Part shown: positions 1 to 55,362 of the stretch, one piece after another
Position numbering within the stretch: position 1 is the stretch's first letter
How the letters are laid out: each line of letters opens with the position of its first letter
Source: Desulforamulus aquiferis
Lineage (GTDB): Bacteria; Bacillota; Desulfotomaculia; Desulfotomaculales; Desulfotomaculaceae
NCBI GenBank assembly: GCA_004143605.1
Contig: AWVY01000045.1
Location: forward strand, 1 to 55,362
Direction of reading: 5' to 3'
DNA: 55,362 bases
Notes under the pieces: model-generated
What the model was told of the DNA's origin: nothing
Seen by the model: only the letters and a program-made list of their open reading frames with translations
Databases searched by the model: none
Position numbers and translations under genes: made by a program

Positions 1-112
1 ATGTCCGCTCACCCATTTTCGCATCCTCAGCTTCGCGAAGCGCTGTTTCCACTGCTTCGAACGTCGCTGCTCGGGATTATTAAAACCCAATTATAGCTTT
101 TTCAACAGGCTG
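1..112. repeat. Right part of structured repeat, copy A
   Basis: This stretch matches the right part of the full repeat copy at 31471-31727, with scattered substitutions. It ends with the inverted-repeat core GGGATTATTAAAACCC at 73-88 and the outer end TTTTTCAACAGGCTG at 98-112. The left part is missing because the window starts inside the element. The sequence is richer in GC than the flanking genes and no protein is evident. Confidence 0.85.
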
Positions 113-214
113 GTCCTTTTTGTGAAATGACAAATATTTCCTATTGCAGAGAACTCACGTTCGGTTATATAATAACACCACTAAGCAAACAAATGTTCTG
201 GTGGTGTTTATTAA

Positions 215-1407
215 TTGTCCAGAGTAATCTTTCTATGTGATATGAATAGTTTTTTTGCATCGGTTCACCAGGCGGAGGACCCAAGACTGAGGGGCAAACC
301 AGTTATAGTAGGGGGAGATCCGGCCAAAAGGGTGGGGATCGTAATTGCTGCTTCAGTTGAGGCCAAGAAAAATACGGCATCAAGACTGGAATGTTAATTG
401 GTGATGCTAAATTCCTATGCCCGGAAGGAATATTTGTGTACCCGGAGCATTCTATATACGCTGCTTACTCTTCAAGGATTAATAACATTTTAAAAGACTA
501 TTCTGATTTGACTGAGCTACTCAATTGACGAGAGCTTTATGGATGTAACTGGCTGCATTCATCTTTTTGGCTCAAGCTTTAAAATTGCCCAACAGATTCA
601 GCAGAGAATTAATAATGAAATAGGGGTTGGGGTAAACATAGGCATTGGACCGAACAAATTGCTGGCTAAGATGGCTGCTGAGCTGCGTAAACCTAACCAA
701 ATAATTGAGCTATCCCTTGATGATTGGCCCAAAATTATTTGGCCACTGCCGGTAAGGGAACTATTTGGTGTGGGCAGCCGAATAAGCCGGTGGCTAAGTA
801 CTATTGGTATTCAAACCATTGGGGAATTAGCTGCCCTTCCGGTGGGGATACTGCGCAAAAGATATGGATTAGTTGGAGAAATATTACACTATTCTGCCCA
901 GGGAGTCGACCATAGCCCCGTAGACCCCCACTCCCTGGATGTGATTAAAAGTGTAGGAAACCAAATAACTTTACCCAGGGACTACTACGGATACCAGCAG
1001 GCCAAAGTCGTCATCCTTGAACTTGCAGAGGAAGTGGGGCAGCGGGCCAGAAAAGCCGGTGTATAGGCAAGAGGATCTCCCTGGTTATAAAGGACCCGGA
1101 CTTTCATACCGAGGCCCACTCAAAGGCCCTGGGGCAGTATACTAACCTTACGGAGGAAATATATAAGACGGGGGTTTACCTTTTAGAAAGATACTGGTCA
1201 AGCACCCTTCGGATAAGGTTGGTGGGACTGGCCTTATCAGAGCTTATAGAAAACCGGGAATTACAGATAGATATCTTTAATGTTAGGCAAAAAAACGAGC
1301 AAATAGATAAGGCCTTGGACGTAATAAGAAGCAGATGGGGGGCCGGCAGCATAAAAAGAGCTGTTTCCTTGACGGAGCAGGGGGTTTACTATGGACGAAA
1401 GAGTTAA
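215..1407 (+). CDS. dinB: DNA polymerase IV (Y-family), frame-shifted
   Basis: Translesion DNA polymerase of the DinB/UmuC family, which copies past damaged bases. The TTG start at 215 gives an N-terminus with the first catalytic aspartate in [10 protein letters not shown] and the RGKPVIVGG segment. The second catalytic motif [11 protein letters not shown] is read across 518-556. A helix-hairpin-helix part follows ([18 protein letters not shown]), then the little-finger domain. The frame shifts near 366-374 (A run), near 515 and near 1064; all pieces join into one protein of about 397 residues, the usual family length. The start codon is weakly supported because the upstream Shine-Dalgarno is poor. 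The last bases overlap the next gene. Confidence 0.88.
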
Positions 1408-1707
1408 GAATTACTATAAAAGGAACCATCTCTATGCCAGCAAAATGATTTTGCCGGACACGGGAGAAAAGTTTCGCCACTCTTGCAATGACTGTACCTT
1501 TTTATCCCTGTCAAAGGACAACAAACCACCCGCAGGATGTGTGTATCAGGTGTGAAGGCATATCGGGCCGGACATAAGAGAGTCCCGGAGGAAATTGATA
1601 TTTTAGAGCTAATGCTTATTCTGGGTAAAGAAGTCCTGGAGGGAATGTTAAACAGGGCAGAGCATCATCAGGTAGCCTGTGGAACATTTAGGCAAAAGCT
1701 ATATTGA
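1391..1707 (+). CDS. Small Cys-containing hypothetical protein, frame-shifted
   Basis: I do not recognise a named family. The ATG at 1391 lies inside the end of dinB, so the two genes are probably translationally coupled. The N-terminal part carries a CNDC pair. The frame then shifts, most likely in the T run near 1500, and a second shift near 1535 is possible. In one frame, bases around 1535-1555 read CIRC, which would give a four-cysteine zinc site; this is inference. The C-terminal part (PEEIDILELMLILGKEVLEG) is helical and ends at 1707. The expected length is about 105 residues. Confidence 0.5.
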
Positions 1708-1765
1708 CCTGATAAACCCAATGGTATACTATTGCTATGATATAAAAACTTTTGGAGGAACTAAA

Positions 1766-2023
1766 ATGGATTCAGCTACTCCTATGGCAAAGGACCTTGT
1801 GGTGCCCTATGAGACCCTTGAAGAGGCAATAAGCACCGGGGAAGAATATTTCTTAAACGAAGTATTACGTATAGCCAGGATAACCATTCAGAATGGTGGA
1901 AAAGTTATCATAAGAAAAGAGCACTTAAATCCAAATCGGCAGGATATAGAAGAATTCACCAAGCTTGATGAAATAGATAAATGGGAAAAAGGATTAAGAC
2001 GTGATTTTCAAGGAGTGAAATAA
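1766..2023 (+). CDS. Hypothetical protein, 85 aa, upstream of def
   Basis: The start is ATG 1766, preceded by TTTGGAGGAAC. A longer reading from further upstream is possible but has no ribosome binding site. The product is acidic and charged, with no membrane segment or cysteine (start MDSATPMAKDLVVPYETL, end KWEKGLRRDFQGVK). Its stop TAA shares one base with the ATG of the peptide deformylase gene, so the two are coupled. I cannot assign a function; the position suggests co-expression with def. Confidence 0.7.
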   Translation: MDSATPMAKDLVVPYETLEEAISTGEEYFLNEVLRIARITIQNGGKVIIRKEHLNPNRQDIEEFTKLDEIDKWEKGLRRDFQGVK

Positions 2024-2534
2024 TGGCTGAACGGATTATTGGCAAAATAGGGGACCAGGCTTTAAGGAAAGTATGTAAGCCAGTTACAGAGATAAACTCA
2101 AATATTTTAAGTTTACTTGACGATATGACTGAGACCCTTGACGCTGAGAGTAACGGAGCAGCACTGGCAGCACCCCAGGTGGGAATCCTGAGGAGAATGG
2201 TAGTTATAAATACCGGACAGGGTTTTATTGAATTAATTAATCCCACCATAATAGACAAATCAGGGGAACAAATAGCCCGGAGGCTTGTTTATCCATGCCC
2301 GGCATTTGGGGCAAAGTAAAGAGGGCCAAAAACGTAAAAGTAAAGGCCATGAATAGGCAGGGCCTAGAATTTTTAATGGAAGGTAAAGACTTTATGGCCC
2401 GCTGCCTGCAACATGAAATAGATCATTTGGAGGGAATCCTGTTCATAGACCATGTTATACCAGGGCAATTATTCAAAGAAGGAACTAACGAACCGTTAGA
2501 CCTATATGCTTTAATGAAATTATCAAAACAATAA
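2023..2534 (+). CDS. def: Peptide deformylase, frame-shifted
   Basis: Removes the formyl group from the initiator methionine of new proteins, using a metal ion. Motif 1 is read as GAALAAPQVG. Motif 2 appears only after correcting a frame shift near 2280-2290 and reads EACLSMPG, giving the metal-binding cysteine. Motif 3 is HEIDH at the C-terminal side, giving the two histidines and the catalytic glutamate. Both glycines that are usual in motifs 1 and 2 (GxGLAAPQ and EGCLS) are alanine here. Total length is about 170 residues, typical for the family. The gene is usually essential, which argues that the shift is an artefact. Confidence 0.9.
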
Positions 2535-2612
2535 TAGTTTTTAGTAATGAAAAAATTACTTGTTTACATAAGATTAATACACTGATAAAATACGGCACAT
2601 ATAAACTGTTAA

Positions 2613-2645
2613 AATACTCTTCCGATAGTCGAAGGGTATTTTTTA
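2613..2645 (+). terminator. Terminator after def
   Basis: A 10-bp stem, AATACTCTTC at 2613-2622 and GAAGGGTATT at 2631-2640, with one G-U type mismatch, is followed by a T run. It ends the dinB-def gene group. Confidence 0.8.
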
Positions 2646-2675
2646 GCAAAATAACAAACCTGCAGGAGGATGACA

Positions 2676-3527
2676 TTGCAAAACTTTGTAATTTTAACAG
2701 ACTCGTGTTGTGACTTGCCCCTGGAGATTATTAATAGTAACAAATTGGATTATGTTCCCCTTACTTATCAGTTAGCTGGTAAAGAATATTTTGATGACTT
2801 TGGACATTCTTTAACCTATGAAGAATTTTATCAGGCTATGAAGGCAGGAAATGTTGTTAAAACATCTCAGGCAACATCCCAGGCATTCTACAATAAATTT
2901 TTAGATTACGTTATAAGGGATATAGAAATTTTATATATAGGAGTATCAACAGGTTTAAGCGGGACTTACAATAGTGCTAATCTTGCCCAAAGAACTATTT
3001 TAGAAGACTATCCTGCTGCCAAAATAACCTTGGTAAATACATTAACCGCATCCATGGGTCAGGGCTTACTTGTTTTAAAAGCTTTAGGGCTACAAAAGCA
3101 AGGAAGAACACTGGCGGAAATTGTTGAATATTTAACTGAAAGAATTAAGACCTTTAAAACCTTTATGACCGTAAATGATCTCCACTATCTAAAAATTGGC
3201 GGAAGAATAAGTACCATCCAATATTCAATAGGTTCACTTCTCAAAATAAATCCAATGTTGCGTTTAGACCAAGAAGGAAAAGTTGGCATTATAGATAGGG
3301 TGAGGGGTAGAAAAAGGGCTATTCAGCACTTGGTTAACTCCCTAAAAGAAAATGTTGTGGGATCGTCTGCCCAAATAATAGCTATGTCCCACGGTAATTG
3401 TATTGAAGAAGCCTATCTGCTAAAGGATGAAATAGAGAAAAATATTAATACCAAGGAAATTCACCTGGGAATTATCGGTCCTGTGGTAGGGGCCTATGGT
3501 GGTCCTGGTGCCTTGGCAGTTTTTTAA
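2676..3527 (+). CDS. DegV family fatty-acid-binding protein
   Basis: DegV proteins bind a fatty acid and act in Firmicutes as fatty-acid-kinase substrate carriers or relatives. The sequence has the N-terminal ILTDSCCDLP, the central STGLSGTYNSA loop and the C-terminal GPVVGAYGGPGALAVF typical of the family. The frame is intact. The AGGAGG at 2664-2669 touches the ATG at 2670, so the TTG at 2676, six bases further on, is the better-spaced start and gives MQNFVILTDSCCD. With it the protein has 283 residues, normal for DegV. It is a single-gene unit after a terminator. Confidence 0.9.
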   Translation: MQNFVILTDSCCDLPLEIINSNKLDYVPLTYQLAGKEYFDDFGHSLTYEEFYQAMKAGNVVKTSQATSQAFYNKFLDYVIRDIEILYIGVSTGLSGTYNSANLAQRTILEDYPAAKITLVNTLTASMGQGLLVLKALGLQKQGRTLAEIVEYLTERIKTFKTFMTVNDLHYLKIGGRISTIQYSIGSLLKINPMLRLDQEGKVGIIDRVRGRKRAIQHLVNSLKENVVGSSAQIIAMSHGNCIEEAYLLKDEIEKNINTKEIHLGIIGPVVGAYGGPGALAVF

Positions 3528-3669
3528 TGAATGAGTAAATTTTGTATAAACTTTCGAAAGATAATTGGTGGCTTCATTTTTTTAATAAAATCCTGTCCAA
3601 CTGTACATTATAGAAAATAGAGATAGAGGACGTGTAACGTCCAGAGAAAAATTAGGAGGGATTATTTAG

Positions 3670-4125
3670 ATGAAAAAGGCTGTTACCATCATGCTTACAT
3701 TGTTATTAGCTTTTAGTATTGTCCAGGTAGCCTCAGCGGAAAAGGGCTGGGGTCACGGATCAAAGCAGCATTATAGCACCTTAGGGGAAGACCCCATTAA
3801 CAACCTGAAATTGACGGATGAACAAATAAATAAATTAAGGGATATACAGAAGAAAAATCATCAGGAAACCCGTGAGCTACGGATAAAGCTACAGGATAAC
3901 ATCTTTGAATTAAAACAATTAAAATTTCAAAGAAATCCAGACAAGTCAAAGGTTGATACAAAGGTTAATGAGATAAAGGAACTTAAGAATAAGCTTTCGG
4001 AAATACGCCAGCGGAACAAAACAGAGTGTCAATCTGTACTGACCGATGAGCAGAAAGCTAAACTACCAAAGAATGCCGGTCCTACTGGCCCCAACTGTGG
4101 TAAAGGGCCTTGCACTACAGAGTAA
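3670..4125 (+). CDS. Secreted Spy/CpxP-like protein
   Basis: The start ATG 3670 follows TAGGAGGG. Residues 1-23 form a signal peptide (MKKAVTIMLTLLLAFSIVQ, cleavage likely after ASA). The mature part contains LTDEQINKLRDIQKK and, later, VLTDEQKAKLP, two LTxxQ-type motifs as in the Spy/CpxP periplasmic chaperone family, joined by a long charged helix. The end is Gly/Pro-rich with two cysteines (GPNCGKGPCTTE). The protein probably acts at the outer membrane face as a stress or metal-related helical protein; the function is inferred from the family only. Confidence 0.78.
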   Translation: MKKAVTIMLTLLLAFSIVQVASAEKGWGHGSKQHYSTLGEDPINNLKLTDEQINKLRDIQKKNHQETRELRIKLQDNIFELKQLKFQRNPDKSKVDTKVNEIKELKNKLSEIRQRNKTECQSVLTDEQKAKLPKNAGPTGPNCGKGPCTTE

Positions 4126-4130
4126 CCCAA

Positions 4131-4180
4131 AAACCCGGGATAGATTCAGTAGAGAGCTCTGAGTCTTATCCCGGTTTTTT
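4131..4180 (+). terminator. Terminator after Spy-like gene
   Basis: Arms AAACCCGGGATA (4131-4142) and TATCCCGGTTT (4167-4177) pair with one bulge, and the T run continues to 4180. Confidence 0.85.
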
Positions 4181-4196
4181 ATATTTCTTGGAGTAT

Positions 4197-4226
4197 TTGC
4201 CAATTAGGAAACATTTACAGTATAAT
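4197..4226 (+). promoter_or_regulatory. Probable promoter of the RNase J gene
   Basis: TTGCCA at 4197-4202 and TATAAT at 4221-4226 are separated by 18 bases, about 30 bases before the start codon. Confidence 0.6.
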
Positions 4227-4255
4227 TAACCCGGTTGCATTTATAATATTGGGAG

Positions 4256-5933
4256 GTGACCACTAATAAAAAAGTCGGCATTATCAATAATCCCACTGGG
4301 TGGCTGGGTGAAATCGGCAAAAATATGACAGCGATTAAGTACCAAGACCAAATCCTTGTCATCGACTGCGGGCTAGCCTTTCCGGAAGAAGATATGATGG
4401 GTATTGATTTAGTTCTGCCAGATTATGCCTATCTTGTAGAAAATCGTGAAAAGCTGTTGGCTGTAGTACTGACACATGGTCATGAAGACCATATTGGAGG
4501 GCTCCCCTATTTTCTTAGACAAATAAATGTTCCTATTTATGGTTCTAGACTTGCTTTAGGGTTAGTAGAGCGTAAATTAAAGGAACATGGTATGGATAGA
4601 CAGGCTGCCTTAAATTCTGTAAATCCAAGGGACATTATAGAAATAGGTTCCTTTAAGGTAGAATTTATAAGGGTTTCTCACAGCATTCCGGATGCTATGG
4701 CCCTGGCAATTCATACTCCGGTGGGGACACTGGTACATACAGGGGACTTTAAGATAGATCATACTCCTATAGATGGAGACGTTCTAGATTTGCATAGATT
4801 CGCCTCCCTGGGTGAACAGGGAGTTCTGGTACTACTTTCTGACAGCACCAATGTGGAAAAGGAAGGATACACTTTTTCTGAACGATTGGTGGGTAACTCC
4901 TTTGACGAATATTTCAGGGAGGCCAGTGATAGGATCATCATCGCCACCTTCGCCTCGAATATACATCGTTTGCAGCAGGCCATCATTACAGCCCATAAGT
5001 ACGGACGTCAAGTTGCAGTGGCTGGGCGAAGCATGGTCAATGTAATAACAGTTGCCTCAGAATTAGGCTACCTCAACATTCCTGAAGGTACATTAATAAG
5101 CCTTGATGAAGTGGATAAGCTACCCAGCAACAAAGTGCTGGTCCTTACTACAGGAAGCCAGGGAGAGCCTATGTCCGCCTTGACTAGAATGGCCTATGGA
5201 GAGCATCGTCAATTCGGCGTATTGCCAGGAGACACGGTAATTATTTCAGCAATGCCTATCCCGGGTAATGAGAAAACAGTTTCTCGCATTATCAACCAGT
5301 TATTTAAGCTGGGGGCCAATGTAATATATGAAGGTGATTCTGAGGTGCACGTTTCTGGTCACCCTAGTCGTGAGGAACTTAAGCTGATGTTAAATCTAAT
5401 TCGTCCCCAATACTTTATCCCGGTACATGGAGAATACCGTATGCTAATGAAGCATGCCCAACTTGCCCAGGAATTAGGCATACCCCAGGAGAATATTTTT
5501 GTTGGGGAAATAGGACAAGTCTTTGAGCTAACAAAGGAAAAGGGTAGGATTTCTGGAAGAGTACCTGCGGGCAGAGTTCTGGTTGATGGGTTAGGAGTTG
5601 GCGATGTTGGTAATATTGTCTTACGGGATCGCCGGGAAATGGCTCAAGAAGGAATTTTAATTGTGGTTATTACCTAGATAAGGAAACCCATCAAGTATTG
5701 GCGGGACCAGATATTATCTCCCGAGGTTTTATATACGTCCGAGAATCAGAAGCGCTAATAGAGGAAACTAAGGTAAAAGTCACAAGTGCACTGCAAAGAT
5801 GTACCCATCAAGGAAAATGTGGGTGGACATATATCAAGGCTGCCATAAAGTCCGAGCTAAGTAAATTTTTATTTGAAAGGACCAGGAGAAGGCCGATGAT
5901 TCTGCCAATTATTATGGAGATTGAAAAAAATAA
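4256..5933 (+). CDS. rnjA: Ribonuclease J, frame-shifted
   Basis: Metallo-beta-lactamase/beta-CASP ribonuclease that processes and degrades RNA. The metal site THGHEDHIGG, the later HTGDFKIDH, and the beta-CASP HVSGHPSREEL and FIPVHGEYRML motifs are present. The start is GTG 4256, overlapping GGGAGG; no better start is seen. Near the N-terminus the usual IIPLGGLGEIGKN reads as NNPTGWLGEIGKN, explained by one extra A in the run at 4265-4271 and one missing C near 4304. The frame shifts again near 5675 (ITLDKETHQVLAGPD rejoined). The natural stop is probably TAA 5931-5933, after one more A-run shift. About 555 residues, as expected. Confidence 0.92.
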
Positions 5934-5944
5934 AGCTAGCAATG

Positions 5945-6006
5945 TAGGACCTAGCTGGTCCTATAATAAAGGGGAATGCCTCATCTCATTTAGGGCATTC
6001 CCCTTT
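5945..6006 (+). terminator. Double hairpin between RNase J and MutS-like genes
   Basis: The first hairpin is TAGGACC/GGTCCTA (5945-5963). The second, stronger one is AAAGGGGAATGCC (5968-5980) with GGGCATTCCCCTTT (5993-6006), flanked by A and T runs on both sides. It can therefore serve both converging genes. Confidence 0.85.
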
Positions 6007-6040
6007 ACAGTTTACATAATAGTATTATTGGTTAACCATG

Positions 6041-7828
6041 TTAGATTTTTATTCCTATCATCTCCATTAAAGCAATGGCGTTGGTGGTGGTGGATACACC
6101 CTCCTTTAAACGGTAATCAAAGGTTATTTCATTGTTTACAAACTGATCTGTAAAGTGATAATTTTTGATATGGTTAGGATAATCTTCCTCTAATTTACTT
6201 ATCTCCAGGTCATGAGTGGTTACAAAGCCAATGGTAGAAAGGAGGTAAAGATTTTTTATAACTGTTTTAGCACCAAATATTCGATCCAGTGAGTTAGTTC
6301 CCCTAAATACTTCATCCAGCATAAAAATAAGGGGGGCGCCTTCCTGGGCCGAGTCAATTATTTTTTAATCCTCTTTAATTCTGCATAGAAGACAGAAGTA
6401 TTTTGCTCAAGATTGTCTTCAACCTTAATGCTGGTATAAATCCTCATTAGTGAGCATTTCATATTTTGGGCACATACGGGTGCTCCGGCATAGGCCAATA
6501 CCAGGTTAATACCCACTGTCCTTAAAAGAGTACTTTTGCCGGACATATTAGAACCTGTTATGATATGTACCGTACCAGTTGGTAGAGATACATCATTGCA
6601 GACCCTAGATTGACCATTAATAAGGGGATGTCCAAGGTTTTTGGCAGAAAAGTATGGAGAGCCCTTGATTACCTCTGGTAGATCCAATCTTGATTATCAT
6701 GGGCCAACAAGGCTAAACTATTGAGTGCCTCAAATTGTCCGATGACCCGGAACCAGTTCTCTAAGTAAATTCCCGATTGTATTTTCCACTTATCCAGCCT
6801 CCACACAATATAGAAATCACAGAAGGTAAGGGCATTAATAAAGAGATAGACCACTGAGTAGCGAAGATTTATCAACTCACCTATCTTCGAAAGGTTTTCA
6901 ATTTGTTTGGATGCAGTCTGCTTACCTCTGAATAATTTCTTTTGCCCGTCCTTTAATAGTCTAGCTTGATAATTTTCCGATTCTATATAGTTTAATAGTA
7001 TTCTATATCTTTCCAACTCTGTGGCGGCATTTTCTGTATCTCGAAATACTAAGGAAGTAAACTTCAAACTGGCGGTGGCAAGTATAACCTGGTAGTTAAA
7101 AATATCAAAGGAATATATGTGGGCACTATCCTTAGGGCCATTAATAGAATCAACAATGCGGTGGTGACAGGCAGGAGCCATACTAGATAGATATATTTCC
7201 TTTCCTCAAGCAGGGGCTGTTCCCTGGACCATTTTAGTAATCCACGGATATTGTTGTTTTTCTTCTCACTACCCATTCCCGAGGCTTGGAATTGTTGCCT
7301 CCAATCTAGACGAGGTGCCAGCTCCTCTATAGCTTGCTGCCTTAAGCCTATTTCCTGGTAGTCAGGCTGATGGCTTAATGAGTTTGCTAAGGCTTCTTCA
7401 CCCATAAAAAATGTAGTGGAATTGATATATTGATATAGGGACCCCTGTCCAAAAATATTTAGGTCCCCGGAGTAAGGATGATCCGGATTCATGAACTCCT
7501 TACCTGATTTGTCAAAACTGGTCCATTTTCCCTCTAATCTAAGCAGAGAAATTTTATTTATTTGGATCAGATTCTGTAGAAATTGGATTCTTTTTTTAAT
7601 CCTGTTATGCTGGATAACCAAGTAAACAAACAGAACAAGGGCAGGCAATATATAAATCGGGAAAAGAGTGATTTCTTTAAGATAGCCAAAAATTAAGAAA
7701 CCTATAGAAAGGATAGCTATTAGTCCTCTTTGCAAGGCAAGGATATTATCCTTTTTCTTTAATTCAATATATTCCCCCTCATACTTTTTCTTGCGAACCA
7801 GATATTCTTTTTTAATATCTTCTGTCAT
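6041..7828 (-). CDS. Membrane-anchored MutS-like ATPase, frame-shifted
   Basis: The C-terminal half is a MutS-type DNA-mismatch-repair ATPase: Walker A TGSNMSGKST, Walker B FMLDEVFRGTNSLDR, and the TTHD switch. The N-terminal part lacks mismatch-binding domains. It has two hydrophobic helices (residues about 33-70, GLIAILSIGFLIFGYLK and YILPALVLFVYLVIQH) and another hydrophobic pair near residues 215-245. The start ATG at 7828 has GAGGAG upstream on this strand. The frame shifts near 7100-7180, 6675 and 6340. The joined protein is about 595 residues, the length of the small membrane MutS homologues of Firmicutes, whose role is unknown. It stands alone between a terminator and a divergent small gene. 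Confidence 0.85.
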
Positions 7829-8042
7829 CGAATACTCCTCAATTAATAGTTATTTTTTATCATTATATCCTCAAACATAGTATTAAAACTATATACCATT
7901 ATACAGGTTTAAACATGCTAGTGAAATTGAACTTAAAGGGGCCAGATATTTTTGTTATTAATGCTGAAGGGATAAATCATTGAATAGAGAAACCTTACAT
8001 TATAATTAGTTTATACCTGGTAGGAAAGAGAGGTTAGTAAAA

Positions 8043-8186
8043 GTGGAATCAACATGGTTGCTATTTGGCCTTGGAGCAGCAGTGCTTTATTTTGGTTTTA
8101 AAATTGTCACAGGAATTATCAAGAAGCTTTTATTTTTGGCCATAATAGGAGCAGGGATATGGGCCTTTATGCAGTACATAAATTAG
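8043..8186 (+). CDS. Small membrane protein, 47 aa
   Basis: GTG 8043 follows AGAGAGGTTAG at a suitable distance. The 47-residue product has two hydrophobic stretches (WLLFGLGAAVLYFGFKIVTG and LLFLAIIGAGIWAFMQYI) joined by IIKK, so it is probably a two-pass helical hairpin. A possible promoter TTGAAT (7980-7985) and TATAAT (8001-8006) lies upstream, with a short 15-base spacer. I do not recognise a family. Confidence 0.6.
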   Translation: MESTWLLFGLGAAVLYFGFKIVTGIIKKLLFLAIIGAGIWAFMQYIN

Positions 8187-8233
8187 TGGTTCAATAAAAA
8201 ACAATATTAGGATGATTAAGATACATTTAACAC

Positions 8234-8264
8234 TTGAATTTATCCTATCTTAATGTTAAGATAG
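8234..8264 (+). promoter_or_regulatory. tRNA operon promoter with overlapping palindrome
   Basis: TTGAAT (8234-8239) and TAAGAT (8257-8262) are 17 bases apart, 21 bases before the first tRNA. The -10 box lies inside a perfect palindrome, CTATCTTAA-TG-TTAAGATAG (8245-8264). This palindrome could be an operator or the hairpin ending the small upstream gene; it has no T run. Confidence 0.5.
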
Positions 8265-8283
8265 CAATTGTCGCCTCTATAAT

Positions 8284-8359
8284 GATCCATTAGCTCAGTT
8301 GGTAGAGCACCTGACTTTTAATCAGGGTGTCCCGCGTTCGAGTCGCGGATGGATCACCA
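8284..8359 (+). tRNA. tRNA-Lys (TTT)
   Basis: The cloverleaf is complete: acceptor GATCCAT pairs with ATGGATC, the D-arm has GCTCAGTTGGTAGAGC, and the anticodon loop CTTTTAA gives TTT. The T-arm has GTTCGAG, and CCA is encoded at 8357-8359. Confidence 0.97.
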
Positions 8360-8370
8360 TTTTATCAGAT

Positions 8371-8460
8371 GGAGTGGTACTCAAGTGGCTGAAGAGGACG
8401 GTTTGCTAAACCGTTAGTGGTCGCAAGGCCAGCGAGGTTCAAATCCCTCCCACTCCGCCA
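8371..8460 (+). tRNA. tRNA-Ser (GCT)
   Basis: A 90-base tRNA with the long variable arm of serine tRNAs. Acceptor GGAGTGG pairs with CCACTCC, the anticodon loop TTGCTAA gives GCT, the T-arm has GGTTCAAATCC, and CCA is encoded at the end. Confidence 0.97.
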
Positions 8461-8492
8461 TATAAGAGGTAAAATTTATAAAATAAATATAT

Positions 8493-8579
8493 GCGGTCGT
8501 GGCGGAATTGGCAGACGCGCTAGATTCAGGTTCTAGTGCTCGCAAGGGCATGGAGGTTCAAGTCCTCTCGACCGCACCA
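8493..8579 (+). tRNA. tRNA-Leu (CAG)
   Basis: Acceptor GCGGTCG pairs with CGACCGC. The anticodon arm CTAGA-TTCAGGT-TCTAG gives CAG. The long variable arm TGCTCGCAAGGGCA and an encoded CCA fit leucine. It is the last of three co-transcribed tRNAs. Confidence 0.97.
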
Positions 8580-8585
8580 ATTTTT

Positions 8586-8616
8586 AAACCAAGGGTTATT
8601 AATCCTTGGTTTTTTT
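8586..8616 (+). terminator. Terminator of the tRNA operon
   Basis: AAACCAAGG (8586-8594) and CCTTGGTTT (8604-8612) form a perfect stem followed by seven T. Confidence 0.9.
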
Positions 8617-8730
8617 CATTCCATTTGTAGTAAAAAAGTTAAGATGAAATTTAAAAAATATTAGTGATTTTTGAAGGATATTCAGAAGGAGAATATAATA
8701 TATAAACAAAACAAATTAGGATGGTACAAA

Positions 8731-9794
8731 ATGGATACCTGCAGCTTTGTTAAAGTTTTAAGGGAAGAAAAAAGATCATTAATGGAAGAGAGCAGAAGAA
8801 TTTTTTCTCATTTTGATTTTCTGCCTATACTAGTCCATTTGATGGATCAAGATTATTCAATTATTTATGCAAACCAATTTCTATGTGACAACTATGGAAT
8901 GGATGTGATAGGAAAAAAGTGTTATGAAATCTTTGAGAATAATACAAAACCTTGTGATGTTTGTTACACTTATTCGGTTATAAAAACAAAAAAGACCTAT
9001 CGCTGGGAATGGGATTGTGTGAAAACTAATAAAACCTATGATTTATATGCTTTTCCCTACTCAGATTATGATGGTAAAACCATGGTTTTGGAGATGGGTT
9101 TTGATATTACTGAACGCAAGCAAATTGAGAGGGAAATGGGGCGTCTCGACAGGCTGAATCTAATAGGGAGATGGCAGCGGGGCTCGGCCATGAAATTCGC
9201 AACCCCATGACCACGGTTCGTGGCCTATTACAGCTTCTAAGTGAAAAGGAAGAATGTAACAAATACCAGGAGTATTACGGTATTATGATTGAAGAGTTGG
9301 ATCGAGCAAATACCATTATTAGTGAGTTTTTATCTCTGGCTAAAAATAAACCGACTCCGAAAAACGAAGTCAATTTAAATAAAATTATTACTTCTCTACA
9401 CCCGCTGCTACAAGCGGAAGCCATTGAGTATGATAAAACTGTCAAACTTGAATTGGGAGAATTAAACAGCCTGTATTTAAATAATAATGAGATAAGACAG
9501 ATGATTCTTAACCTGGTGAAAAACGGCTTAGAGGCTATGCCGGTAAATGGCCTGCTAACCATAAAGACATATGAGACAGAAGACAAGATATTTTTAACTG
9601 TTCAAGACCAAGGAACGGGAATTGACGCTAATATTATAAATAATTTAGGGACACCCTTTATTACAACAAAGGACAATGGCACCGGGTTGGGTCTTGCTAT
9701 TTGCTACAGTATTGCGGCCAGGCATAATGCTACAATTTCTGTGGACAGCTCCAGTATGGGGACTACCTTTTATGTAGAGTTTAATAAAAAATAA
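8731..9794 (+). CDS. PAS-domain sensor histidine kinase, frame-shifted
   Basis: A cytoplasmic two-component sensor of the sporulation-kinase type. A PAS domain at about residues 30-130 (ILVHLMDQDYSIIYANQF to FDITERKQIE) is followed by an H-box GLGHEIRNPMTTVRG carrying the phosphorylated histidine. The ATPase follows, with N-box MILNLVKNGLEAMP, G1 DQGTGID and G2 NGTGLGLAICYSIAARH. There are no membrane segments. The frame shifts at about 9168 in a G run (LIGEMAAGLGHEI when corrected). The start is uncertain: ATG 8731 is chosen, but the frame is open from TTG 8671. No response regulator is adjacent, which fits a phosphorelay kinase feeding Spo0F or Spo0A. The PAS region contains a C-x2-C (KPCDVC). 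Confidence 0.85.
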
Positions 9795-9910
9795 CTGAGA
9801 CACCCGATAGGTGTTTATCTATTTATTAGACTATTTCAATAAAGGAAATTGTAACCAGATGTCGAATGAAGATACAAGCTTTGAAGATTGTAATTACAGG
9901 GGGTTTTATT

Positions 9911-10995
9911 TTGTATCGACAACCAGGACCAGCGCTTTATGTTAGAGAACCAGGAGCATTAGCAAAGCTCCCCAGGTATGTTCAAAATTAGCTAAGAATC
10001 CCTTAGTAGTTGGGGGAGAAAAAGCATTACAAGCAGCTTCTGAAAAAATTAATAATTCCTTCATGTCAGCCCAGCAGTCAGTACCAGACTCCATATTATA
10101 CGGAGGAGAATGCTGCGAAAGTAATATTCAGAGGGTAGTCCAGGCAGCCCAATCTACAGAAGCCGATATGTTAATTGCCGTGGGTGGGGGTAAGGTGCTG
10201 GATACGGTAAAAATAGCAGCCTTTCGTTTGAATATTCCCCTAGTCACAGTGCCTACCATTGCATCAAACTGTGCACCATGGACACCACTTTCGATTCTGT
10301 ATGATAACAATGGCAAGTTTCTTGAAATGTGCTTTGAGGCAGCCATGCCGGAGGCTATTTTTGTGGACCCGGAGATTGTTGCCGAAGCACCGGTTCGATA
10401 CTTGATTGCAGGGATGGGGGATACCCTTGCTAAATGGTACGAGACGGAGATCTCCACTCAAAACAAATTTGGCAGCGCTGTTATCGGGCTAGCCAAGGCG
10501 AGTGCTCATCTTTGCTATCAGACCATCATCGAAACAGGTCAACAGGCCATTGAGGCAGTTAATCAGCAGCTTGTAAAGCCAGAACTGGAAGAAGTAATTG
10601 ATGCCATTATCCTGCTCAGCGGTACTGTAAGTTGTATGGGGGGGGACGACTGCCGCACGGCTGCTGCCCACGCCATTTATTCCGGATTAACCGGGGTCCA
10701 TGATATTCATGAAAAAAGCCTCCATGGTGAAATGGTGGCCTTTGGGATTCTTGTACAACTAGTGCTGGACAATAAAGAGCAGGAAGCCATCAAGCTAGCA
10801 AAACACTATAGAAATCTTTTTCTGCCCTGCAACTTGGCAGAATTGGGTCTCCTTAACTGTACAGAAGGTGATCTGACAACAATCATTGAGGGAACCTTGG
10901 CAACTGACGATATAAAAAATATGCCCTATGAAGTTACGGCTGTTATGTTGAAAGAGGCAATTATATCAGCAGACCTGCTGGGACAGAAAATATAA
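9911..10995 (+). CDS. Iron-type alcohol dehydrogenase family oxidoreductase, frame-shifted
   Basis: A GldA/YbdH-type NAD(P)-dependent dehydrogenase. Key parts are the nucleotide-binding AVGGGKVLDTVKIAA, the VPTIASNCAPWTPLS loop, an aspartate in MGDTLAKWYE and histidines in AAAHAIYSGL and KSLHGEMVAFG for the metal. The TTG start at 9911, preceded by CAGGGGG, gives MYRQPGPALYVREPGALAK; the frame then shifts in an A run near 9990 (VQ-KLAKNPLVVGGEKAL when joined). About 361 residues, normal for the family. HcxA (YbdH) of E. coli reduces 2-oxo acids, so a 2-oxo acid substrate is plausible but inferred. It is the first gene of a probable five-gene operon. Confidence 0.82.
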
Positions 10996-11015
10996 GTGAA
11001 GGGGAACATTAAGGT

Positions 11016-12129
11016 ATGTCCTTAAATAAGTTAGAGTGTGCAAGACCAGGTGTCGATAAACTACAGTGTTTTTCACGGGAATGCCCAGACCTTCCGGTGG
11101 CTGATATAAAAAAACAGCTTGGTGTTGAGCTGGTCATAAAGCTTTCCTTTAATGAAAGTCCCTATGGTTCTTCGCCAAGGGTTCAGGAGGCTTTGCAGGA
11201 AGCAATAGGTGCACTGCAATTATATCCGGCCTCCTACGCCGATGGGCTATGCTCTGCCATTGCTGAGGATTTCCGGCTATCAACCAATCAGGTTTTAATA
11301 GGGAATGGGGCAGACGAAGTAATTAATCTGGTAGTTCAGGCTTTTGTGGCACCAGAACAGGAAGTAATTGTACCCTTTCCTACCTTTGGGGCCTATGGGG
11401 CAGCAACCCACATGGTGGGTGGAGAGGTGGTAAAAATACCTCTGGCTGGTTGGATATTGGATCTAGAGGCCATGAAAGCTGCAATTACTGATAAAACAAA
11501 AATGATCTTTATATGTAACCCAAATAACCCAACCTCAACCTTACTGCCTTTAATCAATTAGCTGAATTTTTAGCAGCTATTCCTGAGCATATTATCGTGG
11601 TGGTAGATGAGGCCTACAATGAATATACCGATAATCCTGAGGAAAGCAGCCTAATTAGGCTCATTAACAGCCATGCCAATCTGTTGGTTATAAGAACATT
11701 TTCAAAGATTTATGGCTTGGCAGCCCTTCGCATTGGTTATCTTTTGGGAAATGAAGGTTGATTCAGATAACCCAGAGGGTCAGGCCGCCCTTTAATGTTA
11801 ATCTCCTGGGACAGGTTGCAGCATTAGCTGCTTGGCGGGATCAAGAACACGTAATTACTGCAAAACAGCAAAACACCCTGCAAAGGGAGCTGGTTATTAA
11901 CAGCCTGAGAAAAATGGGCTTGGCCTGTGCTGATTCACAAACTAATTTCCTTTTGGTGGACATAGGAACAGATGCCCGTCCTTTATTTGAGTTCCTTCTT
12001 GAAAAAGGGATCGTGGTGAGACCAGGCTTCCATTTCGGCTTACCACAGTGTCTTCGTATAAGCCTGGGAACCTCTGAGGAGAATCAACTACTATTGTCTG
12101 AAATTGAAACATTTATTAATAATAAATAA
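11016..12129 (+). CDS. HisC-like PLP aminotransferase, frame-shifted
   Basis: A fold-type I aminotransferase of the histidinol-phosphate aminotransferase family. Motifs are FNESPYGSSPRV near the N-terminus, GNGADEVINL, ICNPNNPT, the cofactor-binding VVVDEAYNEY and the lysine in TFSKIYGLAALRIGYL. The frame shifts near 11535 and near 11755. The joined length is about 370 residues, as usual. No other his gene is nearby; it lies 20 bases after an alcohol-dehydrogenase-family gene and ahead of an ABC importer. It more likely acts on an imported amino acid or amine than in histidine synthesis. Confidence 0.82.
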
Positions 12130-12260
12130 AATGAAATATTATACAATAATCCTTATAAATTGTGAAATATTAGCAGGATAACCAAAATATTTAGCGAATG
12201 TTTTGTGCTAGTGCTTTAATTAGTTAAAAAGAAGAACTAATAATCAGGGGGAGTGTTAAA

Positions 12261-13277
12261 GTGTTAGTGGGGAGAAACAAGAAATTATTGGCATTGTTGA
12301 TGGTACTGACAATGCTGGCCAGCGTCCTGGCAGGCTGTGGTGGTTCCAAGGAAGCAGATGAAAGTAAGGGAAGCGAACAGGCTGCTGACATACCAATGGA
12401 GAAAGTTCGTATTACCCTATGTACATGGGCTGGTTACGGACCCCTCTTCTTAGCAAGGGATAAAGGCTTCTTCGCAGAAGAAGGTGTTGAGGTAGAAATT
12501 TCTATCGTAGAAGGCTTGGCTGAGCGTAAGGCGGCCTTAAAGGGTAATAAGGTTGATGCCATGGCCACAACCCTGGATATCGAATCCACCGTTCAGGCTG
12601 AGGGCATTCCCATGAAGGTTGTATGGGCCTTGATACATCCTACGGTGCCGACGGAATTCTAGCTAAACAGGATATTAAAACCCTGGAGGATCTCAAGGGT
12701 CGTTCAGTGGCTTTAGATGTAGGAACAACCAGTCACTTCTTCTTATTGAGCTGCCTGCAAAAGGTGGGTCTTTCGGACAAGGATATTACTATTACCCCCA
12801 TGGGCTCCTCCGGTGATGCTGGTCAGGCCTTCGTTGCGGGTAAAATTGACGCTGCAGTTACCTGGGAACTGGCTTGGCCGTGGGGTAAAAGAGGGTAATG
12901 GTCATCTGCTAGTTGACTCTAAAGATGCACCTGGTCTCATAGTTGATGCAGTTGCTTTCCGTCAAGACTTTGCAGAAAGTCATCCCAGGGAAGTACAGGC
13001 AGTTGTAAATGCCTTAGCCAAGGCTATGGATTACTTTGCCGCCAATGAAGAGGATGCCACTAATGTTATGGCTAAGGGCATGAACATGGAGCCCCAGGGC
13101 TTCCTAGATGGGATCAAGCTATACAACCTAGAAGACAACAAGAAGCTGTACCAGGGTGAACTGCAAAACACCCTATCCAGTGCAGCTGAGTTTTACTATA
13201 ATATGAAGGTTATCGAAAACCAAATTGACACCAAGGATATGGCGGATGTTAGCTATATAGAAAAGGTTGGTAAGTAA
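12261..13277 (+). CDS. ABC transporter substrate-binding lipoprotein (NMT1/SsuA type), frame-shifted
   Basis: Extracellular solute-binding protein of a NitT/TauT-type importer. GTG 12261 follows CAGGGGGAGTG. A lipoprotein signal runs to LAGC with the lipidated cysteine at residue 26. The mature protein has the family pattern TWAGYGPLFLARDKGFFAEEGV and later GSSGDAGQAFVAGKIDAAVTWE. The frame shifts near 12640-12660 and near 12885. About 338 residues. The ligand cannot be read from sequence; relatives bind sulfonates, thiamine precursors, nitrate or aromatic acids. Confidence 0.87.
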
Positions 13278-13292
13278 TTATTAAACTTCTTA

Positions 13293-13323
13293 AGCGGCGC
13301 AACCGGATTTTGGTTGCGCTGCT
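13293..13323 (+). promoter_or_regulatory. Hairpin between binding protein and permease genes
   Basis: AGCGGCGCAACC (13293-13304) pairs with GGTTGCGCTGCT (13312-13323). There is no T run, so it is probably an mRNA-stabilising or attenuating hairpin that raises expression of the binding protein over the permease. Confidence 0.55.
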
Positions 13324-13347
13324 ATTGTCATCATTGGGGGAATTATA

Positions 13348-14132
13348 ATGCCATTATATAGTACAAATATCACTACTAGGCAATACACTGCTTTAGGCTA
13401 AGCCATTTTATACTGCTATTAATTTTCTGGTCCTTATTAACCTACACAGGTCTTGTTTCATCCATGTTTTTGCCAACTCCTGATAAGGTGTTATCTACTG
13501 GTTGGGAGCTGATTACTAACGGTGTGCTTCTGGAAAACACACTTATCAGCACTTACAGGGTTGCCGCAGGCTTTATTATTTCAGCCCTGATTGCTATTCC
13601 CCTCGGCATGCTGATGGGGACATTACGTCCGGTAGAAGGTTTTTTTGAACCTATGTTTGGTTTCATCAGATATTTACCCGCTTCTGCTTTCATTCCCCTG
13701 TTTATCCTATGGCTGGGTTTAGGTGAGTCTGAAAAAATCATGGTTATCTTTTTTGGCACCTTTTTTCAACAAACCTTAATGATTATGAATGTTGCTAAGG
13801 ATGTATCCAAGGATTTGGTGGAGGTTAGTTATACTCTAGGGGCTAAGGGAATAAAGGTGTTTACCAAAGTGATTTTTCCTGCAGCTTTGCCAGGTATTGT
13901 AGATACACTGCGGATTACTTTTGGCTGGGCCTGGACCTATTTGGTTGTAGCGGAGATTGTTGGAGCTAATTCGGGGCTGGGTTATGCAATTATGATGGCG
14001 GCCAGATACGGTCAAATTGGCAAGATATTTGTTTTCATTGTTACCATTGGACTATTAGGTTTAATTACAGATCTATTATTTAAATGGTTATATAAAGTGT
14101 TGTTTCCCTGGCAGAGGGGAGGAGTGGCGTAA
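13348..14132 (+). CDS. ABC transporter permease, frame-shifted
   Basis: Inner-membrane subunit of the same importer. ATG 13348 follows TGGGGGAATTATA. The first 15 residues are in one frame, which then shifts near 13395 and continues with LSHFILLLIFWSLLTYTG as first membrane helix. The EAA-type loop that contacts the ATPase reads VSYTLGAKGIKVFTKVIFPAALPGI. About six membrane helices and 261 residues, usual for SsuC-type permeases. The stop is two bases before the next start. Confidence 0.87.
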
Positions 14133-14134
14133 TA

Positions 14135-14950
14135 ATGAAACAGATAAAATTAAGCATAGAGGAAGTATGTAAAGTTTTTAATGGAAGCCAAGGTACTGTG
14201 GAGGCCTTGCAAAGTACCAGCTTCAAGGTTTCACCCGGTGAATTCGTCACCATCCTTGGTCCATCGGGTTGCGGAAAATCTACTATTTTAAGGGTTGTGG
14301 CGGGACTGGTTAACCCGTCATCGGGTGAGGTCTTGATGGATGGCCAAAAAATAATCGGACCTGGTCCGGACAGGGGTATGGTATTTCAGTCCTACACCCT
14401 ATTTCCCTGGCTTACGGTTCAGGAAAACATAGAATTTGGTTTAAATTTAAGTGGAGTACCTGCCAAGCAAAAGAAAGACACTGCCAGGCAGTATCTTCAG
14501 CTTATTGGGTTGACAGGCTTTGAAAATAACTATCCTGTAAATCTCTCCGGTGGAATGAAACAAAGGGTTGCCATTGCCAGGGCTTTGGCCAATAATCCTG
14601 AGGTGCTTTTGATGGATGAACTTTGGGGCCCTTGACGCCCAGACCAGGACAATAATGCAAGAGCTTCTACTCAAAGTATGGGAGGCTACTAAAAAGACAA
14701 TACTTTTTGTTACCCATGATGTGGAGGAAGCCATATTCCTTGGAGACAATATTTACATAATGACTGCCAGACCAGGTAAGATAAAAGAAGTGATATCTGT
14801 AGACATACCACGTCCGAGAAGCTATGAGGTTAAAGAACTGCCAGAGTTCCTGGCTATTAAACACAGGTATTACAATTAATTCGAGAAGAAAGCATTAAAG
14901 CTGCGGAGGTTAGCGATATATTAGGCTTGCCTGTCGTAGCCGGACATTAA
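14135..14950 (+). CDS. ABC transporter ATP-binding protein, frame-shifted
   Basis: ATPase of the NitT/TauT-type importer. Walker A LGPSGCGKST, Q-loop MVFQSYTLFPW, signature LSGGMKQR, Walker B VLLMDEP and switch VTHDVEEA are all present. ATG 14135 follows GGGGAGG. The frame shifts near 14625 (DEPFGALDAQTRT when joined) and again near 14865, after which REESIKAAEVSDILGLPV leads to the stop at 14948-14950. Total about 271 residues. It closes the operon; a terminator follows. Confidence 0.9.
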
Positions 14951-14964
14951 TTATCGCCACAAAA

Positions 14965-15004
14965 AACGGCCTAATTACTTTTGTAAGAGGGCCGTTATTA
15001 TTTT
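14965..15004 (+). terminator. Terminator of the ABC importer operon
   Basis: AACGGCC (14965-14971) pairs with GGCCGTT (14990-14996), followed by ATTATTTT. Confidence 0.75.
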
Positions 15005-15057
15005 GCGCCATTAGAAGGAATAATTAATAGCAAGAAATGAAAGCTTAGGGGGAAGTT

Positions 15058-15627
15058 ATGGAATTTCTTACGAAGGTAATGGCGGGAAGGAAGATAGGTG
15101 CGGCCATTAGAAGGGTGGAAGACATTCAGGAGGCCATTGGACACCGAAACATCAATTCAATATTTCTTTTAGGTGGTGATATCAACTACCTCCCTACTAT
15201 AATAAAGAGAGTAACTGCTGCCAAAAAAGTATTGCTCGCACATATTGATCTTGTAGAAGGCATTGGAAAAGACCGGGCCGGCTTACATCTCCTTAAAAGA
15301 ATGGGCTTACAGGGTGTAGTTACAACGAAGTCCAATTTAGCTAAGGCAGCTAAGGAAGAGGAGCTAATAGTAGTACAAAGATTATTCATCGTTGATTCTG
15401 AATCCATAAAAACAGCTATCCGGGTAGCAGACAATATTAAGCCCCATGCTGTAGAAGTATTGCCTGCCACCATACCTGAGTATGTTATAAGGGATATGAA
15501 AAAATCCCTGGGATTACCAGTATTGGGCGGGGGTTTATTAAAAACCGAGTCAGATGTTCAGGAAGCCTTAGAAAAAGGTATAGATGCCATTACAACCAGT
15601 CTCAGACACCTTTGGAATATTATTTAA
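15058..15627 (+). CDS. glpP: Glycerol-3-phosphate-responsive antiterminator GlpP
   Basis: RNA-binding antiterminator that, with glycerol-3-phosphate, lets RNA polymerase read through terminators ahead of glycerol genes. The frame is intact; ATG 15058 follows AGGGGGAAGTT. The TIM-barrel-like family pattern is seen in IFLLGGDINYLP, HIDLVEGIGKDRAGLHLL, LPATIPEYV and LGGGLLKTESDVQEAL. The 189 residues match B. subtilis GlpP. It lies directly before a leader terminator and glpK, its expected target. Confidence 0.95.
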   Translation: MEFLTKVMAGRKIGAAIRRVEDIQEAIGHRNINSIFLLGGDINYLPTIIKRVTAAKKVLLAHIDLVEGIGKDRAGLHLLKRMGLQGVVTTKSNLAKAAKEEELIVVQRLFIVDSESIKTAIRVADNIKPHAVEVLPATIPEYVIRDMKKSLGLPVLGGGLLKTESDVQEALEKGIDAITTSLRHLWNII

Positions 15628-15650
15628 TAAACATAATAATTAAAAAATTA

Positions 15651-15679
15651 TTGCAGTAATGATTAAAACAGTGTAAAAT
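15651..15679 (+). promoter_or_regulatory. Probable promoter of glpK leader
   Basis: TTGCAG (15651-15656) and TAAAAT (15674-15679) have a 17-base spacer. Transcription would start near 15686 and make a leader of about 375 bases before glpK. Confidence 0.55.
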
Positions 15680-15760
15680 TTAAATACATAGTATCCAGTA
15701 TACAAATAATTTTAAGAATTGACCTGCAAATAACTTGATATTTGATGGAGTAATGGAGAC

Positions 15761-15807
15761 AAACCCCCTGTAGACATATAGAAATATATATGTTTATAGT
15801 GGGTTTT
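15761..15807 (+). terminator. Leader terminator, likely GlpP target
   Basis: AAACCC plus CTGTAGACATATA on the left pairs with TATATGTTTATAG plus TGGGTTT on the right, followed by a T run to 15809. It lies in the glpK leader just after glpP. Known GlpP systems regulate such a terminator, so antitermination here is a well-supported inference. Confidence 0.8.
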
Positions 15808-15817
15808 TTGCATTTAG

Positions 15818-15888
15818 GTCTTGCTTTGTTAAACAAGACATTTTTTATTCTATTAGGCGAAGGTTATATAAAATAACATATATAACCT
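15818..15888 (+). promoter_or_regulatory. Further hairpins in the glpK leader
   Basis: A second terminator-like hairpin, GTCTTG (15818-15823) with CAAGAC (15834-15839), is followed by TTTTTT. Then comes a perfect inverted repeat AGGTTATATA (15861-15870) with TATATAACCT (15879-15888). The remaining leader to 16060 shows no gene; it ends with two purine-rich stretches, the second being the ribosome binding site AAAAGGAG. Confidence 0.5.
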
Positions 15889-15981
15889 CTAGAAATGACA
15901 TTTAATAATGTTTAAAATGTACTAAGTATCAGAGCATAAAAGTTATCTGACAAATCAATAACTTATTAAATAACTAAATGA

Positions 15982-17559
<1,578 letters not shown>

Positions 17560-17589
17560 GAATTTGATAGAAGGCTTGAGATAAAGGAG

Positions 17590-17637
17590 AAGCCACACAG
17601 TAGTATAGGGAGAACCCTCTATTGTGTGGCTTTTTTC
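17590..17637 (+). terminator. Terminator between glpK and glpA
   Basis: AAGCCACACA (17590-17599) and TGTGTGGCTT (17623-17632) with inner pairing TATAGGG/CCCTCTA, followed by six T. It may also be an antitermination site ahead of glpA. Confidence 0.9.
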
Positions 17638-17671
17638 TCTTATATATTGCTGATGAATCGGAGGTAATGCT

Positions 17672-19272
17672 ATGTTGACGGATAAGGCTCAGGTAGTGGT
17701 AATAGGCGGGGGAGCTACCGGGACAGGTATTTTGCGAGACCTGGCCTTAAGGGGCATATCCGGCATATTAGTTGAGCAGGGAGATTTGGCCCACGGTACC
17801 AGTTCACGCTTTCATGGATTACTCCACAGTGGGGGACGTTATGCAGTTAAGGATAAGGATGCCGCAAGGGAATGCATTGAAGAAAACCTGATCCTACGCC
17901 GGATAGCGCCTAACTGCATCGAACTGACAGGTGGTATATTCATCCAATTACCGGAAGATGATCCTGAATACACCAAAAGGTGGATAAGCTCCTGTGCTGA
18001 AGCTGGAATTGACTGCGAAGAAACGGATGTACAGCAGCTAATCAAAGTCAACCCGGTACTTTCCCCGGATATAATCAGGCTTTTAAAGTCCCGGATGCTG
18101 CCGTTGATGGATTTAGGATTCTCTGGGGCAATGTTAATTCAGCCGCCGCTACGGGGCTAAGGTATTAACTTACCACCAGCTAAGTGCCATTCATCAAGGG
18201 GGAGGCAGGGTAACGGGGGTTGAGGTTACTAATCTATTGTCCGGAGACAAAATTAATATTGAATGTCAAATGATCATTAACGCAGCCGGTGCCTGGGCCA
18301 AGGAAGTTGCTGCCTTAGCTGGCCTAGAAGTTAATGTGATTAAAGATAAGGGAACTTTGGTAGCCTATAATCATAGGCTGACAAATACCATCGTAAATCG
18401 TTTAAGAACACCGGGAGATGGGGATATCTTTGTTCCCCATGGTACCATTACCATTTTTGGTACTACTTCCGTTACAGTAGATGATCCTAATTGCACCAAG
18501 CCTGGACACGGGGAAGTTCGTGAATTAATTGAGTTAGGGAAGCAAATGATGCCAGGACTTGATGATTATAGATTAATTCGGGCCTTTGCGGTGTACGTCC
18601 ACTTTATCAAGAAGGGAATATTGGTGGAGGAAGGTCGGTAACCAGGAATTTTGCCCTGCTGGATCACCAAAAAAGGGACGGTTTAGCCGGAATGGTTAGT
18701 ATTGTAGGGGGCAAATTTACTACCTTCAGATTAATGGCTGAAAAACAGTTGATATGGTAGCCAGTCACATAGGCATTGCTGCGCCATGCCGTACCGCCGA
18801 GGAACCACTAATAACCCCGGTGGATGAGCAGCTCTTAGAAAGAGGCGTGAAGGTCTTTGGTATTCCTGGGGCCAAGAAGGCGGCGGATAGACTAGGTGAT
18901 AGTTTTGTGGAAGTAGTAGAGATGGCCGAGAAGGAGCCGGAAAAACAACGGATCTTTTGTGAATGTGAAGTGGTTAGTTTAGCAGAAATTAACCACGCTG
19001 CCCAAAATGGTGATAGCTTTACCCTAGGAGATATACGCCGTAAAACAAGAATGGGCATGGGTACTTGCCAGGGTACCTTTTGCAGTTATCGAACCCTGGG
19101 AGCGTTGCGTGAATATAAACAATTTAACGGCAATCACAAATTATATTTGACAAAGTTTTTACAAAAGCGCTGGAAGGGTATGAGACCGGTTTTGTGGGGG
19201 CAGCAATTACGTGAGGCACAGTTGTCAACGGGAATCTACAGCTCACTATTTGCCATGGAGAGAATGAAATGA
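17672..19272 (+). CDS. glpA: Anaerobic glycerol-3-phosphate dehydrogenase subunit A, frame-shifted
   Basis: FAD-dependent catalytic subunit that oxidises glycerol-3-phosphate to dihydroxyacetone phosphate. The N-terminus has the FAD fold [21 protein letters not shown] and the family segment [21 protein letters not shown]. The C-terminus has a BFD-like iron-sulfur domain, with C-x-C in IFCECEVVS and C-x4-C in [12 protein letters not shown]. The frame shifts near 18150, 18595 and 18750; between them the frames read RAFAGVRPLY and [12 protein letters not shown]. About 533 residues, like E. coli GlpA. The end overlaps glpB by four bases. Confidence 0.93.
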
Positions 19273-20533
19273 AAAAGAATACTGACGTGCTGATAATAGG
19301 TGCTGGTCTGTCTGGATTAATTGCTGCAGCTAAAGCTGCGGCTTATAATAAAAAGGTTTTATTAGTGGCTAAAGGTATGGGGGCCATAGGTCTGTCTTCC
19401 GGCTGTATTGATCTGTGGGGTTACAGAACTGATAATCCGGAACAGGTTTGCCCAAACCCCATAGAGGAAATAGACACCATGCTGGAGGTAAATCAGGCTC
19501 ACCCCTATTCACTGGTAATAGATGAATTAGGTGAGAGTGTATCCTTTTTTCAAAAAATATGTGCAGAGAACAACAATCCTTACTTTGATAACCAAGGAGG
19601 CAATTGGCTCCTTCCAACTGCCCTAGGAACATTACGTCCGACCTATCTAGCCCCGGCCAGTATGGCATTAGGTAATCTGCATAATGTTAAAAGAATCTTA
19701 GTTGTTGGTTTTGAGGAGCTAAAGGATTTTTATCCCGACGTGCTCGTAGATAATCTAAAAAATACGGGAGAGCTGAGCAGTGATTGCCGGCTAGATACAG
19801 CTTTAATCAAAGCCGGTGGGGGGGAGCTAAGTTCTAATAATTTGGCTCACCTTTTGGAAAAAACAGAAATACAAAGTTCAATAATAAATCAGCTAATCTC
19901 ACATATTACTGCAGACACTATAATTCTATTCCCGCCGGTATTAGGCGAGAGGTGGGATTCTAAGGCAGTAGATAACATTTCTAATGGTCTGGGTTGTCCT
20001 ATCTACGAAGTGGCTAATATTCCACCTGCACTTCCAGGACAACGATTGCAACAAATGTTATTGCATCATATTAAAAGACAAGGCGTGGAAGTAATCCTGG
20101 GATGTACCGTAACAGATGCTTATATTAAAGATAAAAATGCTTAGAAATCTTAGCTATCGGTTCTGGAAAGCAAATCAATATAAAGGCTAAAAATATTGTC
20201 CTGGCAACTGGATCTTTTCTAGGCGGAGGTTTAGCCTCAAAGTTAGGGGAGGTTTGGGAGAGTATATTTAAGTTGCCAGTGGATACATGTGAAGGTAAAT
20301 GGTCAACCCAGGAATTCTTAGCCATGGAGGGCCAGCCCTTTAATAAGTTTGGTATTAGGGTAAATGATTCCCTGCATCCAATAGATAACCAAGGGCAGGT
20401 ATTGGTGGAAAATCTATTGGTAACAGGTGCTAACCTATCTGGAAGCAATTTTGCGATAGAAAAATGCGGCAACGGAGTAGCTTTGGCCACTGGTTATAAG
20501 GCCGGTAAACTTGTTGGGGAGGTGGGACAATGA
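19269..20533 (+). CDS. glpB: Anaerobic glycerol-3-phosphate dehydrogenase subunit B, frame-shifted
   Basis: Flavoprotein subunit that joins GlpA to the membrane-side GlpC. The N-terminal fold is DVLIIGAGLSGLIAAAKAA with SSGCIDLWGY, typical of GlpB. The C-terminal part ends in VTGANLSGSNFAIEKCGNG. The frame shifts near 20143 (IKDKNALEILAIGSG when joined). About 421 residues, as in E. coli. It overlaps glpA upstream and glpC downstream by four bases each, so the three subunits are translationally coupled. Confidence 0.92.
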
Positions 20534-21729
20534 GCCAGGAACATAGACTTGCCCTAGATAACTGCATCAAATGTTCAATTTGTGTGTCCCACTGCCCGGT
20601 GGCCAGGGTTACAGATAAGTTTTCCGGTCCTAAACAAAATGGTCCTGATTTAGAACGCTTTAGACTGGAGGAACCGGCGGCAGTACATGAATCAGTGGGC
20701 TATTGCAGCAATTGTAAAACTTGCGATGTGGCCTGTCCCTCAGGTGTAAGTATTTCGGCCATGAACTGTAAGGCAAAGGGGGAGTACGTTGCTCTAAATG
20801 GCGCCCCCCTTAGAGACAAAATATTAGGCCGGGTGGAACTGATGGGTATGGCTTCCCGTCTTGCACCACCATTAGTTAACTATTTCGGCAGTATTAAATT
20901 TCTCCGCAGCATAGGCGAGAAGCTTATGGGTGTCAGTGCAGAGATGACCCTACCCAAATATGCCGGCAAAACCTTTTATCAGTTACAGAGAAAAAGAAAA
21001 CAATATGTTTCTGACCAAAAGATTGTATATTATCCAGGCTGTTATGTAAATTACAATACCCCCGAGGTAGGTCTGGCATTAATAGATGTGATGGAGCAAA
21101 ATGGTATTCAGGTTATCAATGATAAGTTTAGCTGCTGTGGCCTGCCTTTGATTTCTAACGGGCTATTAAAGGATGCTGAGGCTATTGCTAAGAAAAATAT
21201 ACAAAAGCTACAAGGCTATATTGATCAAGGCTATAAGATAATTACCTCTTGCCCCAGCTGTAATCTAACCCTTAGACGGGAATATCAAGAGTTATTTAAC
21301 CTTAATGCCGAGGAACTAAATGATGAAATATTAGATGTCTTTGAATATTTACAGCTTTTAAAGCAAGAGGGTAAGCTAAAGGATAAATTTGCAAGGGTAG
21401 AAAAAAATTATGGATACCACCAGCCCTGTCACTTAAAGGCTGCCGGACTTGGTATTCCTTCAATGGATATAATGCAACTGATCCCAGGACTTACTGTCCA
21501 GGAACTGGATGCTGGATGCTGTGGCCTTTCAGGCAGCTATGGTTTTAAAAAAGAAAAATACCCCATAAGTAAGGAAATAGGGCAAAATATTGTTCGTTCA
21601 GTTAAGGATAATAATATAGGCAGAGTATTAAGTGAGTGCGGTATGTGTCAATTGCAGGTTAAACATCTAACTGGCTTGGAAGTATACCATCCGTTACAAG
21701 TTCTTGCTGAAGCTTACAGTGTTTATTAA
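20530..21729 (+). CDS. glpC: Anaerobic glycerol-3-phosphate dehydrogenase subunit C
   Basis: Iron-sulfur subunit that passes electrons from GlpAB to menaquinone at the membrane. The frame is intact, 399 residues. Two [4Fe-4S] motifs occur near the N-terminus (CIKCSICVSHCPV and CSNCKTCDVACPSG). Two CCG domains follow, seen as YYPGCYVNY with SCCGLP and HQPCHLKAAGLG with GCCGLSGSYG, likely heme or cluster ligands. It is the last gene of the glycerol operon and ends inside the terminator stem. Confidence 0.96.
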   Translation: MSQEHRLALDNCIKCSICVSHCPVARVTDKFSGPKQNGPDLERFRLEEPAAVHESVGYCSNCKTCDVACPSGVSISAMNCKAKGEYVALNGAPLRDKILGRVELMGMASRLAPPLVNYFGSIKFLRSIGEKLMGVSAEMTLPKYAGKTFYQLQRKRKQYVSDQKIVYYPGCYVNYNTPEVGLALIDVMEQNGIQVINDKFSCCGLPLISNGLLKDAEAIAKKNIQKLQGYIDQGYKIITSCPSCNLTLRREYQELFNLNAEELNDEILDVFEYLQLLKQEGKLKDKFARVEKNYGYHQPCHLKAAGLGIPSMDIMQLIPGLTVQELDAGCCGLSGSYGFKKEKYPISKEIGQNIVRSVKDNNIGRVLSECGMCQLQVKHLTGLEVYHPLQVLAEAYSVY

Positions 21730-21762
21730 ACTCCTAGGTGAAAACCTGGGAGTTTATTCTTT
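21728..21762 (+). terminator. Terminator after glpC
   Basis: AAACTCCTAGGT (21728-21739), loop GAAA, and ACCTGGGAGTTT (21744-21755), then ATTCTTTAT. Confidence 0.88.
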
Positions 21763-21888
21763 ATAACCAATTTGCAATTGTGGATATAGAATTAATTATA
21801 AAGTTTAATATTGTACCTGATAAATAAATTATTATAGGCCATGTTTTAAAAAGTATTAAACTAAGGACTGCAATTATAAGCAAACCCT

Positions 21889-22009
21889 TTAGAAAGCTGG
21901 CAAATTTTTTTTAATTTTAGAACGGAACAAAAAAAAGAGAATTACAGCTAATACAATAAAAATGAGGGACAAGTAGGCAACACCTCTCAAGACTTTTAAG
22001 AAAGTACAT
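21889..22009 (-). CDS. Possible small membrane protein, frame-shifted
   Basis: In an otherwise empty AT-rich stretch (21763-22101), the minus strand can be read from ATG 22009 as MYFLK followed, after a one-base correction in the A run near 21993, by GVAYLSLIFIVLAVILFFLF and RSKIKKNLPAF. This is one strong membrane helix with a positively charged tail, 39 residues. A TTG start at about 21990 would need no correction. No clear ribosome binding site is seen, so the call is tentative. Confidence 0.3.
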
Positions 22010-22101
22010 ATAACTTCTATTTTTTTAAAAATATACCTTTTAGTTATTAGTAAAAGGCAGTATATTATTTTAAGATGAATAAGTGTTGGAGGGATATAAC
22101 C

Positions 22102-23123
22102 ATGAAGAAACTAGCATTAGTCCTTTGTTTATTTATTTCAACAGTCTTTTTCCCTGGGACAAGCTTTGCCGATTCACCGATTACATCGACGGATTTTTTT
22201 AAGGCATATCTTAATGTAGACATTGTAAGCAGGGCTGCAGATATTAAGATTGTTGACACAGAAATTGCCACATATCTTGCTTCGCCCGACCATCCCATTG
22301 ACACAAAGGCTGCAGTCATTAATGCTATTGGGTGGGATGCCAATGCTAAGAATAATGCCGATAGATACGCCAATATTGTTTATGGTAAATCTGTCAATGA
22401 GCTTAATCTGGAGACATTAAGTGGTGAAGAACTTTTTAATATTGGTTACTTAATGGCCATGGATAATTATTTTGATACAGCTAAGGCCTCAGACTTGCTC
22501 CAAAGGGCAAAGGCAAAGTTAAGTAACAGCTTTACGGTATCAATTGTCGCTGCAATTGTAGCTTCTCAACAACTAATTAGTCAACACGGTCAATGGCCTG
22601 ATATATGGGAACCAGCAGGAATTGTTTTCAATAACCAAAGGCTTCAGAGGGACCTTCGACCAGAGGCGGGGAGAATAATCTTTGATTACATGAGCCTTTA
22701 TAGCGAAGAACCGGTGCTAAACCCTTATCTGGATAAAAATAAAATAGTACTACGTATTGGCAGCCCTGTGATTGTGGTCAACGAAAAAACTTATCAATTA
22801 GATACGGGATCACAAATAACCCCGGAACTGACAGCTAACAGAGCCTTTCTGCCAATAAGTCCATTAATTAAAATGCTGGGTGGGATCATAAGTTGGGACG
22901 GAACTGAACAAAAGGTGACCATTGTGCTTGATTCCCAGCAAATTGAACTATGGATCGGTGAAAAACCGCCCTTGTAAATGGTGAAAATATCGAGCTAGAT
23001 AGCGAACCCTACATCTCTAACATGAAGACAATGCTACCCTTGAGATTTATTATTGAGAATTTGGGATTCGAAGTTGACTGGAAGGGTGAGAAGGGTGAAA
23101 TTATCATAACGGCTAATAGATAA
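22102..23123 (+). CDS. Secreted copper-amine-oxidase-like domain protein, frame-shifted
   Basis: ATG 22102 follows GTTGGAGGGA. A signal peptide (MKKLALVLCLFISTVFFPG, ending in FA-D) leads into a helical region of about 190 residues that I do not recognise. The last 110 residues form a copper-amine-oxidase N-terminal-type beta domain (VNEKTYQLDTG, AFLPISPLIKMLGG, WDGTEQKVTI). The frame shifts near 22972; the corrected end is VNGENIELDSEPYISN through MLPLRFIIENLGFEVDW to the stop at 23121-23123. These domains are common in cell-wall proteins of Clostridia. The function is unknown. Confidence 0.8.
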
Positions 23124-23128
23124 TAAAA

Positions 23129-23172
23129 AAGCCAACAGATCATAGATAAGCTAAGATCTGTTGGCTTCTTTA
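23129..23172. terminator. Bidirectional terminator
   Basis: AAGCCAACAGATC (23129-23141) and GATCTGTTGGCTT (23155-23167) form a perfect 13-bp stem with A run on the left and T-rich right side, between converging genes. Confidence 0.9.
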
Positions 23173-23198
23173 TACGACAATGAGTATATCCGTTCCAT

Positions 23199-23615
23199 TT
23201 AGGAATCTTCTCTAAGCTGTTTATACAATGCATCCATAATGATATAGCCGGTTTCTAAAGTTTTATAATCATTATTAAGTACCTTCCCTAAGCCTCGGAA
23301 GATTACCTCCAAGCCTGCTGCTTCAGGGGGAGGAAGTAAATCAGATACTGCATCGACAGCATCAATAATACTACAAATATGGTTTAGTACGGGATCATTT
23401 AATTCATATTCTTTTAAAACTGTACAGAAGGTACAATGACCACGTTTATGACTTAGGGTAACCCCGGGAATATCAAAGGGTATACCATCTATACCTTTAA
23501 CATTGGCTCCCTTTTTAATAAACATAAATTCAGCGTTAGGGTCAATAAATCTTATGATCAGCCAGGCACTTGAAATCCGGTCAACCCCAATATTTTCCCA
23601 TGTAATCCACCTCAA
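23199..23615 (-). CDS. ChrB C-terminal domain protein
   Basis: Matches the C-terminal domain of the chromate-resistance protein ChrB: start MRWITWENIGVDRISSAWLI, the segment RFIDPNAEFMFI, FDIPGVTLSHKRGHCTFCTV and the later DAVSDLLPPPEAAGLEV. The TTG start at 23615 has GGAAAGGATGA upstream. 138 residues, intact. It lies just downstream of a gene for the ChrB N-terminal domain, so the full ChrB is encoded by two genes. No chromate transporter ChrA is seen in the window, so the real signal may differ from chromate. Confidence 0.75.
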   Translation of the reverse strand: MRWITWENIGVDRISSAWLIIRFIDPNAEFMFIKKGANVKGIDGIPFDIPGVTLSHKRGHCTFCTVLKEYELNDPVLNHICSIIDAVDAVSDLLPPPEAAGLEVIFRGLGKVLNNDYKTLETGYIIMDALYKQLREDS

Positions 23616-23617
23616 AA

Positions 23618-24067
23618 TTATTCATCCTTTCCTGACAATTCAGAAGCCTTCTTTTCTAATAAACCTTTTACCTCAATCCACAAAGGTGATCGCAGGTAGT
23701 CCTGGGATTTTATCTGATGAAATAATGTCCAAAGTTTTTGCAGTTGTTTTATATTAATTGCATTTTCAACCTTATCCATAATCTCCTTATATTGTTTATT
23801 AACCTGTGTGAGGAAATATTCTTTAACCTGATCCTCCTGGCTATAATCAAGGGCTATTGTTTCCCAGAGGGTGGCATCCCCGCCCATTTCTTTAATTTCC
23901 TCCGCTAACCATTCAAAATTCTCCAAGGTACGTTCTGAGTAGGGGAGGATGCAGACGGAGTCTTGCAGTGGATAGACAGCCAGTTTTTTTAGTTTTCTCC
24001 AGATAGCCACCTTTTTTGCTGTAGTCTTGGCTTTTGGTAATTTATATACTAGCAGGACCCATTTCAT
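23618..24067 (-). CDS. ChrB N-terminal domain protein
   Basis: The start is ATG 24067 (MKWVLLVYKLPKAKTTAKKV); a longer reading adds a hydrophobic leader without support. The sequence IWRKLKKLAVYPLQDSVCIL and LEWLAEEIKEMGGDATLWE-like parts match the N-terminal, winged-helix-like domain of ChrB proteins. 149 residues, intact. The stop lies two bases before the start of the C-domain gene. Upstream on this strand the region shares an intergenic space with the divergent HD-domain gene. Confidence 0.7.
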   Translation of the reverse strand: MKWVLLVYKLPKAKTTAKKVAIWRKLKKLAVYPLQDSVCILPYSERTLENFEWLAEEIKEMGGDATLWETIALDYSQEDQVKEYFLTQVNKQYKEIMDKVENAINIKQLQKLWTLFHQIKSQDYLRSPLWIEVKGLLEKKASELSGKDE

Positions 24068-24203
24068 AATTATCAACCTTTTGTTATATAATGAAACTAT
24101 AGTTACATAATATAAAATTCTAAGGGCTTCTGTCAATAAGCTTTATTTTAAATAAATACTACAAAATATTATTTAAATAATTATTAATTGAAGTAATTCC
24201 CAA

Positions 24204-24248
24204 TTGACAAAAGACAATACCTAAAATAAAATGTAACCAAGGTTACAT
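24204..24248 (+). promoter_or_regulatory. Strong promoter and perfect palindromic operator before the HD/MFS operon
   Basis: TTGACA (24204-24209) and TAAAAT (24227-24232) have a 17-base spacer. Directly after, at the expected transcription start, lies ATGTAACC-AA-GGTTACAT (24231-24248), an inverted repeat with perfect 8-base arms. This is the usual position of a repressor site. Confidence 0.65.
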
Positions 24249-24277
24249 TAAAAACTAAATTAAGGAGAGTGGTTAAT

Positions 24278-25021
24278 ATGCCTCCCTATAAGAATCATTT
24301 ATTAACTAGTATAAAAAGAACAGGTAAAGATTTTCAAAGTATGCATAACTGGTTGGATAATGATCCAGATAAGCAGCTTAAGGCAGAACGTCATAGCTTA
24401 GATCGGGTGCCTGAGAATATATCCTATGTTAGGGAGTCCTGGGGAGAGGAAGCAGTAAGTGAATTTCTACTTCATATAGTCGAGGATTTGGTCATGAAAG
24501 ATATCGAGGTTTTAATAAATGCTGGATGCCCCAAGGATGCCATTGAGCATAGTGTGGAGGTAGCCAGAAAAGCTTTAGAAATATCCAGTCGCACCAAGAT
24601 CGATATTGATAGAAAACTTATTGTCTTAGGAGCAATTTACCACGACCTAGGGAAAGCTAAAACCTACGGATTAGAACATGGAGAAATAGGAGCACAAATG
24701 GCACAGGAACTTGGTTTAGGAGATGGTATTATCAATGTTATTCTTAAGCACATTAGGGGCGGATTAACAGATAGAGAGGCAGTGGAATTAGGTTTACCTG
24801 TTCGTGACTATACCCTTAAGACCCCTGAAGAGAAGATAATAATCTATGCAGATAGAATGGTAGACATATATACCGAGGATTTGGTTGAAGTAGATGAAAA
24901 GGGCGCAGAAGAAAATTTTGAAGATATTTTAAATCATTTTATTAAATATGGAAAAAATGAAATTACCACCAAGCGCTATCTTAAGCTTCACCAAGAAATT
25001 CACCAGTGGATGAACAAGTAA
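24278..25021 (+). CDS. HD-domain phosphohydrolase family protein
   Basis: ATG 24278 is chosen because AAGGAG lies ten bases upstream; a GTG at 24269 is too close to it. Residues about 1-75 (PYKNHLLTSIKRTGKDFQSM) are a helical part I do not recognise. Residues 85-240 form an HD domain: HSVEVARKALEIS, IYHDLGKAKTYGLEHGEIGA, ILKHIRGG and ADRMVDIYTED, with the metal-binding H and HD present. Such proteins cleave nucleotide phosphates or similar substrates. 247 residues, intact. The end overlaps the MFS gene by 16 bases. Confidence 0.82.
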   Translation: MPPYKNHLLTSIKRTGKDFQSMHNWLDNDPDKQLKAERHSLDRVPENISYVRESWGEEAVSEFLLHIVEDLVMKDIEVLINAGCPKDAIEHSVEVARKALEISSRTKIDIDRKLIVLGAIYHDLGKAKTYGLEHGEIGAQMAQELGLGDGIINVILKHIRGGLTDREAVELGLPVRDYTLKTPEEKIIIYADRMVDIYTEDLVEVDEKGAEENFEDILNHFIKYGKNEITTKRYLKLHQEIHQWMNK

Positions 25022-26223
25022 GGATAATGAATGGGCAGAAAAGCCAAAAAGTATTCTGGGCTTTGGGCTTGTGCGGTATGGCTGCAATTTTCAGCTCAAC
25101 TCTTTCAAAAATACCGGTTTTACCTCTCTATGCGTTACATTTGGGGGCCAATGAAGCTCAGGTGGGCTGGATCGCTGCGGCTTCAACTGTACCAGGTATA
25201 TTTTTAAGTTTTTATGCTGGAGTTGTCTCTGATAGGTACGGCTGGAAAAGGTTGCTCATGTTGGCACTCTTAGTATTTGCCACTGCACCTCCGCTTTACT
25301 TGGTGGTAAATGATTCACTACAACTGGCAGTGGTTCGTTTTTATCATGGAATTGCAACAGCTATTTTGGGGCCTGTGGCAATGGCCGCAATAGTGTCAAA
25401 TAGTAGCCATCGAAAAGGCGAATTGTTATCTTTATATTCCTCCCTTACGATGATAGGTAGGGCAACGGCACCTTTTGTAGGTGGGTTCATCTTGACCTTT
25501 TGGGGATTCCATGGTGTTTTTCTAATTTGTGCCTTATCTGGTTTTGCTGCCCTCGTAGTAGGAGTAAGTATCAAGCTTAAAATAGAAAACTTGACTGTTC
25601 CTAAAAACTCGCAGAACTTAAAGGAAAACAAAAAGTTGTCTAATTTAAGAGAAATATTTTTTCACCGCCCATTGGTAATGGTGGGTATGTTGGAAACTGT
25701 TGTTTTTTTCTCCTTTGGAGCCTTTGAAGTAATTTTCCCCATCTATGCCAAGGGACTTGGTATAACAGTAGGGTTGATAGGTGTAATTATGGGTCTGCAA
25801 TTGGCAGGCATTATTATCTTCAAGCCAGTTTTTGGCAGACTCTCGGATAGGATAGGTAGAATGCCTATAATATTAGCAGGTCTTATGCTTTGTTCCCTAG
25901 CTGTGGTGGGTTGTTTTTTTGTAAAAATATTTTATTTATTGGCATTATGAACGTTGGCTTTGGATTAGGTTTTGCTTTGGTTACCTCCAGCACCCGTCCA
26001 TTGGCCGCAGATATAGCCGAAAAGGGAGGTTGGAGCTTCTTTAGGTATCATTAGTACCCTAATGGATCTTGGGCAGGTGGCAGGTCCTCCAGTGGTGGGA
26101 ATGGTGGCAGCTTTTTATGGTTATCAAGCTGGGTTCCTTTTAATGGCTGCAATATTAGCTGGTACAGCTACCATATATGTATTCATTTTAGCTAGGCTTA
26201 AGTTAAATTCCCCTTCGCTGTAA
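25006..26223 (+). CDS. MFS exporter, frame-shifted
   Basis: Twelve-helix major-facilitator transporter. The loop-2 motif reads YAGVVSDRYGWKRLLML, with a second copy in the C-half FGRLSDRIGRMPIILAG. The start overlaps the end of the HD-domain gene, so the pair is coupled behind one promoter and palindrome. The frame shifts near 25945 and near 26030, and the end LMDLGQVAGPPVVGMVAAFY leads to the stop at 26221-26223, inside the terminator. About 405 residues. The substrate is unknown; the architecture resembles drug-efflux MFS proteins. Confidence 0.87.
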
Positions 26224-26246
26224 CGGAGAAGGGGAATTTTTATTTC
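26205..26246 (+). terminator. Terminator after MFS gene
   Basis: AAATTCCCCTTC (26205-26216) and GAAGGGGAATTT (26228-26239), then TTATTTCT. Confidence 0.88.
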
Positions 26247-26315
26247 TAGTGTGATATAGCTAACATCCATTTTTCAACTACTGTATTAAACTAGGTCTAG
26301 GAGGTGCCTATTAAT

Positions 26316-26872
26316 ATGGAAAAGGCAAAAAATACCTCAACCCAGCAGTATTTGAACATTATATCCGAGTATTTTTGTAAAATGAGGGGCGGAAATTGCC
26401 CGGTCTTTCAACAAGTAAGCTATAAAAGCCATATAATAACTGCCCTGGGGAGCTTTTTAGGTATAGGGTTGATTTCTTTACTAAACCTTTATTATGACAT
26501 TCCCTTGTTGGTACCATCCCTTGGGGCGACAGCTGTACTCTTATATGCAGCTTGTCACGTGCCTATGGCCCAGCCTAGAAATGTAATAGGCGGTCATTTG
26601 GTGTCGCTGCAGCCGGGGTGTTAGTTTACCAACTTATAGGTAGTCAGTGGTGGACCATTGCCCTTGGAGTCAGCTTAGCTATTTTTATAATGAACCTTAC
26701 CCATACCTTACATCCTCCAGGTGGGGCTACTGCCTTTGTGGCTGTTTATACGGGTCAGGATTTTTCATATATCCTTGCTCCAGTGGGATTAGGGGCCTTT
26801 ATGTTAGTTCTTATTGCTGTACTGGTAAACAATTGTTCTTCCCAAATAAAATATCCTGATTTCTGGTATTAG
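26316..26872 (+). CDS. HPP family membrane protein, frame-shifted
   Basis: ATG 26316 has AGGAGG ten bases upstream. The protein has four to five membrane helices and the HPP signature in THTLHPPGGATAFVAVY, with PSLGATAVLLYAACHVPMAQ and PRNVIGGHLVS before it. The frame shifts near 26607 (GHLVS-AAAGVLVYQLIGSQ when joined). About 185 residues. HPP proteins are linked to nitrite or other anion transport in some bacteria and plants; that role is not shown here. Confidence 0.85.
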
Positions 26873-26930
26873 TTAAAATTTGAATCGCCTGTCCCCCATG
26901 GAAATACAGAGTGGAATTATTCCCAGCAGC

Positions 26931-26962
26931 AAAATAGCAAGCTAAGTAGTTGCTTAGCTTGC
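26931..26962 (-). terminator. Terminator of the minus-strand gene at 26970
   Basis: GCAAGCTAAG (26937-26946) pairs with CTTAGCTTGC (26953-26962); on the minus strand the stem is followed by TATTTT. Confidence 0.8.
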
Positions 26963-26969
26963 CAATAGG

Positions 26970-27719
26970 TTAGCGGTAATCCTCATCGTAATAAGCTACT
27001 TCAAGGGAGTCATCACCGTATTTATAAAATTTAACCAGAATATCAGAGCTATCAGTGTCGGTTATTCTACCTATTATTTCGGTATCCTCTGATAATTCAT
27101 ATTGAATATCACTAACTAAATCATCAAGCCAATCTTCAATATCTCCGTCCCTAAGGGATTCCCACTCATAGTCGTAATAGCCCAGATCAACATCAATATA
27201 TACATAAAGCTCATTTTTATCCCCATCAAGACTAATATCCTCAATACCAACGTCTTGTAAATAATCGTAATCGTATATTAGATCATTCTCTAGATCCTCT
27301 ATCCTATTTTGGATATTATCCTCATCTTCAAGGGAACTTATTTTGTCTATTAAATCCTCTATCTCGCTTTCTTTTTGTGACAGCTGAAGTTTGAGATTAT
27401 CAATTTCAATTTGCTTTTGATCTAGCTCATCCAATGAGGTGGATAGGGAATTTATCATAACAATTTTTTCTGTAGCAAGCCATTCCACACTAAGATTTAA
27501 CGCCTCTGCCACCAGTCTGATAGGAACAAAGGTTCTGCCGTTATAAACTAATGGTTCTTCGTCTGGTTGCACAGTTATAACACTGCCGTCTACTAAAAGT
27601 TGAATGTCCTGATAATTAACATCGATTGCTTTGCTGATTGTTGCTGCATTTGCACTGGCAGAAATGAATAAAAAAAGTGACATTGATAAAAGCAGGGTAA
27701 CAAATATTCTTTTCATCAT
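26970..27719 (-). CDS. Secreted copper-amine-oxidase-like protein with acidic coiled coil
   Basis: Intact, 249 residues. GGAGG lies upstream of the ATGATG start. A signal peptide (MKRIFVTLLLSMSLFLFIS, ending ANA-A) is followed by a copper-amine-oxidase-type domain (LVDGSVITVQPDEEPLVYNG, TFVPIRLVAEALNLSVEW). Residues about 95-145 form a coiled coil rich in E, D, K and L. The last 100 residues are very acidic (YDYDYLQDVG, DGDIEDWLDDLVSD). It is probably a cell-wall-associated structural or sensing protein; the exact function is unknown. Confidence 0.82.
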   Translation of the reverse strand: MMKRIFVTLLLSMSLFLFISASANAATISKAIDVNYQDIQLLVDGSVITVQPDEEPLVYNGRTFVPIRLVAEALNLSVEWLATEKIVMINSLSTSLDELDQKQIEIDNLKLQLSQKESEIEDLIDKISSLEDEDNIQNRIEDLENDLIYDYDYLQDVGIEDISLDGDKNELYVYIDVDLGYYDYEWESLRDGDIEDWLDDLVSDIQYELSEDTEIIGRITDTDSSDILVKFYKYGDDSLEVAYYDEDYR

Positions 27720-27841
27720 ATAGCCTCCAATATTATAATAAAGATAAATTTACCATGCTAAAATTAATCCTTGCTGAAGATAAGCTGAATGTTTGATAAA
27801 AATATTCAGGTAGTCTTAAATATACTTGGGCAAGAGAATTT

Positions 27842-27870
27842 TTGACTTGTTGAAATGTACATACTATCCT
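27842..27870 (+). promoter_or_regulatory. Probable promoter of the P-type ATPase gene
   Basis: TTGACT (27842-27847) and TATCCT (27865-27870) with a 17-base spacer, 36 bases before the start codon. Confidence 0.5.
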
Positions 27871-27905
27871 AGGATGTAAAACTGTTAGGAGGACGTTATT
27901 TCTGG

Positions 27906-30612
<2,707 letters not shown>

Positions 30613-30620
30613 GAAATGAA

Positions 30621-30659
30621 GGGAGTGCACTCCACTGGGAATGCACTCCCTATTTGTTT
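30621..30659 (+). terminator. Terminator after the P-type ATPase gene
   Basis: GGGAGTGCA (30621-30629) and TGCACTCCC (30642-30650), then TATTTGTTTG. Confidence 0.82.
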
Positions 30660-30736
30660 GTTGTTAAGCTTGTGTAATCTACATCACTGTTTATTTTACT
30701 ATAGAAGTTATACTTTGAATTGAGGTGAGTTTACTA

Positions 30737-31452
30737 ATGATAATATTACCCAAGGAACATGGAGTATGGGCAATGCTGGCTGTTCCCTTTATAGTTGGGT
30801 TAGGACTAAGTCAGCAAAGCTGGCTTCATCTGCCCCTTTTCCTGGGCCTTCTGTTCCTTTTTCTTTGTGCTTATTGTTTGCTGAATATCATAGGGGCAAG
30901 GAATGGTGTAGATGATTATAAAAAGTGGTCCATTATATATGGTGCTTGGCAATATTTGGTTTGGCGGTGCCAATTGCGAAATATCCTGGGATTCTATGGC
31001 TGGGGCTTTTGGTAGTGCCCTTGCTGCTTGTCAATATATACTTTATTCAAGTAAAAAAAGAGAGGGGAATGCTCAGTAATTTTAGCACTATATCAATCTT
31101 GTCTTTGGGGGTAGTAGCCAGTGGCTATTTGTCTCTGGGGGGATTTGGCAACAAACTTTGGCTGGCCTGGTTATTTTGTGTAATATTTTTCATGGGCAGT
31201 GTGTTTTTTGTTAAAACCATGCTGCGTGAAAGGAGAAATATAAGCTACAAATATTTATCCTGGAGCTACCATTTAATGATATTAATAATATTATCTATTA
31301 TTTCTGGAAGTGGGCTTCTTTTGGTAGCCTATCTTCCAAGTATGGTAAGGGCATTTATTTGTTATGGACGCAGCTTAACTCAGCTGGCAATAGGAAAAAT
31401 AGAAATTATTAATTCAACAATATTTACAATATGCTTAATAATATATTTTTAA
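30737..31452 (+). CDS. YwiC-like membrane protein, frame-shifted
   Basis: The N-terminus ILPKEHGVWAMLAVPFIVGL is the hallmark of the YwiC family. ATG 30737 is preferred, with GAGGTG nine bases upstream. The frame shifts near 30945 (IYGALAIFGLAVPIAKYPG when joined). About seven hydrophobic helices follow and the protein ends at IFTICLIIYF, 238 residues. The function of YwiC proteins is unknown. A small hairpin (31453-31470) and then the structured repeat follow the stop codon directly. Confidence 0.85.
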
Positions 31453-31470
31453 AGCCACCTTCAGGTAGCT

Positions 31471-31727
31471 CAGATTGTCAAGAAACTACCTTCGGGTTTT
31501 AATAATCCCTCACGACTCCTCTCTCCGCAGTGGACAGCGCTAATCGCTCGCTTCGGGCGAAAATGGGCCGCCTTCGAGTAAACATCGTGTTTACCTCAGG
31601 CTTTAGCGGACGTCCATGTCCGCTCACCCATTTTCGTATCCTCAGCTTCGCGAAGCGCTGATTCCACTGCTCCGAATGTTGCTGTTCGGGATTATTAAAA
31701 CCCAGTTGTATCTTTTTCAACAGTCTG
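31471..31727. repeat. Structured repeat, full copy B (MITE-like)
   Basis: A 257-bp element with long imperfect terminal inverted repeats. The outer ends CAGATTGTCAAGAAAC and, on the other strand, CAGACTGTTGAAAAAG match, and the inner core GGGTTTTAATAATCCC (31494-31509) matches GGGATTATTAAAACCC (31688-31703) perfectly. Nested pairs follow: CGAAAATGGG/CCCATTTTCG (31558, 31627), GTAAACA/TGTTTAC (31578-31594) and AGCGGAC/GTCCGCT (31605-31624). No credible gene is inside. Copies A and C at the window ends are the same family. It behaves like a non-autonomous mobile or REP-like element. Confidence 0.85.
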
Positions 31728-31756
31728 AAGGCTATAACTCAAAGGGTTATAGCCTT
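31728..31756. terminator. Hairpin abutting repeat copy B
   Basis: AAGGCTATAAC (31728-31738) and GTTATAGCCTT (31746-31756) form a perfect 11-bp stem. It lies at the 3' end of the minus-strand gene but lacks a T run on that side, because the repeat begins exactly there. Confidence 0.6.
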
Positions 31757-32185
31757 GGTACTAATTCTTATTTTTTTTCTTTCCCCTTGCAGGTTTCTGG
31801 GCAGAAGTAACCGCTTTTGTTTCATTAGCCTTCTGGCCGGTTCTTCGGTTGTGATGCCCTTTTTGGCATTAAGCTCCATTTGACCGCTCTTATAGAGCAA
31901 GTAAAGCAATCCTAACCAAGATACAACAGGTAAAATTGCCAGCATACTCATAAACCAGGTGGTTTGTTTACTTATGCCCACGGCATATCCGAACCAAAGA
32001 TAAAGCCCTGCAACGGCTATCCTTCCTGCTAGATAAACATATTGTTGAATTGTCTCACTTATGTTTGCTTCCGCCAGCTGCCAGTTAATGAGGTAAAAAC
32101 CTACGGTTAAAGAAATAAATACTAGGGTAAATGTAATCCTTTTCCTTTTAATCTCCTGGGCTGCTTGGTTCAAGGAATTCAACAC
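31739..32185 (-). CDS. Small integral membrane protein
   Basis: The 148-residue reading has a charged N-terminus (KEIKRKRIT-like), then four hydrophobic helices (FTLVFISLTVGFYLINW, YVYLAGRIAVAGLYLWFGYA, WFMSMLAILPVVSWLGLLYL). The tail is basic. As written it runs into the terminator hairpin. One more A in the A8 run near 31771-31778 would give the stop at 31761-31763, a more natural end. I do not recognise a family. A start ATG at 32185 with no strong ribosome binding site lowers the certainty of the N-terminus. Confidence 0.65.
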   Translation of the reverse strand: MLNSLNQAAQEIKRKRITFTLVFISLTVGFYLINWQLAEANISETIQQYVYLAGRIAVAGLYLWFGYAVGISKQTTWFMSMLAILPVVSWLGLLYLLYKSGQMELNAKKGITTEEPARRLMKQKRLLLPRNLQGERKKIRISTKAITL

Positions 32186-32257
32186 TCCAAACTACATTAT
32201 TTTGCATTTAAAACAGTATACCAAAATAAGCCTTAACGAAAAGGTTATAAAAACTCC

Positions 32258-33389
32258 CTAGTTTTCTTTGAGCTTTTCCTGAATAGCCACACAGCCAAAA
32301 TCCTGATTCTCGTGAATGATATTTAAAAATTCCTTGGCAGTCCTATTGGCAAATTTTAAATTATTTGCAACAACGGCCAAAAACATGAATGCATGTAGGT
32401 AATGTGACCCTGTCAGTCTCTCATGCCATTGGTCAACAAAGGTACTCATTTCCTGCCAGAATTCCTCATCCACAGGATAATGCTCTGCTGACTCTCCTTC
32501 AAATAATGATCCCTGCAAACGTTTATTTAGTCTCACAAAATCTTTATTCCCATGTGCCAGCATTGCCAGGATGGCTTCAAATTCCGGAGATATACTTGGG
32601 TTGCCATGTTGTTTCCTCCACTGTATTCTCTCTTCTGTGGCCTCATATATATCTTTGCTTTTGTGATAAAGGTTCGAGTTGAAGTCTATGTATCTCTCCA
32701 ATAGCTGATCCTGCCAGGGCAGCTGTTTTGTTTCCTTGCCCGACTGTTCCTTCCATAATTCAAGATAGACCCTACACTCGGTCAACAGGCTTTTTATCTC
32801 ATTTCTTTTAGACAAATACTCTTCATCCGGCATGGGACTAATATTGTTAAAGCGGGTAGCCAGGGAACAAAAAAATTCTGCCATAACCTCATTTAACCTC
32901 TTAGAAACTTCTATTAACTTCTCCCGGTAGTGGGGCGGTGCGATAAGTCCATTAACCAGCACCCCTGAAACTAACCCTATAAAAATGCCGATACTTCGGT
33001 TAAATGCCTCGGTCAAAAAGGCCTCTCTAGGTGAACTTAAAATAATGACCATGGGTACCAGAGCCATTACCACTTCTCCTAAACCTAATCTTAATACTAA
33101 CCATATGACTAGTGGAGTAGCCAGGCCCATTTCAAGGTCCCGGAGCCCATAAAAAGCCAACTGCAAGCCCTACTACAACACCAACCATGTGTACTGCCAG
33201 CTGTTCCCAGGCATTACGCAAAGACCTGTTTAATGATGGCTGCACATTAATTATGGCTGTTATGGCTGCCACCACAGAATTTAAATTAAAGGCCTCGGCA
33301 AGATACACAGTCAGCATTACTGCCAGGGCAGTTTTTATCATTCTTGCACCAAAGGGCATTTTTAAACGAAATTTCCTTAAACCTGCCAT
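32258..33389 (-). CDS. Aromatic acid exporter family protein (FUSC-like), frame-shifted
   Basis: The N-terminal membrane part FGARMIKTALAVMLTVYLAE with INVQPSLNRSLRNAWEQLAV matches the ArAE_1/FUSC family. About six helices are followed by a long cytoplasmic helical domain (residues 170-370). The frame shifts near 33140 (GVVVGLAVGFLW then GLRDLEMGLATPLVIW). About 377 residues, usual for the Firmicutes members. The family includes efflux of aromatic carboxylic acids, but most of these proteins are not characterised. Confidence 0.82.
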
Positions 33390-33415
33390 CCCTAAAATCT
33401 CCCTAAAATATTACT

Positions 33416-34662
33416 TTAATTAGCTGATTTAGCCGCACTAATTCCTGCCAGATAACCCGAGGACCATGCCCACTGCAGATTATATCCACCACAGTCACCG
33501 TCAATATCCATTACTTCTCCGCCAAAGTATAATCCTTCGACTAGTTTTGATTGCATTGTTCTTGGATCAATATCCTTAACGTCAATACCACCGGCTGTGG
33601 TCTGGGCAGCTGACCAGGTATTTGTGCCCTCCACCTCAAAACGCCAATCCTGTAATAAACTAATAATCCCATCTTTTTCTGCAGAGCTAAGCTCAGATAC
33701 TCTTTTATTTAGGTCAGCAATACCTGCTTGCTTTAAGAACACTGGTATCAATTGTTTGTTAATAAAGCCAACAAAACTAAAGCTTACTGTCTTCCCAGGG
33801 TTATCCTTAAATCTCTTATTAGTATAGCTAATTATCTCCTCCCTAGATAGGTGATTAATTATTACCACCTTAAGCCAAACCTGCTTACCCTTTTTAATCC
33901 ATTCTGATGCCGAACGACTGACTTGAAAGATTGGCGGCCCCGAAATGCCATATTCTGTAAATAAGATCTCACCTCTGGCCCTAGCCATAGTTTTATTACC
34001 CACAATTATCTCGGCATCCCCATCAAATTTAATTCCTTTTATTTGTTTTAGATAGGGATAATTAAGTTTTAGCTGTACCAGGGCGGGAAATGGTTCTACT
34101 AGGCTATGTCCAAAAGTCTGGGCTAGTAAATACCCGCTCCCGGTGGTTCCAAGATTTGGAGCAGCCTTGCCCCCTGTTGCTATAATAACTTTATCAGCCG
34201 AAATAGCCTCTCCTCCCTTTAGGGTTATCTGAAACCCCCTATTGTTCCTTTTAATCCCCTTTGTTTCAGCCTCTACAATAACTTTTACGCCAATTGACTC
34301 CATTTCATGCCTCAATACATCCAGCACACTTGATGCTTGGTTTGAAAAGGGAAATACCTTACCCTGCTCCTCCACTTTATGGGAAATACCTAATTTCTCA
34401 AAAAACTCAATGGCCCGGTAGTTGTCAAAGCGATTTAGGCATAAAAGGCAAATTTTGGATTTAAGCCATGGAAGTGAGAGATATCTATGTCGGTATTAGT
34501 TAAATTACAACGACCATTACCTGTCACCAGTAATTTCTTTCCAACTCTTTGATTCTTTTCTAAGACTGTAACTTCGGCCCCTTCTCTCCGAGCAGCAATG
34601 GCTGCTATCATACCTGAAGCTCCCCCACCCACTACGACAACTTTAGTTACCGAACTAGACAT
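33416..34662 (-). CDS. BaiN/YhiN-like flavoprotein, frame-shifted
   Basis: NAD(P)/FAD-dependent oxidoreductase of the HI0933 family. The N-terminal FAD fold is VVVVGGGASGMIAAIAAR and KLLVTGNGRCNLTNT. Further motifs are VIIATGGKAAPNLGTTGSG, LFTEYGISGPPIFQVSR, and the C-terminal GLYFGGEVMDIDGDCGGYNLQ. The frame shifts near 34400-34440. About 415 residues. ATG 34662 overlaps the stop of the preceding flavoprotein gene. BaiN reduces bile-acid intermediates in gut Clostridia, but most homologues have no known substrate. Confidence 0.9.
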
Positions 34663-36263
34663 AGCTCTCAACCCCTAACGGCTTAAACCTCTGGGCAACA
34701 GCCTCAGCGACTCTGATTCCATCCACTGCTGCGGAAACAATTCCCCCTGCATAGCCGGCACCTTCACCGGCAGGGTATAGACCGGCTATATTAGACTCCC
34801 GCTGATCATTTCTCTCTATGCGCACCGGAGAAGAGCTCCTGGTTTCTACACCTGTCATTAGGCATCGGCCAATGCAAAACCCTTGAGTTTTTGTTCGAAA
34901 TAAGGTATTGCTTCCCTTAATACGGCGGTTACATAATCTGGTAAGGATAGTTTTAAGTCAGTCATGGTAACGCCTCTACTATAGGAGGGTGTAATACTAC
35001 CCCAACTGCTGGAAGGGCGGTTTTTAAAAATCTCCTACTAATTGTGCCGGGGCCTGATAGGTTCCCCCACCTAATTGGAAGGCCCTCTGCTCCCATTTAC
35101 GTTGGAAATCCACCCCCGCCAGGGGGTGTTTACTGGGGAAATCACCCGGTGTGACACTAACAAGCAGGGCACTATTGGCATTTGCCTCATTACGGGCATG
35201 TTCACTCATACCATTGGTTACCACAGCCCCTTCCTCCGAGGCCGCTGCCACAACAACACCACCTGGACACATGCAAAAAGTATAAGCCGACCTTCCCGAT
35301 GGAGAGTGGTAGGAAAGCTTATATTCCGCCGGTCCAAGCCTTGGGTGTCCTGCAAATTGCTTATATTGGGCTAGATCTATAAGCTGCTGGGGGTGTTCTA
35401 TTCTTACACCCATTGAAAATGCCTTAGGGGTTAACTTTGTCCCTAAATCATAAAGCATCTGAAAGGTATCCCTAGCACTATGTCCGATGGCTAAAATTAC
35501 AGCTTCGGCAGGAATTCTATCACTATCGTTAACTATTACTCCCATAACCCTATTAGAATTTATTTCTAGACCTGTTACCCTAGCTCCAAAGCGAACTTCT
35601 CCACCTAGCCCTTCGATCTTTTGCCTGATGTTTTTAACCACTGTTCTAAGAATGTCTGTACCCACGTGGGGTTTGTGGGAATAAATAATTTCCTCCGGCG
35701 CTCCAGCTTCCACCATTTCTTCGAGAACTTTTCTACACCTTAAATCCCTTATTAGTGTAGTTAGCTTTCCATCAGAAAAGGTACCCGCTCCCCCCTCACC
35801 AAATTGAACATTGCACTGGGGGTTGAGCTTGCCTGTCCGCCAAAAGTTCTTTACTGCTTCAGTCCTTTTATCCACATCTTCTCCCCGCTCTAGAATCAGT
35901 GGCATATACCCATTTGGGCAAGTATCAGCCCGGCAAACAAGCCGGCAGGACCACTGCCAATTATGATCGGTCTGTTTTCCAATGGCGCCAGCCAGCCACT
36001 ACATATTCATACTCCAAGTTAGGTGTAACCACGATATCCTTATCTTCTTTAAATCTACTTAATACTTTTTGCTCATTGCTAACAACAGCATCTACCGTAT
36101 ATACGAAGAATATCTGTTCTCTTCTTCTGGCATCTATTGACCTCTTGAATATACTATAATCTACCAGTTCATTATCCCGGATCTTTAGCCTGGCTAATAG
36201 ACGCTCCTTTATCTCTAACTCAGCACGATCTATAGCAAGTTTTATGCCTGATATTCTAATCAT
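34655..36263 (-). CDS. FAD-dependent dehydrogenase (COG2509 type), frame-shifted
   Basis: The N-terminal 90 residues (MIRISGIKLAIDRAELEIKE) form the RNA-binding-like ferredoxin-fold extension usual for this family. The FAD motif GPAGLFAGLILAQMGY follows, then LILERGEDVDKR, and FGEGGAGTFSDGKLTTLI. Close to the C-terminus are TRSSSPVRIERN and YPAGEGAGYAGGIVSAAVDG. The frame shifts near 35960, 35905 and 35030-34860. About 535 residues. It overlaps the next flavoprotein gene. The physiological substrate is unknown. Confidence 0.88.
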
Positions 36264-36469
36264 ATCTTAGTTTCTTTCCTTCCCATGACTATGTAAATGG
36301 CTAAATAGCAATTTGGCCTTCTTATATGTTACATCTCTTGTTCAAAGTTTACCAGTTCCTCCTTGCTCAATTATTATTTATAGGTTATTTAATTATTTAT
36401 CCACCATTTTCTTTGATAGTTTCTTGTTCGTAACATCAATTTCTTTATTGTTATTATTTACTATTAACC

Positions 36470-36498
36470 TTGTGTTAAACCAACCATTGGAATATAAT
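36470..36498 (+). promoter_or_regulatory. Promoter of the Cys-rich small gene
   Basis: TTGTGT (36470-36475) and a consensus TATAAT (36493-36498) with a 17-base spacer. The rest of the 36264-36537 gap shows nothing else. Confidence 0.7.
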
Positions 36499-36537
36499 AG
36501 TTTCATATACAACTAGTTACTAAAGGAGGTGACATAA

Positions 36538-36711
36538 ATGGCAACCAAATTCTGTGAAAAAATAAATGAAGAGGTAACCATTGAGCCCAAAATGGATTAT
36601 GAGACCAGACAAACACAGGTTGGCTGGTTATTTTTTACCTGCTATAATTTCTACCGTAAATGTAAAGGCGCATGTCCCCGTCAGGAGCACCTTATTAAAG
36701 ATAGCAAATAA
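36538..36711 (+). CDS. Cys-containing small protein, 57 aa
   Basis: ATG 36538 follows AAAGGAGGTGA, an almost perfect match to the 16S anti-Shine-Dalgarno. The 57-residue product has four cysteines, one near the N-terminus (KFCEK) and three in FTCYNFYRKCKGACPRQ, a possible metal site. It has its own promoter and terminator, which supports a real, well-expressed gene. I do not recognise a family. Confidence 0.72.
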   Translation: MATKFCEKINEEVTIEPKMDYETRQTQVGWLFFTCYNFYRKCKGACPRQEHLIKDSK

Positions 36712-36717
36712 ACACTG

Positions 36718-36750
36718 ATAAGCAACCATTTGGGTTGCTTATTTATTTAT
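36718..36750 (+). terminator. Terminator of the small Cys-rich gene
   Basis: ATAAGCAACC (36718-36727) and GGTTGCTTAT (36733-36742), then TTATTTAT. Confidence 0.85.
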
Positions 36751-36829
36751 CTAAAATTATATGTTTTAATTAAGGGAGGGATATGTGTAGCTTAGAATTA
36801 TCCCTGCAAATTTATCCTAGGAGACAGAT

Positions 36830-37093
36830 ATGTCTAATAATAGTTCCTACTCAGTTTATATTCTCAAATGCTCCGATGAAACCTTATATACCGGCATAAC
36901 TAATAATTTAAATCAAAGGTTACACCACCATATTCTAGGCAAGGCAAGTAAATACACCCGCTCCAGGTTACCCATTAAGCTGGTTTACGTTGAAGCTAAT
37001 TATACCAAAAGTGATGCCCTTGCCAGAGAAAGGGCTATAAAAAAGCTCTCCAGAAAGCAAAAACTGCAGCTAGTCTTTTCAAGTAAGACATGA
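36830..37093 (+). CDS. GIY-YIG nuclease family protein (YhbQ-like)
   Basis: Intact, 87 residues. The GIY-YIG motif is seen as YSVYILKCSDETLYTGITNN, followed by the catalytic arginine in LNQRLHHH and the later glutamate-containing ARERAIKKLSRKQK. The size and layout match the stand-alone YhbQ/UPF0213 proteins, which are small endonuclease-like proteins linked to DNA repair. ATG 36830 follows CTAGGAGACAG. Confidence 0.92.
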   Translation: MSNNSSYSVYILKCSDETLYTGITNNLNQRLHHHILGKASKYTRSRLPIKLVYVEANYTKSDALARERAIKKLSRKQKLQLVFSSKT

Positions 37094-37120
37094 ACCGGGG
37101 CAACCCCCGGCAAAAAAAAT

Positions 37121-37956
37121 CTAATCATGAAAGTTTAAGGTATGTCCTACATTATTTAAAATAAAACCATGACCAAAGGCTTCTTTTAATTTCATTTGGG
37201 CGTGAAATCCAGTGCAGTGTGATACTGCCATCTTCTCTACCTTCATTTCCTGCAATGCCTTAATTGTCAAATCTATTCTCCCGTCATCCGCCGCAACTAA
37301 ATGAGTGCCTCCAACCACAGCATAAATATCTTTGCTTTCAGTAACCTCACAGGCATATCGTAAAATATTAATTAAACCAGAGTGGCTGCAGCCAACAACC
37401 ACCACAGTTCCCCTGGGAGTCCTAATAAATAGAGCCTGATCATCAAAAAGAGGATCAATCTGGTACTCTTGATTTTTCTTTACAATAAAGTGGGGATTAA
37501 TTGCTTCAAAATCCGTAACCCTTGGTATTTGACCTGACAGAATAATATTCTCGGCAAGCTTAATAGGCCCCTTATTTAGATGAAACTGCACTCCCAAAGA
37601 CTCCAGCTCCATCTTGGAAAAAGGCATTCCGTTTGGGCAATGGGGACCATCTGAAGTGGTGGCATATTTCTCATCAAAATTCCTGGATGTCCGAATACAT
37701 CCTTAGGGCCACCTAGGCTCAGCACCTTCTTTAGACCTCCTGTATGATCATTATGTCCATGGCTTAAGGCTATAGAATTTATCTCCTGAAGGTTTACCCT
37801 CAGTTTTTTTAAATTTGGCTCAACAGCCATCCCCTGCCCCGTATCAAATAAAACCTTATACTGCGGGGTCTCGATTAATAGAGACAATCCATGTTCAGCC
37901 AATAGCTCCCTCTTTGTTACAGAGTTTTCAGTAATCACAGTAATTTTCAATTCCAT
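37121..37956 (-). CDS. MBL-fold metallo-hydrolase, frame-shifted
   Basis: ATG 37956 has GGGGGAGAAAGG upstream. The metal-binding motif ALSHGHNDHTGG and VVVGCSHSGLIN match the dihydropteridine / RFA-P synthase-like group of MBL proteins. GGTHLVAADDGRID and VSHCTGFHAQMKL follow near the C-terminus. The frame shifts near 37610. About 278 residues. The substrate cannot be read from the sequence. Confidence 0.85.
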
Positions 37957-38205
37957 TGCCTTTCTCCCCCTATATTTTATAACCTGCAAAAAATATTGTA
38001 CTCAAATACCAAAATATAATGCTTATACCAACCTTAATCCTCTTTAAAGTTCTTTAACTTAGCTATAAATCCTGCCGGTTAAGTTATAAAACCCAGGTAT
38101 TTAATATAAATCCTATATTCACAAAATTTCTATTGCTTGCATAAGTTGCAATAACCATTTATTTCCTTGTATTGTCCTATATAATTAAGATCGCCGAGGT
38201 GTCCT

Positions 38206-39000
38206 ATGGAAAAAGAAGTTATAATATTAAGGCCTGAAAAAAGCACTTATGTTACAAGTCGCAAACCTTTCTTTATTTCATGCAATTCTTCCACTCTTCC
38301 TGTGGGTTCCTTGTGCGCTTCAAAATTTATATCCTACCTTTATTTTGACCTATCAAGTCTTCCTTCGGATCTTATAATAAAATCTGCTTTATTAACTCTA
38401 TATTTTAAAGCTCATCCATATAAAGGAATTCCACCAAACACAATAATAATTCATCCTCTTAAGAATGCCTTCGAGGATTGTGAAACATTCTTTATTGATC
38501 GTCCCCGTAATTTTGCGGAAACTAAATTAATCGCCAATTATATTTCTGAATCACCTAAATTTGAGGTGACTATAACAGAAATTTTTAATAGGTGGTATTC
38601 TCAAACACTGCCAAACCACGGACTTTCCCTTTCTACATCTGATTTATTTAATAGCGGCTATTTAAAATTTCACAGTAGTAACATCATTGATATTTCCCAA
38701 CAACCCACCTTAACAATTGAGACATCCGTCTCCAAGGAATGTGACATAGTTAACACCGAGGAAGATTTAGAGGTTTTATCAATGAATAGCTATAGCAGCA
38801 CCAGGGAGGTTTGGTGTTTCTCAGTTTTTAGTTTTATAGTGAAAAATACAGGCATAAATCAAATATTACTTACAATACAGGATAGTGCCGATGGTCTAGA
38901 TTTTATTGATGAAGGACCCGAGCGTTCTTTACTTCCTGGTCAATCCGTTATTTTGGTAAATAGATTTTTTGCCCGTTATGCTCGACTAAAGGCAGATTAG
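38206..39000 (+). CDS. DNRLRE plus DUF6385-type protein
   Basis: Intact, 264 residues. Residues 1-170 look like a DNRLRE domain: LRPEKSTYV at the start, YLYFDLSSLPSDLIIKSALL in the middle, then EVTITEIFNRWYSQTLPNHG. Residues 190-264 (STREVWCFSVFSFIVKNTGI through LLPGQSVILVNRFFARYARL) resemble the DUF6385 domain and the end of the next protein. There is no signal peptide or membrane segment. It is the first gene of the group with three glycosyltransferases and may be a surface or spore-coat structural protein; that role is inferred. Confidence 0.7.
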   Translation: MEKEVIILRPEKSTYVTSRKPFFISCNSSTLPVGSLCASKFISYLYFDLSSLPSDLIIKSALLTLYFKAHPYKGIPPNTIIIHPLKNAFEDCETFFIDRPRNFAETKLIANYISESPKFEVTITEIFNRWYSQTLPNHGLSLSTSDLFNSGYLKFHSSNIIDISQQPTLTIETSVSKECDIVNTEEDLEVLSMNSYSSTREVWCFSVFSFIVKNTGINQILLTIQDSADGLDFIDEGPERSLLPGQSVILVNRFFARYARLKAD

Positions 39001-39081
39001 CTCCCGGTGAAAGTGCTACTGGTATAATAAAGATATTCCTGCAGGGAAGGATTACCTAAGTGGCAATTTTTTACATGGCAA

Positions 39082-39103
39082 CATATGTTAATGATAAAGG
39101 AGG
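39082..39103 (+). promoter_or_regulatory. Ribosome binding site and possible mother-cell -10 motif before the DUF6385 gene
   Basis: AAAGGAGG (39096-39103) is a near-perfect Shine-Dalgarno. CATATGTTA (39082-39090) fits the CATAnnnTA -10 pattern of sporulation sigma factors E/K, but no good -35 is visible, so the promoter is only a suggestion. Confidence 0.3.
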
Positions 39104-39111
39104 AATAAAAG

Positions 39112-39708
39112 ATGCCTAACTTTACCGTGTTTAACTTTGACCCTGATGTTCTAAGAACCAAAATATTTGGTTCCATGGATGTTGCCATTGCCACTGATGC
39201 TGACGGAAGGCTAGAAATTGCCGGCATTTCTGATTCTATTACTGTTACTGCCGCTGATTTAGATATCCGGGACCTCTGTGCCGATAACGACAACGTTTTG
39301 GTATTTGGTTTCGATGGTTCTGATGTCCAACCTATTAGAACCGATGATGAGGGAAGACTAGAGGTAATATCTAACATCACCCCTACTTACACTGAGGATG
39401 AAGAGGCAGCTGTTACCACAGATGATGACTTCACCGGCCTTGCTTACGTTGACACCTCCACCCAGGTTATGTATACCTACTTTGTTTATAATACTGGTGC
39501 CAACTCTGCAGACGTTAGATTAGATGTGAGCCCAACGGGTGAGGATGAGGTATTCTATATCGATGTAGCCGCCCGAACCCTTGCTTCTGGTGCCACCGAC
39601 ACCTTTGTGGCCAAAACATTTTTGAGATATACTAGACTGTCCTACAGATCAACCGCTCCGACTGAGCCAACAACCCTGGATATTTATTTTCAATCTCAAT
39701 CAAATTAA
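39112..39708 (+). CDS. DUF6385-type protein with internal repeats
   Basis: Intact, 198 residues, no signal peptide. Residues 20-95 contain two related units, IATDADGRLEIAGISDS and IRTDDEGRLEVISNITP. Residues 100-198 form a DUF6385-like beta domain (YVDTSTQVMYTYFVYNTGAN to DTFVAKTFLRYTRLSYRS). The product is acidic and rich in D, T, S and V with very few K. The strong Shine-Dalgarno suggests high expression. With the preceding gene it is a candidate substrate for the adjacent glycosyltransferases. Confidence 0.72.
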   Translation: MPNFTVFNFDPDVLRTKIFGSMDVAIATDADGRLEIAGISDSITVTAADLDIRDLCADNDNVLVFGFDGSDVQPIRTDDEGRLEVISNITPTYTEDEEAAVTTDDDFTGLAYVDTSTQVMYTYFVYNTGANSADVRLDVSPTGEDEVFYIDVAARTLASGATDTFVAKTFLRYTRLSYRSTAPTEPTTLDIYFQSQSN

Positions 39709-39763
39709 TGCGGCCTAACATATTATTTCCTCGTTAACATGTGAATATCCGCAAGCATAGGAT

Positions 39764-39797
39764 AACCTGAGGCATTAGTTCTCAGGTTTATTCTTTA
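39764..39797 (+). terminator. Terminator after the DUF6385 gene
   Basis: AACCTGAG (39764-39771) and CTCAGGTT (39781-39788), then TATTCTTTAT. It separates the structural genes from the glycosyltransferase genes and may let the former be made in excess. Confidence 0.75.
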
Positions 39798-39815
39798 TGA
39801 AAATGGGTGAGTTGA

Positions 39816-41518
39816 GTGAAGGATACTCAGAAGCTTAGTCTTTGCATGATCGTTAGAAATGAGGCGGCAAACTTAGCAAGGTGCTTAGCCGGTGTAAGGG
39901 ATTTAGTAGATGAAATAGTTATTGTGGATACTGGCTCCATAGATAACACTTTAGACATTGCCAAGGAATTTGGGGCTCAGATTTTTACCTCTGAATGGCA
40001 AGAAAATTTTAGTACTGCTAGAAACTATTCTCTGGCCCAAGCCACCGGCGATTGGATCCTATATCTTGATGGAGATGAAGAATTAATAGATGTTAACAGG
40101 GAAACTGTTGTAAACCTGTTAAACCAACCGGTGGAGGGCTATTATTTCACAATAATAAATCCAACCACAAATCAGCCTGGTGGTCAAAGTATCCGGCACG
40201 TCAATCTTCGCCTGTTTAGAAATAATCCCAAATACCGATTTTCAGGTGCCATTCACGAGCAAATAATTCCTTCTATACTAGCCGCCAAGCCCCAAGCCAA
40301 GCTAATAAATTCAAAACTAAAAATATATCATCATGGTTATAAAACACACTCAATTGAAGAAAAAAACAAAAACCTACGCAACCTGAACATTATAAAAAAA
40401 CAGGTGGAAAAGGAACCTAATAACAACTTTTATCTATATAATCTCGGAGTAGCACTATACCAAACAAATGACCTAACAGGCGCCATTGATGCCTGGGAAA
40501 AACACTCGCAAATTTAGATATTTCCCTTGGCTATGCACCCACCCTATTCCGCAATTATATCATCTGCCTAAATCAAGCTAATCAACCAGGGAAGGCCTTA
40601 GAGATTATAAAAAAGGCCACTAGCTATTTCCCCAATTATACCGATTTATACTATCTTAAAGGTCAAACCTTAGAAAAACTAGGCGAATACCTAAAAGCAA
40701 GAAATTGTTACCAACTTTGTTTAGAATTAGGGAATGCGCCGGAACATTATGTGACAACCACCGGCGTAGGCAATTACCTTCCACACTATAAGCTGGGATA
40801 TTTAATGGAGCGATTGGATGAATTTGAAGAATCAGCCTACCACTATTTGCAAACCTACCTGGCAAATCCAGATTACCCCGAGGTCATGGAGAACCTCGGC
40901 CGTGTGTTATTAAAAGTATTATCAACACCACTAGATTTAAGGGAATACCTCTTGGATAACATTATTAATCCAAATCCTTCCCATTCTCTTAAATTGGCTA
41001 AAATTCTTTACTCAGCTGGTGACTACCCCGGCTGTTTATTGTATCTGGAGCAGTGTAATATGTCCATAGTTGAGGTTAGGGAGCTAAGGTTAAAAAGCTA
41101 CCTAGCCATGGGCCGGTTGGATCAGCTAGAAATAGAATTAGAAAATCAATACGGAGATTCTCCAGGGGAAAGTTCCTTCCAGTTAGGGAAATTTCTTTTT
41201 GATAATAATTATATCTTAGAGGCGGCAGACCACCTGCTAAAGGCAATGACAGCAGGAATTGAAACGGGTGAACTCTATTATATGCTTAGCTGTATCTGTT
41301 GCCAAAGGAATGTTCTTTGGGAAGCTGAGCAGCTAATACAAAGGGCTATTAATACCGAGCCTGAGAGACAAGAATATCACGAAAAAATGATTGATATTTT
41401 ACTTCAACAGACTATCGAAACTTTAATAGCAGCCATAGACATATTTCCAACTAACAACTCCTTCAAAGCTCTTCTTTCTTCACTCAGAGACATGAATCTA
41501 CAGGGGAGTAATGATTAA
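39816..41518 (+). CDS. Glycosyltransferase family 2 protein with TPR-like repeats, frame-shifted
   Basis: Residues 1-190 form a GT-A fold domain: SLCMIVRNEAANLARCLAGV, IVDTGSIDNTLDIA, the DxD motif LYLDGDEE and a conserved GAIHEQI. A long TPR-like helical region follows (YNLGVALYQTNDLTGAIDAW, HYKLGYLMERLDEFEESAYH). The frame shifts near 40507 (AWEKTLANLDISLGYAP when joined). About 568 residues. The GTG start at 39816 has only a weak ribosome binding site. The layout resembles SunS-type protein glycosyltransferases. The end overlaps the next gene by eight bases. Confidence 0.85.
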
Positions 41519-43939
41519 AATGGTGAGTATCAGTTTATGTTTAATTGTTAAAAATGAAGAAGAGAATCTGCCTAGATGTCTCTCAAGCATTAAGGATTAT
41601 ATAGACGAAATCATCATTGTTGATACAGGCTCGGAGGATAATACCATAGAAATTGCCCTTTCGTTCGGAGCCCGTGTTATCGAAGAAGCCTGGCAAAATA
41701 ATTTCAGTCATGCTAGAAATGTCGGACTATGCCAGGCCAAGGGGGAATGGATACTCTTCCTGGACGCAGATGAAGAAGTTATGCCGAATAATTTAGGGCA
41801 ACTAAGGGATCTCCCTTCTCAAACTGCAGATGGCTTCTTCATACAAATCCTCAATATAGACGATAAAGGAAACACCATCAAGCAGTCAGCCCTCCGTTTA
41901 TTTCGAAACAATCCCTTGCACAGATTTAGAGGTTCAATTCATGAGCAAATCATAGACTCTATTTTAGAGCATAATCCAGAGGCTCAATTTCAACACCTTG
42001 ATCTTATTGTTAAACACACCGGCTACCAGGGCAAGTCAATTACACAAAAGGATAAGATTCAAAGAAATCTTAATATTTTAAATTGCGAGTTTGAGCAGGG
42101 AAACCAAAGCCCCTTTTTACTTTTTAACTTAGCCACCGAATACCTACGTTCAGGTGATTTTCCCAAGGCTCTTCATTTTTATGACCTTGCCGAACCACAG
42201 CTTGAGCCCTGGGTTAGTTATAGTCATCTGTTAGGCAAGAAAAAAATACAGTGTTTAATACTGCTGGAGGATTACCAAAGTGCCCTAGAGGTAACAAATG
42301 AATACTTGCATTTATATCCGGACTACACAGATTTATTGTTTCTCAAGGCATCTATTTACTATCATAAAAAGGATTTTATAAATTCACTTCAAACCTTTCG
42401 GGAATGCCTTAAGCTCGGTGAAGCTCCCGGAAGCTATGTTTCAGAGGAGGGGGTCGGCTCCTTTAAAGCCGAAAGGTCAATCAATCGTATTCTTGAGCTA
42501 TTAAAACAAAGTGATATTCCTGAAAAAAGGGCAGACCTAAGCCTATGCTTGATAGTCAAAAACGAACAAAAAAATATTGCCCGGTGCATAAAGAGCGCCA
42601 AGGGAGTGGCAGACGAGATCATTGTGGTTGATACAGGTTCCCAGGATCATACAGCTACCCTTGCCCGCAAACTTGGGGCAAGGGTCTATAACTTCGACTG
42701 GTCAGGAAATTTTGCAGAGGCGAGAAATTTTTCCCTGGCAATGGCCAGGAGTGAATGGGTATTAATCCTGGATGCTGATGAAACCCTGCGCCTTGAAGAA
42801 CATAAACAAATTCGGGATATCATTAACAAAGCTGGCGATACCCAAGGCTTTTATCTTAAGCTAATTAATTATTTTGGCACTGTAGATCCCGATGATTATG
42901 TGGTAGACGCCGTATGTCGATTATTTAGAAATCAACCTGAATATCAATTTGCCGGAGCCATTCACGAAAATATTTCCCAATCTATTATTGGAGCTGCCGG
43001 TTCAGCCAGCATTGTCCCTACAGAAATCCATATTGACCACTGGGGATATTTAACCAGGCCAATACTCAAAAAGAAAAATATTCGAAATACGCAAATTTTG
43101 CAGCAGGAGGTAGTAAAAAATAACGACCCCTATACCCTGTATGCTATGGGTACAGAATTTTTTCAACAAGCACAATACAAAGATGCTTCTTCCTACTATT
43201 GCGAGGCCCTCCGACAACACTGCGACGACGGAATGCTATCCGACCTATATTTTAAAACAGCCATCTGTTACTTAGAACAAGAGCAATATTATCAAGGAGT
43301 GGAAATGGTAAAGAGGGGATTGCAGCTATTTCCTGACTTCGCAAGTCTGTGGTATCTCTATGGAATGCTGGAATATCAGCAAAACAACCTGGAAAAAGCT
43401 TGTAAAATATGGCAAACAACATTAGCCACGGGTGATCCCCCCTGGCATAAATATACCTTTCCAAAGGGGATTGGCACATTCCGTACAGCTGCAGTCCTGG
43501 CAGTTTGCCTTGAAAAAATGGGGCAAAATAAGGAAGCTGAATTGCTGTTAGAACAGTTTTTAGAAAAAAGACAAGGTCTCTTATCCATTGCCCCTCCCTA
43601 CTACCGTCTATTAGAAAAAAAATATGACTCTAATAAAGCTGTAGAAATACTTATCGAGAAAATTAAACCCCTGGATTTTAGCTGTTGTTTTATCCTTGCG
43701 GATGTTTTTAATCAGTTAGGTAGACCTGTCATAAGGCAAGGGTTTATTAAATACTCCCTCGAGCTGTTGATTCAGCAGCCCCTGGAAACAGATTTTATGA
43801 AGCTGGCGGGGATGCAGCTAGGAATTATACTAAAAACTGTGCGGAAGTTATTAAAAAGTTCCCCGCTTCCATATCTACCGACTATAAAATTAAAAAAATC
43901 TCTTCTCTCTTTAACTTAGGTGTGGATCTGTCCCAATAA
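41511..43939 (+). CDS. Tandem double glycosyltransferase with TPR repeats, frame-shifted at the end
   Basis: Two GT2 domains are in one chain: residues 1-190 (SLCLIVKNEEENLPRCL, VDTGSEDNT, LFLDADEE) and 340-530 (SLCLIVKNEQKNIARCI, VDTGSQDHT, LILDADET). Each is followed by TPR-like helices, with pairs such as LFNLATEYLRSGDFPKALHF. An internal duplication is clear. The frame probably shifts near 43812, because the corrected end (NYTKNCAEVIKKFPASIS to FNLGVDLSQ, stop 43937-43939) fits the spacing to the next gene better than the open frame ending at 43919. About 809 residues. It probably adds two sugars in sequence to a protein or glycan. Confidence 0.87.
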
Positions 43940-43961
43940 ACAAAATATTTGTTAGGAAGGA

Positions 43962-46441
43962 ATGTGTGGCGTGTTAAGTGTATTAATTGCCGGGCCAGTT
44001 AGAAAACCTTCTGCCATACTAAAGGAATTTTTATGGTCCTTAGACATATTGGATAAAACTAATTTATCTGTTAGTTATGCCTTCGTAGATGATAACAATG
44101 ACCTTGAAAGTAAAGAACTTCTGAAGCAGTTTGCCTTAAATAAAGATAATATTGACATAATTCCTGCAAATGCAGATGATTTTTATCATTGCGATGAAAC
44201 AACCCATCATTGGCAAGAACATCTCATTTGGAAGGTAGCTGCTTACAAAGACAACTTATTAAAGCTGGCCTCAGAGAAAAATTTTGACTATGTCTTTATG
44301 GTTGACTCAGATTTAATCTTACATCCCAAAACCCTGGTTCATTTAGTAGGGTTAAGTAAAGATATTGTCAGTGAAGTATTTTGGACCAAGTGGGAGCCTG
44401 ATTTACCTCCACAGCCTCAGGTTTGGCTGTCTGATTCATATAGAATGTTTCATTCAACAAGAAATGAAAAATAGCTGCAGGCGAAATAATCAGGCGTAAG
44501 AAGGAATTTTTCGAAATGCTTGCCCGGCCAGGCACCTATAAGGTTGGTGGCTTAGGTGCCTGTACTTTAATGAGCAGAAATGCCCTTGCAAAGGGTGCCT
44601 CTTTTTCTGAAATATACAACTTGAGCTTTGTGGGTGAAGACCGCCATTTTTGTATCAGAGCAGTTGCCCTGGGTTTAGAACTATACGCAGATACCCATTA
44701 TGAACCATACCATATCTATCGAGAATCTGAATTAGCAGGTGTCGAGAAATATAAAGAAAGGCTCTATCCCTATTTAAAAGGTGATGATCAATTAGATAAA
44801 GGAGCTATGAACAGCATTATACCCTCAAACAAGATCACCCTGGCCATGCTGGTTAAAAATGAAGCGGCTAGGTATCTTGAAAAGGTTTTGAAACATGCTG
44901 CCCGTTATATTACACAAGCAATCATTCTAGATGATGCCAGCGATGATAATACCTGTGAGTTATGTCAAAGTATCCTTAATGGCATTCCCTTGACCATTGT
45001 ATCAAATCCAGAACCAGCCTTTGATAATGAGGTAGTGTTAAGAAAACAGCTCTGGCGTTTAGCAGCTAATACCGACCCAGATTGGATATTAATCCTGGAT
45101 GGGGACGAGATTTTTGAAGATAAGGCCCTCGAAGAATTGCCTATCCTGGCCAGCCGCAAAGATGTTGATGTATTGTATTTTCGATTATACGATATGTGGG
45201 ATGAGCTGCATTATAGGGAGGATAAATATTGGCAGGCCCACCGTCAATACCGCCCATTCATGGTGAGATATAAAAAGGGGTTCCCATATAAATGGAAGGA
45301 AACACCCCAGCATTGCGGGCGTTTCCCAATAAATATTTCAAAATTAAGTGGAGCAGCCAGTGAATTAAGGATAAAGCATCTTGGCTGGATGAAGCAGGAG
45401 GATCGCCAGGAGAAGTATAATCGGTACATGACCTTGGACCCTGAGGGTCGTTATGGTATTCTTGAACAATACTCATCAATATTAGATGAAAACCCTAATC
45501 TACTTCCCTGGCTGGAAGAGGAGGAGAAACATACCTCAGATGAAATAAAACCTCCCCCTACTGCCAGTACCAATGGAGGTGATATAATAGTCCACACTAT
45601 GCCTTTGTTTATAAAGGATAAGCATGATCTTTCATTAGCTAATTCCTGTTTCTCCAGCCTTGCCAAGTATTATCCAGATTCACTGATAGTACTCTTTAAT
45701 CAGGGCAAATTAACAAACGCAGAGCTTACCAAGTACCTACGCCAGTTCAAACTTCGTTTTCACATATTGGGGAAAGGCTCAATGGTTAGTTTAGCTCTAG
45801 CCCGGGGAACCTGTCTCAATTACCTTTGGAAATACCTGCCTGATATTAAGTATATTTCAGAAATAGCCCAGGATATGATCTTCCCCTCCCATTGGCTGGA
45901 TGAGATGATTAATTTTTTAAACACCCATCAAGACCAACCCATGGTTTGCCCAGGAATCATTAATTACCGGGGAGAACGATATCCTCAGGAATCAGATAGA
46001 TTGATCCTGGAGAATATTCCTACCAATGACTTGAACGGCATGAATGAATTTCTCTCCAGTTTATCCATTGAAAAAGAACTAGAAGGTTTTGCATATCCTG
46101 TGGTTCACAGGGCAGAGGCCCTAAAGGCTGTGGGAGGATACAATACCAGTTTTTTGAAGGGTCCCCAAGGCTTCGAGAATGACTGTTTGCTGCTTGGCTA
46201 CCGATATTATATGGGGTTAAAACATAACTGGAAACCCATCTGCTGCTTAAAAACTTATGTTTATCAAGGCTCAACGATTCTACAAACCATCCCCGGCAAT
46301 GAAGGTGAAGCAAACCTTAAGGGATTAATTCATATGTATGGACTGAAGGGAATAATGGAATTGGAGCAAATTCACCAAAACAATACTTATTATAAAGAAC
46401 TCTATGAAGAATTATTTAAACAGCTTGGTATAGAAAAATAA
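43962..46441 (+). CDS. Triple-module glycosyltransferase, frame-shifted
   Basis: Three glycosyltransferase-like modules. Module 1 (residues 1-275) has VLIAGPVRKPSAILKEFLWS, FMVDSDLILHPKTL and VGEDRHFCIRAVALGLELYA. Module 2 (about 285-520) is GT2-like, LAMLVKNEAARYLEKVL, IILDDASDDNT and LILDGDEIFED. Module 3 (540-826) has VHTMPLFIKDKHDLSLANSC and IAQDMIFPSHWLDEMINF. The frame shifts near 44470 (NEKIAAGEIIRRKKEFFEML when joined). About 826 residues. ATG 43962 sits close to AGGAAGG; GTG 43971 (MLSVLIAGPV) is equally possible. It ends the locus. Confidence 0.85.
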
Positions 46442-46577
46442 AAAACTTTGTACAGACGTGCACAAAGCAAAATCATATTTACCATTAATAATATGATTTG
46501 ATTATTTATTCACAATTTCATTCCACTGTGTATATGGTATTCTATGGTATTAACATTTAAATTTGGTTTGAGATTGT

Positions 46578-46630
46578 TTACACATTGTGTAATATAATGG
46601 TCATTAAGCAGACATTTAAATGTCATGACA
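46578..46630 (+). promoter_or_regulatory. Stacked palindromes around a -10 box
   Basis: TTACACA-T-TGTGTAA (46578-46592) is a perfect inverted repeat directly before TATAAT (46593-46598). Downstream come two overlapping perfect palindromes, GACATTTAAATGTC (46611-46624) and TGTCATGACA (46621-46630). Together they suggest repressor sites at a promoter for the small gene at 46694. The remaining part of 46442-46693 also holds TTGTACA-GACG-TGCACAA near 46448-46465, and a nine-base direct repeat TATGGTATT. Confidence 0.5.
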
Positions 46631-46693
46631 GTGACGTTATTTTAATTTTCTAAATAGTATCATTCTTTTAGAAGATTAAAAGGGGGTTCGTCA

Positions 46694-46825
46694 ATGAGAT
46701 ATTTAGCCATTGTTAATCCTATGACCATGATGTTTGTATATTTTGTGGTGGCTCCGGTAGTAAAAGCCTATAGAAAAGTCAAATGTTCCATTAACCCAAA
46801 CTCTCCAGAATGTGCAATTAACTAA
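46694..46825 (+). CDS. Small membrane protein, 43 aa
   Basis: ATG 46694 follows AAAAGGGGGTTCG. The product has one hydrophobic segment, VNPMTMMFVYFVVAPVVKAY, then a basic turn and a tail with two cysteines (KVKCSINPNSPECAIN). It has its own palindrome-rich promoter and a terminator, so it is likely a genuine gene. I do not recognise a family. Confidence 0.6.
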   Translation: MRYLAIVNPMTMMFVYFVVAPVVKAYRKVKCSINPNSPECAIN

Positions 46826-46850
46826 AATTAGCATATAATCCCTACGGTTT

Positions 46851-46886
46851 ATAGAGCCCCTCTCCTGCCAAGGGCTCTATTTTTCT
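46851..46886. terminator. Terminator between small gene and nitroreductase
   Basis: ATAGAGCCC (46851-46859) and GGGCTCTAT (46872-46880), then TTTTCTG. It overlaps the last codons of the converging nitroreductase gene. Confidence 0.85.
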
Positions 46887-47683
46887 GCTGTAAAGACCGC
46901 TACTCCCTCTTCATTTAAAAACTGCCAATCTCCACGAACACCACACGCCAAAGCACCCAATTCAATATGCAGCATAGCTATGCCACAATCCAATCTTTTA
47001 GGAATATTGTAGGTCTCTACTATTGAATCTAGCATTACTATAATTTGTTGATTACCAATATGGAATCTCCAAGGCTGCCTGTTTACCGCCGAAGGGGCTA
47101 GCCTTGCCGCTTCCACCGCAAGCTTAACCCAGCGGGGCCATTCGTCCTGGGGCAAACCAGAAACCAATTCTGCTATAGGCAATCTTTTTTTACTCTTAGC
47201 CATCCCGGACATTAGTCTTTCTTCTAAGGAATAATTTTTTTTGGTATAGCCTACCGGTGTTACAGCCATAACCCTTTCATTTGGCCCTATACTCAAAGCA
47301 TTGGCCACCGTCTCAGGTCTGAAAAAACCTCCTACCCAACAGGTTGATAATCCTAGATTAGTAGCCTCTAAGATCAGCCCTTCACCTAGATATCCTAATC
47401 TTTCTAAGTGATGGGGAAAACTGGTGTTTGCAATAAAGGCCATATAGGCAGGCGCTCCTTTAATTTTACCGTAAGAACCCATGGCGCCCTTATATATATC
47501 ACTGGAAGATCTTAATACCAGTTCTGCCCTAGCCTCTGGAAATTTAAAGTCCTGGCATAGGCCTACTAGTTTTTCAACTGCACTTTCATCTAAGGCCTGT
47601 TCTTTGAAATTTCTTCGGGAATTCCTTTGACTTATGCTGTTATACCACTCCTTTTTAGGAGCTACCGCTAGGGCGGTGCCCAT
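46877..47683 (-). CDS. Nitroreductase family protein (TM1586 type)
   Basis: Intact, 268 residues. ATG 47683 has GGAGGGGATTG upstream. The N-terminal SISQRNSRRNF is the FMN-binding arginine segment of nitroreductases, and the C-terminal half has AARLAPSAVNRQPWRFHI, the second flavin-contacting segment. The central part LGYLGEGLILEATNLGLSTCWVGGFF is typical of the double-length TM1586-like group. It uses NAD(P)H and FMN to reduce an unknown substrate. Confidence 0.9.
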   Translation of the reverse strand: MGTALAVAPKKEWYNSISQRNSRRNFKEQALDESAVEKLVGLCQDFKFPEARAELVLRSSSDIYKGAMGSYGKIKGAPAYMAFIANTSFPHHLERLGYLGEGLILEATNLGLSTCWVGGFFRPETVANALSIGPNERVMAVTPVGYTKKNYSLEERLMSGMAKSKKRLPIAELVSGLPQDEWPRWVKLAVEAARLAPSAVNRQPWRFHIGNQQIIVMLDSIVETYNIPKRLDCGIAMLHIELGALACGVRGDWQFLNEEGVAVFTAEK

Positions 47684-47776
47684 ACAATCCCCTCCAGTTT
47701 AAAAGTATTATCGATAATACTTATGCTGGCTCATTTAATATATGTAGTTTTTGGTTTTTAACTATTTTAAATTAAG

Positions 47777-48950
47777 TTAATTGTTTGGCTTGTTTTGCAC
47801 CCTTTGATATTCCTTCGCATCCTTTAAATAAAATAAAAGCATTGGTATGAGTATAACAAAGGCACAGGTTAGATACATAAAGGCCAAGCCAACTTCTTTA
47901 GACAGGATTCCCAAGAGTATGGAACCTAAGCCGATGCCTAGATCAAAGGCGCTAAAGATTGTGCCATTGGCAGCACCCCGACGAAAGGGTTGGACTTTAT
48001 TTATGGCCATGGCCATAGCTGTAGGGTGAATAATACCAAATCCCACTCCCATGGCTATGGCAGAGGCAATAAATAAAATTTCCCCTTTAGCCAGAAACAG
48101 AAGTACAAAGGCAACAGCTATGGCAATAAAGCAAGGGCCATTATTTTAATAGGTCCATTCTTGTCAAATTCTTTTCCTGCCCAAGGTCGTATAATAAGAA
48201 GGGTTAAAGCATAAATCAGAAAATAAATACCGGGATTACCTACACCAATTTTATTTCCGTATAATGTAATGAAGGATACAATTCCTCCATATACCAGGGC
48301 TGTAAAAAACATAAGGATGGAAAGTGAATATACCTTTGACTCAAAGAAGCTGTCAAGGCTTAGTTTCCCCTTAACCTCTATTTTTATATCCTGATGAAAG
48401 GATATCCCAAAAAGGGCTAGCAAGCCTATCAACGCCACTACAAAGCCAGCAATGAATAATGAATCAAAGCCTGCATGGTTTAGAATTATTATGCCCAGGG
48501 CTGGGCCGGCTGCCATGGCCAAGGTATTTGATAGGCCATAATAACCCATCCCCTCACCTCTTCGGGCAGCAGGTACAATATCTGAGGCAACTGTTCCGGC
48601 ACCGGTGGTGGTAAAACCCCAGGTAAAGCCATGGACTACCCTGAGAACAAATAAGAGGGTTAGGCTTGTGACAAAATAATATCCTCCCATGGCCAGGAAA
48701 ATGCAATCAGTGCCAAAAGTAATACTTTTCTGCGTCCAATGACATCCAGGGCAAAGCCGGATAATGGACGAACCAGGACTGCCGTCAAGGAGAGTACACC
48801 AATTATGTAACCGACATTACTCTCATCACCCTTTAATACATCTGTAACAAAAATCGGCAATGTAGGCAAAAGGAAGTAAAAACTCGTAAATATCATTAGA
48901 TTTGCCAGACAAATGAGTATAAAGTCTTTGGTCCATAAGTTCTGTTTCAT
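47777..48950 (-). CDS. MFS transporter, frame-shifted
   Basis: Twelve-helix exporter. The start is ATG 48950 (MKQNLWTKDFILICLANLMI), with loop-2 motif RPLSGFALDVIGRRKVLLLA and the segment VHGFTWGFTTTGAGTVASDIVP. The frame shifts near 48690-48665, where the corrected reading continues into FVTSLTLLFVLRVVHGF, and near 48115-48050. About 390 residues. It belongs to the Staphylopine/YfkF-like drug-efflux MFS group by pattern; the substrate is unknown. Confidence 0.83.
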
Positions 48951-49036
48951 GCTTATATATTTCCCCCTTATATTGTAATTTTATTGCGGCAATATTTCCA
49001 CCGTTAAGTTTATAGAATTTTGCCAATTTTACGACT

Positions 49037-50239
49037 TTAGCCAGATGATTCTATATTTATTTTGTCAATCCTTAACTTTGCTAAACTGTTTAAATAAATC
49101 GCAATTAACATGGCAAAAACTAAGCAGCCTATAGTACCCACTATCACTCCCGACCACTGCCATTTTACCCATAGGGTCCAAGCATTGTCCCACCTAACCC
49201 GCCTCCAAGGTAATAAGCTATTAAATACAGCCCCGATGCCCCACACCTTGCTCCCTTGGCGTTAATGCTGACCCAGGAGCTGGCCGCAGAATGGCCGGCA
49301 AAAAAACCAAAACAAAAAAGAGTTAAACCGATAATAAAAATAAAGATATCATCACTAAAGGTAAGCAATAATCCCAGGATAGAAATTATTACGCTGACAC
49401 CAATGGTCAATGGGTTTCCTAAACGACTTGCCGCTGCACCAGACAGGGTTGAGCTAATGGTCCCTGCCAAATAGGTTAAGAAAATTAACCCTAGGGCTTT
49501 GGTGGAAAGTAAGTAGGGTGGAGCAGCCAGCAAGAAGCCCACATAGTTGTACACTCCAACAAAACTGAACATTAAGAAAAATCCAACCAGATAACTACAC
49601 CTTAATGTTTTATTTTTAAGATGTGCCATCATATCGGTGACACCCCTACCAGGGAAAAGGGATGGGCCGTGAAGTTTGGGATTTTGGCAACAGTATAAAC
49701 AATAGAATACCAGCCACGAGATTTGAAACACCAAAGACCCAAAAGACCTCCTGCCAGGAAAATGGTAGGCTATAGAACCACTTACTATCCTACCTGTCAT
49801 TCCACCCAGGGAATTGCCACTTATGTACAAGCCCATTGCCAGGGTTAAACGATTTTTATCAATTTCCTCTGCTATATAGCCATGGCCACTGATTGAAGGC
49901 CGCCCAGCAATAGTCCCTGGCAAAACCTCATTAAAAGAATAAAATTAAAGTCCTGGGCAAAGCCCGCTGCCATAGTTGGAATTGCAGCGGTAACTAGGGC
50001 AAAGGTCATCAGATTTTTTCGCCCCAGGGCATCTGAAAGGGGTCCATAGAAGAATAACGATATAGCCATGGCCAACACCACCAGGGAAACCGATAGCTGG
50101 ACACAGTAGGAGAAACCCCAAAATGCCCGGTAAAGGTTGGCAGCAACGGCTGGGCAGCATATATATCTGCAAATGTAGCAAAGGAACTAATAAATAGGGA
50201 CAGTAATGCCCTGATAAAATGTTTATTTGAATGGCACAT
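49037..50239 (-). CDS. MFS transporter (YnfM-like), frame-shifted
   Basis: ATG 50239 has AGGAGTAGG upstream. The N-terminus FISSFATFADIYAAQPLLPT is the signature of the YnfM/arabinose-efflux-like MFS group. Loop 2 reads GPLSDALGRKNLMTFAL. The frame shifts near 50090, 49900, 49720 and 49215. The end is CLVFAMLIAIYLNSLAKLRI. About 400 residues. It diverges from the ABC-F gene across a G/C-tract palindrome at 50281-50297, which may control both. Confidence 0.82.
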
Positions 50240-50280
50240 ATTTATTACCTACTCCTATCAATAGCCCCACTCTTGTATCA

Positions 50281-50309
50281 TACCCCCTTATGGGGTAAAC
50301 TGGTATACT
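50281..50309 (+). promoter_or_regulatory. CsoR-like palindrome and -10 box in divergent promoter
   Basis: TACCCC-CTTAT-GGGGTA (50281-50297) is a perfect G/C-tract inverted repeat, of the kind bound by CsoR/RcnR/CstR-family regulators. It covers the -35 position for the ABC-F gene, whose -10 is TATACT (50304-50309). GGAGGAG follows as ribosome binding site. On the other strand it lies in the promoter of the MFS gene. Confidence 0.5.
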
Positions 50310-50322
50310 GGAGGAGTTTATT

Positions 50323-52230
50323 ATGATTTTACTACAAGCTAACAATATTAATAAGTACTTTAACGGCAATCAAATATTAAACAATGTAAATTTGACTGTT
50401 CAGACAAATGAGAAGGTCGGGTTGGTAGGAGTTAACGGTGCGGGTAAATCCACTTTACTAAAAATTATTACTGGTCAGCTTAGCTTTGATTCTGGTGACC
50501 TGTTCCTTGCTACCGGCTTAAACATAGGATATTTGGCCCAGGATACAGGATTAGAATCTAAGAAAACAATTTATGAAGAAATGTTATCTGTCTTTGCAGA
50601 CTTAGTGGAGCAAGAACAACAGCTAAGATATCTAGAAGAGTTAATGGGTAACCCAGACATAAAGAAATATCCTGATAGGCATCAACGTACTTTGAACCAG
50701 TACTCAGTTCTTCTGGATAACTTTAGAGACGCAGGTGGCTACAGCTTCCGTTCCTTAATAAGGGGTGTACTACAGGGCTTAGAATTTCCAGATATTGACA
50801 ATCATTCACCCATTGAAAAATTAAGTGGCGGACAAAAGACCAGACTAGCTTTGGCTAAGAATCTTCTAATAAAGCCCCACCTACTAATTTTAGATGAGCC
50901 TACCAATTATCTTGATCTTAAAACCTTGGCCTGGCTGGAACAATTCCTACAGTCTTACCAGGGTGCTGTGCTGGTTGTATCCCACGACAGGTATTTCCTT
51001 GATGCAGTGGTTACAAAGATTGTAGAGATTGAATATGGACAAGCAAATACTTACAAGACAAATTACTCAGGCTTTATAGATGTTAAAGCTCAACAGCAGG
51101 AAAGTCAGTTAAAGCAGTATGAGCAACAACTGGAGGTCATTGCCCGAACCAAGGATTTTATACAGCGTAATATGGCTAGGGCATCTACTACTAACAGGGC
51201 CAAGAGTCGCTTGAAAGCCCTGGAAAAAATAGAACCGGTAGAAGCACCGGCAGCCAAGCAAAAACATATTTATTTTTCATTCCAGGTGGACCGACAAAGC
51301 GGCAAGGATGTACTTCGGGCAGACAACCTCAGTATAGGTTATCCAGGGTTAATATTAGCCGACCAAATTAATTTTACAGTAGAGCGTGGCGAGAGTGTTG
51401 CTCTCCTTGGTCCCAATGGTACTGGCAAATCAACCCTATTAAAAACAATCATCGGTGAATTGGAGCCTTTGTCGGGAGTTATTCGTAAAGGTGCTAACCT
51501 TAGCATAGGCTATTACGCCCAGGAACAGGAAAAATTAAATCCCACTAAAACTGTTTTAGATGAGCTTTGGGATGAACACAAATTAGTAGATGAAAGGGAT
51601 ATCCGAACAGTTCTAGGTAACTTCCTTTTTCGAGGAGAAGATGTATATAAAAGGGTAAAAAATCTTAGTGGTGGGGAAAAAGCACGCCTATCCCTTTGTA
51701 AACTAATGCTCCAAAGGGCCAATTTATTGATCATGGACGAGCCTACTAACCATTTAGATATATTAAGCCGAGAAATACTGGAAAGTGCCCTTATGGACTA
51801 TCCAGGTACCCTAATTTTTGTATCCCATGATAGGTATTTTCTTAATAAGATGGCCACCAGAATCATGGAATTGACCCCTTTAGGGATTGTCAATTTTCCC
51901 GGCGACTATGACTATTACTTAGAAAAGAAGCCTCAACAACCAATTAACCCTACTGTTAAAGAAGTGCAAGAAAAGCCTCAATTAAATAAGCAGAGTTTTC
52001 TTCAAAATAAAGAAGCTCAACGTTTAGAAAGAAAACGTCAAAAGAGAATTGAGGAATTGGAATATCTAATAGCTGAGTCAGAAAAAGTTATTGTGGACTT
52101 AGAGAAGGATCTAGAAAAACCTGAAATTGCACAGGATTATACCGCCTGCTTAAAAATTAGTGAAGATTTAAATAATGCAAAGCTTAAACATGAAAAGTTC
52201 TTGGAAGAATGGTTAGAGTTATCTGAGTAA
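50323..52230 (+). CDS. ABC-F family ATPase (YdiF/Uup type)
   Basis: Intact, 635 residues, two ATPase domains. Domain 1: VGVNGAGKSTLL, LSGGQKTRLALAK, LLILDEPTNYLD. Domain 2: LGPNGTGKSTLL, LSGGEKARLSLC, LLIMDEPTNHLD. The linker at 240-320 is charged and helical, with IQRNMARASTTNRAKSRLKA, and a coiled-coil tail follows residue 560. ABC-F proteins work on the ribosome, as translation factors or antibiotic-protection factors; the YdiF-like layout without membrane domains favours translation. ATG 50323 follows GGAGGAGTT. Confidence 0.93.
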   Translation: MILLQANNINKYFNGNQILNNVNLTVQTNEKVGLVGVNGAGKSTLLKIITGQLSFDSGDLFLATGLNIGYLAQDTGLESKKTIYEEMLSVFADLVEQEQQLRYLEELMGNPDIKKYPDRHQRTLNQYSVLLDNFRDAGGYSFRSLIRGVLQGLEFPDIDNHSPIEKLSGGQKTRLALAKNLLIKPHLLILDEPTNYLDLKTLAWLEQFLQSYQGAVLVVSHDRYFLDAVVTKIVEIEYGQANTYKTNYSGFIDVKAQQQESQLKQYEQQLEVIARTKDFIQRNMARASTTNRAKSRLKALEKIEPVEAPAAKQKHIYFSFQVDRQSGKDVLRADNLSIGYPGLILADQINFTVERGESVALLGPNGTGKSTLLKTIIGELEPLSGVIRKGANLSIGYYAQEQEKLNPTKTVLDELWDEHKLVDERDIRTVLGNFLFRGEDVYKRVKNLSGGEKARLSLCKLMLQRANLLIMDEPTNHLDILSREILESALMDYPGTLIFVSHDRYFLNKMATRIMELTPLGIVNFPGDYDYYLEKKPQQPINPTVKEVQEKPQLNKQSFLQNKEAQRLERKRQKRIEELEYLIAESEKVIVDLEKDLEKPEIAQDYTACLKISEDLNNAKLKHEKFLEEWLELSE

Positions 52231-52243
52231 TAACTTTTTTAAA

Positions 52244-52865
52244 TTAACAAAAGCCTTTATAGATATGCCCGGCCAGCCTTTCAATCTGCCTTTGATTATA
52301 TTGATGCCTTGTCTTTTCCAACCTGTTAAGATACTCTATTAGGCCTGGTAAGCCATAAACCATAACATTCTCTGGCAGCCTGGCCTCTGAAAAATCAAAT
52401 TTGCCTGCAGATGCAAACACTATTATTCCATAAACTAAAACAGCTTCATCCTCTTCCTTTAGTATTTGTTCCAATGAGAATATCTGTTTTTTACATTGAA
52501 CTGCCGGACTCTTTTGGGGAATCCACATCCCATGTTGAAATCTTAGCCATTCACCTTGACAATCACAGGCTGCTGTATTCCAATTTTTCGTTTCCAGGCT
52601 AAAAATACCTGGCGGACCTAAAAGTAGATGATCCACTTGGCTTTTAACATTTCCCCTAGTAATTTTAAGGTCATTTATGACCAGCCAATGATCACTTAGC
52701 CTGGTAAACAGTTCCCAAGCCACCTTTTTTTCTCCATCTGACCCCTTTCCCACCGAACTTGAGTCGAAAAAAAATCTTCGAAAGAAAACCAAGGAGTCCT
52801 CTCCTTGGTTCTTTATTTTTAATATAATTCTCCATACTGGGAGGCCACCTCAATACCTTAGCCAT
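52244..52865 (-). CDS. NERD domain protein, frame-shifted
   Basis: Nuclease-related domain protein. The core is GSDGEKKVAWELFTRLSDHW, followed by SQVDHLLLGPPGIFSLETKNW with the conserved D, E and K residues of restriction-like nucleases. The N-terminal 40 residues are in another frame (MAKVLRWPPSMENYIKNK), which shifts near 52745 at GGKG. About 206 residues. The true enzyme activity of NERD proteins is mostly unproven. A perfect hairpin (52787-52810) lies inside the coding region. Confidence 0.83.
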
Positions 52866-52932
52866 AACTATCACTCTTTCATTCTCTTACTATTCAAAAG
52901 AATAACAGAGTATAATTAATTCTTCAAGGACT

Positions 52933-54298
52933 TCAAGCCTTTATAATCCCAAGTCCATATAAGAGCACTACGACAATAGCCACCGGTGCGACATATCTAA
53001 CAATGAAGGTATATACTGCAAGAAAGGAATTGTTATTTAATGTACCCTGGTTGGTAGCTTCATCAAAAATAACCCTGGAACCTAGCTTCCACCCGGCAAA
53101 TAGGGCGATAAAAATACCACCAATTGGCATCAAAACATTAGAAGATAAGAAATCCTGCAGGTCAAACATATTTCGCCCGAGAATAGTGAATTCAGCCAAA
53201 GCACTTCCCGACAAGGTGGCTGTGCTGCCCAGGGCAGCGATAACCAATACACTAATTATAGTAGCTATCCTTCTGCTAAAGCGAAGTTCCTCATGAAGAT
53301 AGGCAACGGGAACCTCCAATAGGGATATCATAGCACCTGTGGCGGCGATGGATGTAAGAATAAAGAAAACAGCTAGAAAGAATTGACCAGGGGCATGGCG
53401 TTAAATACCATGGGAATTGTAAAAAACAACAGGGGCGGCCCGGACTCAGGTGCAAACCCAAAGGCAAACACTGCCGGAAAAATAGCAAGTCCAGCCATAA
53501 TTGAAACCAGTATATCTGAGAACATAACTTTCAATGCAGTGCCTGGTAGGCTTTCCCCTTGACCAATATAGCTACCATAGGTAGTCATGGTCCCAACACC
53601 TACTGAAAGCTTGAAAAATGCCAAACCAAGGCCAATAACACGGTAAGCTCTGTTATTTTACTAAAGTCAGGCTTAAACAAGAACTCTAACCCCTGGGCTG
53701 CCCCCGGGAGTGTTAATGCCCTGATATCACAGGCTATTAATAGCACAAATAAAATTGGCAGCAGGGTTTTGGTCATCCTTTCGATGCCGCCCCTAACCCC
53801 AGCCAGTATGACCGTCCCAGTTAATACTAAGGTTATCCACTGCCAAACAAGTGGCTCCCAAACTCCACCCGCCAGGCTATCAAAAACCTCCTTAGCTGAC
53901 TCGGGGCTATTTATTGCTATTCCTCCAGTGGCAGCTTTAAAGGCATAGGCAAATACCCAGCCAGCCACATTGGTGTAAAAGGACATAATTAAAATGGCTG
54001 CCAGAACCCCTGCCAGACCAGTTAAAAACCAAGGTTTGTCCGGGGCCAGTTTTCTATAGGCACCCACCGCAGCCTTCTGGGCCCTGCGTCCAATGATAAA
54101 TTCAGAAATCATTATGGGCAATCCTACCAATAAGGTGGCCCCCAGATAAAGTAAGATAAAGGCGGCACCACCGTTTTCCCCGGTCATATAAGGAAATTTC
54201 CATATATTTCCTAATCCCACAGCAGAACCCAAGGTGGCAGCAATTACTCCTAAACTGGTGGCAAACCCTTCTCTTTTTATTGGATTTTCTTTATTCAT
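52933..54298 (-). CDS. Sodium:neurotransmitter-type symporter, frame-shifted
   Basis: LeuT-fold sodium-coupled transporter for amino acids or related amines. The start MNKENPIKREGFATSLGV at 54298 is followed by helix 1 with the Na+/substrate motif GLGNIWKFPYMTGENGGAAF. Helix 6 region and SVGVGTMTTYGSYIGQGESL are present. The frame shifts near 53615 and near 53350. About 455 residues with eleven to twelve helices, typical of bacterial NSS members. The substrate cannot be read out. It ends at GLGIIKA. Confidence 0.9.
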
Positions 54299-54344
54299 TG
54301 ATTCCATCCTCATAAGTTTTTTAATAGTTTCTTCATTAATGGCA

Positions 54345-54373
54345 AAAAACCAAGGTAGCTTTTACCTTAGTTT
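54345..54373 (-). terminator. Terminator of the glucosaminidase gene
   Basis: AAACCAAGGTA (54347-54357) and TACCTTAGTTT (54363-54373); on the minus strand the stem is followed by a T run, 28 bases beyond the stop codon of the gene at 54401. Confidence 0.8.
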
Positions 54374-54400
54374 AGATCCTCTAATACATATCTGTTTATC

Positions 54401-55185
54401 TTATCTAATTTTATTTATTAACTCGGCTATTTCCCCCCAACGCACTGCAATATTGCTCTTATATTTCTTATCTACTAATTTTTCTTCATAAAGCTTGCTA
54501 ATTTCTTTATCGGCATTTGTATTGATCATATCCAGAAATCCTAATCTATCCAAGATTACAGCCAGCATCTCCCTGGTAACCGGCTTATGGGGATTCCAAT
54601 CATACCCATCCCCCACCATAACGCCTGTTGCTTTAGCTTTTTCTATACTAGCTACTGCCCAATCGGAAGGTATCTGTGAATTTGTCATTGCCAATTCCTC
54701 CTGCTCCTTAAAAATTTCATTGACCCTTTCAATCAAATTCCAGTTCTTAGTTAGGTTAATCAGGGAGTTTGCGTACTGAGGGTCTGTAGCATATCCACAG
54801 GCCTGGAGCTGCCGGGCATACTCAACTGGATTATTCGCGGCAGCCACCGCAGGTGCATATCTTTTATTTTCTAAAATAAACACCCCATAATCGGCAAAGG
54901 ATTCTTCATAGGAATGATAGGCCCGAAAATACGCATCAACCTCAATATACCTACTTCCGAAATACTCAAAGGTTGTGGATAAAACAGTACCTGCAGATCC
55001 TATCCCTTTAATGTTAAACAAATTGAAAGAAAACTGTCCCGTTATTCTATCGACTGTAACAAATTGACCAAAGCCTGTTTCTAAAATACACTGGGCCACC
55101 ATAATGGCTGCAGGCAATCCGGTTTTCGTTTGAATACTAACAGCATCGGGTAAAACGGCATTGATAAATTCCTCTCTAAACCCAT
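54401..55185 (-). CDS. Glucosaminidase domain protein with SLH-like end, frame-shifted
   Basis: Peptidoglycan hydrolase of the FlgJ/LytG-type glucosaminidase family: TGLPAAIMVAQCILETGFGQ carries the catalytic glutamate, followed by FNLFNIKGIG, YHSYEESFADYGVFI and YARQLQACGYATDPQYANSL. Residues about 185-230 (SDWAVASIEKAKATGVMVGD) resemble an S-layer homology unit. ATG 55185 follows GAGGTGATGAA; the frame then shifts in a T run near 55175 (MGFREEFINAVLPDAVS when corrected). About 261 residues. No signal peptide is visible, so export or spore-specific use is unclear. Confidence 0.83.
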
Positions 55186-55271
55186 TTCATCACCTCGACA
55201 TGTTACCATTTATTGCTATTGGTATTTTATTCATGTATACCTTGAAGGTGATATCAAAAGCAAAAATTTAA

Positions 55272-55362
55272 CCCACCAAAGGTGGGCAGAATGTCCAGAA
55301 ACTACCTTCGGGTTTTAATAATCCCTCACGACTCCTATCTCCGCAGTGGACAGCGCTAATCC
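55272..55362. repeat. Left part of structured repeat, copy C, with abutting hairpin
   Basis: From 55287 (CAGAATGTCCAGAAACTACC) the sequence matches the left end of copy B, including the core GGGTTTTAATAATCCC at 55310-55325. It is cut by the window end. Just before it is a perfect small hairpin, CCCACC-AAA-GGTGGG (55272-55286). Copy B has a similar hairpin at the same place, so this may be part of the element or its preferred target. The stretch 55186-55271 shows nothing else. Confidence 0.8.

What the first reader, a model, noticed from the sequence alone, without database searches (positions are those of the whole stretch)
38206..46441. Putative surface or spore-coat glycoprotein system
Two intact DUF6385-type proteins, both without signal peptide and one with a very strong ribosome binding site, precede three large glycosyltransferases that carry six glycosyltransferase-like modules in total. 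A terminator after the structural genes would give them higher expression. Cytoplasmic synthesis fits spore-coat assembly in the mother cell, and CATATGTTA before the DUF6385 gene fits a sporulation -10. Multimodule transferases next to their own substrates point to sequential glycosylation of these proteins. I know of no experimental description of such a set.
Basis: partly seen in the sequence, partly recalled or inferred. Interest (0 to 1): 0.7.

Follow-up and report, generated by a model that had tools for sequence, protein, structure and literature searches.

The report
Glycosylated spore-surface protein gene cluster
This stretch of a spore-forming bacterium's genome most likely makes two linked spore-surface proteins, one rich in possible sugar-attachment sites and one shaped to bind sugars, together with the enzymes that attach the sugars, and similar sets occur in many other spore formers.

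Summary
The window is from a Desulforamulus genome (72% complete, 69 contigs). Relatives carry continuous copies and the whole contig is fragmented, so assembly error is likely. The cluster is conserved: all 8 other Desulforamulus genomes searched hold two DUF6385 genes with related transferases, in two gene orders. Across the phylum sample, 31 of 40 DUF6385 regions carry SgtA/SunS-like transferase hits, against 0 of 20 control regions. All 54 DUF6385-positive genomes encode SpoIVA (340 of 398 overall; p=1e-4). An exact sigma-K consensus lies upstream of 22 of 118 DUF6385 genes (shuffles 0.42, other genes 20 of 703). In Bacilli the same GTd transferase often sits beside collagen-like genes, one of them BclB-related. 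The proteins come as a pair: type A (MPN start, Thr/Ser-rich middle, DUF6385 head) and type B (carbohydrate-binding-like domain, DUF6385 head). Best reading: a mother-cell-made spore-surface glycoprotein system, analogous to Clostridioides difficile SgtA-BclA3 but with a different substrate family. No paper in the held library names DUF6385. Glycosylation and spore location remain inferred.

The parts
38206..39000 (+). Type B protein: DNRLRE/CBM96-like carbohydrate-binding domain plus C-terminal DUF6385; ends early near the 3' end in this assembly
   Evidence: NF033679 E=2e-18, PF19912 E=7e-13 but truncated; orthologues continue about 20 residues; the D. aeronauticus orthologue's model matches a chondroitin sulfate-binding CBM, Foldseek E=5e-8
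39082..39090 (+). CATATGTTA, sigma-K-type -10 upstream of type A; the same site in G003 has a full AC-N17-CATATGTTA, here the -35 position reads GC
39096..39103 (+). Strong ribosome binding site AAAGGAGG of the type A gene
39112..39708 (+). Type A protein: MPNF start motif, middle region, C-terminal DUF6385 head; intact
   Evidence: PF19912 E=3e-29; alignments; model with DUF6385 pLDDT about 81-95
39764..39788 (+). Terminator-like stem-loop after the DUF6385 genes
39816..41518 (+). Transferase 1 (SgtA/SunS-like GT2 domain, then TPR region), split by a frameshift near 40.5 kb
   Evidence: PF00535 E=5e-22, SunS model E=2e-28, TPR hits; open frame of 342 aa covering 40523-40822; continuous 649-698 aa relatives in congeners
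41511..43919 (+). Transferase 2: two tandem GT2+TPR units, 802 aa, intact
   Evidence: PF00535 two stretches, E=1e-44; nearest solved chains GmaR E=1.6e-32 and SunS E=1.9e-22
43962..46441 (+). Transferase 3 (GTd): Anp1-like GT-A domain + GT2 domain + C-terminal GTe module; split by a frameshift near 44.47 kb
   Evidence: GTe homologues as separate ORFs elsewhere

Best explanation
The cluster makes a glycosylated outer-surface layer of the spore. Late in sporulation the mother cell, under sigma-K, makes two proteins that share a C-terminal DUF6385 beta-sandwich head. Type A carries a Thr/Ser-rich middle, in many relatives built of repeats. Type B carries a carbohydrate-binding-like domain. In the mother-cell cytoplasm the TPR-containing GT-A enzymes (SgtA/GmaR/SunS-like) hold the type A protein, put the first sugar (probably O-GlcNAc) on threonines, and the other modules (second GT2 unit, GTd, and here GTe) lengthen the glycan step by step. 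The finished proteins then assemble on the forespore through the shared DUF6385 head, with type B perhaps binding the glycan. Shown here: gene content, conservation, linkage, enrichment in sporulators, promoter-consensus enrichment, and homology of the enzymes to protein glycosyltransferases. Inferred: the acceptor, the sugar, the order of the steps, and the spore location.
For: Two DUF6385 genes in all 8 other Desulforamulus genomes searched, beside related transferase ORFs, in two gene orders. 31 of 40 DUF6385 regions from 39 genomes carry an SgtA/SunS-like transferase hit (two of them, L140 and L159, partial); 0 of 20 SpoIVA control regions from DUF6385-positive genomes do. 54 of 54 DUF6385-positive genomes have SpoIVA versus 340 of 398 overall, p=1e-4 without correction for kinship. 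Exact sigma-K consensus AC-N16/17-CATANNNTA within 120 bp upstream of 22 of 118 DUF6385 genes; dinucleotide shuffles mean 0.42, maximum 3 in 200 rounds; opposite strand 2; other genes at these loci 20 of 703; genes at SpoIVA loci 0 of 261. Nearest solved relatives of transferase 2 are GmaR, which I recall as the Listeria flagellin O-GlcNAc transferase, and SunS. GTd sits near a collagen-like gene with no DUF6385 at 13 of 52 loci (9 of them in Bacilli); of 5 such collagen-like proteins scanned with NCBIfam, one is BclB-related, TIGR03721 210.8 bits. C. difficile SgtA (GT-A + TPR, next to bclA3) adds O-GlcNAc to threonines of BclA3 peptides in vitro (PMC7157674, passages), and bclA1-3 are sigma-K controlled (PMC3789822, passages).
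Against: I found no expression, proteomic or glycan data for any DUF6385 protein. 9 of 40 DUF6385 regions have no hit to these transferase models (other GT families were not looked for), and 17 of 52 GTd loci have neither substrate type, some on short contigs. Only 54 of 340 SpoIVA-positive genomes have DUF6385. Leading transferase genes show a weak promoter signal: 7 of 59 at DUF6385 loci, but 5 of 59 on the opposite strand. The window's own promoter has the -10 but GC where AC is expected. The GTe module was not found in the congener regions. Type A in the window itself is short, without the Thr-rich repeats of most relatives. The Moorella spore proteome (passages) gave no support.
Confidence: 0.75

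Rival explanations
1. The cluster makes a glycosylated vegetative cell-surface layer (S-layer-like or adhesin), not a spore layer.
For: DNRLRE/CBM96 domains are common in secreted surface proteins (recalled); TPR-type GT2 enzymes also modify flagellin, as I recall for GmaR.
Against: Neither window protein shows a signal peptide on inspection; promoters of the family fit sigma-K; every DUF6385 genome of the sample has SpoIVA; one GTd relative lies beside a BclB-related exosporium gene.
Confidence: 0.1
2. The transferases build a free spore polysaccharide (a crust or exosporium glycan), and the DUF6385 proteins only bind it as lectins or scaffolds; they are not acceptors.
For: Type B N-domains of the DNRLRE/CBM96 kind look carbohydrate-binding; several GT modules stand in series.
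Against: Nearest characterised relatives (GmaR, SunS; SgtA by domain make-up) act on proteins; TPR regions suit protein acceptors; type A is rich in Thr/Ser (median 26% before the head against 14% in the rest).
Confidence: 0.12
3. In this particular strain the cluster is a decayed pseudogene set.
For: Three of five genes are broken.
Against: The whole window is similarly fragmented, SpoIVA looks split too, and completeness is 72% against 94-100% in the eight congeners.
Confidence: 0.15

Closest known systems
SgtA-BclA3 of Clostridioides difficile (PMC7157674, passages read)
   Same: GT-A + TPR transferase beside a Thr-rich repeat spore-surface protein; O-GlcNAc transfer to its peptides in vitro; sigma-K control of bclA3 (PMC3789822, passages)
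   Different: One 358-aa transferase and a collagen-like substrate; here three transferase loci with six modules and non-collagen DUF6385 proteins in an A/B pair.
GmaR (recalled as flagellin O-GlcNAc transferase) and SunS peptide S-glycosyltransferase
   Same: Catalytic GT2 fold; GmaR E=1.6e-32, SunS E=1.9e-22
   Different: Different substrates; the window's proteins score far below the SunS equivalog cut-off (99 and 136 against 350 bits)
BclA/BclB-type exosporium collagen-like glycoproteins
   Same: Repeat stalk plus C-terminal beta head (PMC11952670, passages); collagen-like genes beside the same GTd family in Bacilli
   Different: No collagen repeats and no BclA head in the window's proteins
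Ena and F-ENA endospore appendages (DUF3992 by recall; DUF4183, PMC11952670, passages)
   Same: Beta-sandwich head, neck of variable length and conserved N-terminal motif; in F-ENA too the anchor protein shares the head domain; weak Foldseek matches to Ena3A, Ena2A and Ena1C
   Different: No sequence match to those Pfam families; fold matches are weak (TM by target 0.53-0.65), ranked below PirA and XepA, and may reflect a common jelly-roll shape

Membership tests
SgtA/SunS-like GT2+TPR protein glycosyltransferase | GT2 (GT-A) catalytic domain | tested here: met
   PF00535 E=5e-22 and 1e-44; GmaR and SunS relatives
SgtA/SunS-like GT2+TPR protein glycosyltransferase | C-terminal TPR region | tested here: met
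   TPR Pfam hits after each GT2 unit of transferase 2 and in the second part of transferase 1
SgtA/SunS-like GT2+TPR protein glycosyltransferase | Transfers sugar to a protein | not testable with these tools
   needs an enzyme assay
SunS equivalog (TIGR04195) | Score above the curated cut-off | tested here: not met
   99 and 136 against 350 bits
BclA-type exosporium collagen-like glycoprotein | Collagen GXY repeats | tested here: not met
   No collagen hit in either DUF6385 protein
Sigma-K regulon | AC-N16/17-CATANNNTA promoter | tested here: inconclusive
   -10 present in the window, -35 not exact; family-wide 22 of 118 exact
Ena/F-ENA endospore appendage subunit | DUF3992 or DUF4183 domain | tested here: not met
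   Pfam scan gives no such hit for the two window proteins
Ena/F-ENA endospore appendage subunit | Self-assembly into fibres | not testable with these tools
   needs microscopy or multimer modelling

The most novel reading that the evidence does not exclude
DUF6385 proteins form a new class of glycosylated endospore appendage or fibrous nap in Clostridia. Type A would be a head-neck-hook subunit, with the MPN motif as hook, a Thr-rich beta neck of variable length, and the DUF6385 head. Its neck would be O-glycosylated in the mother cell by a dedicated multi-enzyme line. Type B would be a lectin-like anchor or tip that shares the head and binds the glycan made by its own cluster.
Probability: 0.2. 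Interest if true: 0.85.

Novelty: new variant of a known kind. Interest (0 to 1): 0.62.

Why it matters
In my view the glycan-bearing surface proteins of most anaerobic spore formers are still unknown (not searched systematically). This gives a Pfam family with no described function (DUF6385) a testable role. It links the family to SgtA-type transferases and sigma-K, and suggests that one transferase family is paired with two unrelated kinds of surface protein, collagen-like ones in Bacilli and DUF6385 ones in Clostridia-type genomes. It also names test organisms (D. aeronauticus, D. putei) in which a multi-step glycan line, of the sort not found for C. difficile BclA3 (PMC7157674, passages), may be encoded in one cluster.

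Tried and rejected
Literature: no paper in the held library (open-licence PMC only) names DUF6385. DNRLRE with glycosyltransferase and DNRLRE with spore gave nothing relevant in the listings. The D. reducens surfaceome paper (abstract, outline and passages) covers vegetative cells, and I had no locus tags to match. The Moorella spore proteome (passages) names no matching protein in what I saw. Searches for spore appendages in Desulfotomaculum and guessed locus tags led nowhere.

A sigma-70-type promoter scan of 36-48 kb found no more sites than shuffles (39 against 37.0) and was dropped. No sequence match of the DUF6385 alignments to solved structures. GTd's N-domain resembles procollagen galactosyltransferase 1 only weakly (E=0.0016), so it is not used as evidence. 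A conserved AAC-N17-AATANNNTA element in the divergent promoters was noticed after the fact and not counted.

Not carried through: a test in Bacilli of whether DUF6385 is confined to sporulators (one search failed), the VIA structural comparison (library absent), direct comparison with SgtA itself, a search for other GT families at the 9 regions without a hit, and a check of sequencing reads for the frameshifts.

Full report
What the window is. The window is C45:1-55362 of a 3.57-Mb, 69-contig genome. Its genus contains D. aeronauticus and D. putei (contig lengths of G001:C11 and G005:C23 equal those of NZ_FRAR01000017.1 and NZ_FQUY01000001.1), so it is a Desulforamulus. Completeness is 72%, against 94-100% in the eight congeners searched.

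The observation. Two DUF6385 genes are present. The first also carries a DNRLRE domain (NF033679 E=2e-18; the related PF24517 CBM96 only E=0.004, below its cut-off). The second has a strong ribosome binding site and CATATGTTA ending 21 bp before its start. A terminator-like hairpin follows at 39764-39788; terminator-like sites number 17 in this 12 kb against 10.5 +/- 3.5 in shuffles, so one site alone is weak evidence. Three transferase loci follow, with one, two and three GT-like modules. The last module (GTe) has no Pfam match but is homologous (37-48% identity) to separate ORFs beside GTd in Paenibacillus and a few other genomes; it was not found in the congener regions L029-L037. The claim of intactness fails. 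The first DUF6385 gene ends early, and the first and third transferases are each broken by a frameshift, while the congeners' frames run through. The rest of the window is similarly fragmented (51% covered by ORFs of 200 aa or more, against 64-89% in seven congener regions), and SpoIVA gives two weaker matches where the 4 sampled congeners give one strong one. I therefore take the breaks to be mostly assembly errors, without having tested reads.

Conservation. All eight congeners have two DUF6385 genes near each other (in G008 on two contigs; G007 has a third, weak match elsewhere); the one other family member searched, 70% complete, has none. In seven congeners the type A gene is divergent from a run of transferases that ends with GTd and then the type B gene (for G008 inferred from two contigs; in G006 the last two transferases share one ORF). 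In the window and G003 the order is type B, type A, transferases. The same content in two orders argues for selected linkage.

Wider linkage. DUF6385 occurs in 54 of 398 genomes of the phylum sample at E <= 0.001 (52 over the curated cut-off), in 32 families. I fetched 40 regions from 39 of these 54. Left out were five Desulforamulus genomes (the window's own and four examined separately), three weak or fragmentary matches (G013, G063, G157) and seven same-genus duplicates; a few same-genus pairs were kept. A hit to my SgtA/SunS-like or GTd models (built from the window and congeners) lies in 31 of the 40, two of them partial (L140, L159). No hit lies in 20 SpoIVA regions from DUF6385-positive genomes, four of which are only 12-14 kb long. 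In the other direction, of 65 named loci found with GTd, 52 cover at least 430 of 523 GTd profile positions. Of these, 22 have DUF6385 within about 10 kb, 13 have only a collagen-like gene, and 17 have neither, some on short contigs. Of the 22, 15 have exactly four transferase ORFs. The two sets overlap: L144, L152 and L167 appear to be the contigs of L045, L055 and L059 (equal contig lengths).

Link to exosporium proteins. In Paenibacillus, Sporosarcina and Brevibacillus the GTd + SgtA-like pair often lies near long GATGATG-type collagen-like genes (9 Bacilli loci). Five of the collagen-like proteins were scanned with NCBIfam; the Sporosarcina one is BclB-related (TIGR03721, 210.8 bits, cut-off 93.15). 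Collagen-like stretches also occur at 3 of the 40 DUF6385 regions (L159, L165, L166) and at none of the 20 SpoIVA regions.

Link to sporulation. All 54 DUF6385 genomes have SpoIVA (lists compared by eye), against 340 of 398 overall; hypergeometric p=1e-4, not corrected for kinship. The full sigma-K consensus (textbook form, recalled; C. difficile sigK P2 has -35 AC and -10 CATATAAT, PMC3789822 passages) lies within 120 bp upstream of 22 of 118 DUF6385 genes (131 proteins with near-identical or short upstream regions removed; start codons chosen by rule). Dinucleotide shuffles average 0.42 (maximum 3 in 200 rounds), the opposite strand gives 2, other genes at the same loci 20 of 703 (Fisher p=2e-9), and genes at SpoIVA loci 0 of 261. 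Against this, leading transferase genes show 7 of 59 with 5 of 59 on the opposite strand, and 2 of 48 where no DUF6385 is near, and the window's own site lacks the AC. G003, with the same arrangement, has the complete site.

The proteins. 131 distinct DUF6385 proteins fall into type A (55; MPN-like start, median 26% Thr+Ser before the head, 87% without cysteine) and the rest (76; 14% and 22%). The rest is a residual class that includes mis-started and truncated frames. Its N-domains include CBM96/DNRLRE (window; L145), a domain without Pfam hit with an FPDGW-type pattern in Desulfosporosinus and others, and a few with an apparent transmembrane helix (inspection). In most Desulforamulus type A proteins, and by their starts in many Desulfosporosinus ones, the middle is built of near-identical Thr-rich repeats of variable number; in the window and G003 it is short. 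The DUF6385 head is modelled as a beta sandwich (pLDDT about 81-95; the N-terminal half is unreliable). Its fold matches are weak: PirA, XepA and, at E about 1e-3, endospore appendage subunits (Ena3A, Ena2A and the entry 7a02), with Ena1C at 7e-3. Such matches can arise from the common jelly-roll shape. The type B orthologue from D. aeronauticus (pLDDT 86 from an alignment of 6) is closest to a chondroitin sulfate-binding CBM (E=5e-8, TM by target 0.77) and an alginate-binding CBM, presumably through its N-domain, since about 185-189 columns align.

The enzymes. Transferase 2 is closest to GmaR (E=1.6e-32) and SunS (E=1.9e-22) among solved structures of natural transferases. The closest worked-out parallel is C. 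difficile SgtA: GT-A plus TPR, gene directly upstream of bclA3, adding beta-O-GlcNAc to threonines of BclA3 repeat peptides; enzymes that extend that glycan were not identified there (PMC7157674, passages).

Mechanism. Shown: a conserved pair of head-sharing proteins with a linked, multi-module transferase set, found only in SpoIVA-positive genomes of this sample, with sigma-K consensus enriched upstream. Inferred: type A is the acceptor, the first sugar is O-GlcNAc, GTd and GTe extend it, assembly is on the forespore surface, and type B binds glycan or anchors.

Novelty. The general kind, O-glycosylation of a spore-surface repeat protein by a GT-A + TPR transferase coded beside it, is known. 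The substrate family, the A/B pairing and the conserved multi-enzyme cassette are, as far as searches show in an open-licence library, not described. I call it a new variant of a known kind.

Noticed in passing
window 1-55362: Frames appear broken throughout the contig (e.g. 35024-36263, 48118-48950, from the ORF list), and SpoIVA looks split in the same genome; annotation of this assembly should not be trusted for gene intactness.
   Followed up: partly
L062 6158-8810, L066, L068, L071, L072, L073, L076, L077, L092: In Bacilli a GTd + SgtA-like transferase set lies near collagen-like genes, including a BclB-related exosporium gene (L068): candidate exosporium glycosylation enzymes.
   Followed up: partly
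L029, L030, L032-L035, L037, L044, L049, L052, L098, L134: type A / GTa intergenic regions: A conserved divergent promoter element (ATATGCA...TGTAACTTTCCAC...AAATATTCTA) is shared by 12 aligned regions; AAC-N17-AATANNNTA-like on the type A strand and CATANNNTA on the transferase strand of most.
   Followed up: partly
L052 4759-5256, L098 3676-4350, L134 9645-10145, L150 9590-10231: A third DUF6385 form has an apparent N-terminal membrane helix (by inspection), perhaps a membrane-anchored partner.
   Followed up: no
window 43962-44474 and orthologues: The N-terminal domain of GTd shows weak similarity (E=0.0016) to procollagen galactosyltransferase 1, curious because GTd sits by collagen-like genes in Bacilli.
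   Followed up: no
G000 C54:23750-26686 and C12:94935-95885: Further SgtA-like transferases elsewhere in the same genome with no DUF6385 on those contigs; one C54 match has stops inside.
   Followed up: no
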